From: a virus
Strand: one strand, 5' to 3'
Length of the DNA: 43,919 nucleotides
Virus record (IMG/VR): IMGVR_UViG_3300020190_000114
Location: 1-43,919 of that record
Shown: positions 1-43,919 of the stretch, piece by piece
Layout of the letters: every line of letters starts with the position of its first letter
Numbering within the stretch: the stretch's first letter is position 1
Made by a program: the position numbers and the translations under genes
The notes under the pieces: generated by a model
What the model saw: only the letters and a program-made list of their open reading frames with translations
Databases searched by the model: none
What the model was told of the DNA's origin: nothing

Positions 1-155
1 AAATCAGGACTAATGAACAACATCATCGGACACTTTACTGCCCGAAGCAACTTACCAAAGGTTTCTTTGTAGTGATTGAAAGGCCGTGAGAAAGATGTTT
101 CCATCTCTCCTCTACCTATATTGATTAGTCCACTTACAATCGTGAGTGAAGACAT
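1..155 (-). CDS. HtrL/YibB-like protein, N-terminal fragment (runs off window)
   Basis: The frame opens at an ATG at 155 and stays open to base 1, giving 51 codons of an incomplete gene. The start has a GAGG Shine-Dalgarno about six bases upstream, inside the stop region of the preceding glycosyltransferase. The fragment begins SSLTIVSGLINIGRGEME and later has FNHYKETFGKLL and CPMMLFISPD. This order (T-I-V-x-G, then I-G-R-G, then P-M-x-x-F) resembles the N-terminus of the HtrL/YibB family, a glycosyltransferase-like group found in surface-polysaccharide loci. By family and by neighbours it probably modifies glycans. The catalytic part lies outside the window, so function is inferred only. Confidence 0.55.
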   Translation of the reverse strand, partial: MSSLTIVSGLINIGRGEMETSFSRPFNHYKETFGKLLRAVKCPMMLFISPD

Positions 156-163
156 AGTTACCC

Positions 164-1492
164 TCAATATCCTAGATGAATTGGCTTCTCAATTTTATTG
201 AGCCATCCTTTAGACTTACTATAAGGCCAGAGAACAAACTTGGAAGGTTTGCTATCCACAGGACTCACAAAAGTTACTGCTAGTTTAGAGTGCCCTTCGC
301 GGAGATCGTCTTTAGACTTGATAGCCTTGTCCCACATGATAGGTCTAGTCTCAGGCCTAAAGTCTTCTCTCCAAAGTGTATCGTTAGAATCATTGTGGAT
401 AGCACACACAACAAACTCTAGATCGCTCGCTTGGTGGAATTGCTTCTCGTCCCATACCAAAAGTGTGGCATTTCTAATCTTGCCTTCAGGTAGTCTCTCG
501 CAACGGTTCTTGAAATCTAGTTGAGCATACTCCTCGTATTGCTGAAGAGTTCTTTCTTTGCCCTTACCGTACTTGCCAAACACAATGTTTGGATCGTATT
601 CCATCTCAAACAGAACTCGGTTTCTATGATGGCAAATGTTGTTACGCTCAACCCAATTCATACCATCCACCAGTTTATCTTTGTTCTGATCAACATGATC
701 TACCCAATGCTTATGGGTTCTATACTCGCGGGTGTATTCATGCCACACCACATTTCTATGTGGGGTGAACAGATCATACCCGTGGGTGAAGCAACGCATT
801 GCCAACGAAATCTCTTCTCCGTGGAAGTAGTAGTTGGGATCGTGTGGAACTTCTCGCACCATGTCTCCAATAGTGAAAGCAAAGTGAGCAGAGAAGAACC
901 TACAAGGAATCGGAGATGTCAGTTCTTCAAACTTCTTTCCATTGCCTGCCCAAAAGCAAGTACCATCAATGTAGTGAGGCTTGAAGAACACACATCCTTC
1001 GGGGGTGAATCGGTCAAACTCCAAGTATAGTGCATGGTTCTTTTCAAGCAGATCATCGTGCTGTCGGCCGCGATGTTGCTCAGGATTGAACGGAGTTACA
1101 TATGCAGTAAGAAGTGGTTTCTTGTGTCCTTTTGCCTGTAACTCCTTGATCCATCCGATCAGAGTCTCATCCCAATCTTGAGCAAAGCGATGATGAGAGT
1201 CTAGTTGGAGCGTGTACTCTTCTCCGCCATACAGTTGCTCTTGGATAGAGTTGCGTGCCCAACACGCTCCCTTGCTTTGATTCCACGGCACATCAATGAT
1301 CTTGAAGCGAGGATCATTCTTGAACTCTTGTAGTTCAGCGTCCCACGGATCAGTAGCCTCGTGCTGCCAGCAAATCCCAAATCGTAGGCGATCAGGGTAC
1401 TTTGCCTTGTCTAAACAGTCCTTGATGGTAGGAACCAGTTCAGGATCACGATATGCTGCAATCTGAAGGAAAATGCGTTCATCGCTTGCCAT
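164..1492 (-). CDS. Glycosyltransferase, GlcNAc-transferase-like (PF11397-type)
   Basis: A 442-residue protein with a GT-A-like N-terminus: IFLQIAAYRDPELVPTI opens the nucleotide-sugar fold, and YTLQLDSHHRF (about residues 93-103) supplies a D-x-H variant of the metal-binding DxD motif. AGNGKKFEEL and HGEEISLAMRCFTHGYDLF follow, as in the GlcNAc transferase family of bacterial and phage proteins. The likely role is sugar transfer to a glycan or virion protein; donor and acceptor cannot be read from sequence. It is the third of a run of glycan- and nucleotide-related genes downstream of regA. Its start overlaps the end of the DUF1599 gene by 14 bases. The ribosome-binding site is only purine-rich (GAGAGAG). 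Confidence 0.8.
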   Translation of the reverse strand: MASDERIFLQIAAYRDPELVPTIKDCLDKAKYPDRLRFGICWQHEATDPWDAELQEFKNDPRFKIIDVPWNQSKGACWARNSIQEQLYGGEEYTLQLDSHHRFAQDWDETLIGWIKELQAKGHKKPLLTAYVTPFNPEQHRGRQHDDLLEKNHALYLEFDRFTPEGCVFFKPHYIDGTCFWAGNGKKFEELTSPIPCRFFSAHFAFTIGDMVREVPHDPNYYFHGEEISLAMRCFTHGYDLFTPHRNVVWHEYTREYRTHKHWVDHVDQNKDKLVDGMNWVERNNICHHRNRVLFEMEYDPNIVFGKYGKGKERTLQQYEEYAQLDFKNRCERLPEGKIRNATLLVWDEKQFHQASDLEFVVCAIHNDSNDTLWREDFRPETRPIMWDKAIKSKDDLREGHSKLAVTFVSPVDSKPSKFVLWPYSKSKGWLNKIEKPIHLGY

Positions 1493-1814
1493 TTTGTACT
1501 CTCTCTTTCTCTTTCAAGTAAGCACTCAACAGAACCATATAGTTGATTACATCTACACAAGTATCCATGAAACTCTCATTGGAAACATGAAGTTTGCCAG
1601 ACTCAACAAACGAACTGAGTCTGCTCATCTTATCAGTAAGACGAACCAAGAACCCCTGCTCGGTGGAGCAGATGCCCATTGATTCTACTCTTGTAAAGTT
1701 TGCGAACGGTTCTAGTCCGTCATTGCCTGCGTAGTCTCGGTTCTTCGCATCCATGAGGATGCGGCCGCTTTCGCAGATTTCTTTGTGCCATGCCAAAAGT
1801 TCATCACGAGTCAT
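1479..1814 (-). CDS. DUF1599 / nucleotide modification associated domain 1 protein
   Basis: A 111-residue protein. I start it at the ATG at 1814 (MTRDELLAWH), preceded by AGGAAGGTGA, because an upstream in-frame ATG at 1847 would overlap the dUTPase. Family features are AKNRDYAGND near the N-terminus, FANFTRVE, GFLVRLTDKMSRL in the middle and ESFMDTCVDVINYMVLL at the C-terminus. These match the DUF1599 (Nmad1) family, small helical proteins common in phages and often near nucleotide metabolism genes. The D-K-x-x-R and D-x-x-N-Y residues recall all-alpha NTP-pyrophosphohydrolase-like folds, but the activity is not established. It lies directly downstream of dUTPase, which supports a role in nucleotide pools. 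Confidence 0.75.
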   Translation of the reverse strand: MTRDELLAWHKEICESGRILMDAKNRDYAGNDGLEPFANFTRVESMGICSTEQGFLVRLTDKMSRLSSFVESGKLHVSNESFMDTCVDVINYMVLLSAYLKEKERVQNGKR

Positions 1815-1821
1815 AATATAA

Positions 1822-2346
1822 TCACCTTCCTGTTGATCCAAACCCACCGATACGATCTGTAGTTTGTTCGGGTCTAGTATGTATCTGTTCGATGGGTAAC
1901 CTAAGTATGCTTACAAGATCACCTTGACAGATTCTTTCGCCATGTTTTACTGTAACAATGGCGCTTGATGCGTTCCTGACCATCAGGAACAACTCATCAA
2001 AATAGTCTGCGTCAATGATACCTTCTCCGTTCGGCATAATAAGTCCACGCTTTAGTGCAACGCTTGATCGCATATGCACTCGAACAGAGTATCCCATAGG
2101 AATCTTTGCAATCAATCCAGTTGGAATCAGTACAGTAGTTTGCGGGGGAATCATCAAATCAGAGATGTGCCGTGGAGTAAGTCTGAGCATATCACCCATA
2201 GTGTTTTCAGCATCAACCGATTTGATGATTCTAAGATATCCACGATCATCCACAAGGTGTGCTGCCAAATCAAAACAAGCAGAATGTTCAGTTGCGTATG
2301 TGGGAAGTGGCGCGTTTGCATACAGTTGATGAAAGCCAAACTGCAT
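1822..2346 (-). CDS. dut: dUTPase (deoxyuridine triphosphatase)
   Basis: A 174-residue trimeric-type dUTPase, which hydrolyses dUTP to dUMP and pyrophosphate, keeping uracil out of DNA and supplying dUMP for dTMP. All five motifs are visible: ACFDLAA (about residues 23-29), RSSVALKRGL (93-102), GIIDADYFDEL (109-119) with the catalytic Asp, GERICQGDLV (136-145), and the C-terminal IGGFGSTG (166-173) that closes over the nucleotide. Between motifs 1 and 2 there is an insert of about 25 residues (DDRGYLRIIKS onward) relative to minimal dUTPases. The start has a clear GGAGACACA-ATG site. It pairs functionally with the dCMP deaminase at 19413-19955. Confidence 0.95.
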   Translation of the reverse strand: MQFGFHQLYANAPLPTYATEHSACFDLAAHLVDDRGYLRIIKSVDAENTMGDMLRLTPRHISDLMIPPQTTVLIPTGLIAKIPMGYSVRVHMRSSVALKRGLIMPNGEGIIDADYFDELFLMVRNASSAIVTVKHGERICQGDLVSILRLPIEQIHTRPEQTTDRIGGFGSTGR

Positions 2347-2356
2347 TGTGTCTCCA

Positions 2357-3031
2357 TTACTTAGAGGGAATAGGAATCAGTTCATTCAATGCTTGCACAT
2401 GAGTCGGAACAAGTGGACGATCAGTAAGACTTTGCCATTTGTTTTGACTTTCCCGTTCAGCGGACTGTACGAACATTGGGGTAGAGGCAGCAATCACTTT
2501 GAACTTACTCTGTGCTGCGGCAAATCCATTATCCATAGGAATTTGCTTGGTGTACAAACACATATGCGCTATGTCTGCTGCATAGTTCTTGTATCTTTCG
2601 GACACATACAGTACTGCGTGTGCTGCGAGCATACCGAAGATTCTGTACCATCCATTGTTCAAGTCAACAATTGCTTGCTTCTTATTTCCATGAGAAATAC
2701 CAAGATACACGGCATCAGTATCATCCGGCACTTCTATCACAGGTACGAATGCTTCAGTTGCAAGAGCATCATCCTCCAACACAAGAACAGATCCCTTGCT
2801 TGCTGATAGCAAGGCATCAATGTGCGCTTGTCCACATCCCATGTAGTGTTTGCCAAACGCTCTGAGTTTAACAGCGGATAGGTTTTTTGGTGGTGGAATG
2901 ATCCTGCCTGGGATTCGCATATGCGAAGTGAATCCCAAGCGATCAAATTGCTCAGTCATTTGTTTGGCATTTGAAGTTGCTCGGTCTAGATTGATCCATC
3001 TAGTTTGTACATTACGAAGGTCAATTTTCAT
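2357..3031 (-). CDS. Glycosyltransferase family 25-like protein
   Basis: A 224-residue protein with the GT25 plan. The N-terminus RWINLDRATSN (residues 11-21) matches the I-N-L-x-R donor-fold opening, GCGQAHIDAL (65-74) resembles the G-C-x-x-S-H segment, and VLVLEDDAL (82-90) gives the E-D-D metal/donor site. GT25 enzymes (lipooligosaccharide galactosyltransferases and relatives) add sugars to surface glycans. In a phage the acceptor may be host envelope glycan, virion protein or DNA; the sequence does not say which. It starts immediately after regA, with GAGAGTGAC upstream of the ATG. Confidence 0.75.
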   Translation of the reverse strand: MKIDLRNVQTRWINLDRATSNAKQMTEQFDRLGFTSHMRIPGRIIPPPKNLSAVKLRAFGKHYMGCGQAHIDALLSASKGSVLVLEDDALATEAFVPVIEVPDDTDAVYLGISHGNKKQAIVDLNNGWYRIFGMLAAHAVLYVSERYKNYAADIAHMCLYTKQIPMDNGFAAAQSKFKVIAASTPMFVQSAERESQNKWQSLTDRPLVPTHVQALNELIPIPSK

Positions 3032-3042
3032 GTCACTCTCTC

Positions 3043-3453
3043 TTAGAACTTCTTACCGATATGATACTTGGGAACCAGTTCCCAATCTCCCTTTTCCTTG
3101 TGGGGAATGATCTTGATTTGAGCAAGGCCTGCGGTGATATTTGCTGTCTTTGTGGGATCAACTACTTTGACGAGTCCCCATTCGTTCAACAAAGTCACAA
3201 TGGTATTGCGTCGAGCGATATCTGCTTCGGTCAGCGTGGACGGAAGACCATCAAGCGCGAACAGTTCCTTGAAATGGACGATATAGTATTTGCCCCGCTT
3301 GTGTAGAATATGGCAAGACTGATACAGTTTCTTTTCAGTCTTGGAGGAAATCCCAATGCGGGTCAGGGTTTCCTTTACCTTTAGGAAATCATCTGGCTTT
3401 GCCAGTGTGATCTCTACTAATTCTTCAACGGTGATTTTGGGTTGGTGTTCCAT
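3043..3453 (-). CDS. regA: RegA translational repressor
   Basis: Homologue of T4 RegA, which binds the initiation regions of early mRNAs and represses their translation. The core VEITLAKPDDFLKVKETL is almost the same as T4, followed by YQSCHILHKRGKYYIVHFKE and the C-terminal WELVPKYHIG. I place the start at the second ATG (MEHQPK), which has a GGAG site nine bases upstream. A longer in-frame start at 3468 has a badly spaced site. The product is about 136 residues against 122 in T4, with a longer N-terminus. It follows gp62, the T4 order. RegA targets in this phage probably include its own clamp-loader operon, by analogy. Confidence 0.93.
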   Translation of the reverse strand: MEHQPKITVEELVEITLAKPDDFLKVKETLTRIGISSKTEKKLYQSCHILHKRGKYYIVHFKELFALDGLPSTLTEADIARRNTIVTLLNEWGLVKVVDPTKTANITAGLAQIKIIPHKEKGDWELVPKYHIGKKF

Positions 3454-3515
3454 ACATATGCACTCCATGCCAATGAGTATGCCTCATCTTTACAAATATG
3501 TAGGAACCGGCTAAC

Positions 3516-3896
3516 TTAGACACCGCCCCGATAGGTAGAGCGCACAATGTTAGTGATCTGTTCGGGTGTCAGTACTCGCATGATGTCTTTAGCCTTGGCA
3601 TCAGAGCAACCATACCGCTCTTTGATAGATGCCAGATTTTCTGCTTCTTCTGCCTTGAACCATTTACTGAATCGTTTCCTAGAGCGGATGCTATGCCGCA
3701 GAAAATCAAACTGCATTCGTTTACGCAGGGAACCATAACGATTCATCGCGTTTGCTTGCAAGATGGTATCAGGGAAGTAGGACAGTCCTCGGTTCACCAA
3801 GAACGGAACATATCCCTTCTCGTCATGCTCTTCATCACACAACGAGTTCTTGTTCACATTGATGGCGTTCAGGTAGTCTGTGAGTTTAAGCGGCAT
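3516..3896 (-). CDS. 62: Clamp-loader small subunit, gp62-like
   Basis: A 126-residue protein in the T4 gene 62 position, between gp44 and regA. It resembles the short gp62 of cyanophage-type T4-like phages: LSYFPDTILQANAMN in the first half, MQFDFLRHSIRSRKRFSKWFK in the middle, and a C-terminal helical region ending LTPEQITNIV. gp62 forms a 1:4 complex with gp44 and loads the gp45 sliding clamp at primer-template junctions. It is much shorter than the 187-residue T4 protein. The start at 3896 (MPLKLT) has GGTGG close upstream and overlaps the end of the GroES-like gene by 11 bases, suggesting translational coupling. An upstream in-frame codon at 3914 is less likely. Confidence 0.88.
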   Translation of the reverse strand: MPLKLTDYLNAINVNKNSLCDEEHDEKGYVPFLVNRGLSYFPDTILQANAMNRYGSLRKRMQFDFLRHSIRSRKRFSKWFKAEEAENLASIKERYGCSDAKAKDIMRVLTPEQITNIVRSTYRGGV

Positions 3897-4152
3897 CTCG
3901 CACCACCAAAGCAATGTGATCCTGATGTACCAAGTCTAGATCACCGTAGTGATTGCCACGATTAGTCGCTAGTTCCCAATACACCATATCTCCCACACGA
4001 ATATCCTCGGTGATTCCACATCCAACCGCAACCACTTCAGCAAGTACAAAGTGACCCTTGGTATTATCATCCTTGTAGATGATTCCACCCTCGGTCTTCT
4101 TCTCTTTACCAAGATCGGTGCGTACAGCAACCCACTTACCAATAGGTCGCAT
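3886..4152 (-). CDS. GroES-like co-chaperonin (Cpn10 family)
   Basis: An 88-residue Cpn10-like protein. MRPIGKWVAVR aligns with the GroES N-terminus (xRPLxDRVxVx). KKTEGGIIYKDDNT corresponds to the GroEL-binding mobile loop with its G-G-I-hydrophobic motif. AEVVAVGCG, VGDMVYW and the C-terminal IALVV follow as in GroES. It would cap the host GroEL ring and help fold capsid or other proteins, as T4 gp31 does, although here the family is true Cpn10-like. The ATG overlaps the TAA of the methyltransferase (TAATG) and has a GGAG site. Its place between clamp-loader genes gp44 and gp62 is unusual. Confidence 0.8.
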   Translation of the reverse strand: MRPIGKWVAVRTDLGKEKKTEGGIIYKDDNTKGHFVLAEVVAVGCGITEDIRVGDMVYWELATNRGNHYGDLDLVHQDHIALVVRDAA

Positions 4153-4829
4153 TATGCTCTCCTCATGCAGAGCCATGCAACCTGAGTAAACTCAGATTTC
4201 ATATAAGGAATCACATCGGCTGGAACTTTCAAATCACTATCCCATGTTTCACACCAAAGCCAAAGATTCTTGTCTAACTTCTCTTCATTCGACATTGAAT
4301 TAAGTAGTTCTTTGTCAGGATGATAGTCATGTCCCATGATAACATCTCCTGATTTTAAGAGCGGGGAGAGAGCAGTCAATTCATGCATCTTGTTTGCACC
4401 ATCACACAGGACTATCGTAGTTCCTTCGGAAGCGATAATACTTGCAACCCCATCATGCTTTTCGGGAATCAATGTTGCTTCCCCATAGTTAAAGATGTTC
4501 TCTACTCGGAACTCAATCGCATCAGTAGAATATCCAAGAGATTCAGCGTTAGTCTTGCCTATGTTATGGATGTCCCAAGTAATGATTTTGGTTGAGTTCA
4601 TTCCTAGTTCATCTAGGGTGTCGCGTAGCAGAAGCGTCAGTCCTGCATGAGAAGTACCAATTTCAAGAACTCTGACTGGTTTAGTTTGTCTGAACAACTC
4701 CTTAAAGCATTCAGTGATATTGGGATGTTGCATGGTGATATATCCCTTGTACGAAAACCAACCTTGTCTAAGTAATTCTCTATCTACCATGTCACGAGAC
4801 GGCCCGAGCGTGTATGAAATTCTCCTCAT
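4152..4829 (-). CDS. Class I SAM-dependent methyltransferase
   Basis: A 225-residue Rossmann-type methyltransferase. Motif I is RVLEIGTSHAGLTLLL, the Asp of the next strand is in IITWDIHNIGK, and GTTIVLCDGANK and GDVIMGHDYHPD form later strands. The GxSxxGLTxxL loop and the C-terminal G-H-D-Y resemble the CmcI/cephalosporin-hydroxylase and rhamnosyl O-methyltransferase group, so an O-methylation of a sugar or small molecule is plausible. The substrate is unknown. The ATG at 4829 overlaps the gp44 stop (ATGA), so it is co-translated with the clamp loader. It and the GroES-like gene form a two-gene insertion between gp44 and gp62. Confidence 0.75.
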   Translation of the reverse strand: MRRISYTLGPSRDMVDRELLRQGWFSYKGYITMQHPNITECFKELFRQTKPVRVLEIGTSHAGLTLLLRDTLDELGMNSTKIITWDIHNIGKTNAESLGYSTDAIEFRVENIFNYGEATLIPEKHDGVASIIASEGTTIVLCDGANKMHELTALSPLLKSGDVIMGHDYHPDKELLNSMSNEEKLDKNLWLWCETWDSDLKVPADVIPYMKSEFTQVAWLCMRRA

Positions 4830-5773
4830 TTGAACTCGCACTCCATCATAATCTCGGTCAAGCAAGCAGTCATGTTGATCTCTGCATCGGCAACAAATGC
4901 TGCCTTGTACTGGTACTCTGCCAGAATCAGAACCAACTTCGGAATGCTAGACGGAGTAAAGCAATCGTACATGGACTCGTAAATCTTGCGAAACAGAGAT
5001 GCTGAATCAGCATCAGAGTTCTCTACAACCCACTTGCGAACCGATGTGAAGTCCTTGTCTTTCAAGGCAGAGATGAGTTCCTTGATCTTGATTTCACCAA
5101 GTTGAGTCAGGATACCCACATCAATCTTGCCAGACACCGAATACCGCTGCAACTCATTCAAGATGCGGCGGAAATCGGGGAAGTGCTTCATTATGAGTTC
5201 GACAAGCACCTTGTCATCGTATGCGACACCTTCGGCATCCAAGATGCCTTTGACTCGCTGAAGCATTTGCTTGGCGAGGGTGGGTCGTTCTTTGGTTGGG
5301 ATTTGGAAGTTGATGCAAGTACACCGCGATTGAAGCGGTTCGATGATCCTGTTCTTGAAGTTACAAGTCAGGATGAACCGGCAGTTCGCGCTGAACTCTT
5401 CCATGAATCCACGCAGAGCAGGCTGTGTGCTTTGGGCATTCGAGTAATCAAACTCGTCAAGAATCACAACCTTCTTGTTGCCTGACATGGATACCGTACT
5501 CGCAAAGTTTCGGATGCGAGTACGGAGGGTATCAATGTTTCCATCTTCTGAGCAGTTGACGATGATGCAGTCGCTATCCAGTTCGTTGCACAAGGAACGG
5601 GCAACTGTAGTCTTCCCGCATCCTGCTCCACCCGATAGCAGTAAGTTCTGCACCTCGCCCGACTCCACCATGTCGGTGAAAGTCTTCTTCATCGCAGACG
5701 GAAGAATGCAGTCCGCAATCACCTTTGGGCGGTACTTCTCCACCCAAAGGTATTCGGTTACCGTAGCAGTCAT
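4826..5773 (-). CDS. 44: Clamp-loader large subunit, gp44-like AAA+ ATPase
   Basis: A 315-residue AAA+ ATPase close to T4 gp44 (319 residues). LWVEKYRPKVIADC opens the clamp-loader fold, Walker A is GGAGCGKTTVA (48-58), Walker B is VVILDEFDYSN (102-112), ILTCNFKNRIIEPLQSRC (134-151) contains sensor 1 and the arginine finger SRC motif. Together with gp62 it uses ATP to open the gp45 ring and load it on DNA. The start is well supported by AAGGAG spaced five to seven bases from the ATG. The gp45 stop codon is part of that site. Confidence 0.95.
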   Translation of the reverse strand: MTATVTEYLWVEKYRPKVIADCILPSAMKKTFTDMVESGEVQNLLLSGGAGCGKTTVARSLCNELDSDCIIVNCSEDGNIDTLRTRIRNFASTVSMSGNKKVVILDEFDYSNAQSTQPALRGFMEEFSANCRFILTCNFKNRIIEPLQSRCTCINFQIPTKERPTLAKQMLQRVKGILDAEGVAYDDKVLVELIMKHFPDFRRILNELQRYSVSGKIDVGILTQLGEIKIKELISALKDKDFTSVRKWVVENSDADSASLFRKIYESMYDCFTPSSIPKLVLILAEYQYKAAFVADAEINMTACLTEIMMECEFK

Positions 5774-5775
5774 GT

Positions 5776-6495
5776 TTACTCCTTAGAGGCAGTGCTTGAA
5801 GTTGCTTCAAGCGCAACGAAGTAAGTCAAGTCCTTGCTGCAATGTGAGAACTTGGCGACAATGCTCTTGCTGATATGCACATCGTAATCGCCCGGCATGA
5901 GTTTCAGATTGTCAACCTTCATGTGAATATCAAACTTGGTCTTCGCCTTGTTCTCTCCCACAACGATGGAGTAAGTGTTGGAACCCTTGTCTGACTTGTC
6001 GAACACGACAACTTCAATCTTGTCTTTCGTTCCGCGTACAGAGATGTCACCAACCTGTAGCACAGAACTGGCTCGCATGATCTCAGCAACATTGTCTGCG
6101 GTCAACTTGAATGACACAAGAATATCGGGCATAGTGATACTCTTCTTGGGAGCAGTCAGCAGACTTGGTTCGCAGTAGTAGTAATTGACACTCGGTGCAT
6201 TCTTGCGAGCCGCATCAGAGATTACCACAGACTTCTCTCCAAAAGTCAGCAGCGGTTCCTTGAACAGCGAGATCACACCAAGAAACTTATTCAAGTCCCA
6301 AATGCCAAACTCGATGTCGAAAGTTTCGTCTACGGTTGCCTCAGCCATGACATTCTTTACAGGAGTCACGGTGGCAATAGTGTTGCCTGGACGGATGAGA
6401 ATGTTTGAGTTCAGCGAGGCGAAGTTCTTGAGAACAGCGAGAGTTTCTTGAGATAGTTTCATACCAGTTTCGTTTTCAGTAGCAGTAGCAGTCAT
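5776..6495 (-). CDS. 45: Sliding clamp, gp45-like
   Basis: A 239-residue trimeric clamp homologue. KLSQETLAVLKNFASLNSNI matches the T4 gp45 N-terminus, WDLNKFLGVISLF and the C-terminal YFVALEATSS are also characteristic. In T4-like phages the clamp tethers polymerase and, with gp33 and gp55, activates late transcription, so it also links replication to late promoters. I start it at 6495 (MTATATENETG) because of the GGAGACATT-ATG site. This gives a roughly ten-residue extension before the T4-like start. A sigma70-like promoter lies at 6525-6552, so the gp45-44-62-regA block probably has its own early promoter. Confidence 0.93.
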   Translation of the reverse strand: MTATATENETGMKLSQETLAVLKNFASLNSNILIRPGNTIATVTPVKNVMAEATVDETFDIEFGIWDLNKFLGVISLFKEPLLTFGEKSVVISDAARKNAPSVNYYYCEPSLLTAPKKSITMPDILVSFKLTADNVAEIMRASSVLQVGDISVRGTKDKIEVVVFDKSDKGSNTYSIVVGENKAKTKFDIHMKVDNLKLMPGDYDVHISKSIVAKFSHCSKDLTYFVALEATSSTASKE

Positions 6496-6524
6496 AATGT
6501 CTCCATTCTGTAAGGGGTTCACAA

Positions 6525-6552
6525 AGTATACTTTCACCTTGGTTTCTTGCAA
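6525..6552 (-). promoter_or_regulatory. Sigma70-like promoter for gp45 operon
   Basis: On the minus strand TTGCAA (-35) and TATACT (-10) are separated by 16 bases. The predicted transcript starts near 6518, 23 bases before the gp45 ATG, leaving room for the GGAG site. The promoter overlaps the 3' end of the small ORF at 6534-6689. Inference from consensus only. Confidence 0.6.
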
Positions 6553-6689
6553 CCACAACCTTTAGATTTTTCAGGATTGGGTGGTGCAGAGTTTATTTGC
6601 CGTGCCTGTATGTTTGCAGGTTGATTCGGCGATGGTCTAGATGTCTGTGGTGAGTTGTTGAGTCTTGTTGGGCGATTAATTCGTCGCAT
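6534..6689 (-). CDS. Small basic protein with C-terminal CGCKK motif
   Basis: A 51-residue open frame fills the otherwise empty interval between the zinc-motif gene and gp45. It starts MRRINRPTR, is rich in Asn, Pro, Gln and Ser, and ends KSKGCGCKKPR. A low-complexity body with a C-x-C-K-K tail looks like a real small phage protein rather than chance. The ATG overlaps the last codons of the upstream gene by 14 bases, so translation may be by coupling. There is no good Shine-Dalgarno. Function unknown; the Cys pair could bind metal. Confidence 0.45.
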   Translation of the reverse strand: MRRINRPTRLNNSPQTSRPSPNQPANIQARQINSAPPNPEKSKGCGCKKPR

Positions 6690-7218
6690 CGGTTTTCTTG
6701 ATCGTCAGGTCTACTTGCCGTTCGATCTGCTCCTTTCGGGTAAAGTCGTACTTCATTCTTCGTTCGACAGTTTCTTCTGCGCTAGGAGTGTAGTTTGTGA
6801 ATCCAGGCATACTGAGTGGACAAACAACTTTCGGGAAGTCAAGTTTCGTGTAATCTTCTGGCTGCTTGGCATTCAGCCAAGTTGCCGCTCTATCTCCGCA
6901 GCCACACTCACCACAATAGAATCTACCTTGCTCTGCCTGACTATCTCGCCTAAACTGACATGGTTCAATACCTCTAGCAGAGTCTCCATGGCAGGAAACC
7001 AAACGAACCCTTTTGGTTTCTTCGTCGCATCTCTTGTCTTGAGTGATTCCGCGTGAAGCATACGCTTCTACCACACTCTTTACCTTGTTCAGTAGAGAAG
7101 GTGGATGTTGCGGTCCTGGAGTAGGGATTGGAGTAGAAGCAGGTGAACGCTGTTTGGGTGTTCCCTTAGACCACCCTCCGGTAGCAACAATCTTTTTACC
7201 GTTGTTTGGTGCGCTCAT
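6676..7218 (-). CDS. Conserved phage protein with cysteine (zinc-like) motifs
   Basis: A 180-residue protein of unknown function. I start it at MSAPNN (7218), with GAGG nine bases upstream. The N-terminal third is Pro/Ser/Thr-rich and probably unstructured. The middle contains VSCHGDSARGIEPCQF, then FYCGECGCGD, and later VVCPLSMPG: six or more cysteines plus a histidine, enough for one or two zinc sites. The end (ERRMKYDFTRKEQIERQVD) is charged and helical. It sits in the replication region between RNase H and the sliding clamp, so a nucleic-acid-associated role is possible but unproven. Confidence 0.6.
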   Translation of the reverse strand: MSAPNNGKKIVATGGWSKGTPKQRSPASTPIPTPGPQHPPSLLNKVKSVVEAYASRGITQDKRCDEETKRVRLVSCHGDSARGIEPCQFRRDSQAEQGRFYCGECGCGDRAATWLNAKQPEDYTKLDFPKVVCPLSMPGFTNYTPSAEETVERRMKYDFTRKEQIERQVDLTIKKTDATN

Positions 7219-7393
7219 CTTGATAATCCTCAAACGAGTCGTCTTCGTAACGCTCAATGTCAGAAGATGCTTCTCGCATCTTTTGCTTCTGTGAATGACG
7301 GTCGCCGCGCTTTTGCTTTTTCTTTATACCGCGATCCTTATGAAAGCGTTCAAAAGAACCCGATTCTTCCCAATTGTTCCACGGTTTACTCAT
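7196..7393 (-). CDS. Small charged protein, unknown function
   Basis: A 65-residue protein starting MSKPWNNWEES, then a strongly basic centre (KDRGIKKKQKRGDRH) and an acidic C-terminus (DDSFEDYQDE). It is likely disordered. The ATG follows the RNase H stop by two bases (TGATATG), with GGAA upstream, and its end overlaps the next gene by 23 bases. Such short K/R/D/E-rich proteins are common in T4-like genomes. No function can be assigned. Confidence 0.5.
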   Translation of the reverse strand: MSKPWNNWEESGSFERFHKDRGIKKKQKRGDRHSQKQKMREASSDIERYEDDSFEDYQDERTKQR

Positions 7394-7394
7394 A

Positions 7395-8264
7395 TCAGAA
7401 TTCCGAAACAACTTGAACTAAGTTTTTCATCTTATGTTCCATCAAGTATGAAAGGATATTTCCTTTGCGTGTTGGGGTGGAGTCTGCATACTTTTGCAGA
7501 ATAGATTTCTCCAACTCCACAGGTATGTATCTAAAGTCCACCATGCAGCGATTACGATCCCAGTTTCTTTTTACTTTGTCTGGCATATTTGCTGTACCAT
7601 CAAACACATTACCCACAATAAGAATCTGCTCTTGAATAGCAGCAGACTTCTTACTGGTCAGAGGAGTCTGACGCTTGCCATCAGTAATGAAACAATCGTC
7701 ATCAGACAGGACATTAGGAATGCCGTCGCTTGAGTCTCCTGCAAGAATATGGTTCACTAAGAACTCGGTTGGATTCTTGCACACAACAAATCCCTTTGTC
7801 ATGGGACTCCATTGACGAACATTCGGGTAAATTTGCAACTGCTGAAAATCTTTGTCGCTAGAAACAATAATGACCTGTTCGTTAATAGAGTGGTGCTTGG
7901 TCAAGATGGCGATCACATCATCTGCCTCTGCTCCTGGCACTCGCATATGGCGATACGGAAACACATCGTGAATCTCTTCGCGGATTCCGTCAATCATTCC
8001 ATAGATCGCCTTCCAATCAACATCAGACGACGCCTTTGCCTTGGCTCTGTTCTGTTTGTACTGAGGAAACACAGAGTTACGCCAGCACTTACCACCCTCA
8101 TGGCAGAGAACAATCTCACCGGCATCACGAAACTTCTGTCTGTATGTACGATAGATGTTCAGCACCGTGTGTCGTAACAGGTCTTCTGAAAACTGGGCAG
8201 CATCACCCTTTGTAAGAGCGAACAGGCTTCCCAACAGCACTTGGTTGTTATCAATTAGAATCAT
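7395..8264 (-). CDS. rnh: T4-type RNase H (FEN1-like 5'-3' exonuclease)
   Basis: A 289-residue FEN1/T4 RNase H family nuclease that removes RNA primers from lagging-strand fragments. Visible are the N-terminal ILIDNNQVLL with the first acidic ligand, GAEADDVIA (111-119), SSDKDFQQL (135-143) and GDSSDGIPN (176-184), the acidic metal-binding and helix-hairpin-helix sequences of the family. WRNSVFPQYKQNR matches the arch region (W-R-x-x-x-x-P-x-Y-K). Its length is close to T4 RNase H (305). The start shares bases with the stop of the preceding gene (TAATG). Confidence 0.9.
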   Translation of the reverse strand: MILIDNNQVLLGSLFALTKGDAAQFSEDLLRHTVLNIYRTYRQKFRDAGEIVLCHEGGKCWRNSVFPQYKQNRAKAKASSDVDWKAIYGMIDGIREEIHDVFPYRHMRVPGAEADDVIAILTKHHSINEQVIIVSSDKDFQQLQIYPNVRQWSPMTKGFVVCKNPTEFLVNHILAGDSSDGIPNVLSDDDCFITDGKRQTPLTSKKSAAIQEQILIVGNVFDGTANMPDKVKRNWDRNRCMVDFRYIPVELEKSILQKYADSTPTRKGNILSYLMEHKMKNLVQVVSEF

Positions 8265-9370
8265 TAGTAGGCTCCAATGAGAATACAGTTCTCATTGATT
8301 CTCCCGCTCATCTTTGCGGGTTTGGTCTTGATGGTGTTCATCACAGTTTGTACTGCACGAACACCAGTAAGTTTGCTCAACACATCCTTTGGTTTGCGGA
8401 GTTTCTTGGATACAGACTTGGCTTCATCGTAGTTGATGATGGTGGTTCCCTTTACGCTGAGTCCACGCGGATCTTTTGCAAAGAGTACAGTTAGTGTACG
8501 GTACTTCTCGTTAAACACAACCACCATTTCGCTGCCAATGATCTTCTCTGGCGATACGCTTTTGATGCTGTATTCCTTAGACTCAGCCAAGTACTTTACC
8601 TTCTTGATGATTTGGTCAGGACTCTTCTGCTTTTTCTTGCGAGGCTTACGCTCGGAACGCTTCTCGTCAGCAAATATACGGAAAGCATTAGCCGTTTCTG
8701 AAAGCATCTGTATGAGTTTCTTGAAACGCGGCTTGGTCAGAAAGGAATATCCCTCGACCAGTTGTTCATCTTTGCCAGCATATGCTGTTGCCATCTCTTG
8801 CAGATAGGTGTTTTCAATGTATGCGGCAATTTTACCACAATGTAATGCCTTGACTCCGTGGGTAGTTGCCCACCCGGCAGGATCAAACTTCATCTCTTGC
8901 TTCTTTGAGCAAGCATCCACAACTGAATCCACGAATGCATCAATGTCACCCAAGTACTCGCGGTACTTCTGCTCGGTGCGCTCTTGGATGGACGGCAGAG
9001 CGGTGCCCTGACGCTTGGCGAGGACGGCAGCACCAGTTCGCTTTAGATCCTCAATCTCGCGTGTAATCTTCTGTGTAGTTTCATCTGGCAACGGAGCGCC
9101 GCGAGTAAGCATTCGGCACAGATATCCTATGCCAGAATAACTCTTGATGCTATTTTGTGCAATGCACTTGATTGTTTCAGCATCCATCTTGGAATGCTTG
9201 CAGTAGTCTAATACCCACCGCTTTTTGTCTCGTTTGGTTCCTTTACCCCAATACCAACTAATAGCCCGTTGAAGCGCAGAGTCTTCCTCATCTTTTGAGG
9301 CAAAAGACTCTGCGCTCCAAACAGGCTCAGAACCATATGCGCGTTCTAGTGTTTTGTTGTAATTTTTCAT
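8264..9370 (-). CDS. Unknown conserved-looking protein with Lys-rich linker
   Basis: A 368-residue protein I do not recognise. The N-terminal half is helical and charged (DKKRWVLDYCKHSK, GYLCRMLTRG, EYLGDIDAFVDSVVDAC). A basic segment (KRSERKPRKKKQK, about residues 243-255) separates it from a more beta-rich C-terminal part with VVVFNEKYRTLTVLFA, LSVKGTTIINYDEA and SVSKKLRKPKDVL. Being just upstream of RNase H and preceded by its own promoter, it is probably an early protein acting on nucleic acid, but this is only context. The ATG lies about three bases after the predicted transcription start, so the mRNA may be nearly leaderless. Confidence 0.6.
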   Translation of the reverse strand: MKNYNKTLERAYGSEPVWSAESFASKDEEDSALQRAISWYWGKGTKRDKKRWVLDYCKHSKMDAETIKCIAQNSIKSYSGIGYLCRMLTRGAPLPDETTQKITREIEDLKRTGAAVLAKRQGTALPSIQERTEQKYREYLGDIDAFVDSVVDACSKKQEMKFDPAGWATTHGVKALHCGKIAAYIENTYLQEMATAYAGKDEQLVEGYSFLTKPRFKKLIQMLSETANAFRIFADEKRSERKPRKKKQKSPDQIIKKVKYLAESKEYSIKSVSPEKIIGSEMVVVFNEKYRTLTVLFAKDPRGLSVKGTTIINYDEAKSVSKKLRKPKDVLSKLTGVRAVQTVMNTIKTKPAKMSGRINENCILIGAY

Positions 9371-9379
9371 CGCACCGTA

Positions 9380-9407
9380 AGTATACGATGGATCTGATAC
9401 TAGTCAA
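9380..9407 (-). promoter_or_regulatory. Sigma70-like promoter upstream of the 9370 gene
   Basis: Minus strand TTGACT (-35), 16-base spacer, TATACT (-10). It lies in the 38-base gap between the glutamine-synthetase-like gene and the next gene. The expected +1 is near 9373, just ahead of the ATG at 9370. Same -10 hexamer as the gp45 and gp47 promoters. Confidence 0.65.
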
Positions 9408-9408
9408 G

Positions 9409-10572
9409 TCACTTTACAAGTTTAGGTTCAAATGCCTCAGTCTTTGATGATGATGGCGTCAAACCTATAGTCTTAACAAGGCTACGAGAAAGGGCAAGAA
9501 CGCCCGCATATGGATCTACATTGGCGCTTGGACGGCGATCTTCGATGTACAGCAGATGTGCCGCATCCGTGTTCAAAGGAACGGTAGGCACACACAGAGA
9601 TGCAGTACGATCACCAAATCCCCAAGTGAACTTGTTGAAGTCGCTGATTCCGCCTGTCTTTCCAACCAGGCGTTGCTCATTGCCTGCACCATATGCTGCC
9701 ATATGTTCGCGGTGATCTTCTCCAATGGTTTCGCAAATTGACTTGGCGAGTCCTGCATTTCCACTAGACTTGGTGTAGTTGTCCATGTACAGACGGAAGA
9801 TACATCCGTTACCATTCCATTCTGTGCCAGGAAAACTCTTTGGTGCATAACTGATTACACACCGAGGATTATCTCGATCTTCTGCCGTATTTTCCAACAG
9901 ATACCGCAAGATAATCAGATTGTCGCAAGCAGTCAGAGCATCAGTTTCTTCAGTAACAAATGACCATTGTGATAGGCAGATTGCTGCATTGTATGAATGC
10001 ATACTGATTCCTCTCCACGCACATCGGTCGTAGAAAGAAGCAACCAGTTCTCTGCCTCGTTGAAAGTCGCCAGAACCACCATAGTATCTGCCTTGAGGAC
10101 CAGGGAATACAACTTGGGGTTCTCCCTTTTCATTCTTTCCTACTGGCCAGCGATACGGTTGACGAGTATCAGGATCAATGAGTAAAGCATCCTGCTCGAA
10201 TCCAATCTTCACACTCTTCAAATCGTTTGTGCTGAGAAACTTTCGCAGATCAGCACGGGCATTAGATGCATGAGGAGTTCCATCTGCGGTTTGTACTTCA
10301 CACAACACAATACCCGAGTCGCGGGTCATACCTTCAAACATGAAATGTCTGATGGTACGAACGGGAACCAAGAACAGATCAGCATTATCTGTCGATGCTT
10401 GCTTGCAAGCAGAACCATCGAATCGCTGTGTCTTGGGAGTTTCTCCAACTGAGGTGTAGTTAGCACTACGAATAGTACCATCACCAGCCAACCAAATGTA
10501 AGTCCAATCCATTACTATAACTGGCTTCTTCTCATCATTTTCCACTTTCGCATACTCACTCTTCTTTGCCAT
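9409..10572 (-). CDS. Glutamine synthetase II-like protein with degenerate active site
   Basis: A 387-residue protein aligning along its whole length with eukaryotic-type glutamine synthetase (GSII). Shared signatures are TYIWLAGDGTIRS, FDGSA (51-55), LFLVP (66-70), VLCEV (89-93), GFEQDALL (124-131), FPGPQGRYYGG (156-166), GRELV, WNGNGC (252-257), and EDRRPSANVDP (344-354). Many catalytic positions are changed: the Glu of NAEV is Ala197, the Glu of QWEF is Ser204, the metal-binding His of GCH is Ile258, the flap Glu of GFHE is Gly307 and the second substrate Arg is Cys327. Glu126 and Glu344 remain. It is therefore probably not an active glutamine synthetase. It could regulate host enzyme, be a structural fold, or have a new activity. 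It starts by TAATG coupling to the methylase gene. Confidence 0.85.
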   Translation of the reverse strand: MAKKSEYAKVENDEKKPVIVMDWTYIWLAGDGTIRSANYTSVGETPKTQRFDGSACKQASTDNADLFLVPVRTIRHFMFEGMTRDSGIVLCEVQTADGTPHASNARADLRKFLSTNDLKSVKIGFEQDALLIDPDTRQPYRWPVGKNEKGEPQVVFPGPQGRYYGGSGDFQRGRELVASFYDRCAWRGISMHSYNAAICLSQWSFVTEETDALTACDNLIILRYLLENTAEDRDNPRCVISYAPKSFPGTEWNGNGCIFRLYMDNYTKSSGNAGLAKSICETIGEDHREHMAAYGAGNEQRLVGKTGGISDFNKFTWGFGDRTASLCVPTVPLNTDAAHLLYIEDRRPSANVDPYAGVLALSRSLVKTIGLTPSSSKTEAFEPKLVK

Positions 10573-12206
10573 TATGATCTCTCCTTTGGTTTGTAAAACA
10601 CATAAACAGGTTCATACTTCATGTAGTCACCATCAATCTTGCAATAGTTCTTGCACATGGGAAGACCTGTTTCTTCATCAAGTCGATTTTGCCCAGGCAT
10701 AGATTCCATCGCCATCTTCACCTTGTATTTATACACAAGTCCGAACTCTTCAAGGAATCTTCGTGAATCTTCTTCAAGTGGAAGATATTCCCCGCCAATT
10801 TGAATGTCTGCGATGTTCCATAACAAGTAGCGATCAGGCTTCAAGAACTCAGCACAAGTCTTCAGCGTTGGTCGCAGGAACCCATCACGCCAACTTTCAT
10901 ACGACGAACCATACTTCTTGTACGATTGGTTCTCGTCCTGAGAGTAGGCTTCTCTGTTGAAGTATGGAGGACTTGTGAAGATCATGTCGATCTTGCCCTT
11001 GTACTTCTTGAAGCGTGGATCTTTGCCAATCTCTTCTGAACCTAGTCTGTAGATTTCGTAGGTGTTGGTTTCGCTGAAGAACGGATTGCCTCGGTATGTC
11101 TTGGTATTGTAGAAATCTGCAACATCGGCATAACGAGGACGCTCTTCACCCGTGTCTTCGTCAATGTAGTACAGTTCAGGGTTTGGATCGGTTCCGATGT
11201 AATGAATCTTGCGATCATCGCGCACACTCATGGCGCCAAGAATACGACCTCCCCATCCCGATGAAGGATCGTAGATCACAAGCGGAGTCTTCTGCTCCTT
11301 GGCGTGTTCCGTGAACCGCTCGTACAGATACTTGGCGGTCATGGGTGGGAAGTTGTGTGCCACTTGAATGTATCCAATGCGGAACGCAGCAAACCCCTTC
11401 GGGAACACACGCTCGCCTTTCTTGTAAATGCGAATGGTGTATACCTTATCATCGGGCATGGCACTCACATCGAAAGTGGAGAAGTGCCGGTACTGCAACA
11501 CTCCTTCGTCCTTGAGTTTCTGAACCTGTTCTCGGGTGAGATTCAGAATGTCAGACTGATTCAGTTGGAAGTATCCTGTATTGTTGCCTTCACGAATCTT
11601 CACCTGTTCAAGCATGAAGTCGTAACCCTTGAAGATTTCCTTGTTGGTTTGGAATGCCTTGATCCAAGTCATTGCATCGGGCACAGACACAAGAGCAGGT
11701 TTAGGATTGTTACGCAAGCATGAGAGGGCGTGCATATACAGCGAGTCTCTACGGAAGTGACGCATTGATCCCTTCGCCATGCGATCAAGGAACCGATCTT
11801 CAGCAAACAGTTCATAGATGGAGTATCCATCATCCTTCTCGCTGTAGTTGATGCGAGTCTTCATCATGGTTGGAAACCATTGATCCACTTCAGAACCAAG
11901 CCTTGCCTTGTTCAGAATCACATCTTTGCCGATGTCTTCCAGTTCATCGTCAAACTCAAACGACTTCACAGGATACTCAGCCATCTTGTTCCACTCTTCA
12001 ATGATGTCTTCTTCAATCTTCCCGATGCGCGGAGGACATCCCTTGTTGTCCCAAATATCGACGACTGCCTTACGCATATTGACAACCCACTCACGGAACT
12101 TGTCCGCGTCCATCTCTAGCAATTCTTCAAAGGTGACATTTACTGGGTGAGTAAGGAGATGAGTGTTCTTCTCAAAGAAGGTTTTGTGCGCTTGTAGAGT
12201 TTCCAT
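10572..12206 (-). CDS. DNA methyltransferase, N4-cytosine/N6-adenine type
   Basis: A 544-residue protein. The C-terminal half carries an amino-methyltransferase: SAM-binding motif I is VIYDPSSGWGGRILGA (around residue 310), followed by YIGTDPNPEL, and catalytic motif IV is IFTSPPYFNRE (around 408). The S-P-P-Y form is typical of N4-cytosine enzymes but also occurs in N6-adenine enzymes. The N-terminal 300 residues (helical, with RHFRRDSLYMHALS) have no motif I recognise and may recognise DNA or another partner. No restriction nuclease gene accompanies it, so it is likely an orphan methylase that protects or marks phage DNA. Start and stop both overlap neighbours by TAATG. Confidence 0.82.
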   Translation of the reverse strand: METLQAHKTFFEKNTHLLTHPVNVTFEELLEMDADKFREWVVNMRKAVVDIWDNKGCPPRIGKIEEDIIEEWNKMAEYPVKSFEFDDELEDIGKDVILNKARLGSEVDQWFPTMMKTRINYSEKDDGYSIYELFAEDRFLDRMAKGSMRHFRRDSLYMHALSCLRNNPKPALVSVPDAMTWIKAFQTNKEIFKGYDFMLEQVKIREGNNTGYFQLNQSDILNLTREQVQKLKDEGVLQYRHFSTFDVSAMPDDKVYTIRIYKKGERVFPKGFAAFRIGYIQVAHNFPPMTAKYLYERFTEHAKEQKTPLVIYDPSSGWGGRILGAMSVRDDRKIHYIGTDPNPELYYIDEDTGEERPRYADVADFYNTKTYRGNPFFSETNTYEIYRLGSEEIGKDPRFKKYKGKIDMIFTSPPYFNREAYSQDENQSYKKYGSSYESWRDGFLRPTLKTCAEFLKPDRYLLWNIADIQIGGEYLPLEEDSRRFLEEFGLVYKYKVKMAMESMPGQNRLDEETGLPMCKNYCKIDGDYMKYEPVYVFYKPKERS

Positions 12207-13111
12207 TATGATTCCATTCTTTGCTGTACTTCAGTTTCACTAAGTCTGCGTCCAACCACCCAAAAGCAAGTACTCTTGTTCATGTCAATGTTCTCGCGCA
12301 TCCACTTGTGTGCCTTTGCTTCGTACAGATCGTCAAGGATTGTACCATCTTCTATCTTTTCCACAAGAGGTTTTCCGTACACGGTATTTAGGCAATGCAA
12401 CTCGTAGTCTGGCAGCGGATATCCTGTCATTGGATTTACCCACTTGTTGATGTTCTCGGTTCGCTTTGGACCAACACACAATCCAATCACTTTACCTACT
12501 CTGATACTGTACCGATGTATTCCTCGGAGAATGGCAGCAAAGTGAACTCCACTACCCACAGGAACAACTAATTGATCCAACTGGTTCGGTAGGTTGCCTA
12601 CCTGACTCTCAATGCCATCAATGATTGCGTCTTCTCTGTTTTCAATGTTATGGGTAAAGACTGCATCGTACAAGTTTTCAGTCTTAGCAATCTCTCGCAT
12701 TCTAGCAAGCACAGGACCGTGCATACCAGTACCACACACATTTCGTACATCCGCTCCAAGTGCTTTGGCATAACGCATCATGTGATGATTGTCTACGGTA
12801 TCGGGGGAACTTCCACCAATGCAAATGGTGCATGGTATGTTCAGGTCTTTGCACACTCTGGCTATGATTGTTCCTGTAGTGGAATGAACCTGCGAATGAG
12901 TGATCACTCCGCTATACTTGCTACGCAATTCCTCTTGTATGGGATACAGCAACTGGATTGCTTGTCTAACTTTACCACCATTCACATCTCCCGCCCCATA
13001 CGGGGTGTACATATCATCCCGCTTGTAGAACACGCCCCCCACATACTGCACAGGAGTGCGATTCATCACATGGGCGGGAAATCTATTTGAAACCTCGTAC
13101 TCTGTTTTCAT
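12206..13111 (-). CDS. Fold-type II PLP-dependent enzyme (ACC deaminase/D-cysteine desulfhydrase-like)
   Basis: A 301-residue protein of the tryptophan-synthase-beta PLP fold. FYKRDDMYTPYGAGDVNGGKVRQ (28-50) matches the K-R-D-D...G-G-N-K-x-R segment, with Lys47 as the expected PLP Schiff base. GVITHSQVHSTTGTIIARV replaces the usual Q-S-N-H motif, so the substrate pocket differs from ACC deaminase and D-cysteine desulfhydrase. CTICIGGSS and LVVPVGSGVHFAAIL (phosphate-binding glycine loop) follow. It should act on an amino acid or amino-acid-like group; which one is unknown. It sits between two DNA-methyltransferase-like genes with ATGA/TAATG overlaps, implying a shared pathway. Confidence 0.8.
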   Translation of the reverse strand: MKTEYEVSNRFPAHVMNRTPVQYVGGVFYKRDDMYTPYGAGDVNGGKVRQAIQLLYPIQEELRSKYSGVITHSQVHSTTGTIIARVCKDLNIPCTICIGGSSPDTVDNHHMMRYAKALGADVRNVCGTGMHGPVLARMREIAKTENLYDAVFTHNIENREDAIIDGIESQVGNLPNQLDQLVVPVGSGVHFAAILRGIHRYSIRVGKVIGLCVGPKRTENINKWVNPMTGYPLPDYELHCLNTVYGKPLVEKIEDGTILDDLYEAKAHKWMRENIDMNKSTCFWVVGRRLSETEVQQRMES

Positions 13112-13773
13112 ATAGGTAAAGATGCCTTAGAATGATTGAATGTAGGATCGTAGAACTTTTCTTCCAGTTCACATCCCCACCACTTGCGACCAGTAGTGCT
13201 GGCAGCAAGCAGAACAGGGGCAACACCCGCAAACGGATCTACAACCAAATCTCCTGGCTTGGTAAGGTTTTCAATCACATACTTGCAGAAGTCTTGCGAC
13301 CACACAGATTGATTTAGTACCTTCTCTTGCTGATCCACATAGATGTCTCGTAGCCAGTCTCCCTTGCGGTGGATCACTCCCTCGCTTGTATACACAAGCA
13401 TATGTTGGAAAGTGAAGTAGTACATATCGCGCTTGCCCACTTCGTTTCTGACCACAACTTTGTAGTCCTTCAGATGAAGTCCCTCGTTCTCTAGGCATTG
13501 CGCGTACCACATATGATTCGACAGAATGAAACCATTCACCCTACGATCAGTCTGGCACACCACAACAAAGCCAGTAGGTTTCACAATACGAGCAAACTCC
13601 TGCATTGCCTTCTGCTGAAACAGCCGATACGAATCAGTCTCGTCTTTACCAAACGGAGTCTGAGACAGGTCTGGGCATGAGGTAAACACTAGGTCTACTG
13701 ATTCGGATGGGATACTAGGCAGATAGTCAAAGGCATCACCTAGCACATATGAGTTCTCTTGAAATTTTGTCAT
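13108..13773 (-). CDS. DNA methyltransferase-like protein with SCPD in place of SPPY
   Basis: A 221-residue beta-class amino-methyltransferase fold. The N-terminus YVLGDAFDYLPSIPSESVDL is the usual lead-in to motif IV, but the catalytic tetrapeptide reads TSCPDLSQ (31-38) instead of TSPPY. The C-terminal motif X/I part is intact: SQDFCKYVIENLTKPGDLVVDPFAGVAPVLLAA, then WWGCELEE. The loss of the second Pro and the aromatic residue suggests altered target, substrate or lost catalysis. It is coupled by ATGA overlaps to gp46 upstream and the PLP enzyme downstream. Alternatives include a family of methylases in which this variant is normal. Confidence 0.75.
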   Translation of the reverse strand: MTKFQENSYVLGDAFDYLPSIPSESVDLVFTSCPDLSQTPFGKDETDSYRLFQQKAMQEFARIVKPTGFVVVCQTDRRVNGFILSNHMWYAQCLENEGLHLKDYKVVVRNEVGKRDMYYFTFQHMLVYTSEGVIHRKGDWLRDIYVDQQEKVLNQSVWSQDFCKYVIENLTKPGDLVVDPFAGVAPVLLAASTTGRKWWGCELEEKFYDPTFNHSKASLPI

Positions 13774-15494
13774 GGTGTAATCCTACTGAAGTTGTTCTTC
13801 TTCTCAAACGACATGGTGTGTTCAAACTTGTCTACCAACTGGTCTGCCTTGTGAGAGATCACAAACACATTCGCATTGATACCAAAGGAGTGGAGAATCT
13901 TCATAAACTCTTCAGTTCCTGCGGTGTCTAGCGATGAATCGAACACCTCGTCCAAGATGAGCAGATTGGTGTTTGCGCTGTTCTTGATTCGTGCAATCTC
14001 ACGCCACGCGAGAAGCAAAGCCAAATCAATACGCATCTTTTCACCCTCGCTGAAACTCATATACGAGAAGGTATCGCGGTGTCTACTCTTGATGGTTTCA
14101 TTGAACTCTTCGTCAAGTGTAAAGTTGGCAAAGAAATCCATCGTGTTCAGATACTTGTTGATGGTCTTGTTGATGATGGGTAGATAGTAGCGAATGATCT
14201 TTGCCTTGATGCCGCTATCCTTCAGTAGCGATGCTGCTACACTATAGTAGTGCATCTCTTCCACCAGGCTATTCTTGGATGACTCGTTCTTGTTCAAGTC
14301 TCCCTCGAAATCCACCAATCGCTTCTGATGATCCGTGTCTTCAGTTTCCTTGTTCTGAATGGCTTTGTTCTCTTTGCTGAGTTTACCGATGTAGGAGTTG
14401 CACGCCGTGATGGTGCTGTTCGCCTCCATCGTCTGCGTGTTCAGCGTTTCTAGTTCGGTAGATATCTCTTCATACTCTTCAATCTGAGTTCGCTTGGTTT
14501 CAATCTCGCTAACAATGGCACCAACTGCTTCGTTCAGTTCACCCTGCTTGCTTTTCTTCTTGCACAGTAATCCGTGAATAGGTTGACTAGCCTTGTCGAT
14601 GGACTGATGACAAGTGGGGCATACCTCATTGTTGTCAAAGAATGACAACTCCTCTCCTACCTTTTTGCGATTGGACTCTAGTTGCTTATGAAAGGTTTCT
14701 AGTTTAGTGATCTGCTTTAGCAAAGCAACCTTTCCTTGTAACTTGACCTTTACTTTCTGAATCTGCTCATTCAGGACAATCAGTTCTTCCTGCTTATCTT
14801 CAATCAACGATTCAGAGCGGGCGATCTCTTTCAGATTTCCTTGCACCTGTTCGTCAGTCTTGCTCTTTAGTCCTGCGATCAAGTCTTTCTGAGCGCGAAT
14901 AGATTCGCGTAGAATTGCGATCTTGCGTTCGTTGTCTGCAATCTCTTCTTTGAGAGTAGACATCTTTGCCTTGAGAATAGTGTTCATGGTAGAGAACACA
15001 TTGATGTCAAGGATATCTTCAATCACAGCACGGCGATCAGATGCCGGCAACTGCATGAATGGTACAAATGAAGAACTGCCTAGAATCACCACCTGAGTGA
15101 ATGACTTGTAGTTCATTTTCAGAACCTGCTCTTCAAGCATCTTCTGATAGTCCTTTGTGGTGGCGTGCTGATCCATCAGGTTGCCGTTCTTCCATACCTC
15201 AAAGCGGTTTGGTTTGATACCACGAACTACGCGGTAGGAATCATTGGCGATGGTGAACTCCACTTCCACCAAGCAATCTTTCTCATTGATGCTGTTCACC
15301 AACTGAGGAAGATTGATCTTCCTGAATGGCTTTCCGAACAATCCAAAGGTGATGGAATCGAGCAGAGCAAACGACTTACCATGCCCATTGCTGCCTGAAA
15401 CAAGCACCATCTTGGCTTTGTTCAGTTGAATCTCGGTGAAGTTATTTCCGAACGATCCAAAGTTCTTGAATCGAACCTTCGTGAAGGTAATCAT
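13770..15494 (-). CDS. 46: Recombination endonuclease subunit gp46 (SbcC/Rad50-like)
   Basis: A 574-residue SMC-like ATPase. Walker A is GSNGHGKSF (34-42), the central part is coiled coil (EEIADNERKIAILRESIRAQ onward) with a zinc-hook CPTC near residue 290, and the C-terminus has SFSEGEKMRIDLALLLAW (ABC signature) and LLILDEVFDSSLD (Walker B and D-loop). Its size is close to T4 gp46 (560). With gp47 it resects DNA ends to start recombination-dependent replication and degrades host DNA. The start overlaps the gp47 stop (ATGA), as expected for a complex made in fixed ratio. Confidence 0.95.
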   Translation of the reverse strand: MITFTKVRFKNFGSFGNNFTEIQLNKAKMVLVSGSNGHGKSFALLDSITFGLFGKPFRKINLPQLVNSINEKDCLVEVEFTIANDSYRVVRGIKPNRFEVWKNGNLMDQHATTKDYQKMLEEQVLKMNYKSFTQVVILGSSSFVPFMQLPASDRRAVIEDILDINVFSTMNTILKAKMSTLKEEIADNERKIAILRESIRAQKDLIAGLKSKTDEQVQGNLKEIARSESLIEDKQEELIVLNEQIQKVKVKLQGKVALLKQITKLETFHKQLESNRKKVGEELSFFDNNEVCPTCHQSIDKASQPIHGLLCKKKSKQGELNEAVGAIVSEIETKRTQIEEYEEISTELETLNTQTMEANSTITACNSYIGKLSKENKAIQNKETEDTDHQKRLVDFEGDLNKNESSKNSLVEEMHYYSVAASLLKDSGIKAKIIRYYLPIINKTINKYLNTMDFFANFTLDEEFNETIKSRHRDTFSYMSFSEGEKMRIDLALLLAWREIARIKNSANTNLLILDEVFDSSLDTAGTEEFMKILHSFGINANVFVISHKADQLVDKFEHTMSFEKKNNFSRITP

Positions 15495-16549
15495 ACAGAC
15501 AGACTCTCCATGTACAGATCGCGCACGATGCGCTTCAGCATGGACTTGTCATGCACTTCTTCCATACCATCAATCTCTTTGTTGATTAGACCAAGCGTGT
15601 CTAGTGCCATATCTGCTGCGGGTTCGCCTGTACTGGTGTCCGGGTTCTGTTCGACAATGGTTACACCCAAGGCAGGGGCGGTATAGATGCCATCCAAGAA
15701 CTTGTCAAACACATATGGCTTAGTCTTGGCATCCACGAACACCTTTACAAAGGTGTTTGCATACCGCGAGAAGTCTGCGTTCTCTAGCAGTTTGCTGTAG
15801 TCATGCCGCGAATCATCGTATCGAATGGCATGAAACATCTTGTGGGGGTTCTCAACGAACTCCAGTTCGCGGGTTTCAGTATCAAGCACATGGAATCCCT
15901 TGCGGTCTTCCAAGTCGCTGAAGGTGATCTGATACTGCGTACCCAAATACTGCACATTTCCCCCTCCGTGCTTGTGATGGAAGTGGCCCGACAGAACCAT
16001 CTCATAGCGGGTAAGCAGATTAGCAGGCATCCCGCCTTCAAATTTTACCCCACGCATAACCTGATAGCCTTCCAGTTCAAAGTGTCCGCATATCACAGGA
16101 CACTTGCTCTTCTTGATAAAGCGTAGGAAATCTTCGTGGTTGTTCTTGTTGATCCATGGCACCATCGCAACGCGCAGAGAGCCAAACTGCAACTCAATCG
16201 GCTCTTCGTAAATGATGAAGTTGGTATAGCGTTCTCCAAACAGTTCCTTTGGAGAGTTCACTAGGTTGGTGTTCTTGTAGTACACATCGTGATTGCCGAG
16301 AATGCAATGCACGGTCATGCCACGCTGTAACAGCGGCTCCATGAACCTCGTTCGCACCTGATTCAGCGTTTGGAAGTTCACGAACTTGCGGCGATCTAAC
16401 AAATCACCCAAGTGCAGCACGGTGTCAATGCCGTGCTTGTCGCAGTAAGGAAAGAACACCTCATCAAAGAACTTGAAGAAGTACTCACCAAATACTGGCG
16501 AATCAGACCTGGCGCCAAAGTGCGTATCGTTGATAATGGCTAGTTTCAT
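15491..16549 (-). CDS. 47: Recombination endonuclease subunit gp47 (SbcD/Mre11-like)
   Basis: A 352-residue calcineurin-type phosphoesterase. Metal-binding motifs are INDTHFGARS (6-15), LHLGDLLDRRKF (45-56), LGNHDVYYKN (near 84) and LSGHFHHKHGG (near 186). T4 gp47 is 339 residues. It is the nuclease partner of gp46. This is the first gene of the gp47-46-methyltransferase-PLP-methylase-GS-like unit, driven by the promoter at 16570-16598. Confidence 0.95.
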   Translation of the reverse strand: MKLAIINDTHFGARSDSPVFGEYFFKFFDEVFFPYCDKHGIDTVLHLGDLLDRRKFVNFQTLNQVRTRFMEPLLQRGMTVHCILGNHDVYYKNTNLVNSPKELFGERYTNFIIYEEPIELQFGSLRVAMVPWINKNNHEDFLRFIKKSKCPVICGHFELEGYQVMRGVKFEGGMPANLLTRYEMVLSGHFHHKHGGGNVQYLGTQYQITFSDLEDRKGFHVLDTETRELEFVENPHKMFHAIRYDDSRHDYSKLLENADFSRYANTFVKVFVDAKTKPYVFDKFLDGIYTAPALGVTIVEQNPDTSTGEPAADMALDTLGLINKEIDGMEEVHDKSMLKRIVRDLYMESLSV

Positions 16550-16569
16550 AGTGAACTACTCACATCCAA

Positions 16570-16598
16570 AGTATACACCCTGTTTTATACATCGTCAA
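16570..16598 (-). promoter_or_regulatory. Sigma70-like promoter for gp47-gp46 operon
   Basis: Minus strand TTGACG (-35), 17-base spacer, TATACT (-10): the best consensus match in the window. It lies upstream of the gp47 ATG at 16549 and overlaps the end of gp55 (stop at 16585). It probably drives the unit down to 9409, since no gap large enough for another promoter occurs before then. Confidence 0.75.
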
Positions 16599-17220
16599 GT
16601 CTATTGTGATTTGCCTTCTTAGATTTCTTGCCTTTTTTGCGTGGAGTATCAGACTTAGAAAACTTGGCGATATCTGTTTGCGAGAGATGAAAGAACTCAG
16701 CAACAGGATCGTCAGTATTGCCATCGTTAGAGTCAAGCAGATTGCGGCGAACTTTGCCTGTCTTATCTGCCGCTTCTAGCATCTTGTATCGGATGTACAT
16801 TTGCTTTTTCTCTTTGGCAATTCTGCGTAGAAAGGCAAAGTAGATGATCTGCGTGAAGTACGAGAACGGATTCTTAGACTTGCTTGGATCGAAGTTACTG
16901 GCATACATCAAGCAGTTCTCAATGCCATCGCCAATCATCTCTTCTCGGTAAGGATAGTTGATGAAGTTTGGTCGATAAGACAAGTGTGTGGCAATGTCTA
17001 GAAAGCATTTGCCAATGTAGTCTGTTACGGGAGGTGTCTTTCTATCTGCGGCGCGTTCTACGCTAACGCATTCCTTCCACTTCACCATCTCTGCATAGAA
17101 CACCTTGTTATCAATGTAATGCCCAGACTTGGTTTCATCTTCTATCTCTTGCTCTATCTCTTGCGAGTCTATCTCCAACTCGTCTTCATTTGTTTCGGTT
17201 TTTGGTTTGCGCTTTTTCAT
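16585..17220 (-). CDS. 55: Late-transcription sigma factor gp55
   Basis: A 211-residue homologue of T4 gp55, the sigma subunit that directs host RNA polymerase to phage late promoters. The conserved block is LSYRPNFINYPYREEMIGDG, IENCLMYASNFDPSKSKNPF and SYFTQIIYFAFLRRIAKEKK, matching sigma region 2. The N-terminus is acidic (ELEIDSQEIEQEIEDE) and the C-terminus is Lys-rich and not conserved. The start at 17220 (MKKRKPKT) has GGAGACAT-ATG; an earlier in-frame ATG at 17250 lies before the likely transcription start. The CATAAATA boxes in this window are the expected targets. Confidence 0.93.
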   Translation of the reverse strand: MKKRKPKTETNEDELEIDSQEIEQEIEDETKSGHYIDNKVFYAEMVKWKECVSVERAADRKTPPVTDYIGKCFLDIATHLSYRPNFINYPYREEMIGDGIENCLMYASNFDPSKSKNPFSYFTQIIYFAFLRRIAKEKKQMYIRYKMLEAADKTGKVRRNLLDSNDGNTDDPVAEFFHLSQTDIAKFSKSDTPRKKGKKSKKANHNRLDDV

Positions 17221-17240
17221 ATGTCTCCATTTCGATGACA

Positions 17241-17249
17241 AGTATATCA
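17241..17249 (-). promoter_or_regulatory. Extended -10 promoter upstream of gp55
   Basis: Minus strand TGATATACT is an extended -10 (TGn plus TATACT). No convincing -35 is present at normal spacing. It lies 20 bases upstream of the gp55 ATG in a 133-base non-coding gap (17221-17353). The rest of that gap has an imperfect hairpin (CTCT-ATGT-AGAG, around 17318-17329) without a T-run, and a lone TATACT near 17348-17353 without a -35. Confidence 0.45.
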
Positions 17250-17353
17250 CAGTTTCACAATGGCGCTAGTCTGTAAGAAAAAGTATTGAATTTCTTGCAG
17301 GCATTGCTTGCACTTCCTCTACATAGAGTGAAGGTTTCACGGTCCATAGTATA

Positions 17354-17902
17354 CTAGAAGTAGTCACGAGGATCAGGCGACCAATCGTTTGGTCTGTTAC
17401 CGTACTCCTTATCAGGACCACCATTCTTCTCTTCAGTAGGAAGTTGCTCAGGTTCAGATGCTTCTGCCTGTTCCATCTGTTCACTTTCTATGCGACCTTC
17501 TTCGATCATCTCAGGGGTAACCTCTCCATTTTTGATTTGATCCAAAAGTTCTTGCATGAAAGAAGCACCTGCTTCCAAATCAACCTGTTCGGTTGCACTC
17601 ATCCTAAAGATGCCACCATTCTTTAGAACCATGAGATAATGGGCAACTGCTTTGTCGCTTGGGGCCATGCAATCCAAGATATGTGCTTTTGGCAAAGAAA
17701 TAACTCCATCCTTTGTCCAGTTTATCCATTTCTTCATCAGAAGTCGCTCGTCCCTAGGCACTCCATTTTGGTCAATGAGCGTGAGTGTTTCCAAAGTGAA
17801 TGGATTTTCTAATACCATGCGAGTCTTGGTTACACCGCGTACAACAGCGATGATATCATCGCCAGTCTTTAGTTTGATTATGGTTGGATCGCTGAATTCC
17901 AT
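17354..17902 (-). CDS. Unknown protein, possible N-terminal Sm-like barrel
   Basis: A 182-residue protein between uvsW and gp55. The first 80 residues (IIKLKTGDDIIAVVRGVTKTRMVLENPF) resemble small beta-barrel Sm-like sequences with a turn after L-K-T-G-D-x-I. This is only a resemblance. The C-terminal half is acidic and probably disordered (EEGRIESEQMEQAEASEPEQ) and ends SPDPRDYF. The start has a very strong AGGAGG site that includes the uvsW stop codon. If the barrel is real, RNA or protein binding would be the natural guess. Confidence 0.6.
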   Translation of the reverse strand: MEFSDPTIIKLKTGDDIIAVVRGVTKTRMVLENPFTLETLTLIDQNGVPRDERLLMKKWINWTKDGVISLPKAHILDCMAPSDKAVAHYLMVLKNGGIFRMSATEQVDLEAGASFMQELLDQIKNGEVTPEMIEEGRIESEQMEQAEASEPEQLPTEEKNGGPDKEYGNRPNDWSPDPRDYF

Positions 17903-17910
17903 TGCGCCTC

Positions 17911-19425
17911 CTAGAGTTTTATTGTGACCGTGCTGTAGTCAAACTTCTCGGTTGCGTAGATTTTTATACGCTCTAAGAAGTGATTCAAGGTGAAGTTCAC
18001 CTTGGATTTCCACCGCAGATCATCTGCCACATCATATAGTCTGGCTCTTTCTTTATGCTCCGACTTGCGGAGTTGACGACCGATACTCTGAAGCACCCTG
18101 ATCCTACTCTTGGATGGGGATGCGAACACTATGTTATGTAGTCTTCTGATGGAGACTCCGGTGCTGAAGGTTCCATAGGACGCTACGATTATGGCATTGT
18201 CTTTGGTTTCCGCAATGGTACGCACATACTCGCGTTGCTCAACATCCGTCCCTCCGAACACGAAAAACACTTCCTTTCCTAGCGTTTTGCCTTGTGCGAG
18301 GATCATGTCATGCAGGGGTTTACCGTGCTTCTCCACATATTGAAACAGCACTAGCGTATTGCCTTTGGTCTTACACGCCAAGTTTGTAATGAACTTGTTG
18401 CGCTTGGGGTGAGAAACCAAGAAGTCGATTTCCTCTTGATAACGCATGGCTTTTACTGCTTTGCAGTCCTCGTCAGAATACTTCAAAGTGATACAGTCAA
18501 TGGTGAAGTCGCTGAGTAGTTTCTGCTTGATGAGTTCTGTGGTGCTTGTGACCTTGTGAACAGCACCAAACAGTCCCTCGATGATGAGGCGATGCGTCTG
18601 CGTACCGTCGAGGGTTCCTGTGGTGCCTATGCGGAACTCACAGTCGATCAGGCGAGACATGATAGTTGCCAGCGACTTCGCTTTGTACAGGTGACATTCA
18701 TCACCGAATACCGATCCGAACTGCTGAAACCACTTTACTGGTTGCTTGTAGATGCTCTGCCAGGTGGTAATAACCACTTGTTTTTCCGTAGTTTTGCTCT
18801 GCCCCGCAAAAATCTTGTGAATGTTCTTCGCTGCCTTCCAAGACTTGTCAGCAGACGAGTAGTCAATGAAATCATTTTCCATCTGCGCCACAAGTGATGT
18901 GGTGGGAACAATGATGAGAACCTTTCGCTTGTCTTCTTCCAATCGTCGCCGCATCAGCGTGTAAATAATAAGACTTTTTCCTGAACCAGTGGGAGATAAT
19001 AACAAGCATCTTTCTCGATTTAGAGCATGACAAACAGCGTCCACTTGATGTTGGTGAGGATCAATTGGGTTGCCGGCTGCTACTAATTTCAGGGTTTTCA
19101 TGTATTCGCGCACATCTTCGTGCGTCCATGAGTCTTGCACTTCAGGAAACGAAACACCTACCCAGTAGTTTCGTTCAGTTGCAAACGACTTTACATAGTC
19201 AAGTAGTCCACAGTACAGTTCTTGCGAGTGTAGGTTATACATTCTGATCTTGCCGTCCCACATTCTACTGCGATAAGCAGGCATGAATTGAAATCCAGGC
19301 ACTTTGAATGTAAAGAAGTCTGAGAGTTCTTGTGCAACACTCTTGCTACCGCAATCAACCTTCAGATACACAGAGTTCTTTTTGCTGACAATGATACTCT
19401 CCATAGTAGTATTTATGGAGTCCAT
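17911..19425 (-). CDS. uvsW: UvsW-like recombination helicase
   Basis: A superfamily 2 helicase of about 504 residues. The N-terminal domain (VYLKVDCGSKSVAQELSDFF, YRSRMWDGKIRMYN) matches the T4 UvsW N-terminus. Walker A is SPTGSGKSLI (near 145), the DExH box reads FGDECHLYKA (near 240), motif III is GTTGTLDGT, and motif VI is QSIGRQLRKSEH. UvsW unwinds R-loops and branched DNA, ending origin-dependent replication. I choose the start at 19425 (MDSINTT) for its AGGGGG site five bases away. A second ATG at 19404 is possible from an internal late promoter (see 19410-19417). Confidence 0.92.
   Translation of the reverse strand: MDSINTTMESIIVSKKNSVYLKVDCGSKSVAQELSDFFTFKVPGFQFMPAYRSRMWDGKIRMYNLHSQELYCGLLDYVKSFATERNYWVGVSFPEVQDSWTHEDVREYMKTLKLVAAGNPIDPHQHQVDAVCHALNRERCLLLSPTGSGKSLIIYTLMRRRLEEDKRKVLIIVPTTSLVAQMENDFIDYSSADKSWKAAKNIHKIFAGQSKTTEKQVVITTWQSIYKQPVKWFQQFGSVFGDECHLYKAKSLATIMSRLIDCEFRIGTTGTLDGTQTHRLIIEGLFGAVHKVTSTTELIKQKLLSDFTIDCITLKYSDEDCKAVKAMRYQEEIDFLVSHPKRNKFITNLACKTKGNTLVLFQYVEKHGKPLHDMILAQGKTLGKEVFFVFGGTDVEQREYVRTIAETKDNAIIVASYGTFSTGVSIRRLHNIVFASPSKSRIRVLQSIGRQLRKSEHKERARLYDVADDLRWKSKVNFTLNHFLERIKIYATEKFDYSTVTIKL
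19410..19417 (-). promoter_or_regulatory. Possible late promoter box at uvsW start
   Basis: Minus strand CATAAATA, one base from the T4 late consensus TATAAATA and identical to the three intergenic boxes in this window. It lies inside the start of uvsW and the end of the dCMP deaminase gene. T4 uvsW is known to be a late gene. The predicted +1 falls near the second in-frame ATG (19404), so it may be fortuitous. Confidence 0.3.
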
Positions 19426-19955
19426 TGCTTCCCCCTGACGCGCACGGAAACCGTTTGAACTTGGAACACTACTCCAGACCACAATACACATCTGATTCCT
19501 GACTCGCATAGCATTTGCCATCCATGTTCTATGCTTGCTCGTCTAGGCATATTTGTATCAGATGCATACAAATCAAGCATTTCCCGATGAGCAACCAACT
19601 GAGTGATTCCTGCTTGAATCAATCCTCTAGCGCATTCTACACACGGAGGCAGCGTCACATAAGCATGACATCCTGTGGTGGATAATACGCTTTGGCAACA
19701 ACGATACAGAGCGTTTCTCTCTGCGTGTTCCATGTAGATGGTTTTCTGAGAAGGATCATTGAGTCTGTCTTTGGTAAGTTGTAGTCCTTCAGGTAGAGCA
19801 TTTGATGCTCCTGCAATGACACCCATCGTTGGATGCACAATGACGCATCCGACTTGAGTGGAAGGATCAGGACTATGTTGAGCAAATCGATATGCTTGCT
19901 TCAAGTACGAAGCAAATACCGCTCCTTCTCCAACAAATCCTGTGATGGTTTGCAT
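19413..19955 (-). CDS. dCMP deaminase-like cytidine/deoxycytidylate deaminase
   Basis: A 180-residue zinc deaminase of the dCMP deaminase group. The catalytic HAE motif is in YMEHAERNALYRC (near 76) and the two zinc cysteines in TLPPCVECARGLIQAGI (near 102). SPDPSTQVGCVIV is the characteristic N-terminal strand. It would convert dCMP to dUMP, feeding dTMP synthesis together with the phage dUTPase. The start at 19955 shares bases with the uvsY stop (TAATG) and has GGAG upstream. The C-terminal end (VRVRGKQWTP) overlaps uvsW. Confidence 0.88.
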   Translation of the reverse strand: MQTITGFVGEGAVFASYLKQAYRFAQHSPDPSTQVGCVIVHPTMGVIAGASNALPEGLQLTKDRLNDPSQKTIYMEHAERNALYRCCQSVLSTTGCHAYVTLPPCVECARGLIQAGITQLVAHREMLDLYASDTNMPRRASIEHGWQMLCESGIRCVLWSGVVFQVQTVSVRVRGKQWTP

Positions 19956-20389
19956 TATGCTCCGTGTGTGAATTTCTTCCACTCAATTGCACTACGGATG
20001 TTCCAATGCAGATTTCCAACGGCTTTGATAACACCTGTGAGGAATTCAACCTTCTCTTCACAGAATGCGAGTTTGGTCAAAATGGTAGCCAGGTCTGCAT
20101 CGCTTTCCAAGTACTTGTCTAGATCTTGTCGTAGAATCTTCAGGTGAAATGGTTCCCATCCAAGTTCTGTAAGACGCTCTTCGCTCATTCTGCCAGAGTA
20201 GTACTCCCACTTGTCACGCTTGAGAGCAGAGAGTTCTAGTTTGAGTTTGCGAAGCACTAGTTTCTCATCCATCAGCAAATTCAAGTACTTGGAGTGCAAT
20301 TGCGGCACCAAGAGAGATGCAATGTCGAGTTCTGTTGGATCAACGGTCAAGTCTTTTTTGACCATGGCACGAAGTTCTTCTAGTTTCAT
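19955..20389 (-). CDS. uvsY: UvsY-like recombination mediator
   Basis: A 144-residue homologue of UvsY, the mediator that loads UvsX recombinase onto gp32-covered single-stranded DNA. It resembles the cyanophage forms: MKLEELRAMVKKDLTVDPTE, LHSKYLNLL, KRDKWEYYSGRM, LGWEPFHLKILRQDLDKYLE and FLTGVIKAVGNLHWNIRSAI. The protein is largely helical. I start it at MKLEEL (20389). Neither UvsX nor gp32 is inside the window. Confidence 0.85.
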   Translation of the reverse strand: MKLEELRAMVKKDLTVDPTELDIASLLVPQLHSKYLNLLMDEKLVLRKLKLELSALKRDKWEYYSGRMSEERLTELGWEPFHLKILRQDLDKYLESDADLATILTKLAFCEEKVEFLTGVIKAVGNLHWNIRSAIEWKKFTHGA

Positions 20390-20419
20390 TACGAAATCAT
20401 ACCTCACGCGGCAAACAAG

Positions 20420-20950
20420 TCAAGGCGTTTCTACTGTAAAGTACTCAAATGCAAATGTGGCAGTTGCAGTCAATGCCTCGGGATTATCACTACCGCTATC
20501 GAAATCCAAAGAGGATAGTTCTTTAGGAAACATATTGTGGAACTTGAATCTACGAACCACATTGTTGGCACTACTGAATACAAACATGGTGCCTTCGTCC
20601 AGTTGTGCTTCTGAGTCTCGTGTTACATTTCTCACAAACGGCTTTACAGTTTCCCAATCATCCACCACGCGCAAAGTCTGAAGCCAACTGTATATCTCTA
20701 ACCAGTTGTGCATGGTTTCGTCTACCAAAAACTTGATCTGTAGATCCTCAAATTGTAGGTTCTGAGAGGGAACCTTCAGCGTTCTACCGCTGCGAGGATT
20801 GTTGGCAACAACTTCTGCCACAGACACGCCTGGAATGTTTGCAGTTTGACAATTGTATGTCACGCCTGGAACTCTCATCAGCGATAACTTGAACGCTGTG
20901 GGAAACAGGTAGTTTTCTACTTGAGATTTGCTGTGTTCAAAATTGGCCAT
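20420..20950 (-). CDS. 3: Tail completion/terminator protein gp3-like
   Basis: A 176-residue protein, the same length as T4 gp3. The centre (NIPGVSVAEVV, LQIKFLVDETMHNWLEIYSW) and the end (FPKELSSLDFDSGSDNPEAL, TATATFAFEYFTVE) match gp3, which forms the ring that terminates the tail tube and sheath. The fold is related to tail tube proteins, so a tube-like protein is the alternative. Position just after the capsid gene and before uvsY is the gp3 position in cyanophage-type T4-like genomes. The start has GGAGGGAAG-ATG. The gene lies 22 bases beyond a strong terminator. Confidence 0.75.
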   Translation of the reverse strand: MANFEHSKSQVENYLFPTAFKLSLMRVPGVTYNCQTANIPGVSVAEVVANNPRSGRTLKVPSQNLQFEDLQIKFLVDETMHNWLEIYSWLQTLRVVDDWETVKPFVRNVTRDSEAQLDEGTMFVFSSANNVVRRFKFHNMFPKELSSLDFDSGSDNPEALTATATFAFEYFTVETP

Positions 20951-20972
20951 CTTCCCTCCATTCTATGTATCC

Positions 20973-21005
20973 AAAAACAAAGCGGGGAGGATTTCTCCCC
21001 CCCGC
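20973..21005 (-). terminator. Rho-independent terminator after capsid gene
   Basis: On the minus strand a 9-bp GC-rich stem (GCGGGGGGG with CCTCCCCGC, one G-T pair) with an AGAAAT loop is followed by TTTGTTTTT. It lies 26 bases after the gp23 stop. T4 also has a terminator after gene 23. It should insulate, or partly attenuate, transcription into gp3 and uvsY. Confidence 0.85.
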
Positions 21006-21030
21006 CTGTTTGGTTTCAGTAACCTAACTA

Positions 21031-22449
21031 TCAGCCAGAGATGTTGCTTACCGCAAAGATACGGAAGTATCTGTTGTTGCGGGTCAGCGCAGTCACTCCA
21101 CCGATATTGATGTCGATGGCTCCACTCGACGGATCCACATTGTATGGGTTTGTTGCCATACCGTAGCGAGTCTTGAACGCGATCTTGGGCTGGAATGTGT
21201 TGGTGTCAACTGCACGCACCATCTGTAGCGGTACATATGGGCAATAGAAGATACCTGCGTCATATGGGTTGCTTCCCTTGTAACCAACCATGCAGTAGTC
21301 TGCGGTCACGAAAGGATCCACATACACCTTGATGCGGCCGTTCAGAGTACCCACGAACAGATCACCTGTTTCGTCAGGCATTGCAACGCTGTTGCTGTTG
21401 AATGGGCTGCTGTAGTCAAGCAGACCGGCGAGCGACAGAGCGGATGCAACATTGGTGCTGCATACGAGGAAGTTGCCCTTGCCGCGGCGAGTTGCTCTGG
21501 CAATTGTGTTGGCTTCTTGCTCGATACGGAACACCAAGTGCTTGAAGCGTTCCACCATCCAACGACCGTTTCCTGTGTTAGCAGCAGCGTTGTCAACATT
21601 TGAACCTGTGACGGCTGTGAGATACGCAGTACGGATGATCTCGCGGTTGATTTCACCGAGAATTTCTGTCGAAAGAATGTTCGACAGTTCGCTCTCAGCG
21701 TCAAGTCCGTGAACGGCCTTGAGGTCTTGTGCGAGTTCTGTGGTGTACTCTGCTTTCAGAGCGCGAGCCTGTGCAGTTACCGTTCCCTTGTCAATGGTGA
21801 ATGACATTTCCGAGAATGGAGTTGCTGACTCTCCACGCTTTTCAAGTTGCGAAGAGGTCATGCCACCACCAACTGAGTAGTTGGCAGAGAGCGGATCAGT
21901 AGCAGCAGCGCCATGGGCACCGTATCCACCGCCGTGTACGCGACCACCTTCAGCATCAGGATCATTTGCATTGGTCACTTCGGTGTCGCCGGTGAGTCCG
22001 CCTGCACCAACGCTATTGGCTGTACGGCTAGAGCCAGTTACAGGACGAGCGCCAGAGAAGTCGGTATCGGGTTCATCGTACAGGGCTTCGTTACCAACTG
22101 TACCACCTGCAACATACTTCGAGCGCATAGCAAACACCAAGCCAGTAGGACCACTCATCGGCTGAACCGATGCAATGTCATAGGCGATGATGTTTGGCAA
22201 TGCTCTGCGAACGAGCGAAATCATCACTGGTGAGAACGAAGCAATGTTACCACCCAATGATGGTGTTCCTGCGTCGCCAGAGGCTGAAAGTGAGTTCACA
22301 GCAACTTCTCTGAGATCACGCTCAGTGTTCTCTAGAAGAACTGCGGTGACATTTTTACGGTACTGATCCTTGATCGCACCTGCTGATGCGTGGTCTAGGA
22401 CGGGCGCCCACTTTTCTGTGAGCATGGCTGCGTTTGCAATCTTTTCCAT
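21031..22449 (-). CDS. 23: Major capsid protein gp23
   Basis: A 472-residue T4-type major capsid protein. Conserved pieces are WAPVLDHASAGAIKDQYRKN near the start, the SPVMISLVRRALPNIIAYDI block (around 80-100), QPMSGPTGLVFAMRSKY, the helix RALKAEYTTELAQDLKAVHG, and YDAGIFYCPYVPLQ. The N-terminal part up to about residue 60 is expected to be removed by the gp21 protease during maturation. A Gly-rich segment (GGRVHGGGYGAHG) lies in the insertion-loop region. The ATG has an AAGGAGAT site. Confidence 0.96.
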   Translation of the reverse strand: MEKIANAAMLTEKWAPVLDHASAGAIKDQYRKNVTAVLLENTERDLREVAVNSLSASGDAGTPSLGGNIASFSPVMISLVRRALPNIIAYDIASVQPMSGPTGLVFAMRSKYVAGGTVGNEALYDEPDTDFSGARPVTGSSRTANSVGAGGLTGDTEVTNANDPDAEGGRVHGGGYGAHGAAATDPLSANYSVGGGMTSSQLEKRGESATPFSEMSFTIDKGTVTAQARALKAEYTTELAQDLKAVHGLDAESELSNILSTEILGEINREIIRTAYLTAVTGSNVDNAAANTGNGRWMVERFKHLVFRIEQEANTIARATRRGKGNFLVCSTNVASALSLAGLLDYSSPFNSNSVAMPDETGDLFVGTLNGRIKVYVDPFVTADYCMVGYKGSNPYDAGIFYCPYVPLQMVRAVDTNTFQPKIAFKTRYGMATNPYNVDPSSGAIDINIGGVTALTRNNRYFRIFAVSNISG

Positions 22450-22484
22450 TGAAATCTCCTTGTTATCCTCGGATGAGGGAATTG

Positions 22485-23528
22485 TTAGTTACGAAACTTT
22501 GCGAGTGTGCGAGTGTAAGCCTGCATTGCAGGTGACAATAGTGTATCAGATGATGTTGACGAATCTTCTACTAGTGTATCACGAGTCTCTTGCACTGGTG
22601 TCTTGAGATAAGTTTCCTTCAGCACACCCAGTTTGGTCTTGAACTCATCGACTGTATCAAACTCAATGCTTTCTGAAAGTCCTTTTAGTTTCTCGACCTC
22701 AGACAAGGTTAGACCAGCAACTGACTCAGAGAAAGCAATTTTGGCTTCCAATTCATCAATGCGCTTTGTCTTTTCCATGCCATTCTTGATTTCTTCATTG
22801 ACCTGTGAAGTCAACTCATCAATCTTGGTATTTGCTGCTTCCAGTACATCCACCTTCTCTTCCGGGATGGTGATGAAGTTGTCGGTGAACAGATTACGAA
22901 GACCTTCCATGAAGTTCTCTGCAATCTCTGCACGAAGACTGCGTTCTAGTGCAATCTTGTTTTCCTTGTACCATTCTTCAACCACATACGACAGGTATTC
23001 GTCTACCTTTTCAGCCAGATCAGATTGCGTTGTTGCAACTGCTTCTGTGAGTGCTGTTTCGTAGTGTTCTTTGATTGCTGCTTCGCGCTCGGCGATCACA
23101 GCACCGAAAATGGTTTCAGCCTTGGTTTTGAAGTCTTCTGAAAGGTTTTGACCATCAAAGAGAGGAGCAAGATGTTCCTTCATCTTCTTTGGTTCTGACT
23201 TCTTTGCTTCTTCCATTTCGTCGTTATCTGGGCAGTCATCACAGTACGGAAGATCATCGTCTTCATCGCATGAGCATTCCTCTTCCTTCACAACTTTCTT
23301 GGCCTCTTCCATTTCCTCTTCTTTGGACTTCTTGGCCTCTTCCATTTCCTCTCCTTCATCGTCGGACATCTTGGCTTTGGCTTCTTCCATGTCTTCTTCC
23401 TCTTTCTTGCCCTTCTTTTTCTTGTCTAGCCAAGAGGGAAGTTTGCCTTCCGCAACTTTTGATTCATCAATTACTGACTCTACACTTTCGCGCAGGGTCT
23501 TCTTCACATTGTCTCTGGAATTGCTCAT
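22485..23528 (-). CDS. 22: Prohead scaffold protein gp22-like
   Basis: A 347-residue scaffold between protease and capsid genes. The C-terminal two thirds is helical and coiled-coil (AEIAENFMEGLRNLFTDNFI, IDELTSQVNEEIKNGMEKTK) as in gp22 of cyanophage-type T4-like phages. The N-terminal 110 residues are an acidic low-complexity region with four or more MEEAKK-type repeats and a Cys cluster (ECSCDEDDD, YCDDC). It guides capsid assembly and is degraded by gp21. The start at 23528 has GGAGACACCA-ATG and is preceded by a late promoter box. Confidence 0.85.
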   Translation of the reverse strand: MSNSRDNVKKTLRESVESVIDESKVAEGKLPSWLDKKKKGKKEEEDMEEAKAKMSDDEGEEMEEAKKSKEEEMEEAKKVVKEEECSCDEDDDLPYCDDCPDNDEMEEAKKSEPKKMKEHLAPLFDGQNLSEDFKTKAETIFGAVIAEREAAIKEHYETALTEAVATTQSDLAEKVDEYLSYVVEEWYKENKIALERSLRAEIAENFMEGLRNLFTDNFITIPEEKVDVLEAANTKIDELTSQVNEEIKNGMEKTKRIDELEAKIAFSESVAGLTLSEVEKLKGLSESIEFDTVDEFKTKLGVLKETYLKTPVQETRDTLVEDSSTSSDTLLSPAMQAYTRTLAKFRN

Positions 23529-23559
23529 TGGTGTCTCCTTTAGGTAATGAAACCGCAAC

Positions 23560-23567
23560 TATTTATG
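23560..23567 (-). promoter_or_regulatory. T4-like late promoter box (CATAAATA) before gp22
   Basis: Minus strand TAGGCATAAATAGTTG, in the gap between gp21 (stop at 23581) and gp22 (start at 23528). It differs from the T4 late consensus TATAAATA by its first base. The context TAGGCATAAATA is shared with the box upstream of the tail sheath. It would boost scaffold and capsid expression. Confidence 0.7.
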
Positions 23568-23580
23568 CCTACTCTGATTT

Positions 23581-24219
23581 TCACAGGCCCCGCAAGAAGG
23601 CATTGAATGCTTGCAGTTTTGCCTCGTCCAAGTTGATCTTGGGTGTACGCTTGATGGTTTCTCGGATGCGTTCAATCTGCTTCCAATTGCCATTTTCTAG
23701 TGCCCATTCTTTGCCTTCCATGACACCTTCCACGAAAGCATCAGGTGCAGATGGGTCTGCTACAATGTCTACTGCTGCCAGATTGAAGTCATTTTGCACT
23801 TCGTTGATGCCGTCTTTGGTTGTTTTCAAAGAACCAACCCCGCGAGAAGACACCCCAAACTTGACTCCTTCATCAATCATGTTCTTGACGATTTTGCCAT
23901 ATGGGGTATCCATGACTTTGGCACGGCCCCAAATGTTCTTGCCGTCAATTTTCATCTCTTTGACGATGTGTGATACGCGATCAAGATTCAGTTGTGGGCC
24001 TTCAGGATGTCCCAACTCTCCCATGGCACGGTTAGCCTCCACAAATTCTTTGTTGTAGCGCATGGCCTCTTTGACCAGTACTGAGTTGGGGTAAACGCGC
24101 CCATTGCGATTCTTGATATCTGACTGCATGAATACACCTTCTATGAAGTAAGACTTTTTGCCTTCCTTCTCCTCGGTGATGATTTGGATATCGTCTGTGT
24201 GTTCTGTAATGAGTTTCAT
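23581..24219 (-). CDS. 21: Prohead core protease gp21
   Basis: A 212-residue serine protease, the same length as T4 gp21. YFIEGVFMQSDIKNRNGRVY opens the fold; the catalytic His is in MGELGHPEG (H71) and the nucleophile Ser in FGVSSRGVGSL (121-131). VDIVADPSAPDAFVEGV follows. It cleaves the scaffold and capsid N-termini inside the prohead. The start has a GAGGACTG site and the stop of the preceding gene is two bases upstream. Confidence 0.93.
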   Translation of the reverse strand: MKLITEHTDDIQIITEEKEGKKSYFIEGVFMQSDIKNRNGRVYPNSVLVKEAMRYNKEFVEANRAMGELGHPEGPQLNLDRVSHIVKEMKIDGKNIWGRAKVMDTPYGKIVKNMIDEGVKFGVSSRGVGSLKTTKDGINEVQNDFNLAAVDIVADPSAPDAFVEGVMEGKEWALENGNWKQIERIRETIKRTPKINLDEAKLQAFNAFLRGL

Positions 24220-24221
24220 GT

Positions 24222-25217
24222 TCAGTCCTCTTTCTTCTTCTTTTTGCTTCGGAGAATCACAAAGTCTTGTTTGTCAAGAACATCATTGTGATTCTTGTCT
24301 AGTTTCTTTTGCTTGTCGGTTAGTTTCTTTTCATCAGCCTCTTCCAAGTGAATCTCGTGCTTGGCGTAGTCCTTCGGTTTCAGGAAACCCTTGATCTCCC
24401 GTGATGCGTACTTGAGATCCTTCCCAAAGAAATCCTTGGCATCATCAAGAATCTCCTCAACGGTTGTTGGTTCAAGTAGACCGAATGCTTTTCCGCCAGC
24501 GATGATGCCCTCTAGGCCTCCCTTTTTGTATGCCTTTTCTATGGCATCAAGCAGATCGTTGGTGGCATATTTTGTTTCATTCAGAGCCTCAAGAACACTT
24601 TCGATCAAGTGGTTGTATTCATCCGTTGCTCCCGCCTGCTCTTGTGCAGACTTCAAAGTAGAAGTTACTGCACTCTTTACCTGATCCTTCTCGGACGCAC
24701 TCAATTTCTCACCATCCTTCACCTTCTCAATGTACTTGTTCAGTTTGTCAAATAGGTTGCGGAGCATGATCTTTGGCATCAGTCGAAGCGTCTTTAGGAT
24801 CTTGGATTTGCTGTAGTCGGCACTCAGGGCGAAGGCGGTTGGGATCGTGAGAAATGTTGCTATGAGAAACGCGATGTTCTGAGCATTGCTCGCCGTAAAC
24901 TTGACTGCCTCACCGCCGTCGGCCGCCATCAAATTGTAGATGTTTTGCAATACAGCGGACGCATCTTCCGACAACTCTTCACCCTCGTAAACATCGGTTT
25001 CTTTGCAGCCGCAATCTTCTTCAACTTGTTCATCGCATCCGCAGTTGCCTTCTCCATTTGCTTCTGAGCAAGGGCCATAGGTGATGGAAGCAATGCAACG
25101 CTTTTTATCTTCCAAGTACACCTTGGCTTTTTGTGCCAGCAGTGTATGAATGCTCTGTTTGGCTCCAATAATGTTTTCGTCTAAGATTTGAGTTAGAAGG
25201 GTTTTACTTGTTAACAC
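24222..25217 (-). CDS. Probable prohead core/head protein with Cys cluster and EF-hand-like loop
   Basis: A 331-residue protein with a GTG start (GGAG six bases before). Its place between portal and protease is where T4 carries gp67 and gp68 core proteins, and the N-terminal helix (LLTQILDENIIGAKQSIHTL) resembles such proteins, but full similarity is not evident. Residues 48-75 hold a Cys/acidic cluster (GNCGCDEQVEEDCGCKE). A hydrophobic stretch (IAFLIATFLTIPTAFAL) could be a membrane helix. The C-terminus has KLDKNHNDVLDKQDF, a good EF-hand calcium loop (D1, N3, N5, D9, D12), before a Lys-rich tail. Confidence 0.6.
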   Translation of the reverse strand: MLTSKTLLTQILDENIIGAKQSIHTLLAQKAKVYLEDKKRCIASITYGPCSEANGEGNCGCDEQVEEDCGCKETDVYEGEELSEDASAVLQNIYNLMAADGGEAVKFTASNAQNIAFLIATFLTIPTAFALSADYSKSKILKTLRLMPKIMLRNLFDKLNKYIEKVKDGEKLSASEKDQVKSAVTSTLKSAQEQAGATDEYNHLIESVLEALNETKYATNDLLDAIEKAYKKGGLEGIIAGGKAFGLLEPTTVEEILDDAKDFFGKDLKYASREIKGFLKPKDYAKHEIHLEEADEKKLTDKQKKLDKNHNDVLDKQDFVILRSKKKKKED

Positions 25218-25229
25218 GAGAGTCTCCTA

Positions 25230-26501
25230 TCAGAATGTTCCACCGTCGATAGTTTTGTTGGAAAGTGTTTCTGTTCCTGCTAAGGTTGCTAGAGTGCCTG
25301 TGGTTGGAAGAGTTACACTTGTGTTTGCTGTGGTGGTAAGTCCTAAAGTGTGCGCTCCAGAGTGTGTAAAGTTTCCTCCGAGTGTGAGGGTTTTACCTGT
25401 GTTTGCTACTCCTGTGCCACCGTACTGTCCTGCAATCACGCCACCTTGCCATGTGCCGCTTGTGATGGTTCCTGTGGCTGTGATTGCGGTTAGATTTGCT
25501 GTGGTAACGAGTGTACCCGAACCGCTTGTAGAAGGAATGGATAATACGAGGGATTGGGATGCCGCCATCGCGCCGACACCACTCCAAGAAAAAGTACAAG
25601 TAGAGAAGGGTGCGTGGACGAGCGTATCCGCGTACAATACAAGAGAACTTCCCATGTGCAGGCTGGCTTTGGGGTTGCCCTGAGGGATGCCAAGAGGACC
25701 CATATCAGTATTGTCAGAAAACACTTCGCTTGAATTGGTTGCTTGGGCCCACAAAGTGATGGCTTGGGCACTATCATCCCATCCCATGAATCCAAGACGA
25801 GCAATATCACCGAGTGAATCAAACCAACGGAAAGCAATGCCGCGATCTTTGTTGTCATCGGTGCTTGGAGCCGTATCTCCACCAAGTGTAAACACCGGAT
25901 CATCCACCGTGACGGTGGTAGCGTTTACTGTGGTAGTAGTGCCGTTGATTGTGAGATTACCGCTGATCGTTAGATTTCCACCCACCGTAACATTGTCTGG
26001 CAGACCAACCGTAATGGTTGTACCGCTTACAGAAGTTTCAATTTCGTTGGCAGTACCTGTGACAGTAATGGTGCCGCTTGTAGTGATTGCAGTTCCGTTA
26101 CCGTTGCCTGCTGCGGGAGTGATACTGGTTACCGTGCCACCTGCATCAGTTGCTGTGATGGTGAGAGTATCTGTGTTGGCGTTTGTGGTGATGACGATAC
26201 CTGCACCACCTGTGATGGTCAGCGTATCAGTAGAAGAGTCTGCAACAATGCTAGACTGTCCTTCAACTGCAATGGTCTTGAAAATAGCAAGATTATCAAC
26301 AGCATCGGTGTAGTATTTACCGCCAATGGCAACTGCTGCGGGGTCGCCAGACGAGTTTTGGATACCAAGATATACTTTATTACTTGCACCGTTATTTGTG
26401 CTATCCATTGTGGTTGCAAGTTCACCGATGACAATATCGGTGCCTGCTACTGGCGCAGATGTGCCGGTGCTTCTTTTGATTTTGATTGTGCTATCAGGCA
26501 T
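25230..26501 (-). CDS. Fibre-like structural protein inserted in head module
   Basis: A 423-residue protein dominated by Thr, Gly, Ser and Val. MPDSTIKIKRSTGTSAP at the N-terminus is a common start in marine phage fibres. The middle consists of beta-rich repeats (ITTSGTITVTGT, LTISGNLTINGTTTTVNATT), and the C-terminus has ATGTITSGTWQGGVIAGQYGGTG and LATLAGTETLSNKTIDGGTF, the usual tail of such proteins. It is probably a fibre or capsid-decorating protein. It lies between the portal and prohead genes and has its own late promoter box, so it may be expressed strongly. Confidence 0.75.
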   Translation of the reverse strand: MPDSTIKIKRSTGTSAPVAGTDIVIGELATTMDSTNNGASNKVYLGIQNSSGDPAAVAIGGKYYTDAVDNLAIFKTIAVEGQSSIVADSSTDTLTITGGAGIVITTNANTDTLTITATDAGGTVTSITPAAGNGNGTAITTSGTITVTGTANEIETSVSGTTITVGLPDNVTVGGNLTISGNLTINGTTTTVNATTVTVDDPVFTLGGDTAPSTDDNKDRGIAFRWFDSLGDIARLGFMGWDDSAQAITLWAQATNSSEVFSDNTDMGPLGIPQGNPKASLHMGSSLVLYADTLVHAPFSTCTFSWSGVGAMAASQSLVLSIPSTSGSGTLVTTANLTAITATGTITSGTWQGGVIAGQYGGTGVANTGKTLTLGGNFTHSGAHTLGLTTTANTSVTLPTTGTLATLAGTETLSNKTIDGGTF

Positions 26502-26566
26502 CTGTTTTCCTTATGGTTAGAACCAAACCACACGGGATTCGGGCGTTTGTTGCCGTATTGTAATCC

Positions 26567-26574
26567 TATTTATG
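26567..26574 (-). promoter_or_regulatory. T4-like late promoter box (CATAAATA) before fibre-like gene
   Basis: Minus strand AACCATAAATAGGATT within the 125-base gap (26502-26626) upstream of the fibre-like gene. Predicted +1 near 26560 gives a leader of about 60 bases with AAGGAAAACAG before the ATG. No other feature is evident in the gap. Confidence 0.65.
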
Positions 26575-26626
26575 GTTCTAACAATTACAAGTGAAGTTCT
26601 GGCTTGTGTTATTCTTACCCGATATC

Positions 26627-27028
26627 TCATCGTATCGCTCCTGGCTCCACGATGAATCTTCCTCGTAGCAATTTCAGCGGATTTGACGGTGCAATCAACT
26701 GAATCTCGTAAAAGTATTTGCCAGATGGAACTGCTGCCATGGTATCTGAATCAACTTCCAACAGGATATTGCCTGTGATTCCGTCATGGGTCAGCGTAAA
26801 CTCTCCTGCAAATCCCGTGACTCCCAACACAGAAGCAGCATCATTTTCTACCTCAAGCACCACATCGGTGCTTGTTTCTTCTGTGGATCGTCTTACCTGC
26901 ATATGGCCATGAGTATATCCTGATGCTCCTGTCAGATTCACTCCGTTTTCATTGGAGTCCTCATACAAAAACTCAATCTCTAACTTGGCACCTTGCTCGG
27001 CGTAGATGTCATAGATTGGAGTTGGCAT
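26627..27028 (-). CDS. Small structural protein, Ig-like beta domain
   Basis: A 133-residue protein. IYDIYAEQGAKLEIEFLYED, GVNLTGASGYTHGHMQVRRS, GEFTLTHDGITGNILLEV and GKYFYEIQLI alternate like a beta-sandwich, and similar domains are found singly or at the N-terminus of phage fibre and baseplate proteins. It is probably a virion protein partnering the fibre-like gene downstream. The exact role is unknown. It follows the portal gene by four bases, with an AAGGTG site. Confidence 0.65.
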   Translation of the reverse strand: MPTPIYDIYAEQGAKLEIEFLYEDSNENGVNLTGASGYTHGHMQVRRSTEETSTDVVLEVENDAASVLGVTGFAGEFTLTHDGITGNILLEVDSDTMAAVPSGKYFYEIQLIAPSNPLKLLRGRFIVEPGAIR

Positions 27029-27031
27029 TGA

Positions 27032-29206
27032 TTACACCTTTGGTTTCTTTGGTGCCTTAGGGGCAGCAGGGGCAGCAGGTTTTGCGCCAGGAATGGATGG
27101 TGCTTGTGGAACCACGGGAGGTGGAGCCTTGTCAACCTCAATGGGATCAAAGATGGCGTTGATCTGTTCAGGTCTAAGTGACGGGAATGCTGCACCAACG
27201 AGTGCCTTTGCTGCTTCTTTGGGCAATAGTCCCATTTTCGCATTAGTGACAATGACGAGCAGACTTTCTACTTGCGCTCCATTCAGAGCAGTATCTTGTA
27301 CTGCGGCACCACCCGCGGCACCATTGGTAGGAGCAGTTGATTGTGTGACCTGTGGAGCATTTGGATCGTTAGGATCAGCACTCATAGACGGATCTTTGTC
27401 TGATCCAATAGCGTCTAGACCCGTATCCACATCTTTGGTGACATCGTTGGGACTTTGATCGTATCCCATACCATATGCTTTTGCACCACCAAGCGCCCTG
27501 ATGAGATCGGGCCGAGGTTCTGGCTTGATACCCAAAACCTTTTCTGCTTCAATCTCTTTATCCATGGCAGCGATCTCAGATGGATTCTGTTGCAGAATGT
27601 TTCTACGAATGTATCCAAGCGAGTAATACTTGCCAATATACTTGTCAATGGTTTCAAGTGCATCAATGCGAGTCTTGATTTGAGCAGTATCACGCTCACC
27701 ACCAATAATGCCATCTTTCTTTTCATTGGTCACTTGTGTATCCAGTTCTGCAACCATCTCTTCAGGTTGCATGAGAATATGCTTACGAACCCATGCAGTA
27801 GAGAAGTATCGTCCCACATAGTTGTCTACTGAGGTTAACAAATCCAGTCTGCTTTTCATAATCTCTGCATTCTTCAACTCGGTGAAGTGAGAGTCTCGCA
27901 GATAGTCCAAGTGAATTCTGAACTCAATATCAGGCCATTCTTCTGGGCGAATGATTTTCTTGAGCATGAGTTGTCTACGCAGAATCTGCAAGAACAGTCC
28001 GTTGAACTTGCTGCGTAGTTTGCTGACAAACTTGGAAAACTTGAGTTCATCGCGGGTGATTTCACTAGATCGACCAAGATTGAATCCATTATTGCTTTCT
28101 AAGCGAGAAATAGGAACATTCAGCGAACGATACAGTTTCTTCTTGAAGTATTCCACATCTTGCATCTCGCTGAGATTTTGACCACCTGGCAGTGTTTGAA
28201 TCTCGGTGCCTTTTCCGCCTTCACGGCGAGGCAACCAGTAGTCTTCAAGCATACTCATGTGACGCTTCTCATCTCTGAGTTCGCCTGTTGTAGCATCGTA
28301 AACCAGTTTGTTACGATACTTGTTCATCAGACTTCTCATGTACTCTTCTGCCTTCATTTTGGGCAGAGAACCAATGTCGATATAGAAAATGCGGCGCTCA
28401 GGTGCGCGAGAGATGCGATAGATCACTACAGCATCTTCGATCATACGCAACTGATTCAGCGGTTTGATTGCCTTGTGCAGATAACTGGTAATGAGTTTTT
28501 TCTGCGGATCAAATAGTCCTGAGTTGATGTAGCAGATAGACTCGGGACTGATCTTGACTGCTTGACCAGTTCCCATGCCTGGTTTAGTTTCAGGAGTAAA
28601 CAGGAAGTACTCAACCACATCTCCTATCAAGTCGATATTTGTGCCTGGTTGCTTCTCTTTCTTGACTTCTTGCACCTTACGAATGTTGATGGGATCAACG
28701 AAACGCAATTCTTGAATCCCTTTGGCTTGCTGTGCAGGATCAACAATCATGTGGAAATAGATGCGGCCATCCACATACCACTTACGGAAGATTTCATATC
28801 CGCGATTGTTGAAGTCGAGCATTCTGAGGATCTTGTCGAACTCCTCACGAATAGCATCTTTCACCTTATCAGGCATTTCAACATCATCAAGAATCAAACG
28901 AACGGTTGGGGTTCCTTCTTCGGTTACGATTGCTTCATTAATGATATCATCCACGGCGCTTTCAATTTCGCCGTGGTTAATCATGCTTCGGTATTGGGTG
29001 ATTTGTGCGTTTTCATCTCTGATCTGGCCATCAAGGTCAAGAGTGGACGCATAAAACCCTGACGGTGCAATCTCTACAGATGCGGTTCCGTCATCGGCAT
29101 TGGGGGCGACAACAGATTTTAGTCTATTGTCGCCCCCGCTCGATTCTTCACCGTTATCTTTGCGCCGTCTTCCAAGTGGAAAGCCAAACAGATCGCTCAA
29201 AGCCAT
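27032..29206 (-). CDS. 20: Portal vertex protein gp20, extended
   Basis: A 724-residue portal, 200 residues longer than T4 gp20 (524). Typical segments are GFYASTLDLDGQIRDENAQI, INHGEIESAVDDIINEAIV, the clip/crown region with FYIDIGSLPKMKAEEYMRSL and NKYRNKLVYDATTGE, and DYWLPRREGGKGTEI. The C-terminal segment R-x-D-x-L-x-x-x-D-x-Y-x-G-x-Y is present twice in tandem (453-512 and 513-572). Then come a Pro/Ala/Asp-rich linker and a helical hairpin (LLVIVTNAKMGLLPKEAAKA, AFPSLRPEQINAIF) like the tails of other phage portals. The start has a GGAG site. Confidence 0.93.
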   Translation of the reverse strand: MALSDLFGFPLGRRRKDNGEESSGGDNRLKSVVAPNADDGTASVEIAPSGFYASTLDLDGQIRDENAQITQYRSMINHGEIESAVDDIINEAIVTEEGTPTVRLILDDVEMPDKVKDAIREEFDKILRMLDFNNRGYEIFRKWYVDGRIYFHMIVDPAQQAKGIQELRFVDPINIRKVQEVKKEKQPGTNIDLIGDVVEYFLFTPETKPGMGTGQAVKISPESICYINSGLFDPQKKLITSYLHKAIKPLNQLRMIEDAVVIYRISRAPERRIFYIDIGSLPKMKAEEYMRSLMNKYRNKLVYDATTGELRDEKRHMSMLEDYWLPRREGGKGTEIQTLPGGQNLSEMQDVEYFKKKLYRSLNVPISRLESNNGFNLGRSSEITRDELKFSKFVSKLRSKFNGLFLQILRRQLMLKKIIRPEEWPDIEFRIHLDYLRDSHFTELKNAEIMKSRLDLLTSVDNYVGRYFSTAWVRKHILMQPEEMVAELDTQVTNEKKDGIIGGERDTAQIKTRIDALETIDKYIGKYYSLGYIRRNILQQNPSEIAAMDKEIEAEKVLGIKPEPRPDLIRALGGAKAYGMGYDQSPNDVTKDVDTGLDAIGSDKDPSMSADPNDPNAPQVTQSTAPTNGAAGGAAVQDTALNGAQVESLLVIVTNAKMGLLPKEAAKALVGAAFPSLRPEQINAIFDPIEVDKAPPPVVPQAPSIPGAKPAAPAAPKAPKKPKV

Positions 29207-29239
29207 AGTAAAATCTCCTCACTCATATGTAGACTTCTT

Positions 29240-29821
29240 TTAGGAAGTCGTGATCTGACTTGCCTCGCCGTCGCGGCCGCTTGGGTTCTGTGGCTGAACA
29301 ACCGTCCACCACGAGTATGCCCATTGAATCTCAAACTCTTCAATAGCATCATTGCTATCTGCTGCGAGTTCGATTGCGGCAACGCTTGAAGGCCAGGCGT
29401 GCTTGAACTTGTAAGTACGCAACCCCTTGCCATCGACATGGTGCAGTTGTGTCACCGTGATGTCGGTGCTGTATCTGCTGATGTCGGTTTCTCCAATGTT
29501 ACCTTCGTGTGAGTGGATGGCATTCTGCCACGATTCCATTGCACGACGAATCTTGAAGTCGGTATCATTGATAACTGTGGTGTTCCATGTTTCTTCAAAC
29601 TGACGAACCCCTGCCACATAGACGCTACGACCACGATACGGAACTGCAATGCGAGTTACCTCTGAAGCAGGCAATGATGCCGACTTGCACAGGTAACTCA
29701 TCTTGGTTAGTTCCTGAGTACCACCAATCTTTGGCGCACTACCGCAGAACACCTCAAAGATGTTTGGGCGAGCGCCTCCGCCTCTTAGGTTTGCTGCAAA
29801 ATCTGTTACTCTAATCGCCAT
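29240..29821 (-). CDS. 19: Tail tube protein gp19
   Basis: A 193-residue tail tube protein. The N-terminus IRVTDFAANLRGGGARPNIF is the typical opening of cyanophage-type gp19, followed by CKSASLPASEVTRIAVPYRG, WNTTVINDTDFKIRRAMESW and the C-terminal IEEFEIQWAYSWW. It polymerises inside the sheath to form the DNA channel. The order sheath, tube, portal matches T4. The ATG has GGAGACTAAA upstream. Confidence 0.92.
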   Translation of the reverse strand: MAIRVTDFAANLRGGGARPNIFEVFCGSAPKIGGTQELTKMSYLCKSASLPASEVTRIAVPYRGRSVYVAGVRQFEETWNTTVINDTDFKIRRAMESWQNAIHSHEGNIGETDISRYSTDITVTQLHHVDGKGLRTYKFKHAWPSSVAAIELAADSNDAIEEFEIQWAYSWWTVVQPQNPSGRDGEASQITTS

Positions 29822-29850
29822 TTTAGTCTCCTTTAGTTACCTTGAATGGT

Positions 29851-31659
29851 TCAGAAACCACCCGCTACTTCTGAGAAGTCTACACCTGTGCGTGTAGCAA
29901 CGAAGTTCAGAGTGATGAAGTTGATCGAACGAGCAGGCTTGATGTAGATGTCTGCTACGAAGCGGTTGCTGTCGATTACCTCGGGCGTATTGTTGGTTGC
30001 ATCGCAAACAACCTTGAAGTCTGTTAGACCTCTACGACCTTGAACATCGCGCAGGAACGGTTCAACGAGTGACACGAACGAAGCGCGTGTGAACTCGTCG
30101 TTGAACTCGAACAGTTGGAACTTCGATGCTGTAGCGATTGCCTTCTCTAGCACAATGAACAGGCGCCGCACATTGATACGGTCGAATGCACTTGGCTTGG
30201 CAAGACCAGTTTTGTCTCCGAAGAGAACCGTGCCTTGGCCAGGGAAGGATACCACAGGATTAATTCCTGCTTGGTACAGTTCGTCACGCTGAGTCTTGTT
30301 GGGATTGAAAGCCAACCTGACCACACGCTTGATCTGACCACGGTTGTATCCTGCTGGCGAATACCACGGATCGCGGTCAGAATCTGTGCGAGCGCATAGA
30401 CCTGCGGTGTCACCGTTCAGCGGAACCCAACGGTACTTGTCGTTGTATGGATCGTACTGATATTTCCATCCGCTGTCGATTACTGCATATGAACTGGAAA
30501 CATTGAAAGTATCGTTGCGCCAGTCAACCAACGCAGAGGTTACTTCTGCTGCGTTTGGTTCATCAAAGATACCTGTATATGGTGCAGTTACAAATGCTAC
30601 GCAGTCTTTGCGCTCCTCTGCGATCTGTTGAATGAGATCTTGGGAAAGTGTGGTGTGAACTGCGTCGGCGCCTGGACCATCAGGAGCGCCAAGCAGAATC
30701 AGAGAAACATCAACCTGTTCTGCGTCCATGAACAGTCCATATCCACGACTACCATCCGAGTTGAAGAAATCACCTCCTGCGGGAGCAGAACCATCAGAAC
30801 CACCTGTTAGACGATGCCCGTCAGTTGGTGTAGCACCTGCAATGGTTGCAGGAGTCTTGGTTGTGAGTGCAAGATCATCGGCAACAGTTACTCCGCTGAT
30901 GGCAAACTCGTTACCCATCCAAATGTACTCAGAACTGTTGTTGATTACGGTGCGGATATAGTTGCTTGATCCGTCTGGCTTCTTTGCAGCAGCGAACAGC
31001 GATACACCTTCGTACTTCTCAAGCACGGTGTTTTTAATACCCGAGATTTCACCTGTGCGATCAATGACGCACAGGTTGATTTCATCACCGTACACATTAC
31101 GCTCATGCGCCCAAGCGGAACCACCTGTTAGTTGATCTCCCCCCAATCCGCTCACCGAGTTTGGAGCGCGATCAAAGATCTGTGAGAACTGTAGTTCAGT
31201 TTCTTCTTCGATATCAGTACCGCCGGTGGTGTGATCGCTAGCCAGACTGTATGCATACACCGAGATTGCATTACCGAGTGCGCCGGGATACTTGGCAAGG
31301 AAACCAAATGCTTGTGCGCTGTCGTCCCAAGCCTGTTCGTTTGGAATGTATCCTGTGACTGCGCCTGATCCTGATGCACCTGCATTCAGAGCAGTGCTTT
31401 CATCCACTACACGCACAACTTTCAGATTGTTGCCGTACGAGAGGAAGTTTGCAGCAGCAAACCATCCCGAAGCATTGTCATCGTTTGGCTTGCCGTACAC
31501 CGACACGAGTTCGTTTTCGCTTGAGATGGTCACGATCTCATCAACTGGACCCCAAACAAATTGACCTGCATATGCACCTGAAGAAGTAGCAACAGCAGGA
31601 ATAATGTTTGTGAAGTCAAATTCTTTGATTTCTACGCCTGGACTAAGTTGGAATCCCAT
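29851..31659 (-). CDS. 18: Contractile tail sheath protein gp18
   Basis: A 602-residue sheath protein (T4: 659). The N-terminus MGFQLSPGVEIKEFDFTNII is the standard sheath opening with P-G-V-x-x-x-E, then GAYAGQFVWGPVDEIVTISS. The C-terminal core has GLCARTDSDRDPWYSPAGYN, FDRINVRRLFIVLEKAIATA, PFLRDVQGRRGLTDFKVVCD and IYIKPARSINFITLNFVATR, all characteristic. The variable middle (residues about 90-350) forms the outer domain. It has a strong AAGGAGAT site and an upstream late promoter box. Confidence 0.95.
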   Translation of the reverse strand: MGFQLSPGVEIKEFDFTNIIPAVATSSGAYAGQFVWGPVDEIVTISSENELVSVYGKPNDDNASGWFAAANFLSYGNNLKVVRVVDESTALNAGASGSGAVTGYIPNEQAWDDSAQAFGFLAKYPGALGNAISVYAYSLASDHTTGGTDIEEETELQFSQIFDRAPNSVSGLGGDQLTGGSAWAHERNVYGDEINLCVIDRTGEISGIKNTVLEKYEGVSLFAAAKKPDGSSNYIRTVINNSSEYIWMGNEFAISGVTVADDLALTTKTPATIAGATPTDGHRLTGGSDGSAPAGGDFFNSDGSRGYGLFMDAEQVDVSLILLGAPDGPGADAVHTTLSQDLIQQIAEERKDCVAFVTAPYTGIFDEPNAAEVTSALVDWRNDTFNVSSSYAVIDSGWKYQYDPYNDKYRWVPLNGDTAGLCARTDSDRDPWYSPAGYNRGQIKRVVRLAFNPNKTQRDELYQAGINPVVSFPGQGTVLFGDKTGLAKPSAFDRINVRRLFIVLEKAIATASKFQLFEFNDEFTRASFVSLVEPFLRDVQGRRGLTDFKVVCDATNNTPEVIDSNRFVADIYIKPARSINFITLNFVATRTGVDFSEVAGGF

Positions 31660-31706
31660 GTGTATCTCCTTTGGTCAAACGGAAGTTCCGAATGGTTCTG
31701 TGCTTG

Positions 31707-31714
31707 TATTTATG
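31707..31714 (-). promoter_or_regulatory. T4-like late promoter box (CATAAATA) before tail sheath
   Basis: Minus strand TAGGCATAAATACAAG in the 81-base gap between gp17 (stop at 31741) and gp18 (start at 31659). Predicted +1 near 31700 gives a leader of about 40 bases containing the AAGGAGAT site. Sequence context is nearly the same as at 23560-23567. Confidence 0.7.
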
Positions 31715-31740
31715 CCTAGTCTCACTTTCAGAACAGGCAT

Positions 31741-33339
31741 TCACCACATGGTATTGTCATCGTCAGCCACTAAGCCGTCATCAATCATTCCGAAAGGGGT
31801 CAGGTCTTCTTCAATCCTTTTGATCTGCTCTTCGTAGATCAGTCTACGGATATCTAGGTTTGTGAAATCTTTGAAGTATGGCTGAGAAGTCATCCATGCA
31901 AACAGCACTAGCGTCATTACCAAGTCATCGTGATAGCCGGGTTCTGCTTCAAATGTGTCGCCTTTGGACACAAATGTGGCGAGTTCGCTGATGATATCAA
32001 AGTCTTCCACCAACAGTTTGTCCTCTTCGATCAGAGATTTCAGAACCGAGCATCCTACCTTTTTCACGGGATGGGTGGTTTTCACCCCCAACTGGCGTTT
32101 GCCAACTCCGAAGTTGGATAGCACCTGACCACCGCGGCCTCTTACTGTGGTGTTCAGCAGATTCTCGCACTCCAAATCTTCATGTAAGATTGTGGCAACC
32201 TGTTCTCCAATATCGTTCAGTTCCACCAGTACGCTGGCATTGTTGTAGTCTTTGGCAATCTTGTCGATCATGGTGGGCAGAATCAGATGCGACATGGAGT
32301 TATTACGGAACTTTGCAACCAAGCGATACGGATTCTGAGACACATCCACCACCGTAATGGCATGATAGTCTGATCCTCCTCCGCGAGAGGTGTCTACCAC
32401 TACCGTATAGATGTGATCAGGTTTTGCACCTTCGTAGACATCCATGCCGTCTAGAGTTTTCTGTATGGGTCGGCGCCAAGGCATCGTTTTCAGTTTCTTG
32501 ACATCAATCAGAGTATGAAGTGATCCCACAAACTCGCATTCAAACTCCACACGGAACTGGTCTTCACTGGTGTTTGCAATGGTCTGCGCTTTCCATTTGT
32601 CATCTCTTCCCGGCACATCACTCCAATGAATTTCAACAGGCACATATGCATTGGTCTTTTCTTTGGCGCCGATCCATAACCGATAGAACAGATTCAATCC
32701 TTTGGGAGTGGATACAATCAACACCTTTGATGTTTGACCACTGGCGATGGTGGGATACACAGACGAGAAGAAATCTTCTGCCAGTTCATGTGGCACATAT
32801 GCAAACTCGTCAAGAATAATCAAGTTGAACGATCCACCACGAATAGCAGACGAAGAGGTGGCAGACGCAAGAATCTTGGAACCATTTTCCAGTTCAAGGG
32901 AGCCTTTGTTCCAACTCACGATGCCCTGTTGTAACCATTTGGGTAAATACTCGTATGCTGTTTTGAGTCTACCTAACAGTTCCCGTGCAGTCTGTAGTTT
33001 GTTTGCAAGCAGCGCCACATTGGTTGTGGGATTGAACAGAACATACCACAAAGCATATGCCAATACAGTGGTGGACTTGCCGCTCTGGCGCGGATACTTG
33101 CAAATCACAAATCTATTGGTGTGTACTGTTCGTAACAGGTCTTGCTGAAACTGCCAAGGTTCAAATGGTTGCAATCCCTTGTCTAGTGTCACTATACGAA
33201 CATACTTGGTGATAAAGTGCAACGGATCTTCGCTGCACTTCATGTATTCTGCAACTTGCTCAGGAGTGAATGAAACAGCGGTGTTCGCCGCCTTTAGATT
33301 GGGATTACCAAGATATGTGTCTTCCTGTCGCAGAGTCAT
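31741..33339 (-). CDS. 17: Terminase large subunit gp17
   Basis: A 532-residue packaging motor ATPase-nuclease. Walker A is CKYPRQSGKST (80-90), Walker B with catalytic Glu is LIILDEFAYVPHE (173-185), followed by the coupling motif region VLIVSTPKGLNLF. The RNase H-like nuclease domain has YTVVVDTSRGGGSDYHAITV with the first catalytic Asp, and later GYHDDLVMTLVLF with the C-terminal acidic pair. Length and motifs match T4-like gp17 (610 in T4; cyanophages about 550). It cleaves concatemers and pumps DNA through the portal. Confidence 0.96.
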   Translation of the reverse strand: MTLRQEDTYLGNPNLKAANTAVSFTPEQVAEYMKCSEDPLHFITKYVRIVTLDKGLQPFEPWQFQQDLLRTVHTNRFVICKYPRQSGKSTTVLAYALWYVLFNPTTNVALLANKLQTARELLGRLKTAYEYLPKWLQQGIVSWNKGSLELENGSKILASATSSSAIRGGSFNLIILDEFAYVPHELAEDFFSSVYPTIASGQTSKVLIVSTPKGLNLFYRLWIGAKEKTNAYVPVEIHWSDVPGRDDKWKAQTIANTSEDQFRVEFECEFVGSLHTLIDVKKLKTMPWRRPIQKTLDGMDVYEGAKPDHIYTVVVDTSRGGGSDYHAITVVDVSQNPYRLVAKFRNNSMSHLILPTMIDKIAKDYNNASVLVELNDIGEQVATILHEDLECENLLNTTVRGRGGQVLSNFGVGKRQLGVKTTHPVKKVGCSVLKSLIEEDKLLVEDFDIISELATFVSKGDTFEAEPGYHDDLVMTLVLFAWMTSQPYFKDFTNLDIRRLIYEEQIKRIEEDLTPFGMIDDGLVADDDNTMW

Positions 33340-33342
33340 GCT

Positions 33343-33828
33343 TTACTCACTTTGCTCTTCAAGTCGCTTGCGCTGTTCTTCCTTCTGTAGTTTCAGGTAT
33401 TCTTGTAGGTCTTTGGTGCTGCCCAAATAGATGGCATTGTTTGTGATGCTTTGTGCGGTTTGCTTTTCGTGTGCTGTCACATGACGAATATCTTTTACTC
33501 GCTTATGCAGATCAATGAGACTGCTGTTTGCATCTGCAATTTGACGCATGATGATGGCAGCAACTTCGTATGCTCGGGGAGATTCTCCCTCACTAGCCAC
33601 TTGCATGATGCCGTCGAGCGCAGACTTGCCTACATCAATGAGTTCTTTCAGGTTCTTGCGAACTTCGCTGTAGTCATTTGCTGCGTGTGGATCTTCTTGC
33701 GCCAAGGGATGTACAGGTTCGGGAACGCGAACTGCTATCGCCTTTACTGGTTTTTCAGTCGGGGCAATGTCATTCTCAATCCCTAGCACAGATGCTAGTT
33801 TATCATCTACACCTTTGGTTGGTTCCAT
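33343..33828 (-). CDS. 16: Terminase small subunit gp16
   Basis: A 161-residue protein (T4 gp16: 164). The conserved helical core VRKNLKELIDVGKSALDGIM, ESPRAYEVAAIIMRQIADAN and SSLIDLHKRVKDIR matches gp16, as does NNAIYLGSTKDLQEYLK near the C-terminus. It recognises DNA and stimulates gp17. I start it at MEPTKG (33828), with AGGAG upstream; the gp15 stop (TAA) lies between. Confidence 0.92.
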   Translation of the reverse strand: MEPTKGVDDKLASVLGIENDIAPTEKPVKAIAVRVPEPVHPLAQEDPHAANDYSEVRKNLKELIDVGKSALDGIMQVASEGESPRAYEVAAIIMRQIADANSSLIDLHKRVKDIRHVTAHEKQTAQSITNNAIYLGSTKDLQEYLKLQKEEQRKRLEEQSE

Positions 33829-33830
33829 GT

Positions 33831-34658
33831 TTACGCTCCTGCATTCCAATAGGGATCAATGTCTTCAAACAGTTCGATGTCTTGCCACACATCGTATGCA
33901 GTACCTGTTACTGAGAGAGGTGCATCTGGTCCTGTGGTTCCTTCTACAACTGCTCGATCCCATACTCTCACAAAGTCTCGTGTCAACGCTCTTGTCTTTC
34001 CGAGGTCTGCAAGTTCGTGAACAGCAGTTTGCGTTTCTAGTACAAACTTTGCATCGCGTAGAGGACCAATGATGTATCCCTTCACATCGAATGACATGGT
34101 GTACATCATACTTTTGACAGAATCAAAGTTTCCTTCGTAGTCATCTTCCCAACCAACCGAGGTGAGCGTGATTGGAAGATCTATCTTCTTGTCGATGTCT
34201 GTGAAGTTGATGCTGACTGTATACGATGGAGTGAAATACGGAAGAATCTGCTCGACTATTCTGAGTCCGTTGTCCATTGTATCTGGCATGATGTACAACT
34301 CAAAGGTAAATGTATACGGTACTTCTGCAAACCGATACACCTTTTGCTTGTCTGCGGTTGAGGCACTTGTATCAAGTACCTTTTTGGTCATGGTTGTTCG
34401 CTTGCGACCACTATCGTATTCCCAATTGGTCAAATTGAATCCAAGTCGAGGCAGAGTTATGTTGAAATTCTGTCCGCTTTCCATTCTACTTTCTGATATA
34501 CGACGAAGCCATTTCTGCTTGGGTGAGTATGTGAGAGGAATACGCGCCGGAGGACCATTCGTTGGATCGCTGATATAGATGTTGTTGAACAGAGAACCAA
34601 ACGCAACAACTGTTTTGCGAACGCATTGATGATAGAATGGATTATTGCCGTTAAACAT
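33831..34658 (-). CDS. 15: Tail sheath stabiliser/terminator gp15
   Basis: A protein of about 275 residues (T4: 272). FYHQCVRKTVVAFGSLFNNI matches the gp15 N-terminus, followed by RIPLTYSPKQKWL, LPRLGFNLTNWEYDSGRK, YTFTFELYIMPDTMDNGLRI, VEQILPYFTPSYTVSINF and YTMSFDVKGYIIGPL. It forms the hexameric ring joining tail and neck. The real start is the ATG at 34658, which shares its A with the gp14 stop (TGATG); the TTG before it is less likely. Confidence 0.93.
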   Translation of the reverse strand: MFNGNNPFYHQCVRKTVVAFGSLFNNIYISDPTNGPPARIPLTYSPKQKWLRRISESRMESGQNFNITLPRLGFNLTNWEYDSGRKRTTMTKKVLDTSASTADKQKVYRFAEVPYTFTFELYIMPDTMDNGLRIVEQILPYFTPSYTVSINFTDIDKKIDLPITLTSVGWEDDYEGNFDSVKSMMYTMSFDVKGYIIGPLRDAKFVLETQTAVHELADLGKTRALTRDFVRVWDRAVVEGTTGPDAPLSVTGTAYDVWQDIELFEDIDPYWNAGA

Positions 34659-35563
34659 CAAATGTCCTCACTAAATGGATTGTTTTCAGTAAAGTCTACA
34701 ATGCGATCTAGTTGAATCTCAAAGTCTGCATTCTGATTTACTGTGCTAGTGGTTGGCCCAACTGAGATGTCTGTTACTGCTTGTGCAGAGTAAGACCAAG
34801 ACGCTCCTGAGTCTGCACCAACGATAGGAGTTGCACTGGCAGTAAATACTCCAACTACGCGCTCCAATTGCAGCACAGCGAGTGTCATTCCTGATGGTGG
34901 AGTCCATTTTAGAACTCTGGCAGATGCAGTACCTTGAGTTACTGTTTCTCCAAGCGCATATGTTCCTGCTCCAGTTACCAAAGTTACATCCAAGGCAAAC
35001 TCTGCATATCCTTGTTCGATTCCTGTTCCTGCTGCATCAACCTCAGTATTGTCTGTCTCGAATGTATCGCCAGCAAAAGTTGCAAGTTCGCAAGAGATAT
35101 TGTACACATAGTTCTTACCAAACTGGTAGAACGGTTTCTCATGCTCCACAAACTTGATCTCAAAGATGCCTTTGGATAGAGGAAAGTATAGTAGATCGCC
35201 TTCTCTTGGTCGCTCTGCATTTGCTCCAGGACCATCTCCACCTGTGATTCCGCTGAACTCTTGTTTCCATCTTCGCTTGCTGACCACAAGTTTCATACTG
35301 TCGCGCACTTCTAGTCCAAACTTGGCGATGAAGTCTCCTTCTCCTTCAAATCCATCCACGCTTTCCACATACATCTCAATCGGTTTGCCAATCTTATACA
35401 CAGATGGTAGTGTGTCTTCTCCAAATATCGTATCAATCTCAGGAGATTCGCGGAACAGATATACAACCTCATGTCCGTGCATTTTGATGGTTTCAACCAC
35501 CAAATCTTCCACAAGATTTTGTTCGCTCCGTTCGTATTTGGAGAAGTACGGATTTAGTGCCAT
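34658..35563 (-). CDS. 14: Neck protein gp14
   Basis: A 301-residue neck protein (T4: 256). LNPYFSKYERSEQNLVEDLV, ETIKMHGHEVVYLFRE, KFGLEVRDSMKLVVSKRRWK, REGDLLYFPLSKGIFEIKFV and FYQFGKNYVYNISCELATF are typical of cyanophage-type gp14. Residues about 185-265 form an additional Thr/Ala/Gly-rich beta domain (ALGETVTQGTASARVLKWTP) not present in T4. The end returns to the family (QLDRIVDFTENNPFSEDI). With gp13 it joins head and tail. Confidence 0.9.
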   Translation of the reverse strand: MALNPYFSKYERSEQNLVEDLVVETIKMHGHEVVYLFRESPEIDTIFGEDTLPSVYKIGKPIEMYVESVDGFEGEGDFIAKFGLEVRDSMKLVVSKRRWKQEFSGITGGDGPGANAERPREGDLLYFPLSKGIFEIKFVEHEKPFYQFGKNYVYNISCELATFAGDTFETDNTEVDAAGTGIEQGYAEFALDVTLVTGAGTYALGETVTQGTASARVLKWTPPSGMTLAVLQLERVVGVFTASATPIVGADSGASWSYSAQAVTDISVGPTTSTVNQNADFEIQLDRIVDFTENNPFSEDI

Positions 35564-35564
35564 G

Positions 35565-36317
35565 TTATCCTACCAAGAAATCAGGAGGAAGTTCAAATGA
35601 TGCTCGCATTTCGGATTCTAGTTTGTCTGCTTCTTCTTTCGCGGCATCGTAGATTGCTTTACCATCAAATGTAACTCCACCAGGCAACTGAATTCCGCTG
35701 TACTTGGATAGATTCTGTCCCCATTGCATCTTGACCAATGTCGTTGCATACTTCTTCAAGAAGTGATTGTCGTACACATCAGGATAGTCGGCAGGATTAA
35801 CCTGTGAGTACACCTCAAATATCAGGTTAGTGCCAACAGGAAAATCAACATCCCACTCAGCATCAATAAACAGTTGGTTGGTGATACGATTCCATCTGAT
35901 TTGCTTTTCTGGCTCAAGCATCTGCTGAATCAGAGACAGTCTTTGCTGAACTATCGTCCAGTTTGCAAGATCCATTGCAATCAAACTGTTAAAGTCTTGC
36001 AGACTGTACTGGTATCTGACACCAAACACATTGTCTGTGCTAGTCTGTGACTCCCCACCTATCGGATACAAGTTCACTATCGACAGGATATTGGGATTGG
36101 CAATGTTGATATACCCCTGATCCATGTCAGTTTGAGTGATGGTGTAGGGTAAGTAAATCTTTTCCACACCATCAAAGTGGTATTCACCCAAGAACTGAAC
36201 CGCATCGTCAATGCGATCCTCTACCTGAGCATCGTCCACATTAATTTCAATGACTGGTCCGCCCAGTTTACGGTAGATGTAGTCCTTGAGTTTCTTGCGC
36301 GAATTGACTGTTGGCAT
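35565..36317 (-). CDS. 13: Neck protein gp13
   Basis: A 250-residue neck protein (T4: 309). Family features are KLKDYIYRKLGGPVIEINVD, VEDRIDDAVQFLGEYHFDGV, FGVRYQYSLQDFNSLIAMDL, WTIVQQRLSLIQQMLEPEKQ and WGQNLSKYSGIQLPGGVTFD with GKAIYDAAKEEADKLE at the end. It forms the connector below the portal with gp14. The start has a GGAGATATGCC-ATG site. Confidence 0.93.
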   Translation of the reverse strand: MPTVNSRKKLKDYIYRKLGGPVIEINVDDAQVEDRIDDAVQFLGEYHFDGVEKIYLPYTITQTDMDQGYINIANPNILSIVNLYPIGGESQTSTDNVFGVRYQYSLQDFNSLIAMDLANWTIVQQRLSLIQQMLEPEKQIRWNRITNQLFIDAEWDVDFPVGTNLIFEVYSQVNPADYPDVYDNHFLKKYATTLVKMQWGQNLSKYSGIQLPGGVTFDGKAIYDAAKEEADKLESEMRASFELPPDFLVG

Positions 36318-36367
36318 GGCATATCTCCAATGGTATGTATGGTTCCGAGATCATGCCAATACATCAG

Positions 36368-36730
36368 TTAGTTGCTGCTTGGTCTGCCGGGTAGTGGAGC
36401 AGCAAACATAAACCGCACAGCCGCCATCTCACGAACCGTAAATGCCAATCCTGCGGCATCTGCTTCTTCGGGGTACAGAGGGATGAAAGATCCTAGATCA
36501 GCAGTCATGGTGTTCAGATACTCTGAAAACTGCTGAGACAGTTCATCGGATGACTTTCCTTCTGCATTTGATTGCAATGAATCGCGGAAGCGTTCAATCG
36601 CAGTTAGGTGTGGGTTCAGTTGATCAATGATATCGACCAACTTGATAGAAAGTACTGCTGAGACTGGTTTATTGGCAAGAACATTCAGAAAAGGGGCGGC
36701 CTGAAACACTTGTGCATACGAAATCTTCAT
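36368..36730 (-). CDS. Unknown small helical protein
   Basis: A 120-residue protein starting MKISYAQVFQ at 36730 (AAAGGAGATACC before the ATG). It is mainly helical (SAVLSIKLVDIIDQLNPHLT, SSDELSQQFSEYLNTMTADL) and ends AAPLPGRPSSN. The layout faintly resembles small helical proteins near tail genes in other phages (DUF1617-like), but I cannot confirm this. It lies between the fibre region and the neck genes and is probably a virion or assembly protein. Confidence 0.6.
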   Translation of the reverse strand: MKISYAQVFQAAPFLNVLANKPVSAVLSIKLVDIIDQLNPHLTAIERFRDSLQSNAEGKSSDELSQQFSEYLNTMTADLGSFIPLYPEEADAAGLAFTVREMAAVRFMFAAPLPGRPSSN

Positions 36731-36753
36731 GGTATCTCCTTTGGTTATCACTT

Positions 36754-37269
36754 TCACAGGTCCCCGAAAACGCTGTCAACACCGTTGTTTTTGCAATTTG
36801 CGGGGTACTTCTGCTTGATATGTAGTCTTCTTGATTGGATCTCTTGAACCTTAGAAATGACTGATGGGTTAGACTCCACCACAAGTTCCCATAATGCCAC
36901 AACTAATTCTTCAATAGATGGGTATTCTAGTTTACGCTTGTCTGCATACGAGACTAAAGCATTTGCAAGCAGAGTGTCGATCTCTGTGCTTTCTTCTTTC
37001 AGGTTATCTGCAATGGCCTTGATGCTTTGCAGATTAGAGATGTATCCATCCAGTTGAGAACACGGGTGAATGCCTTGTAGATTTCTGTTTCCATCGTGTT
37101 GGAAATGGTGTCCTGTCCCTGTTTGTGGATCTACGGTATATCGAACAGACTTTATACCCGTTGGAAGCGTGTAGTCAGGATCATACACGCGCAGCGCCTC
37201 AATTGGAATCGATACTCCATTGATACTTATGGTGTTATCACCACGATGAATGAACGAATCATGTGTCAT
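36754..37269 (-). CDS. Unknown structural-region protein
   Basis: A 171-residue protein I do not recognise. The N-terminus (THDSFIHRGDNTISINGVSI, VRYTVDPQTGTGHHFQHDGN) looks beta-rich and His-containing. The rest is helical (SNLQSIKAIADNLKEEST, ELVVALWELVVESNPSVI). The stop lies 24 bases before the next ATG and the gene follows the fibre-like protein by two bases. Co-location with fibre and neck genes suggests a tail or fibre-associated protein. Confidence 0.6.
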   Translation of the reverse strand: MTHDSFIHRGDNTISINGVSIPIEALRVYDPDYTLPTGIKSVRYTVDPQTGTGHHFQHDGNRNLQGIHPCSQLDGYISNLQSIKAIADNLKEESTEIDTLLANALVSYADKRKLEYPSIEELVVALWELVVESNPSVISKVQEIQSRRLHIKQKYPANCKNNGVDSVFGDL

Positions 37270-37271
37270 GC

Positions 37272-39059
37272 TTACTGACTATTGAACCATGATGCAATGC
37301 CATTGAGTCCGTGGTTTGGAATGTTTTGTCCACCGCGAGCAATCTTGACATTTCCATTGGCATCCGAGTACAGAGTTCCCTTTGGAAGTGTAAATGCCGC
37401 GCAGAGAACCCATGCACCCGCACCCGCCGCCGCGGTCGGATCCCATTGGTATTTCTTCATGGTTACTTCATTGGTGCCTGCATCCACGAAAGTTGAATAT
37501 ACCACCGAATCCGCATCGACGCCGTTTATCGTGGGGGTTCCATCAATATCTGAGTTAATACCAGGCATGAACGGCATCACCATGAATCCACGAACAAAGG
37601 TGTCACCTGTTGTGGCGCGAACAGAGAAAACTGGAGCGTGTGATGCCAAGATGTTTTGATACTGGTCGGTTGGATTTACAATGGTCACATCTTCTGCAAA
37701 GGCGAAGTGTCTTGCTTCAAGTTGTGTGATTGCTCCACCAGTTGCACCCGTAACATAAGACACCTCTCCGTTTTCCATGAACAAAGCAAACTCGTCACCA
37801 TTGTTATCGCAAGCCTTAATTTTCACTCCGCCGCCGTCATGGTGCTTATTTAGGAATCCACTCACAAATGAGCCAGGGTTCGCAATACCACCATTTGCCA
37901 TGGTAATTATACCAGGCAAGAAACCAAATCTACCGCTACCAGTGACTGAGGTTGCTGCTTGAGATTCACCTGCATCATAGTAAAATGCTGAGTTAGTTTC
38001 TCCTGCTGTTCCTGTCAGAATGATATCCGCAGGATTTGCAGCAACAGCACCAAACAGACGCGCGTAGTACGATCCACCCTGGCCACCCTCTACATATCCT
38101 TCTTGTGTTCCATCTCCAGCGGTTACCGGCGCACCGTCTTCAATCACCATACCCTCTGGCAAGAATCTGCTTCCAGTGCCCACACCGAACTTTACAGTAG
38201 GCCGTTCTTGCGAGGTATTCAAGCCAAGTTGGAACTGTCCGTTCACCCAATCAACCACAGGTCGATGTCCTCTGACAAGTCGAAGCAGAGGAAAGTCTAC
38301 TGCACCTGTAGAAATGTTTACAGACTCTACTACACGGAATGCTTCTGACTCTCCACCGCTTTCATTCGAGTCCAGTCTTATGGTGAACCCAATCGGAGAT
38401 GTTAGTTCAGAAATCTCTCCAACACTTACTGTGTTGTTTGCGATTTGGATTCCTGATCCAGGCGTCAAGATGTCTTCTAGTCTAGCAAAGAAGGTATCTT
38501 TGGATACTGGATGTCTAAGCAGTAACCGACCAGTTCTTAAAGAACTTTGCAGAGCATTTAGTTCTTCGGTTGTGCTATTTGCAAGCGGTGTATTGAAGAT
38601 GAGATTCTCTGTTGTGGTATTTCCGCCACCCGCACCATCTGCTCCTCTAAAGAATTTCAGACGACCAATCACATCTCCGCATTCTAACCCAGTACCCCGC
38701 ACACAAATATCTCCGACAACTTCAAGTGTATGGGAGGGTATACCTGAAGATAGGTTGATTCCAAGACGCATATCATCAACAATGGGCAGACCTGATGAGT
38801 CAAGTGCAGCGGCCAGAGACATACCCTTGGCAGTAGCATCACTCCAAATTGCAGTTTCAGACTGACTCTTAACCGACACATAGAAGTCTAGCACCGAGTT
38901 TTTGGTGAATGGTCGAAGGTCTTGAATCAGGGGTTTCATGTTCACGAAACTTCCACCCTGACCTGCCGTGGCATCAAATACCAGTATGTCGCCTGATTCT
39001 GCGCCTACCGCATCAATGATGCTGCCTGGAATGGGAATTCGTATTGCGCTGTTTGCCAT
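37272..39059 (-). CDS. Fibre-like virion protein
   Basis: A 595-residue beta-rich protein. It starts MANSAIRIPIPGSIIDAVGA, then has DILVFDATAGQGGSFVNMKP, repeated Gly/Ser/Thr-rich strands (HTLEVVGDICVRGTGLECGD, GSGIQIANNTVSVGEISELT), a His/Gly stretch (FLNKHHDGGGVKIKACDNNG) and a C-terminal domain (DSVVYSTFVDAGTNEVTMKK, YSDANGNVKIARGGQNIPNH). This layout is common in marine phage tail fibre and whisker-like proteins. It probably forms or connects fibres with the giant adhesin upstream. The ATG has AAGGAGCAAAG. Confidence 0.75.
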   Translation of the reverse strand: MANSAIRIPIPGSIIDAVGAESGDILVFDATAGQGGSFVNMKPLIQDLRPFTKNSVLDFYVSVKSQSETAIWSDATAKGMSLAAALDSSGLPIVDDMRLGINLSSGIPSHTLEVVGDICVRGTGLECGDVIGRLKFFRGADGAGGGNTTTENLIFNTPLANSTTEELNALQSSLRTGRLLLRHPVSKDTFFARLEDILTPGSGIQIANNTVSVGEISELTSPIGFTIRLDSNESGGESEAFRVVESVNISTGAVDFPLLRLVRGHRPVVDWVNGQFQLGLNTSQERPTVKFGVGTGSRFLPEGMVIEDGAPVTAGDGTQEGYVEGGQGGSYYARLFGAVAANPADIILTGTAGETNSAFYYDAGESQAATSVTGSGRFGFLPGIITMANGGIANPGSFVSGFLNKHHDGGGVKIKACDNNGDEFALFMENGEVSYVTGATGGAITQLEARHFAFAEDVTIVNPTDQYQNILASHAPVFSVRATTGDTFVRGFMVMPFMPGINSDIDGTPTINGVDADSVVYSTFVDAGTNEVTMKKYQWDPTAAAGAGAWVLCAAFTLPKGTLYSDANGNVKIARGGQNIPNHGLNGIASWFNSQ

Positions 39060-39088
39060 CTTTGCTCCTTATCTTATGTATGCCACTA

Positions 39089-42000
39089 TCAGATACTGCC
39101 TGGTGCTATACCCCCGCTAGGATCTTGGTTGATATCTTGCAAGAGATCGTCGAACGCCTCTTGTCCTCCGAATGCGGCAACTACATCCCACTCGGCTGCA
39201 ATTGTGTTTGTGTTGATGTACTGCTTTGCTGCATTTGCGTAGTGCAATTGATACTTCGACCAACCAACCTTGATGAATCTGTGTAGCGCGGCGGCATGCC
39301 ACCCTTCACCCACTTGACTACCTGCCATATCTCCAAGTCTTGCATCATTAGTATCGCTTGGATCAGCACCATCAAGCAAATAAGTCTTGAAGAACATTCT
39401 GACCAAATGCCGATTGTTGAAATACTGTTGTCGTTCTGGCAAGAACAACCTGTTATCATATTGGTAAATATGACCTTGTTGCGCCGATGATCCATCTGTC
39501 TGTGGGTACGAATTGATCCATGTGGTGATTGTTGGATTGCTCATTCCAAGTCGTTCAATTTCTTTTCTCATAAGAAGCGGATATGTGTCAAGGATATAGT
39601 ACCACCGAGCAATTTTGGATATGTCTTCAGCATCTGAAAAATTCCAACGAGTTCCATCTGGTCCCGTGATTGATGTTGGGAATGCGGTGATATCGTACTG
39701 AGTTATGTTTGGGTTGATATCAGTAAATACAGTCCACCAATCTCCCATTTCTCTAGTTCTTGCAGCAGATAGGTTTTGCCAATATGAAGGCGACCACCAG
39801 TATGATGCACCATCTCCGCCCATTTCAATGATGGGTTTAATTTGGGTAGCAATAAAGTCTTGGATGGGTAATACTTTGTCCCAACATCTCCAATCTTCGT
39901 AGCAGTTTCCTATCACACCTGATGGTGCCCTGCCTGCTACTCCGGTACAATCAGGATTACACATCGTAGTAAAATGCCATCCATGATACTCTCCTCCATG
40001 TTCGATGACCTGACCCGCACCCCACAACAAAGTAGAGATGGCTGGATAGACTGGTTTGCCTGCTCTCTTAGCGATTTCAAGTAGATCTCTGTTATTGGCT
40101 TCCCAGTTTTCCTGTGTTTGTGTAGCACCACCCCACGGAGATTTCTTGAAGAATGGAGAGTAGTATTCTCCTGTGGGATCTTGATCGTTGATGTTACCCA
40201 CAGTACCATTTCCCAAGAATGCCTGAGTATACAGGTTATACAAACTTGGTTGCAAATAGTCTGATGCCAACATGATTGGTTCAAGTCTGTTGTATGAGAA
40301 ATCTTTGAGTGCTTCTCTTTGCTCAGAGGTCAGTTGATGGTATCCAACTGCGATAGGATTGTTTTCGTTGTCTCTTGCAATGGGTTGACCCCATAGGTGA
40401 ATATGTGGGAATCCATAGTATCCAGTTGGTTTACCTGCAAGCGGTAGATCAGAAACTGGTGCATTCTGAACATATCTTGCAAGTGCGATCATGTTCTCTA
40501 CTATCGTGCGGTAAGTTACAACGATATTTTCTCCACTAGTACCGCTCAACTGGTGATAGATGTAATCCTTTGATTCCTCTAGCAATGGATCTATGCGCTT
40601 TGCGTCTGGACAGTTGTCAGGACCCGTACAGCCTCTTTGTATCCAATCCGTATAGTCTGAATTGTTGGTTCTGAAATACGATGGCAGTAATGCTCTGAAT
40701 TGGAACTCAAAGTCAAGATTGCTAATTGTGTAATCAGCAAAGGTTCTACTATCTTGAATGTTTGAGTTATCCCCTAAACTACCGGGTAAACTAAATCCTG
40801 ATCTTCCACGGAATGATCGGTTGGTTTTGAGTTGAGATTCAGCATCCCACACAGACCAGTTCTGATCAGCACTCCAAATACCACCAGTTCCATCACTTGC
40901 GTCTGGACCAGCAGGATCACATGGACGGCCGAGCGCATCAAATCTAGGACCAGTAATCATAATCCAGTAATGGTTTCTTGGGTCAGTTCCTCCTATAGAG
41001 TTACCTACAGCAGTTTGTCCTGCAAGTGGTTCTCCAACCGCATATGGCCACATTTCATTAGAGTGGTCGTAGAAGAAATGCATGAGTCCACCATACATTT
41101 CTTCAAGATCATTAGCATATGTTGCATCCATATCCTTTGATGGAATCTCGGAGAAGAACATCTTAAAGGTATTTTGTGGAAGGCCCTCCTGAGCCGCTGT
41201 TCTTGGTTGGAAACCAGGCACCGTTCCGCATGAAGGATCATCTTCAGATACCACCTTGCAGGTCTGAGCAAGATGACACGCAGTTTCTTCTGCACAGATA
41301 TCAGTGGTTCTGCCTACAGATCCTTCCTCCGTGATCTGTACATTGTTGTACATCGGGATTTCTGAGTCAGCAATCCAATTAAACTTGACACGACGAACTC
41401 CTGCTTGCGAACCAGTAACTCCCACTTCAAGCACAAACTTGCGTTGGTCGAGTTGTCCAATGTCTAGAGTTTCAATGAGTCCTGTGCTTTCATCAATCGT
41501 TACAAAGATATCTGGCTTGTTTCTCTTGGTGCGCTTCATCTGCACAACTTTGAACACACCGACTGCTGCGTTTGTGCCGTCAGTTACTGTTGTGACAGAA
41601 CTGGTTCCAACCTCGTAGAATCTCTGGCACTTTTCCAATGTCTTGTAGTGATCTTCGTAAGCAAACTCGTTTGCTGTATCTCCTTCTTCCAATTGAACGC
41701 TGGCAAGACTGACCACACCGCGATACACAAAGGATTCCCATGCTCCAATGCAAGGAGAAAGTATTGGCGCTTCCGTGCGGGGCGCCATGGATGGAGAAGG
41801 TGTTGGAGTATGGGTTGGAGTATGGGTTGGAGTGTGTGTCTGAGTTGGAGTGTTAGCCGGTGTACCAGTACTGGTTGGTGTTGGAGTCTGTGTTGCAGTT
41901 TTCGGAGGCGTCCGAGTTGGTGTAGGTGTATTGGTTGAAAGAGGTGTATTGGTTGGTGTTGGAGTTTGAGTTGCCGTTTTCGGGGGTGTCCGAGTCGGTG

Positions 42001-43919
42001 TCGGTGTATTGGTTGAAAGAGGTGTATTGGTTGGTGTTGGAGTTTGAGTCTGTGTCGGTGTCTCAGTCGGAGTAGCCGTTTCTGTTGGTGTTTGAGTCTG
42101 TGTCGGTGTCTCAGTCGGAGTAGCCGTTTCTGTTGGTGTTTGAGTTGGTGTTGGTGTATTAGTGATTTGTGCAGTTACACTTGCAGTTGGTGTAACCGTT
42201 TCTGTTGGAGTTGGAGTCTGAGTAGTCGTTTCTATTGGTGTTTGAGTCTGTGTCGGTGTCTCAGTTGGTGTAACCGTTTCTGTTGGAGTTGGAGTCTGAG
42301 TAGTCGTTTCTATTGGTGTTTGAGTCTGTGTCGGTGTCTCAGTCGGAGTAGCCGTTTGTGTTGGTGTTGGAGTCTGAGTTGCAGTTTTCGGAGGCGTCCG
42401 AGTTGGTGTAGGTGTATTGGTTGAAAGAGGCGTATTGGTTGGTGTTGGAGTCTGAGTTGCAGTTTTCGGGGGTGTCAGAGATGGTGTAGGTGTATTGGTT
42501 GAAAGAGGTGTATTGGTTGGTGTTGGAGTCTGTGTTGCAGTTTTCGGGGGTGTCAGAGATGGTGTAGGTGTATTGGTTGAAAGAGGTGTATTGGTTGGTG
42601 TTGGTGTGCCGCCGGGGGTTCCGCTTATAGTTTGGGTTGGAGTAATTGGTGGAGTGCCGGATTGAGAAGGTTCTATGGTTGTAGAACAAGCCCCACTGCA
42701 AACATTACCAATTTCAGCACACCAATCAATTTCACTAAGCCAAGTACTCGTGCAAGGTGGGCAAGTGCATATACCACCACCTGAACAATTTCCAATAGTG
42801 TTTGTTGAGTTGTTAAAGCAACACTCAGGTGCTTCAGAACACTTTTGTTCTGCTATACTTGCTGCATCAATTGAAATCTGTCCAGTACTGGTACAAGTGC
42901 CACTAGGACCACAAGAATTACTGTAAATCAGTCCACCCGATTCAGAGTTATATCCACAGCAGTTTGCGCTATATTTGACTTCTACAACACAGCAAGAGCA
43001 AACACCATTCACACATTCGCAAGCGTATTGTGCAAGTAGTTTACATCCATCTGCTGCTCCAGGCTCAGAGATAAATGGATCATCAGTGTTTCTAGGAGAG
43101 GAAATTGCAGAACGGAAAAGTATATCAGGGCAGTCATTGTCACTCCGCTCCATCTGAGTCCAAAAGTAAACTCCAAGATAATCGTCACCATTGTTACCGA
43201 TTACTTTACCATCAACATCTGGCACCTCTAGAGTTACTTCGTACTTTTTCCAAGTACGATCCAACACAATTGGAATTAGTGGAGAGTAAACTGGATCACT
43301 TGTTCCAATTTCAATGTTATAATCAAGAGTGCTGCATCCTGAAATACCATCAGTTTCTGATGATTCAATTTCAATTCCGTACTCATTGCTGCATAGTCCG
43401 ATTGTATTGATATCGTTACATACAGCAGTTGTAGGATCATCTTGCATGAATCCAACGCACACGCTTCGCACAAACGAATTGTCCATTTCAAGCACACCAA
43501 CCCCACAGTCATCACATGGGAAAGGTTTTGGTGTTGCTGATGGAACAATAGTAGGACATGGAGTTCTAGACGGAGTTACTGTTTGAGTTGCGGTAGGTGT
43601 TGGTGTGTTGGTTGCAGTAGATGTCGGTGTTGGTGTGTTGGTTGCGCTAGATGTCGGTGTTTGTGTAGGAGCAGCAGTACTGGTTGGTGTTGCTGTTTGA
43701 GTTGCGGTAGGTGTTGGTGTGTTGGTTGCGCTAGATGTCGGTGTTTGTGTGCTTGTTGGAGTTTGGGTTGGAGTTTGGGTTGCAGTTTGTGTTGGAGTCT
43801 GTGTTGCAGTTTCTGCTGGCGTACTTGCCGGAGTTTCTGCTGGCGTGGGCGCCGGAGTTTCTGCTGGCGTACTTGCCGGGGTTTCTGCTGGCGTGGGTGC
43901 CGGAGTTTCTGCTGGCGTA
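39089..43919 (-). CDS. Giant multidomain fibre/adhesin, 5' end outside window
   Basis: The frame is open from the stop at 39089 to the window edge (at least 1609 codons). A GTG at 43495 is in frame but inside continuous coding sequence. Order of parts: a Pro/Thr linker (43919 to about 43530); a segment with [16 protein letters not shown] and [11 protein letters not shown]; a Cys-rich block with about 20 cysteines (43135-42686); a Pro/Thr repeat linker (about 42660-41790); [14 protein letters not shown] and EKCQRFYE, seen in phage fibres; and a C-terminal region of about 690 residues resembling a TIM-barrel hyaluronidase ([38 protein letters not shown]). A receptor-binding or glycan-degrading tail protein is likely. 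The domain identities are inference. Confidence 0.75.
41797..42615 (-). repeat. 78-bp tandem repeats encoding Pro/Thr-rich linker
   Basis: Two types of 78-bp unit, each encoding 26 residues. Type A encodes [16 protein letters not shown] then TPPKTATQ, with five copies in two groups (about 41890-42045 and 42375-42615). Type B encodes [20 protein letters not shown] then IETTTQ, two adjacent copies (about 42200-42355). Intervals are multiples of three, so copy-number change keeps the frame. The encoded linker is extended and Thr-rich. Confidence 0.9.
43530..43919 (-). repeat. Second Pro/Thr-rich repeat region, runs off window
   Basis: Short units encoding TPAETPAS or TPAETPAP at the edge, then [13 protein letters not shown] and two copies encoding [17 protein letters not shown]-like sequence. 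All are in frame with the giant fibre gene. Unit lengths differ from the 78-bp repeats of the inner linker. Confidence 0.8.

Follow-up and report, generated by a model that had tools for sequence, protein, structure and literature searches.

A viral type II glutamine synthetase (GSII) with a dismantled active site, which we refer to as pseudo-GS, is encoded in a DNA stretch of 43,919 nucleotides (IMG/VR record IMGVR_UViG_3300020190_000114; hereafter the window). We interpret pseudo-GS and its closest relatives as a maintained pseudoenzyme under purifying selection, neither an artefact nor a product of fresh decay, because the same pattern extends across a whole clade, dN/dS is about 0.14, the predicted fold is retained and the losses are concentrated in the pocket. 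The genes for portal, sheath, terminase, gp46/gp47, clamp loader and late sigma factor mark the window as a piece of a T4-like myovirus genome, and its portal is 52% identical, over 68%, to that of the marine phage Melnitz. No tRNAs were found in the window, and no Rfam family, including the glutamine riboswitch, reached its gathering score in the eight sources searched. The features discussed below are listed in Table 1.

Table 1. Features of the pseudo-GS region in window coordinates.
Feature	Coordinates	Strand	Basis or remark
p8264, 368 aa, phrog_11903, conserved downstream neighbour	8264..9370	-	family match
pseudo-GS, GSII-fold pseudoenzyme, 387 aa	9409..10572	-	homology, residue alignment, predicted fold
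F-x-PKLV C-terminal tail	9412..9444	-	in 10/10 clade members
Cys327, at substrate Arg316	9592..9594	-	C/S in clade
Gly307, at flap Glu	9652..9654	-	G/Q/N in clade
Arg260-x-Tyr262, at ATP-end Asn251 and Ser253	9787..9795	-	invariant in clade
Ile258, at metal ligand His249	9799..9801	-	I/V/C/N/T in clade
Ser204, at metal ligand Glu199	9961..9963	-	S/T in clade
Ala197, at metal ligand Glu192	9982..9984	-	A/G/S in clade
MT1, 544 aa N6/N4-type DNA methyltransferase homologue	10572..12206	-	SPPY at aa 412; stop overlaps pseudo-GS start
PALP, PLP-dependent enzyme homologue	12206..13111	-	Pfam PALP; putative PLP Lys47 kept
MT2, 221 aa N6/N4 methyltransferase homologue	13108..13773	-	motif IV SCPD instead of [SDN]PPY
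MT2 altered motif, aa 32-35	13669..13680	-	SCPD in clade and L139, SMPD in L043

Family and predicted fold

By descent, sequence and predicted fold, pseudo-GS is a full-length type II glutamine synthetase. The protein matches the NCBIfam GlnII profile over residues 24-357 (E 1.9e-50) with 172 bits, below the equivalog cut-off of 500, and the solved plant GSII 4is4 over residues 24-358 (E 6e-49), while it passes Pfam Gln-synt_C narrowly (25.5 bits vs a cut-off of 24). Its identity to intact GSII is 30-38%, and 31-34% to the three bacterial GSII compared. An AF2 model built on a 77-row alignment has a pLDDT of 91.0 and a pTM of 0.90, and its superposition on maize GSII 2d3a by VIA-align has a Z-score of 40.1 and 2.3 Å over 329 residues; the top matches are GSII, with GSI lower, and Foldseek agrees. 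The GSII fold spans residues 16-370 of the model. Since the rows behind this model are mostly intact GSII, it shows compatibility with the fold and is not independent proof of it; a model from the ten-row clade alignment alone (pLDDT 35.6) was set aside and the 77-row model used instead. Given the retained fold, pseudo-GS presumably assembles into rings.

The earlier note on this DNA, made from the letters alone, had taken a retained fold as a sign of a new role, and an intact reading frame and translational coupling as arguments against decay; the reading frame and the coupling are both confirmed. The fold was recovered by the structure prediction and superposition given above. The gene is a single uninterrupted open reading frame with an ATG start and no internal stop, its ATG shares one base with the stop codon of the upstream MT1 gene (taATG), and an AAGGAG motif lies upstream of the start. 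The C-terminal tail, F-x-PKLV, is present in all ten clade members described below and absent from six intact GSII aligned; the model is of low confidence there (pLDDT about 54), and the tail is a candidate binding motif.

Active-site substitutions and the dismantled clade

We take the flap Glu to be E297, with R291 and R332 in the same GSII numbering, and we assume that N251, S253 and the second Ser of FDGSS line the ATP end of the GSII site. The catalytic set given for the Medicago enzyme MtGSII in the available part of the source comprises E129/E131/E192/E199/H249/E330 together with R311/R316 (PMC3975887). Ten distinct sequences share the dismantled site (the window, L002, L003, L004, L005, L014, L018, L019, L021 and L026). 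These were drawn from the window and 12 viral contigs, some with repeated sequence, and the N-terminus of L026 is cut by the contig end.

None of the ten sequences retains E192, E199, H249, the flap Glu or R316. The five corresponding residues that had first been picked out in the window (Ala197, Ser204, Ile258, Gly307 and Cys327) are all real substitutions by alignment to MtGSII, although that inventory overlooked three further changes: metal ligand E131 is Asp (D128 in the window) in eight of the ten sequences, R260 and Y262 stand in place of N251 and S253 at the ATP end in all ten, and the second Ser of FDGSS is Ala55, invariant in the clade. V303 is also newly fixed (10/10). Retained residues include E129 (9/10, with Asp in the remaining sequence), R311 (8/10), E330, R291 and R332 (10/10 each), and E344-D345-R346 and R301 (10/10). 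Four of the six metal ligands of a GS enzyme are changed in pseudo-GS, three of these lost outright, and its set of flap Glu, Arg311 and Arg316 is likewise incomplete. Judging from these residues, pseudo-GS very probably has no glutamine synthetase activity.

Misalignment and chance were both ruled out. The QW, WNG, EDRRP and RLxG anchors set the register, and a check for catalytic Glu or His residues at displaced positions, a finding that the earlier note would have counted against its reading, located none in the alignment. E208 and E209 lie 4-5 residues past S204, and L026 has Pro at 209.

The dismantled sequences are monophyletic in the tree, with support of 100/100 and a stem branch about 1.4 changes per column long, and their exact sister has no supported placement; the clade records examined contain no internal stops. 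Median dN/dS of pseudo-GS is 0.136 (33 usable of 45 pairs; 12 dropped) and that of seven neighbour genes ranges from 0.031 to 0.115, figures that are rough since dS is near or past saturation in many pairs. Pseudo-GS is the fastest-evolving of the eight genes compared, yet it is clearly constrained.

Column counts were made on 10 clade and 70 intact rows out of 81, with L041, which is identical to L014, left out, and the pocket was defined as the segments named in PMC3975887, to which the flap loop and two Arg were added. Eighty columns are at least 93% conserved in the 70 intact rows, and 24 of them are lost in the clade: 13/22 in the pocket vs 11/58 elsewhere (Fisher p = 8e-4). Restricting the test to the 11 catalytic positions gave 6/11 lost vs 18/69 others (p = 0.063). 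In intact GSII the pocket is more conserved than the core (0.737 vs 0.488), and the corresponding values in the clade are 0.673 vs 0.729; within the clade, however, the pocket is not significantly less conserved than the rest (417 of 2000 circular shifts were as low). Mean identity within the clade is 0.43 in segment 192-197 and 0.49 in segment 204-209. The original suggestion of selective loss with a retained fold is supported by the clade pattern, purifying selection, the predicted fold and the loss directed at the pocket, with p = 8e-4 for the pocket and p = 0.06 for the 11 residues alone.

Intact counterparts and the methyltransferase cassette

A broader profile scan of viral contigs gave at least 579 confirmed relatives, the best 80 of which comprise three clade members and 77 others. 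All 11 catalytic residues are present in 77/77 of these non-clade viral loci (among the best 80 of at least 579), which argues that the dismantled site did not arise by chance, and the three huge-phage and three bacterial GSII likewise have all of them. The huge-phage loci (LR756501, LR756502 and LR745206) come from a tblastn search of 50,697 phage records with the window protein, which matched five records, four of them huge metagenomic phages; the fifth (H5, L010) matched weakly and was kept out of all residue counts. An intact GSII probe also matched five phage records. With at least 579 stretches, GSII is very common among viral contigs, yet in the annotated phage collection a clear one occurs only in huge metagenomic phages. 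A scan of cellular genome contigs returned one relative, an intact GSII of Afipia, and in its class a match was found in 3/115 genomes, all three intact; no dismantled cellular copy was found among the cellular GSII read from that scan and those three genomes.

Some viral contigs carry further variations on intact GSII. L114 has an intact GSII (L114:9542-10804) and, about 2.5 kb on, a very divergent GS-like ORF (L114:6007-7014) in which the flap Glu is Gly and R311 is Lys, possibly an independent partial loss. In L047:5512-6942, L079:2922-4355 and L081:5653-7047, a thioredoxin/glutaredoxin-like CxxC domain lies in the same frame ahead of an intact GSII, as recognised by a Pfam Thioredoxin match just under the cut-off in L047 and by reading in L079 and L081.

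The order of genes in the clade, in contigs reaching that far, is gp47-gp46-MT2-PALP-MT1-GS-p8264-RNaseH, with about 1 kb between gp46 and MT2 in L018. With its altered motif IV, MT2 appears to be a second altered enzyme in the pseudo-GS cassette. MT1 also adjoins intact GSII in 18 of the 77 non-clade loci, preceding it in 16 and following it in L068 and L070, and the matched part of these MT1 proteins is 57-71% identical to window MT1. Pseudo-GS is the positional counterpart of intact phage GSII. The whole order gp47-gp46-MT2-PALP-MT1-GSII-p8264-RNaseH is found in L043 with a GSII that has all catalytic residues, and L139 has MT2, PALP, MT1 and an intact GSII. These two contigs hold the cassette with an intact enzyme, so the cassette probably predates the active-site loss and the gene was probably dismantled in place. 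L043 and L139 are outgroup contigs without a supported grouping with the dismantled lineage in the tree, so that gene order carries more weight than the tree in the case for descent in place.

A profile of MT1 was used to view the same association from the side of the methyltransferase, in the best 80 of 247 confirmed loci, many of which are on contigs that are close kin, so that the counts are not independent. A GS ORF is present at 42 of these 80 loci and abuts MT1 in 42/42, downstream in 39 and upstream in 3; the occurrence of both orders indicates that the adjacency outlasts an order swap. The GS at those 42 loci is intact in 31, dismantled in 10 and cut off in 1. Among the 49 MT1 loci whose flanks reach at least 2.5 kb in each direction, 19 have GS only, nine have MT2, PALP and GS (eight clade contigs and L139), two have a second PALP-like type and GS, ten have that PALP-like type without GS, and nine have none of these. 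MT1 accompanies GSII, PLP-type proteins or both. The second, small PALP-like type beside MT1 (L138:5243-6004, L163:5255-6016, L180:5204-5962, L068:5090-5875) occurs mostly in phages without GSII.

DNA modification as the pathway of the cassette is inferred from gene families only. PALP homologues are present in Ackermannviridae phages, which raises the idea of thymidine-type hypermodification as a tentative lead for PALP. The available part of PMC6449724 has no passage on PLP enzymes in the context of thymidine hypermodification.

Possible roles and known systems

The presence of intact GSII at the same locus beside MT1 in related phages suggests a role tied to MT1. We tentatively favour, at somewhat less than an even chance, an explanation in which pseudo-GS, derived from an active phage GSII, is a non-catalytic structural or regulatory partner of MT1 in a putative DNA-modification cassette. 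An active phage GSII would have sat in the MT2-PALP-MT1-GS cassette and could have had two jobs, glutamine synthesis and partnering MT1; the window lineage would then have dropped the former and kept the latter, with pseudo-GS acting without catalysis on the translationally coupled MT1 and the cassette modifying phage DNA. It is possible, though we consider it rather doubtful, that once the enzyme had been recruited and then dismantled, its GSII fold was kept more specifically to serve as a scaffold or allosteric subunit dedicated to a DNA methyltransferase, in a cassette where the motif of MT2 is altered too. MT1 occurs without any GS at 19/49 loci with full flanks, which indicates that a partner role is not obligatory, and the median dN/dS of pseudo-GS against that of MT1 (0.136 vs 0.039) fits a looser role. 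The adjacency of MT1 and GS may also merely reflect a conserved T4-like gene order.

Three roles had been proposed for this protein in the earlier note, and of these a sensor is possible, a ligase with another substrate is disfavoured and a dominant-negative partner of host GS is unsupported. As a sensor, which we think unlikely, pseudo-GS would use a rebuilt pocket to bind a nucleotide, SAM-related or amino-acid ligand without catalysis and so tune MT1 or PALP. The newly fixed R260, Y262, V303 and A55, which are not drifting (10/10), and the retained E344-D345-R346 and R301 would suit such a pocket, but much of the remaining pocket varies within the clade (notably the low-identity segments 192-197 and 204-209), and R260 and Y262 may plug the site at the ATP end instead of opening it.

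An ATP-dependent amide ligase that acts beside MT1 but on a different substrate, for instance a DNA base handle, is less probable still. It would have a precedent in CmoX/CmoY, where a methyltransferase homologue and an amide ligase act on phage DNA according to the available part of that report (PMC12783734), and E126, D128, E344 and R346 are largely kept. CmoY is nevertheless described there as an asparagine-synthetase homologue, not a GS. In pseudo-GS, E192, E199 and H249 are replaced and variable, the flap Glu is lost and the ATP end has neither N251 nor S253; the loss and variability of the metal centre, with Arg and Tyr fixed at the ATP end, are the reasons for which we disfavour this reading.

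There is only a slight chance that the gene is a relic being lost, in which glutamine supply ceased to matter, catalysis disappeared and the protein became nearly neutral: its rank as the fastest-evolving of the eight genes and the long stem branch are offset by the dN/dS of about 0.14, the ten distinct sequences without a stop and the fixed motifs, including the PKLV tail. The slimmest prospect is a dominant-negative subunit that poisons host GS rings, which pseudo-subunits with the GSII fold kept over residues 16-370 could in principle join, but which share 31-34% identity with the three bacterial GSII, have a relative in just 3/115 genomes of the single class sampled and would leave the conserved position beside MT1 unexplained.

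If pseudo-GS is a partner of MT1, a GS fold would be acting in nucleic-acid modification. Phage "auxiliary metabolic" GS genes are usually taken as nitrogen-supply genes, and a lineage in which the protein, its locus and its neighbour persist although the chemistry has gone suggests a second, non-metabolic function of phage GSII. Intact and dismantled versions next to one and the same MT1 provide a natural separation-of-function series for such a function. Calling glnA a metabolic gene is unsafe from a family match alone, as pseudo-GS itself passes Pfam Gln-synt_C. In the available part of a jumbo-phage survey, glnA is counted as a metabolic gene (PMC13037316), and the available part of the description of Melnitz gives a genome without glnA (PMC9004378).

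Viral GSII have been known since the GOS survey of 2007, where the active sites were described, in the part of the article available, as well conserved (PMC1821046). Such intact phage enzymes, including LR756501, LR756502 and LR745206, share the family and fold of pseudo-GS and in some viral contigs its locus beside MT1, but they keep the catalytic residues, whereas the window clade is without most metal and substrate residues. In the literature on phage glutamine synthetase, pseudoenzymes and auxiliary metabolic genes, in which subscription journals are mostly outside the scope covered, we found no description of a phage GS that has lost its active site. New here are the dismantled GSII variant, the commonness of intact GSII in viral contigs (77/77 with all 11 catalytic residues) and its position beside MT1 in 18/77.

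Lengsin of the vertebrate lens, a GS-fold protein regarded as non-enzymatic, is a known GS-fold pseudoenzyme and resembles pseudo-GS in both respects; it is an animal protein with an organisation that we take to be like that of bacterial-type GS, whereas pseudo-GS derives from phage GSII and has a separate origin. PMC3975887 refers to an EM structure of mouse lengsin. The nearest precedent for the gene neighbourhood, as far as the available text describes it, is CmoX/CmoY of phage DNA hypermodification, in which the gene for a DNA-methyltransferase homologue lies next to that for an ATP-dependent amide ligase (PMC12783734). The ligase in that system is an asparagine-synthetase homologue with demonstrated activity, whereas the ligase fold in the window is, by sequence and predicted fold, a GSII that has been dismantled.

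Follow-up and report, generated by a model that had tools for sequence, protein, structure and literature searches.

A PLP-enzyme and methyltransferase module of T4-like aquatic phages as a candidate pathway for DNA-base hypermodification

What might be made by an operon in which two methyltransferase homologues flank a PLP enzyme, and does the glutamine synthetase-like gene that closes the set take part in the same chemistry? The question is raised by positions 9409-13773 of the window, the whole 43,919-nucleotide stretch analyzed here (IMG/VR record IMGVR_UViG_3300020190_000114), where four intact open reading frames are found, all on the minus strand and directly 3' of gp46. The features of the locus are as follows:

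15491..16549, minus strand: gp47-like nuclease subunit, first gene of the operon (similarity by recognition; synteny; junction)
13770..15494, minus strand: gp46-like recombination nuclease subunit, 5' neighbor of MT1 (recognition; synteny; ATGA overlap)
13108..13773, minus strand: MT1, 221 aa, beta-class amino-methyltransferase homologue (PF01555, N6_N4_Mtase, 1.5e-15)
12206..13111, minus strand: PLP, 301 aa, fold-type II PLP enzyme of phrog_3650 (PALP, 1.5e-13; phrog_3650, 2.5e-30)
10572..12206, minus strand: MT2, 544-aa methyltransferase with a C-terminal class I domain (PF01555, 2.3e-7; AlphaFold model)
9409..10572, minus strand: GS-like, 387 aa, full-length GlnII homologue without catalytic metal ligands (Gln-synt_C, 8e-6)

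The two upstream genes are ones that we take to be gp46-like and gp47-like on similarity by recognition. The junctions read ATGA at gp47/gp46, gp46/MT1 and MT1/PLP and TAATG at PLP/MT2 and MT2/GS-like, and the GS-like gene is followed by a 38-base gap and orf8264. Reading frames and junctions were read directly, and they bear out an earlier note on this DNA, which had described a four-gene cassette joined to gp46 by ATGA or TAATG overlaps. Since the order gp47-gp46-MT1-PLP-MT2-GSL-orf8264-rnh recurs in about a dozen IMG/VR contigs, the arrangement is not due to chance. The genes are strongly conserved, MT1 and MT2 to the level of gp46/47: median dN/dS values, which are approximate because dS is close to saturation, are 0.03 for MT1 and MT2, 0.04 for gp46/47, 0.085 for PLP and about 0.13 for GS-like.

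Linkage was counted over 16 clusters of PLP genes from IMG/VR phages, defined at 75% identity. In 12 of the 16 clusters, 500 bp or less separate MT1 from PLP, with both gene orders represented and the strand always shared; MT2, the SPPYF methyltransferase, lies within 200 bp in seven clusters and within 2 kb in ten. One or the other methyltransferase is near PLP in 14 clusters, the next most frequent neighbors being gp46/gp47 (7/16); the two clusters with no methyltransferase neighbor include at least one genome that encodes MT2 elsewhere. A fourth partner is present in some lineages, namely an aspartyl-hydroxylase-type 2OG oxygenase (5/16) or a glutamine synthetase (2/16), and no transporter, NRPS-like or carrier gene recurs among the PLP neighbors of the 16 clusters. 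The module sits with gp46/47 or, in other phages, with gp43/gp44. The neighborhood search that the earlier note had suggested thus finds co-location far beyond this phage, but it redraws the combination: PLP is persistently linked with MT1 and/or MT2, which form the core, there is no fixed four-gene set, and the GS-like gene, with a GS near PLP in only two clusters, is a lineage-specific add-on.

The same note had called the first gene a variant methyltransferase, and the variation lies in a motif conserved as S-x-P-D-x-S-Q. Along its whole length MT1 is homologous to the beta-class DNA amino-methyltransferases (CcrM, MboIIA, rotifer N4CMT), and DNA methyltransferases come first among its PDB profile matches (N4C methyltransferase 8S9M, 1.4e-14; CcrM, 3.9e-14). 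The SAM-binding motif I of these enzymes, D-P-F-x-G, is kept as DPFAG and is invariant or nearly so across homologues. Motif IV reads FTS-C-P-D-L-S-Q in the window; whereas the beta-class enzymes present [S/D/N]PP[Y/F/W] at this position, all 16 aligned diverse MT1 homologues present S-[C/L/P]-P-D-[L/I]-S-Q, and the canonical form is absent. A search of genomes from 84,980 cellular species returned MT1 in two MAG contigs only, one of them a phage contig. The locus could nevertheless consist of two ordinary DNA methyltransferases, of the m6A or m4C anti-restriction kind, that share an operon by chance with auxiliary metabolic genes (PLP, GS), as the homology of MT1 and MT2 to DNA amino-methyltransferases, the frequency of orphan methyltransferases in phages and a GS that is lineage-specific and also found alone in megaphages would allow. 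This account is unlikely, however, given that 12 of 16 clusters keep PLP next to MT1 even though gene order is inverted among them, that motif IV of MT1 is invariant yet non-canonical, and that relatives of PLP are located in hypermodification loci. Assignment of the locus to a defense system was rejected, the PADLOC matches being to generic MTase_II models only.

The C-terminal class I domain of MT2 (residues ~287-540) carries DPSSGWGGRILGA and TSPPYF, with DPSSGWGG at 313 preceding TSPPYF at 411, that is, motif I before motif IV. An AlphaFold model built on 34 homologues reached a pLDDT of 81 (a shallow-alignment model with a pLDDT of 39 was discarded), and Foldseek and VIA searches with it returned class I methyltransferases, the best VIA matches being the RNA m2G methyltransferases Trm11/TrmN/Trm14 (Z ~15). 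PDB structural matches are confined to the class I core, with none over the N-terminal ~270 aa, and gp1 of Mycobacterium phage Vincenzo is among the BFVD matches. The substrate signals of MT2 therefore differ, its sequence families pointing to DNA and its closest solved folds to RNA m2G methyltransferases, and since the latter include tRNA enzymes, an RNA target is still conceivable for this protein. Modification of RNA (tRNA or rRNA) or protein by the module as a whole, for example as resistance to host anticodon nucleases, would agree with these structural matches, with the aminocarboxypropyl groups that occur in tRNA and rRNA, and with the solved relatives nearest to the 2OG partner, which hydroxylate amino acids. 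We regard it as improbable: the fold is common to all class I N-methyltransferases, DNA enzymes lead the profile matches of MT1, the operon lies inside a replication and recombination block, and the PLP and oxygenase relatives accompany DNA-modification genes.

The PLP enzyme matches ACC deaminase 1F2D among PDB profiles (1.7e-12). It shares fold II with ACC deaminase and D-cysteine desulfhydrase (TIGR01275), and the catalytic GGK and C-terminal YE-x-K align, but the substrate loop, QSN in those enzymes, is VHS-P/T in PLP; a plain ACC deaminase was discarded as an assignment at 26.5 bits versus a TIGR01275 cut-off of 289.4. A profile of the aquatic-phage enzymes scores 64-147 bits on PLPs of hypermodification-type phages and 13 bits on E. 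coli DcyD, and profile and tree group PLP, with moderate support, with the Ackermann, Montesquieu and Vincenzo PLPs and not with cellular enzymes. Were the product of the genes a modified nucleotide or a small molecule in free form, with the methyltransferases alkylating the small molecule, the resemblance of PLP to ACC deaminase and D-Cys desulfhydrase and the intact GS kept by sister phages would be explained; this is nonetheless very unlikely, because the most conserved parts of the module are two DNA-type methyltransferases and recurrent transporter, NRPS-like or carrier neighbors are missing.

The GS-like protein is homologous at full length to GlnII, matching plant GS among PDB profiles (1.1e-52) and the GlnII model at 1.9e-50, under that model's cut-off. 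It differs from GlnII by E131>D, E192>A, E199>S, H249>I, E297>G and R316>C, mostly throughout the window clade, so that the n1 site is left without metal ligands, n2 without its histidine and the ammonium site without its Glu, one Arg being lost as well; E129, R291, E331 and R332 are retained in most of the clade. In sister phages L090 and L093, this position is occupied by an intact GS. An intact homologue is also found in megaphages, where it stands alone among neighbors unrelated to the cassette, and it was consequently set aside as cassette evidence. The protein might still be an active, altered enzyme that forms an amide or phosphoryl-amino bond and completes the pathway, since its fold is kept under purifying selection, the four residues above persist and its ancestor at this locus was intact. 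We doubt this, as the window clade has lost all n1 ligands together with H249, E297 and R316, and most modules are without a GS. Because these metal- and ammonium-site residues are lost and a GS is so rarely found near PLP, a ligase step is unsupported and the idea that the module depends on GS as its ligase was dropped. Hence, the description "degenerate GS-like" stands for a GlnII homologue without catalytic metal ligands and is not supported as regards a bond-forming role; the window-clade protein has ceased to be a glutamine synthetase and probably serves as a subunit with a structural or binding role.

Relatives of the module in better-known phages were then compared. In Glutamicibacter phage Montesquieu, the PLP homologue MONT_41 has as direct neighbors a gene annotated as alpha-glutamyl/putrescinyl thymine pyrophosphorylase and a pair of P-loop nucleotide kinases (PF18751), with an annotated pyrimidine hydroxymethylase nearby. 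The amino acid:DNA transferase ADDT is encoded by PLP-bearing Ackermannviridae and by Cygsa01 (7e-46 to 2e-62), and Ackermannviridae DNA contains 5-(2-aminoethoxy)methyluridine (PMC11721090). Mycobacterium phages Vincenzo and AlanGrant combine an MT2-like gene, ParB-annotated in Vincenzo, with PLP; a PF18751 kinase adjoins them in Vincenzo, though its presence there may be constant across this group of phages. In LilMcDreamy, a homologue of the oxygenase adjoins ADDT (2.7e-12). A Mom-like GNAT was considered for the N-terminal half of the oxygenase and abandoned, there being no significant Pfam match. The thymidylate-synthase-like hydroxymethylase family PF00303 was not detected in the window and 15 related contigs, which are fragments of 20-126 kb. 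In the same fragmentary records, PF18751, present in Vincenzo, LilMcDreamy and Montesquieu, was not detected, and PF18724 (ADDT) was not detected in the window and gave no more than a sub-threshold match in G001; it was detected in comparison genomes W02, W04, W05 and W06. Since the records are fragments, these missing enzymes are no proof of absence.

Co-location, together with PLP and 2OG oxygenase families that belong to recognized hypermodification loci, makes an amino-acid-derived modification of DNA the best-supported reading, and this part of the earlier proposal is retained without GS-like as its ligase. We therefore lean towards MT1, PLP and MT2, with GS-like as an add-on, being a post-replicative pathway in which a group derived from an amino acid is put on bases of phage DNA and tailored there, most likely to shield that DNA from nucleases. 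To our knowledge, known amino-acid hypermodifications begin from a hydroxymethyl pyrimidine; as no hydroxymethylase, kinase or ADDT was seen in the fragmentary records of the window and related contigs, the group is probably attached by a different chemistry. The attachment point may be the exocyclic amine of A or C, as reached by amino-methyltransferase folds, and not 5-hydroxymethyluracil. Targeting would fall to MT2, a transferase whose SPPYF motif is normal. In MT1, an Asp appears to occupy the place of the aromatic side chain against which a flipped base is normally stacked, and the enzyme may transfer or act on a charged, non-methyl group such as an amino-acid substituent or, for instance, the aminocarboxypropyl group of SAM, a candidate put forward from chemistry. 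Remodeling of the alpha-amino-acid end would be the next step, carried out by PLP; in other lineages the 2OG oxygenase would hydroxylate the amino-acid group, and sister phages might use their intact GS to provide glutamine or to convert a carboxylate to an amide. The full scheme, in which a new S-x-P-D class of transferase (MT1) modifies the amine with SAM aminocarboxypropyl or an amino acid in T4-like aquatic phages, independently of 5-hydroxymethylpyrimidines, and PLP and, by lineage, an aspartyl-hydroxylase-type oxygenase or GS tailor the product, is tentative. Hypermodified DNA is one of the chief means by which phages withstand restriction and CRISPR nucleases, and it is also a source of useful chemistry. 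The module occurs across T4-like phages that are abundant in marine and fresh waters and appears to arrive at amino-acid decoration along another route, by way of enzymes with methyltransferase folds, one of which has a rewritten active site all but confined to phages in the genomes searched; the chemistry of the module is open to nucleoside mass spectrometry in the cultured relatives Vincenzo/AlanGrant and LilMcDreamy.

Among the papers covered by a literature search, none describes a phage DNA-modification module of methyltransferase and PLP enzyme. Besides the enzyme families compared above, two known systems come close. With the amino-acid thymine hypermodification of ViI and other Ackermannviridae (5-NeOmdU), the module has the PLP family phrog_3650 in common, the role of PLP in ViI modification being assigned from genome context, and LilMcDreamy joins a module-type oxygenase to ADDT; that pathway, however, combines a PLP enzyme with a P-loop kinase and aGPT-PPlase or ADDT, whereas the window and its relatives, as fragments, show two amino-methyltransferase-type proteins instead. 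The second is the CmoA/CmoX/CmoY carboxymethylcytosine system of Synechococcus phage S-B43, where an altered transferase and an amide ligase build a DNA hypermodification, CmoX being a C5-cytosine methyltransferase that uses carboxy-SAM and CmoY an asparagine-synthetase-type ligase (PMC12783734). By its published description, it resembles the present module in that a phage operon encodes a repurposed DNA-methyltransferase fold that adds a non-methyl group, with tailoring to follow, and differs in pairing a C5-cytosine methyltransferase with a ligase, where the window has amino-methyltransferase folds, PLP, and a GS-like or 2OG protein.

Recognised by sequence, what we take to be a T4-like phage gene set (gp44-47 type replication genes and a gp55-like sigma factor) is encoded on this 43.9-kb IMG/VR virus fragment, where gp47 and gp46 lie upstream of four minus-strand genes:

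13108-13773, minus strand: MT1, amino-methyltransferase homologue (Pfam N6_N4_Mtase)
12206-13111, minus strand: PLP, fold-type II PLP enzyme (Pfam PALP)
10572-12206, minus strand: MT2, SPPYF methyltransferase (Pfam N6_N4_Mtase)
9409-10572, minus strand: GS-like gene, GlnII homologue (Pfam Gln-synt_C)

An ATGA or TAATG overlap, read from the sequence, joins each gene to its neighbour, and these junctions, with the Pfam families, bear out the earlier note's account of four overlapping genes behind gp46. Elsewhere the window encodes a GlcNAc-type glycosyltransferase (164-1492; PF11397, 3.2e-70), another ORF that resembles a glycosyltransferase but has no Pfam match (2357-3031) and a very long Thr/Pro-rich repeat protein that runs off the contig end (39089-43918). 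A CmcI-like methyltransferase/hydroxylase gene adjoins gp44 (4152-4865), its place being taken in a related contig by a DNA methylase (L144:4257-5036; PF01555, 2.9e-45); this slot seems to swap modification genes.

Profile searches recovered relatives of PLP (28-47% identity) and MT1 (41-71%) in many, mostly marine, phages. After clustering of PLP at 75% identity, MT1 directly adjoined PLP, always on the same strand, in 12 of the 16 clusters, with the orders MT1-PLP and PLP-MT1 found in six each. An MT2-type SPPYF methyltransferase lay at most 200 bp from PLP in seven clusters and at most 2 kb in ten, and MT1 or MT2 lay within ~6 kb in 14; the next most frequent neighbours were gp46/gp47 (7/16). 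Arrangements include gp43-MT2-oxygenase-PLP-MT1 (contig L129), MT2-PLP (L059/L060) and gp46-MT1-PLP-MT2-GS (L090/L093), a SET-domain protein (PF00856, 3.3e-10) being inserted between PLP and MT2 at L090:9607-10044. Mycobacterium phage Vincenzo carries PLP plus an MT2-like gene annotated ParB, and the L042 genome has PLP alone and MT2 elsewhere, after gp46; MT1 was not found in that 126-kb record. Since the linkage outlasts rearrangement and spans distant phage groups, it argues for a joint function of the linked genes, and the co-location in other phages on which the earlier proposal depended was indeed found. Between gp47 and gp46, the L042 genome also encodes a PurZ-type 2-aminoadenylosuccinate synthetase (phrog_1211, 2.8e-60) together with an adenylosuccinate lyase (L146:2407-3498 and L141:3373-4776); by gene content it is likely a 2-aminoadenine (Z-genome) phage retaining PLP and MT2.

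The block gp47-gp46-MT1-PLP-MT2-GS-like-orf8264-rnh recurs in about 12 IMG/VR contigs, with 90-97% identity for MT1 and MT2 across this close group. With dS near saturation, dN/dS was ~0.03 for both, as low as for gp46/gp47, 0.085 for PLP and 0.13 for the GS-like gene; judged from sequence, all four genes are maintained. MT2 is broken into two overlapping frames in a contig almost identical to the window (L001:8906-10536), a frameshift or assembly error, and ~1 kb of additional sequence between gp46 and MT1 (L008:6372-7345) does not occur in the near relative L009.

The description of MT1 as a variant methyltransferase holds: in 16 of 16 diverse members motif IV reads F-[T/S]-S-[C/L/P]-P-D-[L/I]-S-Q, which, compared with SPPY, retains the serine and second proline and replaces the aromatic residue with aspartate. 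The SAM motif DPFAG is retained, and the closest solved relatives are DNA amino-methyltransferases (8S9M, CcrM, MboIIA). The family looks phage-borne, because a scan of genomes from 84,980 species gave just two MAG contigs, one equal in size to IMG/VR contig L133 and the other also encoding a PLP of cluster 4. The MT2 model (34-sequence alignment, pLDDT 81) predicts a C-terminal class I methyltransferase domain; its top VIA matches were Trm11/TrmN/Trm14 (Z ~15), and pithovirus 'N4C methyltransferases' and Vincenzo gp1 are among the viral proteins matched. Structural matches in the PDB cover this domain and leave the N-terminal 270 residues unassigned. By itself, the predicted fold is compatible with DNA or RNA as target. 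The model also matched a Satyrvirus protein labelled glutathione synthase (BFVD A0A3G5AD75, E 6e-11), perhaps a methyltransferase fused to an ATP-grasp domain.

PLP belongs to phrog_3650 and is distantly similar to ACC deaminase, scoring far under that family's cut-off. The aquatic-phage PLP profile gave 64-147 bits for the PLPs of Ackermannviridae, Cygsa01, Vincenzo and Montesquieu and only 13 bits for E. coli DcyD, and in a tree the phage PLPs formed a moderately supported group separate from the E. coli enzymes. These phages supply the functional context of the family. The Montesquieu PLP gene has an annotated thymine pyrophosphorylase on one side and a pair of P-loop nucleotide kinases (PF18751) on the other, with an annotated pyrimidine hydroxymethylase nearby. 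Three PLP-bearing genomes, those of Cygsa01 and the Ackermannviridae ChubbyThor and phiA8-29, encode an amino acid:DNA transferase (ADDT); Ackermannviridae DNA contains 5-(2-aminoethoxy)methyluridine (PMC11721090). Vincenzo gene 4 (NC_028934 2562-3128), annotated as terminase small subunit and, in KR080194, as adenylate kinase, matches PF18751 (7.5e-74) and is probably misannotated.

In five of the 16 PLP clusters, the gene overlapping PLP encodes an Asp/Asn beta-hydroxylase-domain protein of ~370-400 aa, whose closest solved relative is L-proline cis-4-hydroxylase. Its only cultured-phage homologue is gene 4 of Mycobacterium phage LilMcDreamy, beside an ADDT gene and after a ParB-annotated gene. 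LilMcDreamy genes 2-4 (L149:855-3759) comprise a gene annotated queuine tRNA-ribosyltransferase with only a weak Tet_JBP match, the ADDT (gene 3) and this Asp-hydroxylase-type oxygenase (gene 4), and look like a seemingly unreported amino-acid DNA-modification locus. GS is the partner in two clusters and is intact in L090/L093. The window-clade protein retains R291, E331 and R332; because E131, E192, E199, H249, E297 and R316 are lost in all or nearly all members, it is predicted to be an ex-glutamine synthetase kept for another role rather than a working ligase. It is thus degenerate, as had been noted, and its proposed part as the bond-forming ligase of the cassette is unsupported.

Among the window and related contigs, which are fragments, no thymidylate-synthase-like hydroxymethylase, no PF18751 kinase and no ADDT above cut-off was found. 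If these absences hold, the amino-acid group would not be on 5-hydroxymethyluracil, and proteins of amino-methyltransferase fold would be natural candidates for attachment. MT2 would then target a base amine, MT1 would transfer or alter a charged, amino-acid-type group and PLP would remodel its alpha-amino-acid end; the oxygenase may hydroxylate the group in some lineages, and in another lineage GS may formerly have provided an amide or catalysed its formation. Aminocarboxypropyl transfer from SAM is a candidate, chemically simple route by which methyltransferase folds could install an amino acid. Of the DNA-modifying cassette with a GS ligase put forward earlier, the ligase step falls away, and DNA modification is the best-supported reading, which we consider somewhat probable. 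The MT1-PLP-MT2 module was not found described in a literature search whose coverage excluded the closest prior survey (Iyer 2013). An altered DNA methyltransferase opening a hypermodification pathway has precedent in CmoX/CmoY (PMC12783734), and the module is classed with phage amino-acid DNA hypermodification, as a variant.
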